A DNA stretch of 34,833 nucleotides, taken from the NCBI GenBank assembly GCA_025352065.1, contig JANXUC010000033.1, forward strand, positions 1 to 34,833, in the 5' to 3' direction. The stretch is from Acidobacteriaceae bacterium. Its GTDB lineage: Bacteria; Acidobacteriota; Terriglobia; Terriglobales; Acidobacteriaceae. A program made the position numbers and the translations under genes. Positions 1-34,833 of this stretch are shown in pieces. Each line of letters starts with the position of its first letter. Positions within the stretch are counted from its first letter, which is position 1. The notes beneath the pieces were generated by a model, which was not told the origin of the DNA, did no database searches, and saw only the letters and a program-made list of their open reading frames with translations.

Positions 1-1530
1 TCGAAGCTGGATCAGGAAGCCCGCTTGCGTGGCACGTCCGTCTATTTTCCTGATCGCGCTGTTCCCATGTTACCGCTGGAACTCTCCACCAATATTTGCA
101 GCCTGCGTCCGCAAGTCGAGCGCCTGGTTCTCTCTTGCACAATGGAGATCGATCTTCAGGGAGAAATTGTTGGCTACGCGCTGAACGAAGGCGTGATCCG
201 ATCCGTCGAACGCATGACCTATACCAGCGTGAATGCAGTGCTGGAAGGCGATCCGGTGGCGCGACAGCGCTATGCCACGCTGGCCGTGGGTTTCGATCGC
301 ATGAAGGATCTGGCGCTCATCCTCAACCGCAAGCGGCAACGGCGCGGATCGATTGATTTTGATCTTCCGGAACCGGTGATTGAGTTCGACGAGCAAGGCT
401 TGATGCAGGGCGTTGCTCGATCGGAACGAAACATTGCGCATCGCTTGATTGAAGAGTTCATGCTCTCCGCCAATGAATGCGTGGCACAGTACCTTGAAGC
501 TCGGGTGCCTTCTCTCTATCGCATCCACGAAAAGCCGGACGCCAAGCGCGTTTATGAATTTGAAGTTACCGCCGCAACCTGGGGATACTCGCTCGGGGTG
601 GGATCGCTTCCCATTCGCCGCGTGCAGTTGAAAGGCGATCGTCGCGCATCGCAAGGTTCAGGACGCCAGCCCCGTCCCATTGAAATTCCGCAGGAAGTGC
701 ATGTAACGCCGCGCATGTACCAGAAACTCGCCCAGAAAATTCAAGGCAAGCCGGAAGAACGCATCTTGAGTTTCCTCATGTTGCGTTCGCTGAAGCAGGC
801 TAAATACTCCGAAGTCAACGATGGCCACTTCGCGCTAGCAGCCGCGTCTTACACGCACTTCACGTCGCCCATTCGGCGCTATCCGGATTTGGTAATTCAT
901 CGCATCTTGAAAGAAGTGCTGCGGAATTTGCCGGAGCACACAGCTCATGTGGCAACGGAGCTTGCTCCGTTGAAGGGCGACGGGAAGGGCACGGCTTCAG
1001 CCGTGCCATACGGACCAAAAGCTCCTTGGGCTTTAGCCCCTGAGGAAGCCCAGCCAAAATCCAAACCAAAGCCAGCAGTTCACGAACAACTCGCGCTCCC
1101 CGCCCCCATCTCCACCGAAGAACTGCACGACATCGCCGAGGAATCCAGCCAAACCGAGCGTCGCGCCGACGAAGCTGAGCGCGAGCTTATGGAATGGAAA
1201 AAGGTAAAGTTCATGCAGGACCGCGTCGGCGAAGACTTCGACGGACTCATCATCAGCGTCACCAAGTTCGGCTTCTTCGTTGAATTGATCGATATGTTCA
1301 TCGAAGGCCTGGTCCCACTCGCCACGCTCACGCACGACCACTTCACGTTCCACGAAAACACGCGGCAGATCATTGGCCAACGATCGCGGAAGGCCTACAG
1401 CCTGGGTGATCGGATCCGAGTGCTGGTGGACCGGATTGATCCCGTGCTGCGAAAGATTCAGTTTGCCGTGATGGATGCGGAGCCGGTGCGGAAGGGGAAA
1501 CCACGGAAGAAGAAACAGAAGGAGAAATGA
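1..1530 (+). CDS. rnr: Ribonuclease R, 3' part (5' end outside window)
   Basis: RNase R is a processive 3'-to-5' exoribonuclease that degrades structured RNA in the cytoplasm. The reading frame is open from base 1, so the gene enters from the left. The N-terminal cold-shock domains and the first RNB aspartates are missing from view. The visible part begins in the RNB domain (RGTSVYFPDRAVPMLP), runs through the RNB signature HFTSPIRRYPDL (about bases 857-892), then SQTERRADEAER, and ends in an S1 RNA-binding domain (EDFDGLIISVTKFGFFVEL) with a basic Lys/Arg tail, usual for RNase R. Between the RNB helix and SQTERRADEAER there is an extra low-complexity stretch of about 60 residues that contains three DNA palindromes (separate entry). 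RNase R versus RNase II: the basic C-terminal tail and S1 arrangement favour RNase R. Confidence 0.93.
   Translation, partial: SKLDQEARLRGTSVYFPDRAVPMLPLELSTNICSLRPQVERLVLSCTMEIDLQGEIVGYALNEGVIRSVERMTYTSVNAVLEGDPVARQRYATLAVGFDRMKDLALILNRKRQRRGSIDFDLPEPVIEFDEQGLMQGVARSERNIAHRLIEEFMLSANECVAQYLEARVPSLYRIHEKPDAKRVYEFEVTAATWGYSLGVGSLPIRRVQLKGDRRASQGSGRQPRPIEIPQEVHVTPRMYQKLAQKIQGKPEERILSFLMLRSLKQAKYSEVNDGHFALAAASYTHFTSPIRRYPDLVIHRILKEVLRNLPEHTAHVATELAPLKGDGKGTASAVPYGPKAPWALAPEEAQPKSKPKPAVHEQLALPAPISTEELHDIAEESSQTERRADEAERELMEWKKVKFMQDRVGEDFDGLIISVTKFGFFVELIDMFIEGLVPLATLTHDHFTFHENTRQIIGQRSRKAYSLGDRIRVLVDRIDPVLRKIQFAVMDAEPVRKGKPRKKKQKEK
953..1039. repeat. Three REP-like palindromes inside the RNase R coding sequence
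   Basis: Three inverted repeats follow each other within 87 bases. Two have 9-bp perfect stems around a two-base loop: caacggagc-tt-gctccgttg (953-972) and ggcacggct-tc-agccgtgcc (988-1007). The third is the shorter gggctttagccc (1028-1039). They lie in frame and encode the low-complexity insertion between the RNB and S1 domains. The same architecture (9-bp stem, two-base loop) recurs in the intergenic copy at 2159-2178. This suggests a dispersed palindromic repeat family that has invaded a tolerant loop of the protein. Confidence 0.75.
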
Positions 1531-1542
1531 GGGAACCTGTCC

Positions 1543-1938
1543 ATGAGCATCACACAACTTATAGCTCAGACCGCTGTTACATTCTTTGCAGCGACATTGG
1601 GTGCGTTTCTCGGAGCTTACCTGACGCGCCGAACAGAGAAATTCAAACACCTCCAGGAACTGCGCTCAGCCGCCTACATTGATTTTGTGCGTGGCGCTGC
1701 GAATGCAGCGCATCGAACAGGCGGCATAGCTGAAGTCGCGGACGCTCGCTGTCGAATTGCGATTTATGGCGGGAAAAGCGTTGTACATTCTCTATCTGAA
1801 TTCATCGCTCATGGCGCTCAGACTAGCAACCCGAAAGGTATGCAGGCGTTCTCTGAATTGTGCCAGGCAATGCGAACCGAAACTGGACGCGAGTCTGTGT
1901 CCTTTGAGTACATCAACCGAGTTCTGTTTAGTATTTAA
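1543..1938 (+). CDS. Small single-pass membrane protein, unknown function
   Basis: A 131-residue protein that I do not recognise. The N-terminus has one hydrophobic segment (about residues 8-28, TAVTFFAATLGAFLGAYL) followed by a basic stop-transfer patch (TRRTEKFKH). This suggests a membrane anchor with a soluble, mostly helical cytoplasmic tail. It starts 12 bases after the RNase R stop, with GAGGGA upstream of the ATG, so it may be co-transcribed with rnr. No catalytic motif is visible. It could be a genuine lineage-specific protein. A much shorter overlapping frame at 1757-1942 is probably spurious. Confidence 0.55.
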   Translation: MSITQLIAQTAVTFFAATLGAFLGAYLTRRTEKFKHLQELRSAAYIDFVRGAANAAHRTGGIAEVADARCRIAIYGGKSVVHSLSEFIAHGAQTSNPKGMQAFSELCQAMRTETGRESVSFEYINRVLFSI

Positions 1939-1988
1939 CTAGAATTCAGTTTCTTACGCTGATTGACTCCAAGTGTTTGACTAGAGAT

Positions 1989-2065
1989 TGGTCGGGACGG
2001 GCAGATTTGAACTGCCGACCCCTCGCACCCCAAGCGAGTGCTCTACCAGGCTGAGCCACGTCCCG
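1989..2065 (-). tRNA. tRNA-Pro(GGG)
   Basis: A complete 77-nt cloverleaf on the minus strand with encoded CCA. The acceptor stem is CGGGACG/CGTCCCG. The D-stem is GCTC/GAGC, the anticodon stem CTCGC/GCGAG with loop TTGGGGT (anticodon GGG), the variable region 5 nt, and the T-arm GGCAG-TTCAAAT-CTGCC. The discriminator base is A. All stems pair perfectly, so the gene looks functional. Confidence 0.97.
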
Positions 2066-2125
2066 ACAGGAAGAAACCTGACTGATGAGTCAGGTGGGGC
2101 AGAGCTTCATTCTACACGAAGGCAG

Positions 2126-2178
2126 CGGCTAAAGCCGTAGTTCTGTTCATCTCCCTGCGGCATGCCTGAAGGCATGCC
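2126..2178. repeat. Intergenic REP-like palindrome pair
   Basis: Two palindromes lie between tRNA-Pro and hemG: cggct-aa-agccg (2126-2137) and the perfect 9-bp stem ggcatgcct-ga-aggcatgcc (2159-2178). Their build (short GC-rich stem with a two-base loop, several units in a row) matches the cluster inside RNase R. The location, downstream of convergent transcription units, is typical for such repeats. No terminator T-run follows. I see no gene between 2066 and 2279. Confidence 0.65.
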
Positions 2179-2279
2179 CTGATACGAATCTTTCCTTCAA
2201 GCTGCACTACTATCCGCAAAAAACAGCAAATTCCTCACAATAAGGCTGTTCGGAATGACAAACTGAAATTGCAATGGTG

Positions 2280-3692
2280 CTACGCGAGAATCGGGTAGCC
2301 GAGGTAGCCCAGCATTTGCTTCGCCGCTTCGCGGCCGGTGCGGACGCAGTCGGGAACGCCGATGCCGCTATAGCCATTGCCGGCAAGGGTGAGGCGAGGG
2401 GTTTCCTGCAGGATTTGACGGATGCGCTCCAAGCGGTCGAGATGTCCGACGCCGTATTGCGCCATGGCGCCACGCCATTTGTAGACCCGCGCCGCTAAGG
2501 GCTCGGCATCCACACCAAGAATATCGTCGAGTTCCCGTCGGACGATGCTGAGAATTTCCGCATCCGAAAGATCGAGTACAGCTTCATCTCGCGAGCCTCC
2601 CAGGAAGCAGCGCAAGATACAGCGATTCGCAGGGGCGCGGTGAGGGAATTTATTGTGGACGAAGGTGCAAGCCAGCATGCGCTTGCCTTCGGTTCGTGGA
2701 ACCAGAAAGCCAAAGCCCGGAGGTAGCGCTGCCTCTATCGTCTCGTCGTAAACAAGGCCTACCGTCACGGAGGAGCTGTAGCGAATCTCCGCCAACTCCT
2801 GCGCCAAAACAGGGACGGAATTCCGCAACAACAGCGCCGCCGATTGTGTCGGGACGGCCATGACCACCGCGTCAAAGCTCGACCCACCAGCGTCGGTGTT
2901 AACGAGCCAGCCATATTCGCGACGCTGCACCTCGCGAATGGGCAGGCCGATTCGGAGATTTAGAGGAGTCAGGCGCGGAGCGATCGCTGCGACCAGACTT
3001 TGCATTCCACCGCGCAACGAAGAAAAAATCGGACGCGGAGCACTCACACTGGGCGCGGCATTTTTGCGCGCCGCCAACATTGCCCTACCCAAGCTCCCGT
3101 ACTTGGCCTCCATGTCGGCAAAACGCGGCAACACAGCACGGACACTCAGCTGATCAGCTTCCCCTCCATAGACACCTGAGAGCAAAGGGTCAGCCAGGCG
3201 CTCCACCATTTCGCGGCCATAGTGGCGCTCGACGAGGGCGGCTACGGTTTCGTCTTCCAGAATGGACGCATGCGGCGGATGGAACAGCTCTTTCGCCATA
3301 CGCAGCTTGGTGGCTACTGAAAACAAGGGTGAAAAAAGGGTTGGCAATATGCGCGTGGGGACCAGGAACATCAGCCCGTCGGGCATAGCGATTAAGCGGT
3401 TGTTGACCAGGATGTAGGTTTTACGTTCGCTGTCGTTCGAGCCGATGATCTGGTCGCCGATGCCGAGTTCGCGGCAAAGATCAGTCGCGGCGGGCTTTTC
3501 GCTCAGAAAGGAATCGGGGCCAGCCTCAATCAGGCAGCCCTCAACTTGTTCTGTAACCAGCACGCCTCCTAAACGGTTGGACGCTTCATAAAGAACATAG
3601 TCAATGTCGGCGCCCTGCTTCCGCCGCTGCTCAATCTCGTAGGCGGCGCTGAGTCCGGAGATTCCTCCGCCAATAATGGCGATGCGTTTCAT
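2280..3692 (-). CDS. hemG: Protoporphyrinogen oxidase, FAD-dependent (HemG/HemY type)
   Basis: This enzyme oxidises a porphyrinogen to the porphyrin late in haem synthesis, with FAD and oxygen. The N-terminus MKRIAIIGGGISGLSAAYE is a Rossmann FAD-binding motif (G8-x-G10-x-x-G13), followed by YEASNRLGG. The family signature around SGVYGG (DPLLSGVYGGEADQLS) and the C-terminal FAD motif (LAGNGYSGIGVPDC) are present. The start was set at the ATG at 3692; an open extension of 15 residues upstream lies inside the hemE end and looks non-coding. It begins 7 bases after the hemE stop without a strong ribosome site, so it is probably translationally coupled to hemE. The family is the large FAD type (about 470 aa), not the flavodoxin-like HemG of E. 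coli. Coproporphyrinogen oxidase activity cannot be excluded from sequence alone. Confidence 0.92.
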   Translation of the reverse strand: MKRIAIIGGGISGLSAAYEIEQRRKQGADIDYVLYEASNRLGGVLVTEQVEGCLIEAGPDSFLSEKPAATDLCRELGIGDQIIGSNDSERKTYILVNNRLIAMPDGLMFLVPTRILPTLFSPLFSVATKLRMAKELFHPPHASILEDETVAALVERHYGREMVERLADPLLSGVYGGEADQLSVRAVLPRFADMEAKYGSLGRAMLAARKNAAPSVSAPRPIFSSLRGGMQSLVAAIAPRLTPLNLRIGLPIREVQRREYGWLVNTDAGGSSFDAVVMAVPTQSAALLLRNSVPVLAQELAEIRYSSSVTVGLVYDETIEAALPPGFGFLVPRTEGKRMLACTFVHNKFPHRAPANRCILRCFLGGSRDEAVLDLSDAEILSIVRRELDDILGVDAEPLAARVYKWRGAMAQYGVGHLDRLERIRQILQETPRLTLAGNGYSGIGVPDCVRTGREAAKQMLGYLGYPILA

Positions 3693-3699
3693 GAAATGA

Positions 3700-4746
3700 C
3701 TATGGCTGCATGGACTTCGCTGAGTGCTCTTGCACAAAGCGCGCCAGATTTTTCACGTTTTCCACCGGAGTTTCCGGCAGGATTCCGTGACCTAAATTAA
3801 AGATGTGGCCCGGGCGTCCGGCGGTGCGCTGCAGAATCTCTTCGGCACGCGACCTAATTTCCTTCCAGTCCGCAAACAGGAGCACAGGATCCAGATTACC
3901 CTGTACGGCGCCTTTGAAATCGAGGCTGCGCCAGCCTTCGTCAATGGGCATGCGCCAGTCGACGCCGATTACATCCGCGCCTGTCTCTTTCATGGACGGC
4001 AGCAACGTGGCGGAATCCGTTCCAAAATAGATAACCGGCACACCCGTTTTCTTCAGCGCCTGCACCAGTTCCGTCGTGCGTGGCAGCACGGAGCGGCGAT
4101 AGTCTTCGACGCTGAGGCAGCCCACCCAGCTATCGAAAACCTGAATCACGTCCGCGCCAGCGCGGACCTGCTCAATGGAATACTCGGCAGTCACCGTGAC
4201 CAGCTTGTGCATGAGTTCGTCCCAGGCACCGGGCGAGTTCCACATCATCTTCTTGGCGTGCAGATAATTGCGCGAACTGCCGCCTTCAATCATGTAGCTG
4301 GCAAGAGTAAACGGCGCACCGCAAAATCCAATGACCGGAAGTTTCGAATTGAAATGTGCGCAGACCTTGCGTATGGCCTCTGAGACATAGCCCAGCTCAG
4401 AGGCTCGGTGAGTTTGCAAGGCCGCAATGTCTTCAGCGGTACGTAACGGCTTTTCGATTTTCGGGCCTTCTCCGGCCTCAAAATGGAACGGCAAGCCCAT
4501 GACTTCGAGAGGCAGCAGGAGATCGGCGAAGATAATAGCTGCGTCGACGCCAAGCGCCTCCGCTGCAGTAATAGTGACTTCGGCAGCCAGTTCGGGCTTC
4601 TTGCAGATTTCAATCAGCGAATGGCTTTTGCGAACGGCGCGATACTCCGCCATATAGCGGCCAGCCTGCCGCATAAACCATACAGGAACGGTCTCGGTAG
4701 GTTGAGCTTTACAAGCGCGAACGAAGAGAGAATTGGGAGCGGCCAT
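3700..4746 (-). CDS. hemE: Uroporphyrinogen decarboxylase
   Basis: Cytoplasmic enzyme that decarboxylates the four acetate side chains of uroporphyrinogen III to give coproporphyrinogen III. The 348-residue length is normal. The N-terminal signature PVWFMRQAGRYMAEYR is complete, as are the later GFCGAPFTLASYMIEGG and QVFDSWVG motifs and the C-terminal FNLGHGILPETPVENV. The ATG at 4746 is preceded by GGAGAG at a good distance. It is the first gene of a hemE-hemG pair; no ferrochelatase is found beside it. Confidence 0.96.
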   Translation of the reverse strand: MAAPNSLFVRACKAQPTETVPVWFMRQAGRYMAEYRAVRKSHSLIEICKKPELAAEVTITAAEALGVDAAIIFADLLLPLEVMGLPFHFEAGEGPKIEKPLRTAEDIAALQTHRASELGYVSEAIRKVCAHFNSKLPVIGFCGAPFTLASYMIEGGSSRNYLHAKKMMWNSPGAWDELMHKLVTVTAEYSIEQVRAGADVIQVFDSWVGCLSVEDYRRSVLPRTTELVQALKKTGVPVIYFGTDSATLLPSMKETGADVIGVDWRMPIDEGWRSLDFKGAVQGNLDPVLLFADWKEIRSRAEEILQRTAGRPGHIFNLGHGILPETPVENVKNLARFVQEHSAKSMQP

Positions 4747-4814
4747 GGACTCTCCAATTTAACATCTTCAAGCTACGCGGCGCTGGATCGAGAATACATG
4801 TCGCTGCCCAGCGA

Positions 4815-4848
4815 TAAAAGGGGTCCCGCTTGCGCAGGACCCCTTGTC
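4815..4848 (-). terminator. Rho-independent terminator after the M28 peptidase gene
   Basis: Read on the minus strand this is a 9-bp perfect stem (AAGGGGTCC / GGACCCCTT) with a 10-base loop, followed by TTTTAT. It lies about 25 bases after the M28 peptidase stop codon and before hemE, so it separates the two minus-strand units. Confidence 0.7.
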
Positions 4849-4872
4849 AGTTTCCGGGCAGCTTAAGGGTTG

Positions 4873-6537
4873 TTACTTCGCTGCGCCCTCATCCGCCTTC
4901 CGCGGCTCAGGCAGGGGTTTACGCGGCAGCATTTCTGTCCGATTGGCTGCGCTGTACACCACCGACGCAATAATCGACGAGGCCTGCATCATATCCGCCG
5001 GAGGCGCGTGATCATAGGTATCCATATCGGAGTGGTGCGTGACCGTCATGTAGTCCAAGTCGTCCTGAATGAACTGGAACCCCGGCAGCCCGACCGCATC
5101 GAAGGAAAGGTGATCGGTACCCCCAGTGTTGCGGATGGTCATACTGCCTGTACCGAGATCGCGGAACGGCGCCAGCCACTGTTCCAAAATCGGACGCATC
5201 ATGTCATTGCCCTGGAGATACGCACCGCGAATCTGCCCCGCGCCGTTATCCAGATTGAAATAGCCTGCCAACTTGGCGTGCTCTGCGGTCGTCTTCATCG
5301 TGGCCGGATCGGCGAAGTGCTGCTTGACGTAGGCTTTCGAACCAAGAAGACCTTCTTCTTCTCCAGTCCACAGGCCAATGCGAACGGTACGATCCATTTT
5401 CAAATTCAGCGTTTTCAAGATGCGCATGACTTCAATCATGACCGCGCTGCCTGCACCGTTGTCGGTAGCCCCGGTGCCGCCATGCCAGGAATCGAAGTGA
5501 GCGCCAATCATCACAACTTCATCCTTTTTCGCGCCACCGGGTATTTCGCCAACGATATTGAACGAATCCACATCCTTATCAGTGGAAGTTGTCTTCAGGT
5601 TGAGACGCAACTTGACGGTCTGCTTCTTCGCCAACAGCCGAGCAATCCGGTTGTACTGTTCGCGCGTGACAGAGAACGTTGGTAAAGCAAGCGGATACTT
5701 CGCCTCATGGGCTACGGCTTGTTCGGCAAACGTTAGGCCACCTTTGGCGCGATCGTCGGAGGTGAGCGCGGCGACAGCACCTTCCTGAATTAAGAACTCC
5801 TGCAATTTGGAGCGCGTATCCTTAATCTCCTCGAACAACTTATCAATCTGCTCTTCTGTGAGCGACAGCAGAAATCGCCGCAACTTCGTTATGTCTTCCG
5901 GAATTTGCATGTTCTTCGGATCCACTGCAGTCTTCTCGGCGGGCTCCGGAGCCTTCGACAACTCTGCGAGTTCCGCCTCGGAATCGCGCTTGAACAAAGC
6001 CGTGGCAGTGGGCGGAACGGGATCGGGGTCCGAAAGTAAAACAATTTTGCCTTGTAATTTGCCTTTATGAACAGCGATAAATTTTTCGAGATTTTCCTGC
6101 GACTTCTTGGGATTGTAAGTACGTGCGATAGGAGCAAGAATCGGCTCGGCAGTCACGGGGCCTGCAGTAGCGCGGGTCCAGGCGAGCGGCGTGGCGCGCA
6201 GATGGGAATAGCGCGGCTCAATCATCTCCACCGAATACTCCTGTAATTCCCAGTTGCGCCCGAACGGGCCCCAAAACTCCATGTGGACATTTTGCAAGCC
6301 ATATTCTTTCAGCCGCCCTAGGGTCCAGTCGCCGGCTTCCCGCGCCTCCACGGACCCGGTCAAGCGTGGACCATAACGGTCGGTCAACATGGAGAGTGTG
6401 TCCATGACATTGGAATGATCGAAAGCTTCCGTCTTAACGCGGTTCACTACGGAAAGGTCAACTTTTTCCTGCGCAACTACAACCAGACTGCAGCGTGCCA
6501 ATAGAGCTAGTACAAGTAACGTTCGATTACGCTTCAC
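4873..6537 (-). CDS. Secreted M28-family metallopeptidase with PA-like insertion
   Basis: Zinc-dependent exopeptidase, probably periplasmic or extracellular. The GTG at 6537 is chosen because GGAGGA stands just upstream and the protein then begins with a signal peptide (VKRNRTLLVLALLARCSLVVVAQ); the frame is open 40 residues further but without such features. M28 zinc-site motifs are present: GAHFDSWHGG (H about 347), ATDNGAG (D about 359), WTGEEEGLLGS with the catalytic Glu pair, and GGTDHLSFDAVGLPG near the end. Between the N-terminal part and the catalytic domain lies a region (LQGKIVLLSDP... to LTFAEQAVAHEA) that resembles a protease-associated (PA) insertion interrupted by a charged helical stretch. 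Substrate unknown. It is followed by a terminator and lies downstream of the serine hydrolase on the same strand (140-bp gap). Confidence 0.88.
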   Translation of the reverse strand: MKRNRTLLVLALLARCSLVVVAQEKVDLSVVNRVKTEAFDHSNVMDTLSMLTDRYGPRLTGSVEAREAGDWTLGRLKEYGLQNVHMEFWGPFGRNWELQEYSVEMIEPRYSHLRATPLAWTRATAGPVTAEPILAPIARTYNPKKSQENLEKFIAVHKGKLQGKIVLLSDPDPVPPTATALFKRDSEAELAELSKAPEPAEKTAVDPKNMQIPEDITKLRRFLLSLTEEQIDKLFEEIKDTRSKLQEFLIQEGAVAALTSDDRAKGGLTFAEQAVAHEAKYPLALPTFSVTREQYNRIARLLAKKQTVKLRLNLKTTSTDKDVDSFNIVGEIPGGAKKDEVVMIGAHFDSWHGGTGATDNGAGSAVMIEVMRILKTLNLKMDRTVRIGLWTGEEEGLLGSKAYVKQHFADPATMKTTAEHAKLAGYFNLDNGAGQIRGAYLQGNDMMRPILEQWLAPFRDLGTGSMTIRNTGGTDHLSFDAVGLPGFQFIQDDLDYMTVTHHSDMDTYDHAPPADMMQASSIIASVVYSAANRTEMLPRKPLPEPRKADEGAAK

Positions 6538-6677
6538 GCGTCCTCCAGGATTTCCAATCAACCTAATACTGTGATTGATCAGGTACAGCAAGGGAATTCT
6601 AGCATTCGACGCGAAAGTATCTCGGCCTACCATCAGGTAAGAGACCGGCAGTTCCACAAGTTCCTGACATTATTCCT

Positions 6678-8090
6678 TCATTCCGCAGCGGCGACCTGAT
6701 ATTGCTCCAGCTTGCCGTCAGGCATTTCGAAGGTCCAGGCGCGCAAGGTTTTCGCCGGGAACCTCACCCGATAAACACGTAACACCATGCCCCCGCGAAG
6801 TTCATGCCGCGTTTGAACAAATTCCTGCGGTGCACCGAGTGGAGCCAGGCTGCTGGCGAAATCTTGTAGCGCTTCTGGGCTGAAATAGCTGTTTGCGTCT
6901 GAGCTAAACAACGTTCGATCAATAGACCCCTGCTGCAGGCCCGTAAAAATCCGACGCGCCTGTTCCAACTTCTTTGGCGTATCCGGATCTTGAGTGGCGA
7001 ACAGCAATGGGGCGATTCTGCGACCAATATTTCCTGCGGCAGCGGCGGCGTCCTGATTGGTCAGCACAACAATCGCAGCTCGCTCGTCCGGGAAAACAAT
7101 ATTCTCCGAAGTAAAGCCGGAAACTTCGCCACTGTGTTCCAATTCGCGGCGACCATCCTTGGACTCAACCTCCACACCAAGTCCATAGCGCGTTCCCACA
7201 CCATTGCTCAGCAGCACGTCAGTCTCAAATTCTTTGTACGAAGCAGGCCGCATCAACTTCTGATCGATGATCGAAATATCCCACTTGGCTAAATCTTCTA
7301 CTGGCATGGCCAGTTCGCCAGCAGCGAAGAGCCAGCCTTTTCCTTCTTTCGGTGCGGGTCGCAGTGGCGCCAAAGCGAAGCGCATGTAGCCCTGCGGATC
7401 GGTATCACCTAGCTTCCCCTGGTCGATGTTGGCGACGCTCTTCATGCCCAAAGGAGAAAATATTTTCTCCTGCAGAAATTGCAGCAGCGGCTCCCCGCTC
7501 GCTTTCTCGACAATGACACCTGCGATCACGTAATTCGTATTGCTGTATTGCCATTTCGTTCCAGGATCGAAATCCAGCGGCTTGCGGGCCCACATATCCA
7601 GGATCTTTGTTGCGGCAATCGGTTGCAACATGAAAGGAGGAACATAATCTTGCGGCCAATAATCCTGATAGCCAGACGTGTGGGAAAGCAACTGGCGAAT
7701 CGTAACCTCGCTGGCTCGCGTAAGCGACGGCACAAATTTTGCAACTTTGTCGTCCAGCGAAAGCTTGCCCTGCTCCTGCAATAAAAGAATTGCCGTCGCC
7801 GTAAATTGCTTGCTCACTGACCCAATGCTGTAGCGCATGCTTGGTAACGCCGGCATGTGAGAATCTAGTCGGGCAAATCCATACGCTTGCACGTAGGCGA
7901 TCTGACCATCCTTCACGATGGCAACTGAAGCGCCGGGCACGCCGGTTTGCGCGAGCTCCTCACGAGCAATCTGATCGATCTTCTCCCGAAGAGCGGCGGC
8001 CACGACACCCGCAGTTTGCGCAGAGAAAGAAGTAGACACGAGCATCAAGAAGAGGATTGCGGAAACAACAGAGCGGTAAGCAATATTCAT
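6678..8090 (-). CDS. Secreted serine hydrolase, class C beta-lactamase-like family
   Basis: A penicillin-binding-protein-like serine hydrolase (beta-lactamase-related family). It has a signal peptide at residues 1-24 (MNIAYRSVVSAILFLMLVST...) and the three active-site elements: S91-V-S-K94, Y182-S-N184 and H319-S-G321. A C-terminal extension of about 100 residues (from about 370) follows the catalytic domain, as in many homologues of this family with esterase or D-aminopeptidase activity. The ATG at 8090 is preceded by GGAG at a suitable distance. True beta-lactamase activity is not implied; most environmental members are peptidases or esterases. Confidence 0.88.
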   Translation of the reverse strand: MNIAYRSVVSAILFLMLVSTSFSAQTAGVVAAALREKIDQIAREELAQTGVPGASVAIVKDGQIAYVQAYGFARLDSHMPALPSMRYSIGSVSKQFTATAILLLQEQGKLSLDDKVAKFVPSLTRASEVTIRQLLSHTSGYQDYWPQDYVPPFMLQPIAATKILDMWARKPLDFDPGTKWQYSNTNYVIAGVIVEKASGEPLLQFLQEKIFSPLGMKSVANIDQGKLGDTDPQGYMRFALAPLRPAPKEGKGWLFAAGELAMPVEDLAKWDISIIDQKLMRPASYKEFETDVLLSNGVGTRYGLGVEVESKDGRRELEHSGEVSGFTSENIVFPDERAAIVVLTNQDAAAAAGNIGRRIAPLLFATQDPDTPKKLEQARRIFTGLQQGSIDRTLFSSDANSYFSPEALQDFASSLAPLGAPQEFVQTRHELRGGMVLRVYRVRFPAKTLRAWTFEMPDGKLEQYQVAAAE

Positions 8091-8231
8091 AGGAACTCCT
8101 TGCTACGGCGGGAGTGTACCACGATTTCGTTAACGGAGGCAGCGTGCCTGAGACATCGACCCTCTACTCGAACTTGACGGTACGCCGGAAAGTGCGAGGG
8201 CCTAGGTTGGGTACCTGCTCATCCAACGGCG

Positions 8232-8353
8232 GTGGTGTATGGAGCATGCGGGCCTGCGATTTCTGTCCTGATCGACGCGGCTGAAAAGGGCGACAAAGCA
8301 GCTGCGGAAACGCTGTTCACAACGCTCTACTCGGAATTGCACCGGCTCGTCCG
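8232..8353 (+). pseudogene. Remnant of an ECF sigma factor N-terminus
   Basis: The stretch ISVLIDAAEKGDKAAAETLF followed by TTLYSELHRLVR closely resembles the region-2 start of ECF sigma factors of the type found beside Ser/Thr kinases in Acidobacteria and Planctomycetes. Homology stops after about 40 residues. The frame then runs on into unrelated sequence, so this is a fragment and not a working sigma factor. Confidence 0.55.
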
Positions 8354-8482
8354 CATCTGGATCAGGTCCTTGCGTTGCCCGCCGAGAATCGCCCGGCCTG
8401 GCTGGCGTCGTTTCGCGAGCGGAATCCAGAACTTGGCGAACTCCTGCAATCGCTTTTCAAAGAACACCGCGTACTGGTATAG
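8354..8482 (+). pseudogene. Remnant of a Ser/Thr kinase N-terminal region
   Basis: In the frame starting at 8354, different from the sigma remnant, the sequence reads HLDQVLALPAENRPAWLASF then RERNPELGELLQSLFKEHRVLV and stops. This is the typical pre-kinase helical segment (length, LP..ER.AWL, ..EL..LL..HR pattern) of kinases encoded directly after ECF sigma genes. No kinase domain follows. Together with the preceding piece it looks like an ECF-kinase locus with its middle deleted. Confidence 0.5.
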
Positions 8483-8564
8483 GCGCCAATTGCCTGCCAT
8501 GCCAACTGGCTTGAGTACGACGCCCGGCCCTTTTTCGAGGAATTCTTGCTCGGGTAACGGCGCG

Positions 8565-8795
8565 GGCGACAAACTGGTTTACTCAACGGGTTGGGTTCTG
8601 TTCGACAAGAACGATCCGACCAAAGTTCTTTCGCGCTCCCAGCAGCCCATGTTCTCACCCGCGCCCGAATGGGAAAACGTTGGGCAGGTTCCAAACGTGG
8701 TGTTCGTCGAAGGGCTCGTACGAGAAGAAAAGCGTTGGCTTTTCTATTACGGCGCAGACAAGAACATCGGTGTCGCTGCTGCCCCAATCTTCTAA
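8565..8795 (+). pseudogene. Remnant of a GH130-family glycoside phosphorylase C-terminus
   Basis: GDKLVYSTGWVLFDKNDPTK, QPMFSPAPEWENVGQVPNVV and LVREEKRWLFYYGADKNIGVA reproduce the last beta-propeller blades of GH130 mannosyl-glycoside phosphorylases (GQVPNVVF, YYGAAD, IGVA). Only about 75 residues remain and the catalytic part is absent. By chance it is open in frame with the sigma-factor remnant, giving a misleading 187-residue ORF. The rest of 8091-8886 shows no other gene. Confidence 0.6.
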
Positions 8796-8886
8796 TTTCA
8801 AGCTCGTGGAAGCAAGAGTGCCGCGAGGTTAAATTGTCCCCAAGGCGAACGGAGCGAGACACTCAAAGACAAGCTGGCGTGGATTC

Positions 8887-10146
8887 TCACTGACGGGTTG
8901 AGTTTCCGCTGGAAAGGCCTTCCGCCGCTGCCGCTTGGTTGTCGCGAATTTTCTGGATAGCTGCTGCAATCTCCTGCATATCTTCCTCGTCGCCCAGCAG
9001 TGCCGGTTGAGGGATCCATACGGATTCCCACGCGGCTTGGTGCGTTACCGGGAATTCCTGCTGCAAGAAAGCGTGCTTTTCGGTCTTTTGCGCGCCGCTC
9101 AGCCGTTCCCGGTAAGCTCCGGTCTGGAATACGGCAAGCTTGTGCAGCGGCGGATAGCTGGCTTGGTTCGGAATTCCTTCAGCATTCATTGCTTTGATGA
9201 ACTGCTCCGTGGACGCATTGGTGAACACCTTGGGATCGACGTGAAAAATATAGGCGTAGCTGCCGTTGCGGGTACAGCGCGGGTCAAGCCTCTGCGGAGT
9301 GATACCTTCGATGGCCCCCAATAGACGGTCCAGTGTGCGCGCGTTTTTGTGACGCAAGGCGGTCTGTGAGTCCAGTCGCGTGAGCTGCGCGCTCAGTACT
9401 GCGCCCTGCCACTCACTCAGACGGTAGTTTGAGCCGTTGATGAAGTGGCTGTAAAACCACTCGCCCGGCATGCGCCCGCAATCGTGAACGGAGCGCGCTT
9501 GCCGCTCGACCTTGTCATCTCTTGTGATGATGATGCCACCCTCGCCCGCAGTCATGAGCTTACTGGACTGGAAACTGAAGGTTCCGGCGGCGCCAAATGT
9601 TCCGACGCGCTGCCCTTGCCACTCACTGGCATGGGCATGAGCGCAGTCTTCCACTAACAAGATGTTGTGTCGTGCGGCGATCTCACAGAGACGTGTCAGA
9701 TCCGCAGGATGCCCGCCCATGTGGACCGCGATGATAGCTTTCGTGCGAGGAGTGATGGCCGCTTCGGCAAGGTCAGGATCGATGCAATGTGTCTCTGGGC
9801 GGACGTCCACAAGGACCGGCAACGCACCCGCCATGAGCACGGCGCTGGCGGTGGCGACAAACGTGAAATTAGGGACGATGACCTCGTCCCCGGGTCCAAC
9901 TCCCAATGCGGCCACAACTACTTCAAGCGCTGCGGTGCCGTTGGTGATCGCGATGCCGTGAGGGGCGCCGTGGAACTTTGCAAAAGCGCGCTCGAATTCG
10001 AGCGTCTTCGTGCCTGGTGTCCGCCACCATACGCGGCTCTCTAGAACTTCAGTGACCGCATGGCGCTCTAATTCATCAAACTGCGGCCAGACGGGGAAGG
10101 GTTTTCGTTTCGTCTTTGGGCCACCGAGAAGTGCGAGTGCTGGCAT
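8887..10146 (-). CDS. DegT/DnrJ/EryC1/StrS-family PLP-dependent aminotransferase
   Basis: A fold-type I PLP enzyme of the sugar aminotransferase (ArnB/StrS) family. Family marks are ITNGTAALEVVVAALGVGPGDEVIVP, LLVEDCAHAHAS (the PLP-ring Asp) and FSFQSSKLMTAGEGG, in which K196 forms the Schiff base. In this family it normally aminates nucleotide-activated keto-sugars, or acts as a dehydratase or non-catalytic sensor. The substrate cannot be told here. The ATG at 10146 has AGGAGAG upstream. It is the last gene of the unit TonB receptor - GH30 - DegT (61 bases after the GH30 gene), which links it to carbohydrate use rather than to an O-antigen cluster. Confidence 0.88.
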   Translation of the reverse strand: MPALALLGGPKTKRKPFPVWPQFDELERHAVTEVLESRVWWRTPGTKTLEFERAFAKFHGAPHGIAITNGTAALEVVVAALGVGPGDEVIVPNFTFVATASAVLMAGALPVLVDVRPETHCIDPDLAEAAITPRTKAIIAVHMGGHPADLTRLCEIAARHNILLVEDCAHAHASEWQGQRVGTFGAAGTFSFQSSKLMTAGEGGIIITRDDKVERQARSVHDCGRMPGEWFYSHFINGSNYRLSEWQGAVLSAQLTRLDSQTALRHKNARTLDRLLGAIEGITPQRLDPRCTRNGSYAYIFHVDPKVFTNASTEQFIKAMNAEGIPNQASYPPLHKLAVFQTGAYRERLSGAQKTEKHAFLQQEFPVTHQAAWESVWIPQPALLGDEEDMQEIAAAIQKIRDNQAAAAEGLSSGNSTRQ

Positions 10147-10207
10147 GATTACGCTCTCCTTATAAATACGTCAAAATGCTGCAATCTCCGTGTTGCCGGT
10201 TTCCTGG

Positions 10208-11650
10208 CTACCAAGCAGCTGTTGTGATCGATCGCGCTGGTACCTTTATGGAAACAACATGGCTGTGCTGAACCAAATTCAGGTCAGCTTCAGTTGTGTT
10301 GCTATTCAAGATTTGCGCCACCACGCCCCCTTCAGGTGTTTTGAATGCCATCACGCGCACGCCCTTTGTCTTCCCGGTGGTCTGAATACGAACAGCACCT
10401 GGCCTCACGAATTTGCTGAAATGGGCGAGATAGTAGTATGTGCCTGTGTAAGTAATCTCGTGGGTCGTCTTGTTGATGATCACGACCGGATGCTGCGAAT
10501 TAGGGTCTGGATTTCCGTGAATCGGCGAGATCGCCCATGGACCACCAGTTTCGTCCAGGATGGCATTCCAGTAGAGCCAAGCGGATGTGCCAGCCTCCAG
10601 GTCGTTGAAGATGATGTTGCCCCAAACATCTCCATCGTCGAATTCGTAGATGGGAAGCTTCTTATTCTTTGGGTAGCCCGCTTCGTAGGCGTAGCAGAGT
10701 TCGTCCATCCAGAAAGGTAAGTCGGAATACTTCGCTTCCAGGGCTGCGATCTTGTCGAAGTTCTTGAAGTCGTAGCCGTGGTAGGCGACTGCCGATAGAA
10801 ACTTCCGGGCGGCTGGATCGTCTAGGACCACCGGATATCGCAGGAAGGCTTTTCCGCGTTCGGGAGCCTCGCTGAGCATCAGCTTGGTGGACAGTCCAGA
10901 CTGCTGCAGCGCAGGGCCTACGTGGTCGCGGATCAGCACGCGGATTTCCGGATACTTGATCTTGGTGTAAACCTGTTCCGGTTCGTTAAACAGGCTGAGG
11001 TAGTCTATGTTGATGCCGCGCTTTTTATACTCTTCCAGGTAGCGCAGGAAGTATTTCGCGAGCACGGGATAATACTTTGGCTGGATATCCTGATGCTTCT
11101 TGACGTCATAGAGCATCCAGTCGGGTGGATAGTCCATCGGTGACTGCAATGCGAAGTTGCCGTACTTGCGCGCGCGCAGGATGTAGGTGCCTACTCCATT
11201 GGGGCCAAAATCGCGCTCGACGGAAAAGTTCTTGAGGTCGGTATCGCCCGGGGTGTCATCGTAGGTATACCAAGGACCCGCCGATTGAAAGTCGGTGCCC
11301 GCGATTGGCGTCTTCATCGCGGTGTAGCCAGCACCATCTTTCGGGTCGAAGAGCGCTCGCAGGACTTCTTCCTGCTTGTCCGCGGGGAGCGTGTTCAAGG
11401 TCATAATGCCGGCTTCCATGATGGAAGCGCCAAAGCCCGCCATGGTCTGGTACTTCACGCCATCGTTGATTTCGAAAGTAGCTCCGCTGGCGGGCTTGCC
11501 TTCAACAAACTGCAAGTCGGGCTTGGCCTTCAGGCGGTCTCCGCCATTCGAAGAGCTGTAAACCTTGACCGTCTGCGCCGATAATACTGACGATAGGAGA
11601 AGACAGTAACCAACTACCAGGATGCGGGTTTTGCCGAAACGTGTGAGCAT
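10208..11650 (-). CDS. Secreted GH30-family glycoside hydrolase
   Basis: A retaining beta-glycosidase (glucosylceramidase / xylanase / beta-glucosidase clan) exported by a signal peptide (MLTRFGKTRILVVGYCLLLSSVLSAQ). The substrate-pocket start YQTMAGFGASIMEA is typical of GH30 (GFGxxxxxA). The acid/base Glu is E223 in LSLFNEPE, and the nucleophile is E317 in FWMDELCY. A C-terminal beta-sandwich follows (YYYLAHFSKFVRPGAVRI). The specificity (glucan, xylan or other) is not evident. It lies 40 bases after the TonB receptor stop, so both are likely on one transcript, with import and hydrolysis of the same glycan. Confidence 0.87.
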   Translation of the reverse strand: MLTRFGKTRILVVGYCLLLSSVLSAQTVKVYSSSNGGDRLKAKPDLQFVEGKPASGATFEINDGVKYQTMAGFGASIMEAGIMTLNTLPADKQEEVLRALFDPKDGAGYTAMKTPIAGTDFQSAGPWYTYDDTPGDTDLKNFSVERDFGPNGVGTYILRARKYGNFALQSPMDYPPDWMLYDVKKHQDIQPKYYPVLAKYFLRYLEEYKKRGINIDYLSLFNEPEQVYTKIKYPEIRVLIRDHVGPALQQSGLSTKLMLSEAPERGKAFLRYPVVLDDPAARKFLSAVAYHGYDFKNFDKIAALEAKYSDLPFWMDELCYAYEAGYPKNKKLPIYEFDDGDVWGNIIFNDLEAGTSAWLYWNAILDETGGPWAISPIHGNPDPNSQHPVVIINKTTHEITYTGTYYYLAHFSKFVRPGAVRIQTTGKTKGVRVMAFKTPEGGVVAQILNSNTTEADLNLVQHSHVVSIKVPARSITTAAW

Positions 11651-11690
11651 GAGATTTTTCCTAAGTCACTTTCGCAAAGTTTACGAGTGA

Positions 11691-14600
11691 TCAGAACGTG
11701 TACTTGAGCGCGAATTCGATCTGTCGATTGTCGGTGGCGGTGTTGGAAATGCCGTTGCCACCGGGAACATCGGGATTGCTAGTCGAACCCCCGCCGGGCA
11801 GACCGAAATTTGGGTGATTGAACAGATTGAAGAACTCAGCCCTGAATTCTAGATGCTGCGATTCACGAATATCAAAGGTCTTCTGCAGTACGAAATCCAC
11901 GTTCACTAAATCGGGACCGCGCAGGTTACCTATGCGCGAGTTGCCGAATACGTGAGCCGAACCCTGTCCGTTCGCCAACGCCGGCGTTGCAAACGCTTCT
12001 GGGTTGTACCAGCACTGCAGCGTTTGCTTCCCTGGTGTGCATCCAAAACCGTTTGGATCCGAGAAGGTTGCTGGATCAGGAATGAAGTTGAAATCGTAGG
12101 GGTTGTGAATCTGGTCCGGACGGGGGCTGAAGCTCCCGGTATTCGTGATGTCCGAAGAGAGTACGGCAGTGACTGCCTCGCCGCTTTGTACCGCCGTGAT
12201 GCCAGAAACCTGCCAGCCGCCGAAGGCTGCTTCCGCGAGGCCGCCCATGTGCCCGAGGAAAGCATGCCCGCGTCCAAGGGGGAGTTCGTAAATGTAGCTG
12301 ACGGACAAGCGATGACGAAGGTCCGGGGCGACGGGCCCGTGCTCACGGTTTACGTTGTAGGAGTTTTGGATGAACCCTCCGACGTTGCCGTCGGCGTTGC
12401 CCAGGTTTTTGGCGAACGTGTATGCCGCGAGGATATTGAAGCCATTCGCCATCCGCTTATTCAGCGATGTCTGGAAGGCGTTGTAGAACATGTGGAGCTG
12501 CGCAAAATCCAGCGGCAAAACCGCAGTCAGATTGGGCTGTGTGGCAAAGTAGCGTCGCCCAAAATTCGGCTGTGTGCAGGCTCCAGTGGAATCGACTGTG
12601 CCGCAAAAGTTTGTGTCAAGATTTTGTGTTGGTTGATTGAGGTCGCTGGCCTCATGATTCCACAAGCGGTATGCCTTCGTTCCAACGTAGGCAACCTGCG
12701 CAACCCAGTTCTTTCCGAACTGATGTTGCAGGTTCAAATTCCATTCTAAGATTTTCGGCACAGTGCGCTTCGAGCCAGTCGTCTTTACGGGGCCGGATAT
12801 GTTGATCGCGTCGCCGACGGGGATCGCTGCCGGGAAACCGTTCGAGACCTTTTGAGAGGCAGACGGGATGGCCCCAGGGTTGAAAGTACTTGCGTAGAAC
12901 GCCAGCTGGGGCGGATTCAATCCAAGATCATCAAAGATGTTGGCTTCCGCCGCGTAAAAAACGCCGAATCCGCTACGGACAACTGTGCTGTGCGGCAGCG
13001 ACCACGACAAACCGATGCGGGGCGCCCAATTGCTCTTATCAAATTGCACCCCAGCGTGAGATACTGCGCCCGGTCCGTAAGCGCTTATTACGATTCCGCG
13101 GTTCAAATCAAAGTTGCTAACGCGGCCATTGGGCGGTGCTGTGATTTCATAGCGCAACCCCACGTTGACTGTGAGGTTCGAGCGCACATGCCAGTCATCT
13201 TGCACGAATTGAGAAAGGTCCCAATAGCGCGTGGGATAGAGGCCCGGGAGGAAGTCCTGTTCGTTCTGCTGCGGATATCCGAGCAGCAAGTCGGCAACGC
13301 CAGCTCCGCCATTCGTCGTTGCCAGGTCGTTCGTGTAGTTGCCGCCAAACACGAACAGTCCACGTGGAGCAGTCAACTGAAAGAAGTTTCGCTGCTGGCG
13401 CCGGAAGTCAATTCCGAATTTCAAAGAATGCCGGCCATGCACCCACGTGATGGCATCCGCCGCTTGAAAGATATTCTCAAACGCATGTTCGGGCAAAAAT
13501 TCCGAATCTCCTAAAGGATCTTTGCCAGCGATATCAATATTTGTGAGCCCCGAAGAGTTGGCGTCTCCGCGATTCGCGTTCGGGATTCCCAATACGTCCG
13601 TGCCAACCTTTTTCCCAAAGTTGAAGGGCAACGCATTCACGGCGTAGCGAAAGATTCCGCCGTGTAAGTCATTAAGCACGTGCGTGGAAAATGTATGTGT
13701 GTAACCGAGGCCCAAGTGTTGGCCGCGGATGTTGCTGCGGCTGGGGCAACAATCCGATCCGCCTTTGTCGCCTAATGGTCCGGGATGCGCGCTGTGGATG
13801 TCCGAAAAGCTGTAGGAGCCGAAAATCTGGTCCTGCTCACGAAAACGGTGATCCACACGCACATCGAAGGAATTCTGATCGTTTAACGTGTTCTGGTTTG
13901 AGCGATAGTTCTGCGAAGTTCCGGAGTCGGTCGGATTGGGATAATAATTCGCGATATTCTGTCCGACAGGGTCAATCCGGCTGGAGGGAATAGCGTTTCC
14001 CGCAAACGGCGCCCTCAAGCTTACCACGGGATGATTGCCTGATGGATCGGAGTTATTGCAAACGTAGGACGTTGTGGTGAGAGGATCAAAGATCGCTCCA
14101 GTGTCGAACTGGGGATCCGTGGTCGCTGGCTGCCCCGGCAGATCACAGGGAGAAAATGTATTTCCTGTCAGCGCGAAAATGCCTTGCCGCTCATTGACCG
14201 TAGGTACGCTGGCGACAAACGGCTGGCTGTTGCGAAGGCGGGATCCTTCGTAGTCGCCGAAGATAAACGTACGGTCTTTATGAATCGGTCCGCCGAGAAA
14301 AGCTCCAAACTGGTTTCGTTTGAACGGCTGTTTGCCCTGGTTGAAGTAGTTCACCGCATCCAGTTTGTCGTTGCGCAGGAACTCGTAGAGTCCGCCATGA
14401 ATCTTGTTGCTTCCGGACTTTAGCACTACGTTCACGGCCGCGCCGCCGCGCCCAAACTCCGCCGTCATGGAGTTTTCTTCTGTCTTGAATTCCTGGATAG
14501 CATCGGGCGGGGGCAGCACAATCGTGCCCCCCAATCCGAATTCATTGTTATCGACGCCATTTAGCAGAAAGTTATTGTTGGAGACGCGCAGTCCGTTGAC

Positions 14601-15173
14601 GGAGATGGCTTCGTTCGCACGTTCGTTTTCAAAAACGCCGCCGCTGACGTTCGACCCAGTCTGTCCGCCAGTCACACCGGGACCGAGATAGGCCAGCTGA
14701 ATGAAGTTACGTCCGTTGAGAGGTAAGTCCGAAATGCGTCGCTGCGTTTCAACCGTGCCTAACGAGGATTCCTCAGTCTGCAGCAGTGGGACGGAGGTGG
14801 TCACCTCAACTGTTTCGGTGGTTGCGCCAACACGCAGCGCGAGGTCAACTCGAACAATCTGGTTCACGCTGACTTCAACGCTGGCCTCTACAATTCTCTG
14901 GAAGCCTTCCTTCTCTGCGGTTACGGAATAGATTCCAACACGAAGCAAGGTCGCAGAAAAATTCCCGCTGTCATCCGTGGTGACCTTCGTGGACTGGTTC
15001 GCTGCGAGATTGGTGATGGTGACGGCCGCGCCAGCCACGCGAGCTCCGGCGGAGTCCGTGACCGTTCCAACGATGCCACCGCGGTCCAGTTGGGCTACTG
15101 CTGGTTGCACTGCAAATAAGCAAATGATGATAGAAGTGCTGAGAAGTGCCAAAAAACGATTCTGGCCGCACAT
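11691..15173 (-). CDS. TonB-dependent receptor, Oar-like, with carboxypeptidase-regulatory domain
   Basis: An outer-membrane beta-barrel of about 1160 residues. The ATG at 15173 is preferred over the one at 15215 because GGAGG precedes it and the protein then starts with its signal peptide (MCGQNRFLALLSTSIIICLF). An immunoglobulin-like carboxypeptidase-regulatory domain follows (GGIVGTVTDSAGARVAGAAV; about residues 30-120). Next comes a plug domain (ISDLPLNGRNFIQLAYLGPG, GVDNNEFG, EFGRGGAAVNVVLKSGSN) and a long barrel ending in the terminal-Phe signature (IEFALKYTF). This type is greatly expanded in Acidobacteria and is usually tied to glycan uptake. It heads the operon with GH30 and the DegT aminotransferase. 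A promoter lies 62 bases upstream of the start. No clear TonB box was seen. Confidence 0.92.
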   Translation of the reverse strand: MCGQNRFLALLSTSIIICLFAVQPAVAQLDRGGIVGTVTDSAGARVAGAAVTITNLAANQSTKVTTDDSGNFSATLLRVGIYSVTAEKEGFQRIVEASVEVSVNQIVRVDLALRVGATTETVEVTTSVPLLQTEESSLGTVETQRRISDLPLNGRNFIQLAYLGPGVTGGQTGSNVSGGVFENERANEAISVNGLRVSNNNFLLNGVDNNEFGLGGTIVLPPPDAIQEFKTEENSMTAEFGRGGAAVNVVLKSGSNKIHGGLYEFLRNDKLDAVNYFNQGKQPFKRNQFGAFLGGPIHKDRTFIFGDYEGSRLRNSQPFVASVPTVNERQGIFALTGNTFSPCDLPGQPATTDPQFDTGAIFDPLTTTSYVCNNSDPSGNHPVVSLRAPFAGNAIPSSRIDPVGQNIANYYPNPTDSGTSQNYRSNQNTLNDQNSFDVRVDHRFREQDQIFGSYSFSDIHSAHPGPLGDKGGSDCCPSRSNIRGQHLGLGYTHTFSTHVLNDLHGGIFRYAVNALPFNFGKKVGTDVLGIPNANRGDANSSGLTNIDIAGKDPLGDSEFLPEHAFENIFQAADAITWVHGRHSLKFGIDFRRQQRNFFQLTAPRGLFVFGGNYTNDLATTNGGAGVADLLLGYPQQNEQDFLPGLYPTRYWDLSQFVQDDWHVRSNLTVNVGLRYEITAPPNGRVSNFDLNRGIVISAYGPGAVSHAGVQFDKSNWAPRIGLSWSLPHSTVVRSGFGVFYAAEANIFDDLGLNPPQLAFYASTFNPGAIPSASQKVSNGFPAAIPVGDAINISGPVKTTGSKRTVPKILEWNLNLQHQFGKNWVAQVAYVGTKAYRLWNHEASDLNQPTQNLDTNFCGTVDSTGACTQPNFGRRYFATQPNLTAVLPLDFAQLHMFYNAFQTSLNKRMANGFNILAAYTFAKNLGNADGNVGGFIQNSYNVNREHGPVAPDLRHRLSVSYIYELPLGRGHAFLGHMGGLAEAAFGGWQVSGITAVQSGEAVTAVLSSDITNTGSFSPRPDQIHNPYDFNFIPDPATFSDPNGFGCTPGKQTLQCWYNPEAFATPALANGQGSAHVFGNSRIGNLRGPDLVNVDFVLQKTFDIRESQHLEFRAEFFNLFNHPNFGLPGGGSTSNPDVPGGNGISNTATDNRQIEFALKYTF

Positions 15174-15234
15174 TGGAGCCTCCAAGCTTTTGTAGACTCG
15201 CCCGCACTTCGGCACTGATTATCCGGGCCCCCTA

Positions 15235-15262
15235 GTTATATCTCATGGCGCTGCCGTGTCAA
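15235..15262 (-). promoter_or_regulatory. Sigma-70 type promoter of the TonB receptor operon
   Basis: On the minus strand, TTGACA (15257-15262) is separated by 16 bases from TATAAC (15235-15240). The -35 box is perfect and the -10 box matches 5 of 6 bases. It lies 62 bases upstream of the receptor ATG, in the intergenic space shared with the divergent PIG-L gene. Confidence 0.7.
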
Positions 15263-15382
15263 GGAGATGACGCATTACGCAGCATGTAATCGTAATTCCG
15301 CAATGTTTTGCCTTCGACAAGCGCGCAAAATTCCGTTAAGGTGATCGGCTCAAGAGATTTGATACCGCCGAGGAGATTATGT

Positions 15383-16219
15383 ATGCCGCGAGCTGCGTTG
15401 TTTTTGGTCCTGCTGTGTTCGATTGCTTCTGCGCAAACGCCGCAAGGTGAAACTCCAAAGACTCGTTTGGAAACTTTGCAGAATAAAACGATCCTGGTCT
15501 TTACGCCGCATCCCGACGATGATGTGTTCGGTGCCGGCGGCACGATTGCGCTGCTCAATCGCAACCACAACAAAGTTTTCGTAGTGGTCTATACCAACGA
15601 TGACAAGGGGTCCTACGACCCGGAGATGAATTCGCAGAAGTTGGCGAAGATTCGCCGGGCAGAGCAGGAAGTTTCCGAAGGTTTGCTGGGCACACCCAAG
15701 GAAAACGTTTTCTGGATGGGCTATGACGACGGCATGCTGGAGTACGCGCCGCAGCCCAAGCTTACCGAGGAAGCTACCGCCATCATCCGCCGCATTCGTC
15801 CAGATGTCTTATTGAGCGTGGATCCCGGCGAGTGGTATGCGCGCTGGCACAAAACCGATCACCGCATGGCCGCGTCCAATACGATTGATGCCATAAGGGC
15901 AGCAGAGTTCTGGCTGTATTTTCCTAACCAACGCCTACAGCAGGGACTGGAACCGTACAAGGTTCCGGAAATGTATTTCTTTTACCCATCGCCGCAAGAG
16001 GCCAACTATTTCGTGAATATTGAGTCCGTTGCAGATTTGAAGTTTGAAGCAGCGACTAAGCAGGTCAGTCAGTTTGATCCTGCCGTCAGCAAGTACCGCG
16101 CGGATTGGGATCCGAAAGATTTGGCCAAAGCGAAAGACGAGATGCGTGGTGAGCAACCGAAGAAAGACGGCCATTACGTTGAGGCTTTCCGCTATGCCAC
16201 GGGATTCGTTCAATACTGA
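15383..16219 (+). CDS. Secreted PIG-L family (LmbE-like) deacetylase
   Basis: Zinc-dependent N-deacetylase family (GlcNAc-inositol, mycothiol, bacillithiol and chitobiose types). The start at 15383 is chosen because GAGGAG lies upstream and residues 1-18 (MPRAALFLVLLCSIASAQ) then form a signal peptide; the longer frame from 15308 adds 25 residues without such support. The first zinc motif is FTPHPDDDVFGAGG (H43, D45, D46; the usual PHPDDE has Asp in place of its Glu). The second is WHKTDHRM (H156, D159, H160). Export suggests action on an extracellular amino sugar or glycan. It is divergent from the TonB receptor operon and is followed by the mutarotase-like gene. Confidence 0.88.
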   Translation: MPRAALFLVLLCSIASAQTPQGETPKTRLETLQNKTILVFTPHPDDDVFGAGGTIALLNRNHNKVFVVVYTNDDKGSYDPEMNSQKLAKIRRAEQEVSEGLLGTPKENVFWMGYDDGMLEYAPQPKLTEEATAIIRRIRPDVLLSVDPGEWYARWHKTDHRMAASNTIDAIRAAEFWLYFPNQRLQQGLEPYKVPEMYFFYPSPQEANYFVNIESVADLKFEAATKQVSQFDPAVSKYRADWDPKDLAKAKDEMRGEQPKKDGHYVEAFRYATGFVQY

Positions 16220-16256
16220 TTTGTACGATTGAAAGTAAGCGCTAAAAGGAGTTGCC

Positions 16257-16292
16257 ATGCGTGCAGTGGTCTGTGAGGTCGCGGCGACGTGA
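16257..16292 (+). CDS. Eleven-residue leader ORF overlapping the next start
   Basis: AAGGAG stands 5 bases before an ATG that opens a frame MRAVVCEVAAT. Its TGA overlaps the GTG start of the next gene (GTGA at 16289-16292). The peptide looks like the start of a medium-chain alcohol dehydrogenase (MRAVVCE...). It could therefore be the stub of a deleted gene now serving to deliver ribosomes to the next one. No attenuator-like codon run is present. Confidence 0.35.
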   Translation: MRAVVCEVAAT

Positions 16293-17266
16293 TCCAAGTT
16301 GAGAAGGTAGACTACCGCGGCTGGCACAATACGTATCGACTCACCAATGGAATTGTTGACGTGATTGTGTTGGCTGACGTAGGTCCACGAGTCGTTTACT
16401 ACGGACTGTGCGGCCGCGAAAACCAGTTCCATGAATTGAGCGATCAGTTCGGGCTGCGCGGCGGAAATGAGTTTCGTCTTTATGGTGGGCACCGCCTCTG
16501 GGTTTGGCCGGAGACGGAGCGCACCTACTTTCCCGACAATCAGCTCGTCGAAGTACACATCTCTCCAAGTGGTGCGACATTCACCGCGCCAGTTGAAGCG
16601 GCAGCGCCCGGTACGTCACTGCAAAAGAAGATCACCATTGAACTCGATGAATCGGGCACCCGCGTAAGTCTATGCCACACGGTCTCCAATTGCGCTGTAC
16701 AGTCAACAGAACTTGCCGTATGGACGCCCACGGTTCTTCGCGGAGGTGGTCGCGCTATTCTTCCTTTTCCGCCTCGTGCCGCAATGGACAAAAATCATTT
16801 CCAATCTGTCGCCCCGCTCGCTCTTTGGTCTTTTACAGACTTTACCGATCGGCGATGGGTGCTGGGCAAAGACTTCTTGCAACTGTCTCACGACGATAAG
16901 CCTTCAGGACGTTTCCCGGAGCAGATGAGCGGACTCTTCGCTACTGATGGATGGGGGGCTTATGTACGTGATTGCTTTGTTTTTCTGAAGCGAGCCGCAG
17001 TGGTCCAAGGTGCCCGTTATCCTGATTTTGGCTGCAATTTCGAGGTATTTACAAACCCTGAGTTCTTGGAGTTGGAGACTCTGAGTCCCGTTGTAAATTT
17101 GAGCCCAGGGGCAGAGGCCCACCACACAGAGCATTGGTGGCTGTTTGGCGGAGTTGAGCTCGACGGGACAGAAGATTCGATTCAGTCGGCCATTCTTCCT
17201 TGCGTTGAGAGAACAAGAGAACAAAGTGCGGGACCGCCTGGCGGCTACCACAAAAGCAAGCGGTAG
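16289..17266 (+). CDS. Mutarotase-like (DUF4380-type) sugar-binding protein
   Basis: A 325-residue beta-rich protein without signal peptide. The pattern VEKVDYRGWHNTYRLTNGIV then LADVGPRVVYYGL, the GGHRLWVWPE motif and the late HTEHWWLF resemble the galactose-mutarotase-like (aldose 1-epimerase superfamily) proteins annotated as DUF4380. The start is a GTG overlapping the TGA of a short leader ORF; no separate ribosome site is seen at the GTG, so translation probably depends on coupling. Between a PIG-L deacetylase and a secreted hydrolase, a role in sugar metabolism is plausible but the reaction is unknown. Confidence 0.65.
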   Translation: MIQVEKVDYRGWHNTYRLTNGIVDVIVLADVGPRVVYYGLCGRENQFHELSDQFGLRGGNEFRLYGGHRLWVWPETERTYFPDNQLVEVHISPSGATFTAPVEAAAPGTSLQKKITIELDESGTRVSLCHTVSNCAVQSTELAVWTPTVLRGGGRAILPFPPRAAMDKNHFQSVAPLALWSFTDFTDRRWVLGKDFLQLSHDDKPSGRFPEQMSGLFATDGWGAYVRDCFVFLKRAAVVQGARYPDFGCNFEVFTNPEFLELETLSPVVNLSPGAEAHHTEHWWLFGGVELDGTEDSIQSAILPCVERTREQSAGPPGGYHKSKR

Positions 17267-17430
17267 CGTTCGATGCGTGCGGGCGGTCAGTAGCAGTATG
17301 TGCCAATCGTATGAGCGTTCGGTAATTTGTGTTGCCGTAGGTGGTACACGATTTTTTTCGGAGCGATTGACGCATGGCTCGGCCCGGAACAATTTGGTCC
17401 AATTCGCTTCGTAGGAAAGGAATAAGGAAT

Positions 17431-19215
17431 ATGCGGTCTATTCATCAGTTCAACCGCTGCATAACATTCGCAGGTTTGATGCTCACTACTCAACTCGTTG
17501 TTGCCGCCGAGCCCTATCCCGTCACGATACAGCACGGCGTCGAAGCCAAGATGCGCGATGGAACGGTGCTGAAGGCCGACATCTATCGACCGACAGCGGC
17601 CGGGGAATTCCCTGTCATCCTCACTCGCACTCCTTACGACAAGGAGGGCGAGGTCGACTTCGGATTGAAAACTGCAGCGCGCGGCTATGTCGTGATCAAC
17701 CAGGATGTTCGGGGGCGCTACACATCAGATGGCGAATGGTATCCCTTCTTGCATGAATCGAGTGATGGCTATGACACGGTTGAGTGGGCGGCAGCGTTGC
17801 CCTTCTCGAACGGAAAAGTGGCCATGCATGGTGGCTCGTACGTTGGCGCCACCCAAATGCTGGCAGCCATCGCGCATCCGCCACATCTTGCTGGCATATG
17901 TCCGGTCGTGACCGCCAGCAACTACCACGATGGTTGGACCTACCAGGGCGGTGCATTCGAGCAATGGTTCAATGAATCGTGGACATCGGGCTTGGCTCAA
18001 GACACCTTCAACCGCACGGTGCGGAACCACACGAATGCTCTGTACGGGATTCAGACTCTTCCTCTGACCGTATACCCGCTTTTTACGTTGCCCCGGGAAT
18101 TGTCGAATTCAGAACAGATTCACTCACTCGCTCCCTACTTTCTTGATTGGCTTGGGCATCCGAGCTACGACGACTATTGGAGACGTTGGTCAATCGAGGA
18201 GCACTATGCCGACATCACCGTACCCTCTTTAACGATCGCAGCTTGGTATGACATTTTTCTCGGCGGGTCCTTGCGCAACTACGCAGGCCTCAAGTCACAC
18301 GCCGGAAGCGAAGCAGCACGCTCGGGGCAGCGCTTGCTCATAACGATTGGGGGACACGCAGGTTCAGGACGCAAGATAGGCGAAGTAGACTTTGGCCCGG
18401 CGGCGGAGTTCGACGAAGACGCAATTGCATTGGCTTGGTACGACCACCTGCTCAAGGGTATCGATAACGATTTTGCTAGCTCAAAACCAGTGAAACTTTT
18501 TGTCATGGGCGCCAATCAATGGCGCGAAGAGGATGACTGGCCCTTAGCTCGTGCCCATACAGCCAAGTATTTCCTCCACTCGGCTGGAAAGGCGAACTCC
18601 CTACTCGGCGACGGCACCCTTACCAGAGCAGCGCCGCGTTCAGAGGAGCCTGACCACTACCTCTACGACCCGAGCAGCCCTGCTCCCACGGTGGGCGGCC
18701 CCCTATGCTGCGACGGCGAGCATCTTGCCCCTGGACCTCGCGATCAGCGCTTGGTGGAGGCACGCTCAGATGTCCTAATCTATTCAACCCCTCCACTAGC
18801 CCAGGATCTCGAAGTCACTGGCCCGGTTCAGCTCGAGCTTTTCGCAAAGTCTTCCGCCGTCGACACGGACTTTGTTGGCAAACTGGTGGATGTCTGGCCG
18901 GATGGATTCGCTCAAAATCTGACAGAAGGAATTGTCCGCGCACGCTACCGCAATTCGCAGGAAAAGCCGGAGTTCATGAACCCAGGCCAAGTCTACAAGT
19001 TCACCATCGACCTGTGGTCAACCAGCAATGTCTTTCTCAAAGGACACCGGTTACGCTTGGAAATCAGCAGCAGTAATTTTCCTCGCTTTGATCGAAATAT
19101 GAATACCGGCCAAGATACCGCGGTTGCCAGCAAGCCGGTGCCTGCGACGAATACGATTTACCACGACGCTGAGCACCCCTCGACTGTGATCCTATCAATT
19201 GTGGCAACACCCTAA
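17431..19215 (+). CDS. Secreted CocE/NonD-family alpha/beta hydrolase (S15-like)
   Basis: A member of the family that includes cocaine esterase, glutaryl-7-ACA acylase and X-Pro dipeptidyl-peptidases. The ATG at 17431 follows AAGGA and opens a signal peptide (MRSIHQFNRCITFAGLMLTT...VVAAE). The catalytic triad can be placed: Ser136 in HGGSYVGA, Asp274 in AAWYDIFLGG and His309 in GGHAGSG. The C-terminal jelly-roll domain (LEVTGPVQLELFAKSSAVDTDF ... GHRLRLEISSSNFPRFDRN) is complete. The substrate (ester or amide) is unknown. The frame upstream to 17374 is not supported by a start signal. Confidence 0.9.
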   Translation: MRSIHQFNRCITFAGLMLTTQLVVAAEPYPVTIQHGVEAKMRDGTVLKADIYRPTAAGEFPVILTRTPYDKEGEVDFGLKTAARGYVVINQDVRGRYTSDGEWYPFLHESSDGYDTVEWAAALPFSNGKVAMHGGSYVGATQMLAAIAHPPHLAGICPVVTASNYHDGWTYQGGAFEQWFNESWTSGLAQDTFNRTVRNHTNALYGIQTLPLTVYPLFTLPRELSNSEQIHSLAPYFLDWLGHPSYDDYWRRWSIEEHYADITVPSLTIAAWYDIFLGGSLRNYAGLKSHAGSEAARSGQRLLITIGGHAGSGRKIGEVDFGPAAEFDEDAIALAWYDHLLKGIDNDFASSKPVKLFVMGANQWREEDDWPLARAHTAKYFLHSAGKANSLLGDGTLTRAAPRSEEPDHYLYDPSSPAPTVGGPLCCDGEHLAPGPRDQRLVEARSDVLIYSTPPLAQDLEVTGPVQLELFAKSSAVDTDFVGKLVDVWPDGFAQNLTEGIVRARYRNSQEKPEFMNPGQVYKFTIDLWSTSNVFLKGHRLRLEISSSNFPRFDRNMNTGQDTAVASKPVPATNTIYHDAEHPSTVILSIVATP

Positions 19216-20049
19216 AATCACCTTGATCTGGTTGGCGGGCCGCAGCTGCAAGCGGAGCTCTGGTGGTAGAAAGCGAGGCTAGTTGGTGCTCTCTAGTTTT
19301 CTACCGGGGCGCGAAACAATCTTGAACGACAATCGAACTGCCTTAGGCTAAGCAGCCTCCTCGCCTTTCGCGCCAGCATTCTCTGAGCTTGCTGTGCTCT
19401 TGGCAGGGTCAAGCTCGGGTCCTGTACCGCAGTTGTAGATAACTTCCACCTTAGGAAGGACTGGCGGTGCACGCAGTCGGGTGCTAACCCTTCTCCGGCA
19501 TGATTTCCCTGCTTAACAGGGACAAATACAGGAAATTATCGAAAGTTGGACCCAGAAATCGGGCACTCTAGTCTCCAAGTTGCACATTCGGCTAGGAGAA
19601 AGTGTTGCCTTCGGCTTCAATCGAACAGGGAATTATCAGGGAGGTATCAGGAGATTAAATTCCCTGAAAAGGCAATCTGCTACAGCAAACCTCCTACAAT
19701 CTCAAGGACGAGGCCCTTTCAGAAAATGGGGGACGACTGGTGCGTTCGAATCCTGTTCGGGTACCGGGCAACTGGTATCCCTACAGCGATCTCACAACGC
19801 TCGGCGTCTGCCGTTGTCCATGGGATGAGGGCCGCACGGAGTTAAGCCACCGCTTCAATTCCATAAGACAAAATCCGAGTCTGCACTTCCAACCCCCGCA
19901 CGGACCCGGACGGGCGCTGATTAGCGCATCCGGTTCTTATCAATTACTCTCCACCGTCAGGCAAATTCCTCGTTCGCCTAAACGATAGCAATCAACGCAT
20001 TTTTTTCAGACTTTAATTATCGGCGGAATGTACGCGAATTACTTAGGAG
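19216..20049. other. 834-bp gap without an intact gene
   Basis: I find no convincing gene here; the frames near 19546-19988 have stops, no start signals and no recognisable products. A perfect 8-bp inverted repeat (GGTAGAAA 19265-19272 / TTTCTACC 19298-19305) lies 50 bases after the CocE gene and could end transcription, although it lacks a T-run. On the minus strand a frame ending near 19349 (PKVEVIYNCGTGPELDP...) has no ATG and a stop close upstream; it may be a degraded gene tail. The region borders the truncated caspase gene and may be the decayed left margin of the accessory segment. Confidence 0.5.
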
Positions 20050-21153
20050 CTACTTGCTCAACTCAAACTCGATCTTCGCAACACCGTACCCCGTCGCTCC
20101 AACGGGACGCTGACTCCTGAACGAATGCAGACTTGACAACGGAATTGCGCGGAAGATCCCGGCAGGATCACCAATTTTCGTCAGCGGCTGCAGAGATTCT
20201 CGGTCTCTGCTGAAGAGCACTACCATCATTTGATGCTGCTGCGATTTGCCCTCTGGAATATAGTTCTCGATAGTGAAGCTGTGGTCAGAAGGAATTTGCG
20301 AGTCTCCAGCAGTAACTTGCTTTAGGGTTTGATATTGATTCGGTAGAATTACAATTGCCTTCTGGTCTCCCTCGCCCCAACTGAGTACAGCGAAGAAGCC
20401 CTGGTCGGGTGCTTGGCAATGGAGTACCGATTTCTGCCCGTCTTTGTAATTGGGCTGATCCGTCCGGCAGGTCACCGAGAAGGTCGCCTGTTTCACAATG
20501 CTGTCCAATTCTTCCTTGATATTCGCATCTGGAATCGGATGTGGTGCTGGACCTAATTCTTCAAAACATGGTTTTTCCATGCGATCGCCCATTTCCGCGG
20601 AGACAAGCAATTGCGGGTCCTGTTTAAACTCGAGGATCCTGTTCGTCTCTTGGACATTCGCGAATGTACGCTGAAACAGCGACTGGCAACTCATCGCTTT
20701 TCCGCCGCTTCCATCGGCGATGAGTTTGAGAAAAGCATCGGTGAAAACCCCATGCGGTTCGTGGTCAAAGGTGGTAAGCTTGTCCCCAAACTCCTGCAGC
20801 GTGCGACGACTGATGTCTAATGCATACTGGCGATTGGAAGCTGCGGCAAAGTAGATTGCATGTCGGTACGGGAGCGTCTGAATTGCCTTAGAAGATAAGG
20901 CGCGCTCAGCAGCCTGGATTCTCTCACTGCTCACATCGCCCCTTGTCAGTTCCGCAAGGCTGCTGTAACGCCGAGACCAGCCCGAACTTATCGATTTCGC
21001 GCTTTCTCCGGAGAAGCAAGCATCGAAAGCAACAATGACCTCTGCTTTTTCGTCGAGCTTCGCTAAACGCGGTTTCAGATCCCGCGTTCCTACAATCAGT
21101 TGTTCCAAGACTTGCTCCTGCGTACCAGGTCGAATGTCGCTTGATTTTAGCGA
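20050..21153 (-). pseudogene. 5'-truncated caspase-family (C14) protein with DUF4384 domain
   Basis: The remaining frame contains the Cys half of a caspase-like protease: VIVAFDACFSGESAKS carries the catalytic Cys in the DACFSG motif. The C-terminal half (TFSVTCRTDQPNYKDGQKSV ... VILPNQY) matches the DUF4384 domain often joined to bacterial caspase-like proteins. The part that should carry the catalytic His (GHG motif) is absent. Coding sequence can be followed to SSDIRPGTQEQVLEQL, then meets a TGA at 21154-21156, a few bases before repeat copy A. The break point and the repeat edge coincide. A TTG at 21108 could still start a 352-residue product, but such a product would lack the catalytic dyad. 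Intact homologues are secreted or envelope-associated. Confidence 0.75.
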
Positions 21154-21158
21154 TCATC

Positions 21159-21629
21159 CGGCAGCGTTTCTCTGCCGTTCAGACTGTGTGGCGGAGAAGC
21201 GTGAATTCGAACTTCCGGTACAGCTTTGCATCCCTGGACCTTATGAACATGGCGTTCCAATCCACCCCTCCGAGCGAAGTTGAGGACGGCGTGTGGATTC
21301 TGAGTCCGAAGCGCGTAGCGATTCCAAGTTGGTTCGGCGATGTAGATGGTTCGTCTGCCGATCTAAGAAAATACGCCTGGGCCAATGAAAACACGGAGCT
21401 TAGACAGTTGCCGGAGAATCTTGTTAAAGACAACTTGCCCATACCAGTTGGTCCGGTTTCCTCGATTGTTTTTGGCGAACGAAACGCGACTGTGGCCGCC
21501 TTCAAAGGAAGAGGTGCAGCGAAACCTCAGTCCAGGAATCGGTGGACTGACGGCAACGACTGACTGCCCGCATGCCGTTCAGAAAATACGAACTCTTTCT
21601 CTGTCGCGCCTCGGAAGTGCTAGCTGATT
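21159..21629. repeat. Dispersed repeat, copy A (471 bp), contains a tRNA-Ser scar
   Basis: This block is a diverged direct repeat of 31880-32225. The outer parts align: the left end with cgttcagactgtgtggcgga and the tRNA-like piece, and the right end from gccggagaatcttgtt to gcaacgactgactgcccgca, gttcaga, ctctttctc and gctgatt. About 160 bases in the middle are unique to copy A. The frame at 21141-21563 crosses all this and has no recognisable product. The left edge abuts the broken caspase gene. Confidence 0.75.
21189..21238 (-). pseudogene. Decayed 3' end of tRNA-Ser (copy A)
   Basis: On the minus strand the sequence reads CAAAGCTGTACCGGAAGTTC then GAATTCACGCTTCTCCGCCA. This preserves the variable-arm end, the T-loop GTTCGAAT and the acceptor 3' end plus CCA of a serine tRNA, but the T-stem no longer pairs. 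It aligns base for base with copy B (31910-31949) and with the better preserved fragment at 30401-30460. Confidence 0.65.
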
Positions 21630-21902
21630 CCGAACTTTAGCAAATCGTACGCCAAACGATTTTTGTTTTTCTTATATGTATATGTGTACCTGGCGCCACC
21701 CGCCTTCGGAAGGCGGCCGTTCTTGCTTGCCTATGCAGTCATTTCGCTTCGCCCCCACCGCCGAGGGCTTAGGAACGGACTCAACTTGGCAGTCGCGATG
21801 GGGCGCAAGCCTCGAACCCAAACGACCAGGGTGGTGAGCGCAATCGCCTGGCGGAAATGGATTGTTTGACTTGCTCTTGGGCGCGATCTAACATGATCCG
21901 AA
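21630..21902. other. Intergenic region upstream of the kinase gene
   Basis: This region holds an AT-rich stretch (tttttgtttttcttatatgt), a possible promoter core, followed by a perfect 7-bp hairpin ccgcctt-cgg-aaggcgg (21700-21716). I see no gene and no clear -35/-10 pair. The hairpin lies about 190 bases before the kinase start and would be in its leader if transcription begins upstream. Confidence 0.4.
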
Positions 21903-24900
21903 TTGTCGAACGAAACGCCACTTGCGGGTAGAACCTTCGGCCGCTACCAACTGCTGGAGTTGGTAGCTGTCAGTGGAATGGGTGTGGTTTACCGCGCATG
22001 GGACCCGAGGCTTCAATGTATTGATGCCATCAAACTCCTTAGCGAAGACACGATTCCCGACGAGTCTGCCCGCCGGCAACTCGAAAAGGAAGCGCAAATC
22101 GCCACTTCCTTGGACCACCCCAATATCTGTCGAATCAAGAACTTCGTAGATGAACCTAGCCAAGCTGGCATTGTGATGGAGTTCGTCGAAGGGCAGGTTC
22201 TGACGAATGTAATTCCCGCTCACGTAGGTCTTCCTTTCGAACTTGTCGTCGCCTATGGCATCGAGATCGCCAAGGCTGTTTCTTGCGCACACGAGCATGG
22301 CGTCATTCATCGGGATCTCAAGAGCGGCAACGTGATGGTTAATCGCGCCGGCCAGATAAAGCTGCTAGATTTCGGTCTTTCGAAGATTCAACGGCGTATC
22401 GAGATTCCCAAGTCCCTTGAGACCGTCGATAAAATCCCCGGCTCTGATGCAATTGCGGGAACGCCTCCGTACTGGCCTCCTGAAGTGCTGAGACGTTATC
22501 CGAGCGACACCCGCAGCGACATTTGGAGCCTCGGTGTACTGTTGTACGAAATGGCCAGCGGTCAAATGCCATTCAGAGGAGCGACAATTGTTGAGTTAGG
22601 GTGCGCGATATTGAACGAGCCTCCTTTGCCGCTGCCCGATCACGTTCCGGGCTCGCTTTCGACAATCATCCACCGTTGCTTGCGGAAAGAGTTAAGCCAG
22701 CGATACCAGGATGTCAATGAAATACGGGTTGCGCTTGAAGCAATCGAGCCCCGCGATCATGGCGCTCCTCAACGAAGACAAGCCGCGAACTGGCAACCAC
22801 CTGCGATTCGTTCGGTTGCGGTACTGCCGCTAGAGAATCTTTCGGGTATCCCCGAGCAAGAATACTTTGCCGATGGCCTGACCGAATCACTGATCACAGC
22901 CCTTGCCAAAATCAGCGGATTGCGGGTTATTTCTCGCACTTCGGTCATGCAGTACAAGCGTGTCCCCAAGATGCTTCCTCAGATCGCGCGTGAATTGAGT
23001 GTGGACGCCATCGTCGAGGGATCTGTAAGGCGCGAAGGCAATCGGGTGCGCATTACAGCGGAGTTGATCGCGGGCCGCACCGATGAGCATCTTTGGACGG
23101 AAACCTACGACCGAGACCTCCGCGATGTTCTGACTTTGCAGTCGGAAGTCGCCGCAGCGATTGCTGCTGAGATACGCGCTAAGTTGCACAGCTCACTGGA
23201 ACCGTTGGCGGCGGAGCGAGACCTTCCGCCGGGAGGCTCAAGACAAGAACCCTCCCTCTCGGAGGTAAAGGATCTCGGAAACGAGAGTTTGAAGCGATCT
23301 GGGCCGGTCGATCCTACGGCATTCGATCTCTACCTGAAGGGTCGACATTTCTGGAACAACCAGGGGAGAGACCAGGATTTCCGGAAAGCAGTGGAGTTCT
23401 ACCAGAAAGCAATCGAGATCGATCCACGGTCTGCACTGGCCTATGCCGGCTTAGCTCACTGTTTTCTTTTGATGGGCACCGGAGAATATGGCATTAAAGC
23501 GCCAGCCGAGATCATGCCCAAGGCAAAGGAGGCCGCTCTCAAGGCTCTGAGTATTGATGATTCGAACGCAGAAGCGCACTTGTCATTGGCGATGGTGAAG
23601 TTCCGCTTTGATTGGGACTGGAAGAACGCGGAAAAGGAGTTCAAGCGCGCGATTGAACTCAATCACGGCTACTCCGTGGCCCACTACTGGTACTCGGTTT
23701 ACCTTGTGGTTGGAGGGCGCTTCGATGAAAGCTTTGTCGAAGCGAAAACCGCCCGGCAACTTAGTCCCTTGTCGCCGATCATGCACTTTGGCTTGGGATT
23801 ATTACTTTATGCATCAGGACAGAATGAGGAGGCGATCGAGCAGCTTCGTGACACCGTCGCGATGGATGCCAAGTTTCCGCTCTCGCACCTCGTCCTCGGA
23901 CTGACGTATGGACGGAAAGGCAGATTCGACGAAGCGATTGCCGAGCTCAAGGAAGCCTTGGCGATCGGCGGCGCAAGGCCTCTTTGGTCAGGTTTCTTGG
24001 GGTATATGTACGCGGTGTCCGGAAGAACTGCGGACGCCGTCGAGATCTTGCACGAATTGCAGGCTGCATCAATGCACTTCTACGTTCCGCCCACCGCTTT
24101 TGCCATCGTGTATGCCGGCCTGGGGATGATCGATGATTCCTTTCATTGGCTGGACAAGGCTATTGGCGAGCGCGACGGGCTCTTGATCTACCTAAAAATC
24201 GGGGCCGTCTTTGACAACTTGCGGTTGGATCGGCGATTTCCGGGAATCTTGAATCGAGTGGGATTGCAGGGAGACCCCGGGCTCGATGTCATCCATCCTT
24301 TAACGCACGAAGTTGGGCAGAAAAATGTCCCGCGCCCAATACCAGATCCAGTGCTGCCTCGGCCTTGGCCGGCCATCGTTCTAGGACTGGTCCTTGGTGT
24401 AATCGTCGTCTATTTCGGGGTGCAATATGCCCGCGAGTGGTTTTGGCCGCCGAGGCTGATGTTGGCGGTCCAGCAGTTCAAGACGTTCGGTGGCGACACT
24501 GATGCGCTGCGCCCCGCCGAGATTGTGCGAGAAGAGATATTTACTCGATTGAGCGCACTTCATCCACGAAGGCTGGGAGTGGTCGAACTAACAACAACAG
24601 AATCCGAGCTCAGCCTTGAACAAGTCTGTGAGCGTCGTAAATCGACTTACGTTCTAGCAGGTGGGGTTCAGCACGCCGGCAATCAAATCGTTATCACTAA
24701 TCAGCTGGTATTATGCATTGACCTCACGGGCATAGTCGGCGACCGACACGTGACCGACGCCAATGGATCAAACATAGGGCCAGTTGTCGACGACATGGTG
24801 CGGAAGGTCTTGGCTGCACTCCCCAAAGACCTACAACCTGAGCATCCAGTGAATCCCAAGGCGTACGAGGCCTATTTAAACGGACGTTTCCTTTGGAATC

Positions 24901-25811
24901 GGCGAACTACACAGAGCCTTACGGAAGCCATTTCTTCCTTCCAAAAAGCAATCGAATACGACGACACCTATGCGCCCTCTTATGCGGGCTTGGCGGACTG
25001 TTATGCGCTCTTGGGATCTGCTCCCTATACGACGCTAACGCCGAACGAGGCCTTCCCCAAAGCGAAGGCCAATGCCCGAAAAGCGCTGGAATTAGATGAA
25101 GGACTCGCAGAGGCTCATGTGTCTCTGGCGTATTCCGCGCTTGTCTACGATTGGAACTACCCGGAGGCTGAAAAGGAATTTAGAAAAGCCATCAAGTTGC
25201 GGCCGGGCTACGCTACGGCGCATCAGTATTACGCCTATTACTTGACTGCTACGGGAGACGTAAGCCAGGCGATTACCGAGCGGAAGCTTGCTGTGTCCAT
25301 CGAGCCGAGGTCGCCCTTGCTTAACACTGCACTGGGAGAGGCTTACTATCAGGCGAAACAATTTCGCGACAGCATCGGACCGAACCTGACGGCTCTTTCG
25401 ATTGACCCAAACTACGGCGTTGCTGCAATCAACATAGGCCGTGCCTACGAACGACTCGCGATGTATCCGCAGGCTTTGCATACCTACCAGTCAATCCTGG
25501 CATTTGCGCCGCACGACCCTGCTCTGCTCGCTCTGCTCGGACACCTCTATGCTGTCTCTGGGCAACCGGCGGCAGCGCACAAAATCCTTTCGCAGTTGCA
25601 GCAGATGAGCAAAGATCAATACGTCCCGAGTCTCTACATTGCGATGGTCCACACGGGGCTGGGCGACAAGAACGAGGCCTTCGCGTGGCTCGACAAGGCG
25701 TACGCAGAACGTTGCGAGTACCTTGTGTATCTTCCCACCGACCCTATGGCCGATCCCCTTCGGAGTGACCCCAGATTCCCCGCGTTGCTTCAGCGCTTGG
25801 GATTGAAATGA
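21903..25811 (+). CDS. Ser/Thr kinase with two TolB-like/TPR modules flanking a membrane segment
   Basis: A 1302-residue signalling protein. Residues about 12-285 are a Hanks-type kinase: glycine loop VAVSGMGVVYRA (first Gly replaced), Lys44 in DAIKLL, HRDLKSGN with Asp138, DFG at Asp156, and GTPPYWPPE. From about 303 comes a TolB/FlgO-like domain (SVAVLPLENLSG, YFADGLTESLITALAKI, VEGSVRR, LWTETYDRDL), then TPRs at about 467-785. A transmembrane helix (WPAIVLGLVLGVIVVYFGV, about 822-842) is followed by a second TolB-like domain (about 852-980) and a second TPR array (about 983-1300) that parallel the first (DLYLKGRHFWNNQ / EAYLNGRFLWNRR). The TTG at 21903 is the only start: a TGA lies 9 bases upstream and no ATG fits; no Shine-Dalgarno is seen. 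The kinase sits in the cytoplasm; the second module would be outside. The activator gene follows after 28 bases, suggesting a shared pathway. Confidence 0.9.
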   Translation: MSNETPLAGRTFGRYQLLELVAVSGMGVVYRAWDPRLQCIDAIKLLSEDTIPDESARRQLEKEAQIATSLDHPNICRIKNFVDEPSQAGIVMEFVEGQVLTNVIPAHVGLPFELVVAYGIEIAKAVSCAHEHGVIHRDLKSGNVMVNRAGQIKLLDFGLSKIQRRIEIPKSLETVDKIPGSDAIAGTPPYWPPEVLRRYPSDTRSDIWSLGVLLYEMASGQMPFRGATIVELGCAILNEPPLPLPDHVPGSLSTIIHRCLRKELSQRYQDVNEIRVALEAIEPRDHGAPQRRQAANWQPPAIRSVAVLPLENLSGIPEQEYFADGLTESLITALAKISGLRVISRTSVMQYKRVPKMLPQIARELSVDAIVEGSVRREGNRVRITAELIAGRTDEHLWTETYDRDLRDVLTLQSEVAAAIAAEIRAKLHSSLEPLAAERDLPPGGSRQEPSLSEVKDLGNESLKRSGPVDPTAFDLYLKGRHFWNNQGRDQDFRKAVEFYQKAIEIDPRSALAYAGLAHCFLLMGTGEYGIKAPAEIMPKAKEAALKALSIDDSNAEAHLSLAMVKFRFDWDWKNAEKEFKRAIELNHGYSVAHYWYSVYLVVGGRFDESFVEAKTARQLSPLSPIMHFGLGLLLYASGQNEEAIEQLRDTVAMDAKFPLSHLVLGLTYGRKGRFDEAIAELKEALAIGGARPLWSGFLGYMYAVSGRTADAVEILHELQAASMHFYVPPTAFAIVYAGLGMIDDSFHWLDKAIGERDGLLIYLKIGAVFDNLRLDRRFPGILNRVGLQGDPGLDVIHPLTHEVGQKNVPRPIPDPVLPRPWPAIVLGLVLGVIVVYFGVQYAREWFWPPRLMLAVQQFKTFGGDTDALRPAEIVREEIFTRLSALHPRRLGVVELTTTESELSLEQVCERRKSTYVLAGGVQHAGNQIVITNQLVLCIDLTGIVGDRHVTDANGSNIGPVVDDMVRKVLAALPKDLQPEHPVNPKAYEAYLNGRFLWNRRTTQSLTEAISSFQKAIEYDDTYAPSYAGLADCYALLGSAPYTTLTPNEAFPKAKANARKALELDEGLAEAHVSLAYSALVYDWNYPEAEKEFRKAIKLRPGYATAHQYYAYYLTATGDVSQAITERKLAVSIEPRSPLLNTALGEAYYQAKQFRDSIGPNLTALSIDPNYGVAAINIGRAYERLAMYPQALHTYQSILAFAPHDPALLALLGHLYAVSGQPAAAHKILSQLQQMSKDQYVPSLYIAMVHTGLGDKNEAFAWLDKAYAERCEYLVYLPTDPMADPLRSDPRFPALLQRLGLK

Positions 25812-25839
25812 TGAAGCTCAACATTGGGAGTGCCAACCA

Positions 25840-27333
25840 GTGAGCCAGACCTCTCCCGACCGGGCCAATTTGCTTTACAGCATTGCCCGTAGTCTGCTTC
25901 AGGAGCACGACTACGGAGAGTTGCTCGCCAACATCCTCGACATGACGATCCAGGCACTGGGAGCTGACCGCGGATGCATCGTAGCCCGGGAAAACGGCGA
26001 ATTTCGAGCCACTGCCGCTCGCAACTTCCGCAACGAAACGTTGGCGGAGCGAGAGAGGGAGATCAGCACCAGCATCGCAGGGATGGCTGTCCAGGAAGGG
26101 CGGGTGCTGCTGATTCAGGATGCGCAAGAGTCGGCAGTCCTTCGGGACAAGAAAAGCGTCCGCAGACTTCACCTCCGTTCCGTTTTGTGCGCGCCGCTGA
26201 TCGTTAGCAACGAGGCCTTCGCTGTCATTTGCCTGGAGAACCGGGAAATTTCGAACCATTTCAAGGAAAGCCACGAGCGATTGTTGTCCGAAATATGCGC
26301 GTTAGCGGCGTCCCGTCTTCACACCGCGGTTGCCGTCGAAAGCGCTCGGCACAGAGCTCGCGATCTTGAGATCACGCAGGGCGAAAGCGACGGAATCATT
26401 ACCGCAGATCCAGGTATGTGCATGGCTCTGCAAACGCTTGCGAAAATTGCTCCCACAGAATTGACAGTACTCATCCAAGGCGCAACCGGAACAGGCAAGG
26501 AACTCCTGGCCCGCGCCATTTATCGCCGTAGTAGACGGGCCAGCGGCCCCTTCGTCGTTCTGAACTGCGCGGCGATTCCCGCGACGCTGATCGAGTCCGA
26601 ACTGTTCGGGAGTGTGTGCGGAGCTTACAACGGTGCCCGCGACCGCATTGGACTTATCGGCTCCGCAAACCGTGGCACGCTGTTTCTTGACGAAATTGGC
26701 GAAATGCCTTTCGAACTCCAGTCCCGGTTGCTGCGCATCCTGCAGACCGGAGATTTCAACAGAGTCGGGTCCGCTCGTTCCGAACAGGTGGACATACGAG
26801 TTATAGCGGCCACGAACCGCGATCTCGAGAGAGAGGTTGAAGAGCAACGCTTCCGGGAAGATCTATATTTCCGTTTGTCTCCCGTAACCCTGAAAATCCC
26901 AACACTGCGCGAGCGTAGAGCCGATGTGGTGATGTTATCGGACCACTTCCTGCGTGCATACGCGGGAAGACGCGCCCTGCCGGTCCCTCGCCTCAGCTAC
27001 GAATGCACGCAATTGCTGTTGGCCTATCACTTTCCTGGAAATGTGAGGGAACTCGAAGGAGAGATGGCCCGTCTGGTAGCGATGTGTCCGCCAGGAGAAG
27101 AGATCCCTGCAAGTGCGCTCAACGACCGCATCGCGCGGCGGAAGGTAACGGCTCAGACAAACGCTGACATCCAGCCGATGTCTCTGGCGGAAATGGAAAA
27201 GAAACTGATTTTGGTTGTCCTACAATACACTTCGGGCAATCGTACACATGCGGCCGAGATTCTCGGCATCAGCCGGGAAGGACTTCGAACGAAGCTAGTG
27301 AAGTTAGGATTGTCGCCTTCCGCTAGTCAGTAG
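25840..27333 (+). CDS. GAF-AAA+-Fis transcription activator, NtrC-like, altered GAFTGA
   Basis: A bacterial enhancer-binding-type protein of 497 residues. The N-terminal half is a GAF sensor domain (LLYSIARSLLQEHDYGELLA ... GCIVAREN ... LCAPLIVSNEAFAVICLEN). The AAA+ domain has Walker A GATGTGKE at 214, Walker B TLFLDEIGEMP, and the LFRLS-like FREDLYFRLSPVTLKIPTLRER. The C-terminus has a Fis-type helix-turn-helix (NRTHAAEILGISREGLRTKL). The loop that touches sigma-54, normally GAFTGA, reads GAYNGA (261-266). The start is GTG at 25840 with GGGAG upstream. It lies 28 bases after the kinase gene, so the kinase probably signals to it. It has no receiver domain. Whether it still works with sigma-54 is uncertain. 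Confidence 0.88.
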   Translation: MSQTSPDRANLLYSIARSLLQEHDYGELLANILDMTIQALGADRGCIVARENGEFRATAARNFRNETLAEREREISTSIAGMAVQEGRVLLIQDAQESAVLRDKKSVRRLHLRSVLCAPLIVSNEAFAVICLENREISNHFKESHERLLSEICALAASRLHTAVAVESARHRARDLEITQGESDGIITADPGMCMALQTLAKIAPTELTVLIQGATGTGKELLARAIYRRSRRASGPFVVLNCAAIPATLIESELFGSVCGAYNGARDRIGLIGSANRGTLFLDEIGEMPFELQSRLLRILQTGDFNRVGSARSEQVDIRVIAATNRDLEREVEEQRFREDLYFRLSPVTLKIPTLRERRADVVMLSDHFLRAYAGRRALPVPRLSYECTQLLLAYHFPGNVRELEGEMARLVAMCPPGEEIPASALNDRIARRKVTAQTNADIQPMSLAEMEKKLILVVLQYTSGNRTHAAEILGISREGLRTKLVKLGLSPSASQ

Positions 27334-27647
27334 TCTCTCCGTCTCCAGAAGGCGTTGGTTCCAGCTTTCGGTGCTCACCCCCAAAAGGCTGAAGGCTAGT
27401 CCTAGACCCACCCACCGGCAATCACCCGCCTTTTTTGCGTCGGTCTTTCCCTCCTGGCACCATACGTGCCCTATCCAATGCCGAGTCCTGGCTTTGGTCC
27501 CTGACTCTGCTCAAGGAACTAACAACTTAGCCGTGACGCCCGCGAAAACGTCGACAGAAATCTGGGCAGCACTGAAAGATTCACGGGCAGTTGAATTGGC
27601 GGTCCCTTGGCGCATGGGGCGATGGCTTTGAGCTCAAGGAGGGTCGC
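27334..27647. other. 314-bp intergenic region between activator and hydroxylase
   Basis: I see no gene here; the frame at 27371-27631 lacks a ribosome site and shows no recognisable product. The region contains a candidate sigma-54 promoter (separate entry) and, just before the hydroxylase ATG, a strong AAGGAGG. No clear binding palindrome for the activator was found besides the inverted ggcac/gtgcc that overlaps the promoter. Confidence 0.5.
27455..27469 (+). promoter_or_regulatory. Candidate sigma-54 (-24/-12) promoter
   Basis: The bases TGGCAC-catacg-TGC have GG at 27456-27457 and GC at 27468-27469, the 12-base spacing of the TGGCACG-N4-TTGC consensus; the T before GC is kept. It lies 178 bases before the hydroxylase start and directly behind the gene of an NtrC-like activator. 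A chance match is possible. Confidence 0.4.
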
Positions 27648-28318
27648 ATGCTCTGGATCACGCACATCGCGGCTTGGGTGGTAAGGTCGATCATCGTCGC
27701 CGAGTTGTTGGGATACCTGCTCCACCGGCTTTTGCACAACGGATGGATTCCGTGGCTGAGCAAGAGCCACATGGAACATCACATGGTTCTCTACGGGCCC
27801 CTGCAAAAGCAGCGCCCAAGCGAGAAATACATGGACTCAACAACCGGCAAGATCGCCCTCGGGAATATCGGGCTGGAATGGATCGCCCCGAGCGCCGTGA
27901 TTCTGGCCATTGTGGTTACAGTACTCCGCTTGCTCAGGGTCCCTTCATCGGATCAGGCAGTTTCTATCGGGACGATCCTGGCGTGGAGCTTCCTGATGTT
28001 TAGCTACCTCCATGATCGGATGCACGTGAAGAACTTCTGGATGGAACGGAATTCGATTTTGAAAGCCTGGTTCCGGGCCGCACGGCGGCTGCACGACATC
28101 CATCACCGGGTCCTAAACGATCGCGGCTTGATGGATAAGAACTTCGGCATCGGTTTTTTCTGTTCGACCGGCTGTTTGGCACCTTATCTCTCGAGCAGAG
28201 TCCTTTCAATCCTCGTGATTACGCGGCCGCAAGGGAGAGATTTAAGCATGTGGAAACACCGAGGCGCGTTCAGGGTGTCGGCCGAACCCAGATGCCCCCG
28301 CAGCTTAGATGTCTGTAA
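27648..28318 (+). CDS. Fatty acid/sterol hydroxylase family membrane protein, frameshifted at T6C
   Basis: A di-iron membrane oxygenase of about 223 residues if the frameshift is read through. The four histidine clusters of the family are complete: H26-x3-H30 (HRLLH), H41-x2-HH45 (HMEHH), H122-x3-H126 (HDRMH) and H149-x2-HH153 (HDIHH), placed between hydrophobic helices. The ATG at 27648 follows AAGGAGG. After GIGFF the zero frame turns to nonsense. The -1 frame instead gives LFDRLFGTLSLEQSPFNPRD and on to a TAA at 28316-28318, the expected C-terminus. The switch lies at 28154-28160, T_TTT_TTC, in the phase of a -1 slippery site; a one-base loss from a T7 run would look the same. Substrate unknown (fatty acid, carotenoid or sterol). 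Confidence 0.8.
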
Positions 28319-28721
28319 GAAAACTAGACAGACAAAGCCAGGTGATTTCACAAATGAATTCGAAGGAGCAAACGAGATGCAAACAAGCGTTTCCATTTTT
28401 CTGTCTATTCTGATGTCCGAGTACACCAAGAAGCACCGCATCAAGCAAGGCGGAGGACTCCAACGACACGTTCGCAGCCGTCAACACGCATCCGGTAGAA
28501 AAGTTGAGTTACTTGAAGAAGGAAAAAAACAAAAACAAAATGATGCTGAACGACGCTACAGCGGGCGAATTGTCTGTGCCGCACGGGCAGATAGAGGTCA
28601 ATTAGGACAAAACAAATCTGAAAACTCACAAGGAGATAGTACAGTGCAAAAAACGAAGGTTGTGACAGGTATTCTCTCAGGGCATCGGCGTGCCACAAAA
28701 CAATCCATGAAGGAGAAGATC
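28319..28721. other. Intergenic region that is open in the hydroxylase zero frame
   Basis: These 403 bases join the hydroxylase and the propeller-like gene in one misleading 877-residue frame. Apart from the possible small ORF at 28377-28605, I see a ribosome-site-like motif with GTG (AAGGAGATAGTACAGTG, from 28631) whose sequence recurs at 30498-30535. This looks like a duplicated leader. No strong promoter is visible. Confidence 0.45.
28377..28605 (+). pseudogene. Small ORF, probably frameshifted, unknown product
   Basis: GGAG precedes an ATG that begins MQTSVSIFLSILMSEYTKKH. Around 28445-28455 the coding look moves to the +1 frame, with G/C-rich third positions, reading SNDTFAAVNTHPVEKLSYLK and ending LSVPHGQIEVN at a TAG. 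A one-base change would join both halves into a peptide of about 75 residues. No family is recognised; it may be a remnant. Confidence 0.3.
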
Positions 28722-30224
28722 ATGAGATTCTGCCTGATCATTGCAGCGTTCGCTCTCTTGCCCCTGACAACAAGCGATGCGCAGTCCGTGCACATCTTGC
28801 AGCACGCTATATTGGGCAACAGCACCGAAGACATTACGTTTGTCGGAAACGGCCCACTCGCGGGCCAGGTCGCCATCATGGACGGATACGTGGTCCGTGG
28901 ACTTCTGCCAAAGAGCGCCGCCGCCCACGCACTCTTCGACGTGCGGCGCTTGGGCATAGGTATTGCGCCCCGAGGCCTAACCTATGTCAATTCGTCACAC
29001 CTTTTTGCGCTGAACGACGGTATCCAGAGAACCAAGCTGTTCCTTGCTAACGATCATGGGCAACCGAAGGGAACGCGCACGATCCGATACCTCAACGGTT
29101 ATCTACCGGATTTCCTCGAAGGACTAGGCTACATCTCCGAAAATGCGACGTCGTTCCCAGACCATATCCTCCTGTCGACAATAATCTTTTCTCCTCAGGC
29201 ATCTCGAATAGAAGTGTTGAGAAAAGACGGAACGGTGGTGGCTGAGATCCTCCCGGCGGAGCCGTTGGGGTCAAGCTATATCACCGGGGTTAGCTACCTG
29301 GCTCCAGATCACATTCTGGTTTCGAGCGGCAATGGCATCTGGGAAATCGACTTTGCCGGCAACATCCTGGCTGGGCCGATCACACTGTATGGCGTGGGAG
29401 ACATCGAGGGCCTCGCCCAGTTGAGCAACGGCAACATCGTGGCTGCCGACCATGACGCCGGAAAGATTTTCTTCTTCGATAAGAATCTCAATAGACTGCC
29501 TAGCAAGGACCGCAGTTACAAGGTCGGTATCGGGGTGAGCACGCCTGAGGGAGCGGCTTGGAATACCGACACGAACCAACATCTCATTGGCCATGCGCCC
29601 ACGGTCCAGGCCACAGAGATCGTCAGTATCCCACCGACGCTGGATAGCGCGACGCAAGTGGTGGATCTGGCCAGGTATGGGTTTGACGCTCTCCAACGGC
29701 TTTCCTACCTGTCCGACGAGCACCTCATTGCTGCCGCTATTCGCTACTCTCCGCATGCAATTGTTCTGTTCGACAACAGCGGCAATCTCGTTCAGCAGAT
29801 TGACGTCTCGGCGATCGGAAGTCCCAGGGCGATCGCTTACATCCCGACCACTAAACAGTTTGCGGTAGGGTTTTTCCAAGCCCCCCTCCAAGTGAGTATC
29901 CTCGACCGCAACGGCACTTTGGTCCGAACCATTGACCTGAGTTCGATGGGCATCAGCAGAGTGGACGGTCTGACCTTCTTTGACCCCGCGGATCCCAGCG
30001 GCGGGAAGTTCCTCTTGGTCGTGAACGACGCCACTCAAGTCTTCCGGCGATTCGCCATGGTCATCGACTTCAATGGCAACTTGCGCCGCAAATTCGATGT
30101 TCGGAAAACCTTTGGTTTCTTAGAAGCGAACGACGTTGGCACAATTAGCACTGGACCACAGAACGGTGCTTTTAGCATGGTGGATTCCGGTGGCAGCGAG
30201 ATTGCTATCTTCCGCTTCCAGTGA
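28722..30224 (+). CDS. Secreted beta-propeller-like (NHL/SMP-30-like) protein
   Basis: A 500-residue exported protein. The ATG at 28722 follows AAGGAG and opens a signal peptide (MRFCLIIAAFALLPLTTSDA). The body has repeated strands of the type DHILVSSGNGIWEIDFAGNI, GNIVAADHDAGKIFFFDKNL, SPHAIVLFDNSGNLVQQIDV and APLQVSILDRNGTLVRTIDL. That is, blades ending in a hydrophobic-D-x-x-G-N/T turn, as in NHL or SdiA-regulated/SMP-30-like propellers. No catalytic residues can be named; a ligand-binding or lactonase-like role is conceivable. The gene is in frame with the upstream hydroxylase frame only because of the frameshift there. Confidence 0.65.
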   Translation: MRFCLIIAAFALLPLTTSDAQSVHILQHAILGNSTEDITFVGNGPLAGQVAIMDGYVVRGLLPKSAAAHALFDVRRLGIGIAPRGLTYVNSSHLFALNDGIQRTKLFLANDHGQPKGTRTIRYLNGYLPDFLEGLGYISENATSFPDHILLSTIIFSPQASRIEVLRKDGTVVAEILPAEPLGSSYITGVSYLAPDHILVSSGNGIWEIDFAGNILAGPITLYGVGDIEGLAQLSNGNIVAADHDAGKIFFFDKNLNRLPSKDRSYKVGIGVSTPEGAAWNTDTNQHLIGHAPTVQATEIVSIPPTLDSATQVVDLARYGFDALQRLSYLSDEHLIAAAIRYSPHAIVLFDNSGNLVQQIDVSAIGSPRAIAYIPTTKQFAVGFFQAPLQVSILDRNGTLVRTIDLSSMGISRVDGLTFFDPADPSGGKFLLVVNDATQVFRRFAMVIDFNGNLRRKFDVRKTFGFLEANDVGTISTGPQNGAFSMVDSGGSEIAIFRFQ

Positions 30225-30400
30225 ACCCGATAGGACGAGCAGGCGCTTTCCCAAACCCGATTGCGCCTTGGCAGTCCACGACAGTGCTAAGCCGAGGCGT
30301 ATCAAGGTGGCAGCACCGGCTGAACCGAGAACACTAACTTGCATCGAGCGAACATCGCTCATTGGGTTTCTAAAAGAGAAGTCCTTGAAATTAAGGGGAC

Positions 30401-30460
30401 TGGCGGAGAGGGGGGATTCGAACCCCCTGTACAGCTTTTGACCGCACAACGGTTTAGCAA
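30401..30460 (-). pseudogene. tRNA-Ser(GCU) 3' fragment, likely attachment-site scar
   Basis: On the minus strand the sequence begins in an anticodon loop (TTGCTAA, anticodon GCT) and runs through ACCG, a class II variable arm (TGTGC...GTACA), a T-arm GGGGG-TTCGAAT-CCCCC and the acceptor 3' strand with CCA (CTCTCCGCCA). The 5' half of the tRNA is missing; upstream bases (GACAA) do not restore the anticodon stem. Integrases that target tRNA genes typically leave such a piece, from the anticodon loop to the 3' end, at the far end of the element. Confidence 0.75.
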
Positions 30461-30563
30461 TTGTCTTTCCTTGCGCCAGCGGTAGAACAATATTCAGAAG
30501 GAGAAAGTTCAGTGCAAAAACAAAGACAGTGACAGAGATTCCCTTAGTACTTGCTGTTGATAG

Positions 30564-30584
30564 TGTTCGCAGAATGTGCGAACA
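30564..30584. promoter_or_regulatory. Inverted-repeat operator in front of the HTH gene
   Basis: TGTTCGCA-gaatg-TGCGAACA is a perfect 8-bp inverted repeat with 5-base spacer, ending 9 bases before the preferred HTH start (30594) and overlapping a possible earlier ATG (30576). Its place fits autorepression by the HTH protein. TTGATA (30557-30562) just upstream could be part of the promoter. Confidence 0.5.
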
Positions 30585-30593
30585 TATTCTTGT

Positions 30594-30806
30594 ATGTGGC
30601 GCAAGGAAGACGTGATCCAGCAACTCAAGACTTCCCAAGGCGACCGTTCGCTCCGGGCATACGCCGACACCCTCGGGTGCTCCGCGTCCTACCTCTGCGA
30701 CCTGTACAACGGGAACCGGGAGCCCGGGGAAAAGATTCTCAAGCAACTCGGACTCGCGAAAAAGGTCACGAAAACCGTCACCTACGTCAAAAGGAGATGG
30801 CGATGA
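30594..30806 (+). CDS. Small HTH (XRE-like) DNA-binding protein
   Basis: A 70-residue protein, MWRKEDVIQQLKTSQGDRSL then RAYADTLGCSASYLCDLYNG and NREPGEKILKQLGL. The middle is a lambda-repressor/XRE-type helix-turn-helix, in which LRAYADTLGCSASYLCDLYNG covers the two key helices. It closes with a basic tail (KRRWR). Such stand-alone HTH proteins are common in phages and mobile elements. The start at 30594 leaves the inverted repeat upstream free; the ATG at 30576 would put six codons on the operator. The stop overlaps the next start (ATGA), so the two genes are translationally coupled. Confidence 0.75.
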   Translation: MWRKEDVIQQLKTSQGDRSLRAYADTLGCSASYLCDLYNGNREPGEKILKQLGLAKKVTKTVTYVKRRWR

Positions 30807-31501
30807 GCAAAGTACTCATAAATTTCGTTCAAGACCGGTCTGGTTCGATGGCCAGTTGCTGGGACGAGACCCTGAGCGGGTTCAGGAAGTTCGTCGAGGA
30901 TATGCGCGAGAAGGGCCCTAAGGACGGGGTCGAATACCTGTTCTCGCTGACCACGTTCGACACGCTGGTCGACACCCCTCTGGTCGCGGTCCCGATCGCG
31001 GACGTTGACACTAATGTCCTCGCCGAGCACGGCCCCCGCGCAGGCACCGCGCTTTATGACGCCGTCGGGGCCACCATCGAAAACACCAGCGCCAACGACC
31101 GCGGGGCCGAGAAGATCATCTGCGTAGTGGTGACGGACGGCCACGAGAACAGCAGCCGGGAGTGGACCAAGGACCGTCTCTACAAGACGGTCGACGCCAA
31201 GCTAAACCTGGGGAATTGGACGTTCGTTTATCTGGGGACGCAACCGGAGACTTGGGACGATGCTGGAGCGATCGGTGTCAGGGCGGGATCGACATCCCTC
31301 TACCGGTCGGATATGGCAAGAGCTGCATACGGTATTACGTCCGCGGCCCTGCACGAAATGGCGCGCTCTGAGCAGATGGGGAGCGACAGCCTGTTTAGCG
31401 AGCACGCCAAGGCTGATGACGCGGCGGCTGCCGGAATGCATGTAACCCCGGCCAAGCCTTCCCCCGAGCCCAAGGCAGGTTCGGGTCCGAAGGCTCCTTA
31501 A
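30803..31501 (+). CDS. von Willebrand factor A domain protein, phage-like
   Basis: A 232-residue cytoplasmic protein made almost wholly of one vWA domain with a complete metal-ion-dependent adhesion site: D11-x-S13-x-S15 (QDRSGSM), T82 (RAGTALYDA) and D112 (VVTDGHENSS). It lacks signal peptide and membrane segment and ends in a Pro/Lys/Ala-rich tail. Similar single-domain vWA proteins with the TDGxENSS phrase occur in phage genomes, where their job is not known. The start at 30803 fits AAGGAG at 30791-30796 and overlaps the HTH stop by four bases. The pair looks more GC-rich than its surroundings and is bracketed by tRNA-Ser scars, which suggests transfer. Confidence 0.8.
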   Translation: MSKVLINFVQDRSGSMASCWDETLSGFRKFVEDMREKGPKDGVEYLFSLTTFDTLVDTPLVAVPIADVDTNVLAEHGPRAGTALYDAVGATIENTSANDRGAEKIICVVVTDGHENSSREWTKDRLYKTVDAKLNLGNWTFVYLGTQPETWDDAGAIGVRAGSTSLYRSDMARAAYGITSAALHEMARSEQMGSDSLFSEHAKADDAAAAGMHVTPAKPSPEPKAGSGPKAP

Positions 31502-31879
31502 CGGCACGGGAGAAACACCGTCGGTTCTACCCCCAACTAGATAGCCCGTCAAGAAGAGCGCACGACCCGGGCGGGAGATCAATGAAGCCACGGCGAAGTG
31601 CAATGCCGTACCTGGGTGGTCCCAAAAGCGGCCTGCACTCCTGAAACGCCCGAGCCGACCTGAAACCCCGCCCAAATCCCTGTAGATTGGGCTAATTGGT
31701 GAAACATTTCGCATCAATTACATGCATCGCAGGGATTCGGAGAGTCGGACTACCGCTTTGGAGCCTGGAGAAAAAGGCCAGAAAGAATGGTTACGCGTCT
31801 TGAGCAGTCAGCTTTCTCCGGTCCGGTTTGCCGAGCAGTTGTGGGAATTCCGGCGTATTTCGCTTGTTTCGCAACGGTA
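31502..31879. other. 378-bp gap after the vWA gene
   Basis: I see no gene here: the long minus-strand frame over 31202-31717 is a GC-rich shadow of the vWA gene, and the plus frames lack starts and family motifs. No clear terminator hairpin with a T-run was found. The stretch joins the HTH-vWA pair to repeat copy B. Confidence 0.45.
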
Positions 31880-32225
31880 CGGCAGAATTTCTCTACCGTT
31901 CAGACTGTGTGGCGGAGAAGAGTGAATTCGAACTTCCAGTACAACTTTGCGTTTTTGTTTAAGTGGCGTGTTTTCATTTTTTTTGGCGTACTCATCTTAG
32001 ATCGACGGCCGCCGGAGAATCTTGTTCAGACAACTTGCTATACAAGGGAGTCCGGTTTCGCAGATTATTTTGGCAAAGGAAATGCGATTGTGGCGACCTT
32101 CACAAGGAGAATTACAGCGAAACGTCGGTCGAGAAATCGGTGAAGTTACGGCAACGACTGACTGCCCGCATTGCGTTCAGACAATGCGAACTCTTTCTCC
32201 ACGCGCTCGAGAGTATTGGCTGATT
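31880..32225. repeat. Dispersed repeat, copy B (346 bp), contains a tRNA-Ser scar
   Basis: Direct, diverged repeat of 21159-21629. Shared parts run from cggcag and tctaccgttcagactgtg through the tRNA-like piece, then from gccggagaatcttgtt to gcaacgactgactgcccgca, cgttcagacaatgcgaac and gctgatt. It is shorter than copy A because the middle differs. The frame 31787-32143 crosses it and resembles the equivalent frame of copy A only as a by-product of the DNA repeat. Confidence 0.75.
31910..31949 (-). pseudogene. Decayed 3' end of tRNA-Ser (copy B)
   Basis: The minus strand reads CAAAGTTGTACTGGAAGTTC then GAATTCACTCTTCTCCGCCA. It is nearly identical to copy A and aligns with the tRNA-Ser(GCU) fragment at 30401-30460 over variable arm, T-loop, acceptor strand and CCA. 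The T-stem is broken, so it is not functional. Confidence 0.65.
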
Positions 32226-32285
32226 TCTTGCAATGGGCCATCCTGCGGTTCACAACCCGGCTTCTGAGTGTAATCGCCTGTGGCT

Positions 32286-32421
32286 GTTGAAAAAGTCCGG
32301 ATTTCCGCAAAACAGTTGGAATTTGAGGAATAGAAAATGTCTAGGCACCCGGAGAAAATCGTTTGTAGGGCATCCTGACGCGATTTTTTTCTGCACATTT
32401 TTCGAGCGTGACTTTTTCAAC
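32286..32421. mobile_element. MITE-like element with 12-bp terminal inverted repeats
   Basis: GTTGAAAAAGTC (32286-32297) and its perfect complement GACTTTTTCAAC (32410-32421) bound a 136-bp, AT-rich, non-coding segment. The similarity reaches about two to three more bases outward with one mismatch. Ends of the type TGTTGAAAAAGTC are common in transposase-bearing insertion sequences. An inner inverted pair (gaaaatcg / cgattttt) would help it fold. No transposase is present, so it would move only in trans. I could not settle a target duplication. Confidence 0.55.
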
Positions 32422-32968
32422 ACCCACGTCTGTTTAGAACAGTTACGTCCAGGATTAACCCCTTCAACCTCCCAGAATGCGACTTCTGGACCGCAATGAC
32501 TTCCTTATTTCCCGACACCCGCTCGCGATCGTCTGCAACCGTTGAATCGAGCCTTTACTACTGGAGAACTGCGGCTACCTACAATCGGTCGAGCGTCTTT
32601 CTGGAGGAGTTTGTTGACGGAGGCTCTTTTCCTTTCAGTGACGAGGTTTGGTCGGCATTGCGGTTTCGGCCAACTGAGGACGTGAATTCGCGCAAGCGAA
32701 AAATCTGAGACCACCGGGAATGATCACCGGGATACTCGATCTGTCAGCTGGCATGACTGCCGAAATGGGAGAGGTCGTGCCGGCCCTTGTCGCCTGGCTG
32801 CTAGAATCTTTCTGTGGCGAACAAGGATTCAATCACTGATAACAAGATCGTTGGAACTGGCTCTGCCATTGCAGGCCGCGAGGGGGCGTTAAGCACCTCG
32901 GTCCGCGAGACTCGCGGCATTGATACAGCCAGTGACTCATCAAAACGTAATCAACCTCCAAGCACGTT
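32422..32968. other. 547-bp gap with a possible coding remnant
   Basis: I see no intact gene. A plus-strand frame that follows a stop near 32684 reads GREFAQAKNLRPPGMITGIL then DLSAGMTAEMGEVVPALVAW and LLESF, ending at a TGA at 32837-32839. It looks like true former coding sequence but I do not recognise the family. The frame at 32496-32708 and the minus frames here have no recognisable product. Confidence 0.35.
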
Positions 32969-33628
32969 TCAAACACGGGGCTCCATCGCGGCTCGGATGA
33001 GGGCGCGCGCCGTCCAGCGCGAGACTTCAATAGATTCCTCTGATGCGAGTGCTCGGATATCACGAAGGGCGACGACCGCTTCGATCCCAACACAGAGTGT
33101 AAGTGCGGAGACAAGACGCGCGAATTTTTTCTTGTTCAATTGCGGGCGCAGCGGTGCCAAGGCAGCCTCGATCCATTCCACGCGACGGGTCCCGCGAACC
33201 GGCCCTCCTGGCGATGCTCGACCCAGCCGGCGGTCCAGGGAGAGCTGGAGCATGGTTCCGAGTAGCGCTTCATTCCGGAATGCCGCTCGCTGCATAGCTT
33301 GCACCACAATGTCGAAGGCAACTTCGGGATCTGGTTTGGAGGCAGCTTTCGCTAGGGCGGCGGCAATTTCGGGGCGCGTGTGCTCCAGCCCGACCTCGGT
33401 TAGAAGTTGCTCCTGGGTAGGGAAGTACCGGTAAGCGGTCCTCCGTGAGATGTCAGCCGCCTCCGCCACCTCGGCAATGGTAGGCGCTTTACCTTTCGAG
33501 GCCAGCCGTCCGGCCGCCTCCAGCAAGGCTTTCCGGGTGCGACCTCTCTGTTTTTCTCTACCTGGGGCTTGACGGGGGGCAGACGCCGGAAGAGTATATC
33601 GGCTGCTGTTATGGCACACAAGTGTCAT
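32969..33628 (-). CDS. TetR-family transcriptional regulator
   Basis: A 219-residue repressor-type protein. The N-terminal DNA-binding domain is clear: GRTRKALLEAAGRLASKGKA then PTIAEVAEAADISRRTAYRY and FPTQEQLL, in which the HTH recognition helix is SRRTAYRYF. The C-terminal ligand domain is all-helical and unassigned. The ATG at 33628 lies inside a palindrome (33608-33631) and has no strong ribosome site, so a GTG at 33619 is an alternative start. It is divergent from the cupredoxin gene with only 30 bases between the starts, so it probably controls both itself and that gene. The inducer is unknown. Confidence 0.88.
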   Translation of the reverse strand: MTLVCHNSSRYTLPASAPRQAPGREKQRGRTRKALLEAAGRLASKGKAPTIAEVAEAADISRRTAYRYFPTQEQLLTEVGLEHTRPEIAAALAKAASKPDPEVAFDIVVQAMQRAAFRNEALLGTMLQLSLDRRLGRASPGGPVRGTRRVEWIEAALAPLRPQLNKKKFARLVSALTLCVGIEAVVALRDIRALASEESIEVSRWTARALIRAAMEPRV

Positions 33629-33631
33629 AAC
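33608..33631. promoter_or_regulatory. TetR-type operator overlapping the regulator's start codon
   Basis: GTTATGgCACacaaGTGtCATAAC is a 24-bp palindrome with 9 of 12 symmetric pairs, the length and style of TetR-family operators. It covers the TetR ATG (33626-33628) and ends 28 bases before the cupredoxin ATG. A further half-site TGACA (33642-33646) pairs with TGTCA (33623-33627). Confidence 0.55.
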
Positions 33632-33658
33632 GATAAATCTGTGACATTTGGAGGATCT

Positions 33659-34636
33659 ATGCGCAAGTCTCTCTCGCTGTACCTCTTCGGGCCAACACGC
33701 CTCTTGCTTCTTGCAGGTCTAGTCTTGCTACCACAGCTTCTGTTAGCGCAATGGAACGCCACTATCGGTGCGCAGAGTTCCACTCACGCAAGGCAAGGCC
33801 TGGCTTTCCTGCCGAACGAGATTTGGATTCACGCAGGTGACTCAATCACTTGGACCATGGCCACCGATGAACCCCACACTCTCAGCTTTCTGACAGCAGG
33901 GCAGATACGGAACCCGTTCTTCGTCGGATGCCCCGGCTTCAATTCCAGTCCCGCTACCTACGACGGCTCCACCTGCGTCACCACCCCACCCATGGGCAAT
34001 GGCCAAGTCTTTACCGTGTTTTTTCCCGCCACCGGCAACTTCAAGGTGGTTTGCCTGTTCCACGAAAATATGACCGGGACAATCCATGTTCTCGATACCT
34101 CCGCACAACTGCCTCACGACCAGGCCTTCTATGACAACAAAGCACGGACCGAAGCGGGCGCGCTGCTGAACGACCTGGATCAGATGCAGTCGATGCAACA
34201 CGGTTCCGGCAATAGTGTGATCGTCGGCGGCGGCGAGGTTATAGCCACCGCGGGCGGTTCGGACACCCTCAGCATCATGCGCTTCAAGCATCAGGCGATC
34301 ACGGTGCATGTAGGCGAAACGGTGGAATGGACCAATGTCGACTCGATTACTCCTCACACCATCACGTTTGGTACGGAACCGCCGAATCCGATACCTCCGT
34401 CCCCGAACGTCACCGTAGACGCCGACGGGGCCCGCCACGCCACCATCACTTCGACGTCGGATAACGTACATTCCGGCTTCATTCAGGCCGCACCGCAAGA
34501 TCGCGTCGGCCTCGCCCAGGCGCCTCCCGGAGTGACCCGCTTTCGGGTGACGTTTACGAAGCCTGGCAACTATCCCTATAAGTGCGCCCTGCACGATTTG
34601 CTGGGCATGAAGGGAGTGGTTCGCGTTATTCCTTGA
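33659..34636 (+). CDS. Secreted protein with two cupredoxin (type 1 copper) domains
   Basis: A 325-residue exported blue-copper-like protein. GGAGG precedes the ATG at 33659, which opens a hydrophobic signal peptide (residues about 1-30, ...LLLLAGLVLLPQLLLA). Each half has a full type 1 copper ligand set. Domain 1 has H73 (DEPHTLSF), then C132, H135 and M138 (CLFHENM). Domain 2 has H233 (TPHTITFG), then C309, H312 and M317 (CALHDLLGM). Both motifs lie at the ends of beta-sandwich domains as in plastocyanin. The two sites suggest electron transfer or copper binding in the periplasm. Upstream in-frame codons from 33569 overlap the TetR gene and are not used. The divergent TetR gene probably regulates it. 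Confidence 0.88.
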   Translation: MRKSLSLYLFGPTRLLLLAGLVLLPQLLLAQWNATIGAQSSTHARQGLAFLPNEIWIHAGDSITWTMATDEPHTLSFLTAGQIRNPFFVGCPGFNSSPATYDGSTCVTTPPMGNGQVFTVFFPATGNFKVVCLFHENMTGTIHVLDTSAQLPHDQAFYDNKARTEAGALLNDLDQMQSMQHGSGNSVIVGGGEVIATAGGSDTLSIMRFKHQAITVHVGETVEWTNVDSITPHTITFGTEPPNPIPPSPNVTVDADGARHATITSTSDNVHSGFIQAAPQDRVGLAQAPPGVTRFRVTFTKPGNYPYKCALHDLLGMKGVVRVIP

Positions 34637-34662
34637 TGCTTGCGGAATCGTTTAACAACGGA

Positions 34663-34689
34663 GAGGGCTGTGTGCAAAGCGCAGCCCTC
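34663..34689 (+). terminator. Hairpin after the cupredoxin gene
   Basis: GAGGGCTG (34663-34670) and CAGCCCTC (34682-34689) form a perfect 8-bp stem with an 11-base loop, 26 bases after the stop codon. No T-run follows, so it is a weak or factor-dependent terminator at best. The remaining bases to 34833 show no gene. Confidence 0.4.
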
Positions 34690-34833
34690 AATCAAATCTC
34701 AAAGCGGGGTAGGCTGTCAGCCCTCGACCGACGCGGAGTGTTGTCGATGGTTGCTTCTTCTATCCGCAGAGGTGTGGATCAATCCCATGATAGTAGCTAG
34801 CAGCCGGTGGGACCAATTACAGGGATTTTCTCT

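Follow-up and report, generated by a model that had tools for sequence, protein, structure and literature searches.

A phage-linked HTH-vWA gene pair, probably self-regulated, in an Acidobacteriaceae chromosome

Several described systems resemble parts of the locus reported here. HipBA, C-protein restriction control and CapH-type operons share with it a small HTH protein, probably of Cro/XRE type, the gene order and a probable operator in the operon's own promoter. In the ARG, ARPP and macro systems, a small vWA lies beside a partner gene and a transcription factor controls many of the units (PMC9503650); the vWA of such systems has been proposed to act as a Mg2+-dependent peptide-binding chaperone (PMC9503650 and PMC7159879). 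For the MoxR-vWA chaperone pairs and ternary systems, a MIDAS-type vWA that captures peptides has been proposed (PMC7159879 and PMC7824862). Ro60/TROVE proteins combine a vWA with RNA-binding HEAT repeats, and TROVE genes are found near phrog_7371-type vWAs; TROVE and RNA ligases are reported as RNA-repair tools of phages (PMC7824862). Finally, the stand-alone phage vWAs of phrog_7371, from Myxococcus phage Mx1, Pseudomonas phage phiK7A1 and Microbacterium phages, belong to the same family as the vWA of this locus.

The locus lies in a stretch of 34,833 nucleotides of an Acidobacteriaceae genome (contig JANXUC010000033.1), hereafter called the window. The literature searched, which consisted largely of work outside subscription journals, yielded no account of such an HTH-vWA pair in phages. 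Sequence comparisons indicate that the pair is a compact, conserved and phage-linked unit that probably regulates itself.

The gene pair and its products

The features of the locus are listed in Table 1. The HTH open reading frame (ORF) starts with ATG TGG CGC AAG, and its overlap with the vWA ORF through the ATGA at positions 30803-30806, pointed out in the initial annotation together with the perfect inverted repeat upstream of the HTH gene, was confirmed, as was the repeat. Five comparisons with phage homologues yielded dN values of 0.32 to 0.45 and dS values of 3.7 or beyond correction, indicating that both ORFs have been constrained genes over that span; these values cover the whole path from the window to the phages and cannot date the constraint. 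A consensus scan of positions 30200 to 32300 detected no sigma-70 promoter at threshold. In the remainder of the window, the genes are those expected of a chromosome, including genes for an RNB ribonuclease, uroporphyrinogen decarboxylase, an amine oxidoreductase and an outer-membrane beta barrel. The analysis also turned up an rRNA fragment.

Table 1. Features of the HTH-vWA locus and of the related repeats, in window coordinates
Feature	Position	Strand	Remarks
tRNA-Ser(GCT) 3'-part fragment, probable attachment-site scar	30401..30460	-	95% over 61 bp; youngest of three
Putative -35 box TTGATA	30557..30562	+	no clear -10 in window copy
Candidate HTH operator TGTTCGCA-gaatg-TGCGAACA	30564..30584		perfect 8-bp arms
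Small, probably XRE/Cro-type HTH gene	30594..30806	+	70 aa; probable autorepressor
Shine-Dalgarno AGGAG of vWA gene	30792..30796	+	within last HTH codons; encodes RRWR tail
Single-domain vWA gene	30803..31501	+	232 aa; phrog_7371 (function unknown)
Old repeat unit with decayed tRNA-Ser fragment 31910-31948	31880..31950		91.5% to 21159-21229
Second part of old repeat	32011..32199		82% to 21410-21601
Left copy of old repeat; includes a decayed tRNA-Ser fragment at 21189-21227	21159..21229		
Left copy of second repeat part	21410..21601		82% to 32011-32199

The vWA matched the phrog_7371 profile over residues 2-201 (E 1.9e-36) and scored 16.8 bits against Pfam VWA, under the cut-off of 23.8. Proteins of L055, L064 and L046 and of phages Mx1, phiK7A1, Paschalis and Phosso also match phrog_7371, and the 24 plasmid vWA records were all below 60% identity. 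The predicted structure (pLDDT 95.8) has an integrin-I-domain-like fold with a Z score of about 20. All the residues of the metal site (MIDAS, DxSxS...T...D), D11, S13, S15, T82 and D112, are present, which agrees with the initial view of a metal-site protein; with that site intact, the modelled protein should bind a peptide or a protein.

Five of the seven vWAs in its clade (clade A, see below) carry an [RK]W[RK] tail, which is missing from the window protein. The five tailed genes end with TAA, and these tails are not explained by a Shine-Dalgarno overlap. In the filtered ORF sets, such ends are found only in the HTH and the vWA at L039 (2 of 39 ORFs), L041 (2 of 37) and L059 (2 of 15); one of 13 ORFs has an end of this type at L056, the HTH of which was dropped by the overlap filter, and none at L060 (0/12), L061 (0/10) or L064 (0/16). 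In the window HTH, the RRWR end was considered as a shared tail signal and rejected, as it is encoded by the Shine-Dalgarno sequence of the vWA gene, AGGAGATGG; the same sequence occurs at L039, L041, L056 and L059.

With the phage HTHs of L057 and L056, the HTH protein shares 61% and 56% identity, respectively. It scored 12.8 bits against Pfam HTH_3 (cut-off 23) and matched phrog_3037 at 0.002. Its AlphaFold model (pLDDT 87.9) has helices at residues 4-15, 20-27, 31-38 and 46-51, and its fold neighbors are XRE repressors, namely a phage repressor, HipB (E 0.055), C proteins, ClgR and CapH, all of low significance (E >= 0.045). In PADLOC 2.0.0, the HTH gave one weak match, to HTH_VI (3.5e-4), the vWAs of the window and of L046 had no match at E <= 1, and the L039 vWA matched at 0.047. 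Profile searches with the pair matched no toxin-antitoxin family. The suggestion that the pair belongs to a toxin-antitoxin or phage-defense module is thus not supported by these searches.

Distribution of the pair and its genomic surroundings

We looked for the pair elsewhere. The HTH profile matched at 10 of 121 viral vWA loci, directly upstream of the vWA in nine and within the same ORF in one (L155), and an HTH of this family was absent from the other 111. A later scan returned an HTH at 7 of 15 loci, of which four were on contigs already seen and three represented a new lineage (L226-228). After near-copies were merged (L057/58, L061/62 and L226-228), the pair was present in nine viral lineages. 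Within the family, 5 of 200 genomes, the window's own among them, encode this vWA (E <= 1e-15), and all five have the HTH gene, mostly overlapping. A sample of 396 genomes from the phylum contained 13 with a related vWA (E <= 1e-12), and only G000 and G009 among these carry the HTH. No HTH of the pair family was present at the four isolate-phage vWA loci examined, and the L064 HTH had no match in isolate phages at E <= 0.05. G039 and L226 carry broken copies of the pair. As for the possibility that the vWA is always a component of one known larger operon, no such constant operon was found. In the fused L155 ORF, the HTH is followed by a Cx2C...Hx4H stretch, to which no Pfam name could be attached, and then by the vWA; the ORF also contains an internal AAGGAG...ATG. 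A direct cooperation between the HTH and the vWA is favored by this fusion and by the strict adjacency of the two genes elsewhere.

In a tree of 51 vWAs, those paired with an HTH form two supported clades, one (support 100/99) with the window, L008, L055, L056, L057, L059 and L060, and the other (99/97) with G009, G050, L155, L061, L064 and G039. L008, whose upstream DNA is cut off, is counted among the paired vWAs by kinship. The window vWA groups with that of phage L056 (100/85). In a quick tree of 156 rows, the pair label requires 2 changes, compared with 12.6 in shuffles. Phage contigs and chromosomes are intermixed in both clades, a pattern consistent with repeated transfer out of phages.

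The pair is found close to phage tRNA genes. The eight phage contigs searched carry at least 26 to 33 tRNAs in six cases and at least 2 and at least 3 in the other two. Among the matches listed, seven of the eight have the pair no more than 1 kb from a tRNA or an array (P 1.2e-6 for random placement), and P was 4.7e-4 at 1.5 kb even with the near-tRNA fractions doubled, both P values ignoring the shared descent of the phages. The exception is L060, at 28.7 kb from the nearest tRNA listed. In the ninth lineage, L226, the pair sits within an array, among 15 tRNAs, so that it is among tRNA genes, or no more than about 1 kb from them, in eight of nine viral lineages. Among the first 80 loci, a tRNA was present in the fetched stretch for 8 of 9 HTH-paired vWAs and 19 of 71 unpaired ones (Fisher p 5e-4; 0.004 without two near-copies). 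The tyrosine integrase domain PF00589 was detected in two of the eight contigs, those of L055 and L056, which are nearest to the window.

Outside the two clades, relatives of the vWA have other partners. Among more distant relatives in the same phylum, ARPP-1 adjoins a phrog_7371-type vWA at L139, L140 and L143, and a macro domain and a vWA share one ORF in L141. At L152, a TROVE-Ro60 gene directly precedes the vWA, which a phosphoesterase-like ORF also adjoins. Phage Mx1 has tRNAs near its vWA and an annotated TROVE protein 3.5 kb away; in phiK7A1, the neighbors are a tRNA deaminase, a DNA ligase and an RNA ligase, according to the deposited annotation. By analogy with these partners and with the published proposals on vWA and TROVE, an RNA- or conflict-related role appears plausible.

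The candidate operator and the tRNA-Ser scars

We compared the 60 bp upstream of 12 HTH start codons by an open search for repeats. Perfect 7-bp arms were found at 5 of the 12 loci, namely the window, L055, L059, G009 and G050 (Fisher p 0.0023), one of which, the L055 repeat, looks like a terminator hairpin. For the window, shuffling of the 60-bp upstream stretch gave a best-repeat p of 0.008; significance was not reached at L056, L057, L060, L061, L064, L155 or G039, taken singly. The half-sites track the class of the recognition helix. Upstream of the genes with class-I helices (CSxxYL; window, L056 and L057), there are four TTCGCA half-sites for 0.08 expected, and upstream of those with class-II helices (ISKQYL; G050, G535 and L055) eight GTACG half-sites for 0.37 expected (p 5e-5 in both cases, with motifs picked by eye after looking and a plain shuffle as the control). 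G535, the only one found after the choice of motifs, fits the GTACG class; L056, of class I, carries one GTACG as well.

In the 4.25-Mb genome, the class-I site has a single perfect copy, located at the HTH promoter, and three further sites have one mismatch. In phage contig G483, the best match, with one mismatch, likewise lies ahead of the HTH gene, in the corresponding position. In four phages, matches with up to three mismatches were about as numerous as those of a control pattern (8/5, 3/4, 8/6 and 9/8). The agreement between half-sites and helix class and the single perfect genomic site suggest that the inverted repeat is probably the operator of the HTH itself, serving mainly the pair, and the self-regulated layout put forward in the initial annotation thus appears probable.

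The pair had also been described as bracketed by tRNA-Ser fragments 1.5 kb apart. Both fragments are present, although they are not the matched ends of one small element. The left scar is 95% identical to tRNA-Ser(GCT). The right fragment has 79% identity over 39 bp with the intact gene and lies in an older repeat, another copy of which is found at 21.2 kb, so that the two scars do not make a matched att pair. That left copy of the repeat contains a third fragment, absent from the initial annotation, with 85% identity over 39 bp. We accordingly rejected the idea of a 1.5-kb element bounded by matched tRNA ends, the locus having accumulated scars of different age. ARAGORN found no complete tRNA at the cassette. 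The intact tRNA-Ser(GCT) is at positions 570-662 of C71, a contig separate from that of the window (C110), and the start of an integrase gene adjoins its 3' end (phrog_1, E 5.6e-10). This integrase fragment had no Pfam match at E <= 0.01 and no similarity to the ORFs around the phage integrases of G482/G483 (best E 0.55). A search of the eight phage contigs for an attP corresponding to the tRNA-Ser scar gave nothing convincing either (best E 0.009).

Interpretation and comparison with known systems

The reading that we favor, with moderate confidence, is that of an autorepressed accessory ("moron"-type) cassette that derives from large phages carrying tRNA genes and remained behind in the bacterial chromosome, the vWA being an effector or co-regulator. 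It rests on several results, namely the conservation of the pair, its phage kinship, its proximity to tRNA genes, the fold predictions, the metal-site residues and the operator pattern. We infer the repression, the HTH-vWA interaction and the purpose of the unit as follows. The cassette would plausibly have entered the chromosome by integration at tRNA-Ser(GCT). The HTH would bind the inverted repeat in its own promoter, as suggested by the comparative footprints, and keep the two-gene operon at a low level. The vWA would be both the effector and the partner of the HTH, and binding of its target might change the repression. In the tRNA region of a phage, such a unit would most likely serve host takeover or counter-defense; a part in tRNA or RNA maintenance can be envisaged more tentatively. 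We give little credence to the idea of a sensor-effector guarding the phage tRNA arrays, in which the vWA would recognize a host protein, such as a tRNA-attacking defense factor or an RNA-repair partner, and relieve the HTH, inducing the cassette upon an attack on the tRNA supply. If it were true, a bacterium keeping the cassette would gain a module responsive to tRNA damage.

Other explanations were weighed against that of an accessory cassette. The pair might be a switch for lysogeny or superinfection, in which the vWA, an anti-repressor or sensor, would relieve repression by the HTH, a small prophage repressor. The predicted Cro/XRE fold of the HTH, despite the low significance of its neighbors, the fusion in L155, the integrases of the two phages nearest to the window and the scar at a tRNA site are compatible with it. 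However, such an operator should control more than its own promoter, whereas the best match in both the window genome and G483 is the HTH promoter itself; moreover, PF00589 is restricted to two of eight phage contigs and the pair is located in the phage tRNA region, which makes a switch unlikely. A toxin-antitoxin-like module, in which an autoregulating antitoxin HTH would hold a growth-inhibiting vWA in check, would account for the ATGA overlap, the gene order and the probable autoregulation, and HipB among the low-significance fold neighbors and the DUF433-DUF5615 pair that follows the L008 vWA point the same way. Nevertheless, the vWA is to our knowledge not a known toxin fold, PADLOC returned nothing for it, and the lack of the HTH at most viral vWA loci would be odd if a toxin needed its antitoxin. 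We therefore regard this module as quite improbable.

We consider it similarly improbable that the vWA is a chaperone binding peptides within a conflict system related to ADP-ribose, a role put forward for vWAs beside ARG, ARPP and macro proteins in section 3.8 of PMC9503650. The ARPP-1- and macro-linked vWAs of the same phylum lend themselves to this idea, but they fall outside both HTH-pair clades, the paired HTH has no Nudix or WYL sensor, and none of the 18 window ORFs scanned matched an ARG, ARPP, macro or rhodanese-phosphatase partner. A somewhat greater, though still minor, chance is that the cassette of the window genome is a functionless phage remnant, whatever its role in phages. Its position between scars of different age, the lack of a promoter at the scan threshold and its rare, patchy occurrence in the family are consistent with decay, and the missing vWA tail and the two broken copies elsewhere suggest that the window copy may be on its way to becoming a remnant. 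On the other hand, both ORFs, the Shine-Dalgarno sequence, the metal-site residues and the perfect candidate operator are intact.

An accessory cassette of this type bears on what phage tRNA regions carry besides tRNAs. It also gives a handle on phrog_7371, a family listed as of unknown function, by defining a subset with a dedicated HTH, a candidate operator, a fused version and a place beside tRNA genes, features that allow a construct of only two genes to be used in tests of the vWA ligand and of what triggers the operon.

The pair differs in some respects from each of the systems that it resembles. Compared with the phrog_7371 vWAs of isolate phages, for which all four loci examined are without the HTH, the HTH-paired vWAs form clades of their own. 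Its regulator is a bare HTH and the unit is phage-borne, in contrast with the ARG, ARPP and macro systems. Unlike Ro60/TROVE proteins, it has no TROVE domain. With regard to MoxR-vWA pairs, no MoxR AAA+ match was found in the 18 window ORFs scanned, and the sigma-54 activator located 5 kb from the pair is another AAA+ type. Finally, the effector is a vWA rather than the kinase, nuclease or peptidase of HipBA, C-protein and CapH-type operons, and the autoregulation of the pair is a prediction from sequence. Autoregulated operons of an HTH and an effector are already known; what would be new is the unusual effector of this accessory cassette of phages.

Ends and neighbors of the vWA genes

Five vWAs of the HTH-pair clade to which the window's vWA belongs (L008, L055, L056, L057 and L059) ended in [RK]W[RK] followed by a TAA stop, and a downstream ribosome site did not account for these ends. 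Among more distant vWA relatives from the same phylum (L139, L140, L143 and L141), ARPP-1 adjoined the vWA or a macro domain shared its ORF. At L226, the vWA of the pair was truncated at 103 aa, beside a tRNA-Thr on the opposite strand. In the window, a short stretch upstream of the HTH resembled part of another ORF at 78%. The end of the window's plastocyanin-like gene recurred on contig C51 with 87% identity.

Coordinates of the features
Locus	Positions	Feature
Window	30494-30547	Short stretch upstream of HTH
Window	28626-28680	Its counterpart, within ORF 27591-30224
Window	34300-34632	Plastocyanin-like gene end
L008	563-1260	vWA of a named Acidobacteriota relative; the next two genes form a DUF433-DUF5615 (PIN-like) pair
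L152	975-3619	TROVE-Ro60, vWA and phosphoesterase-like ORF, in that order (phage)
L226	2421-3246	HTH-vWA pair within a tRNA array

Related small HTHs and CUA-anticodon tRNAs

Related small HTHs headed other two-gene units, in which the second ORF was DnaJ-like (L197; match under the Pfam cut-off), judged HNH-like by eye (L200) or of unassigned family and joined by an ATGA overlap (L201). Small HTHs of this kind may have a general leader role in phage accessory cassettes. ARAGORN placed CUA-anticodon tRNAs (tRNA-Pyl calls) in pair-carrying phages, one in that of L040/L041 and two in that of L155, where HTH and vWA are fused; these tRNAs are possible amber (TAG) suppressors.

TROVE-Ro60 beside a vWA

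At L152, whose vWA lies outside both HTH-pair clades, the TROVE-Ro60 match had an E value of 2.5e-26, and the phosphoesterase-like ORF scored just under the Metallophos_2 cut-off. This run looks like an RNA-repair cassette.
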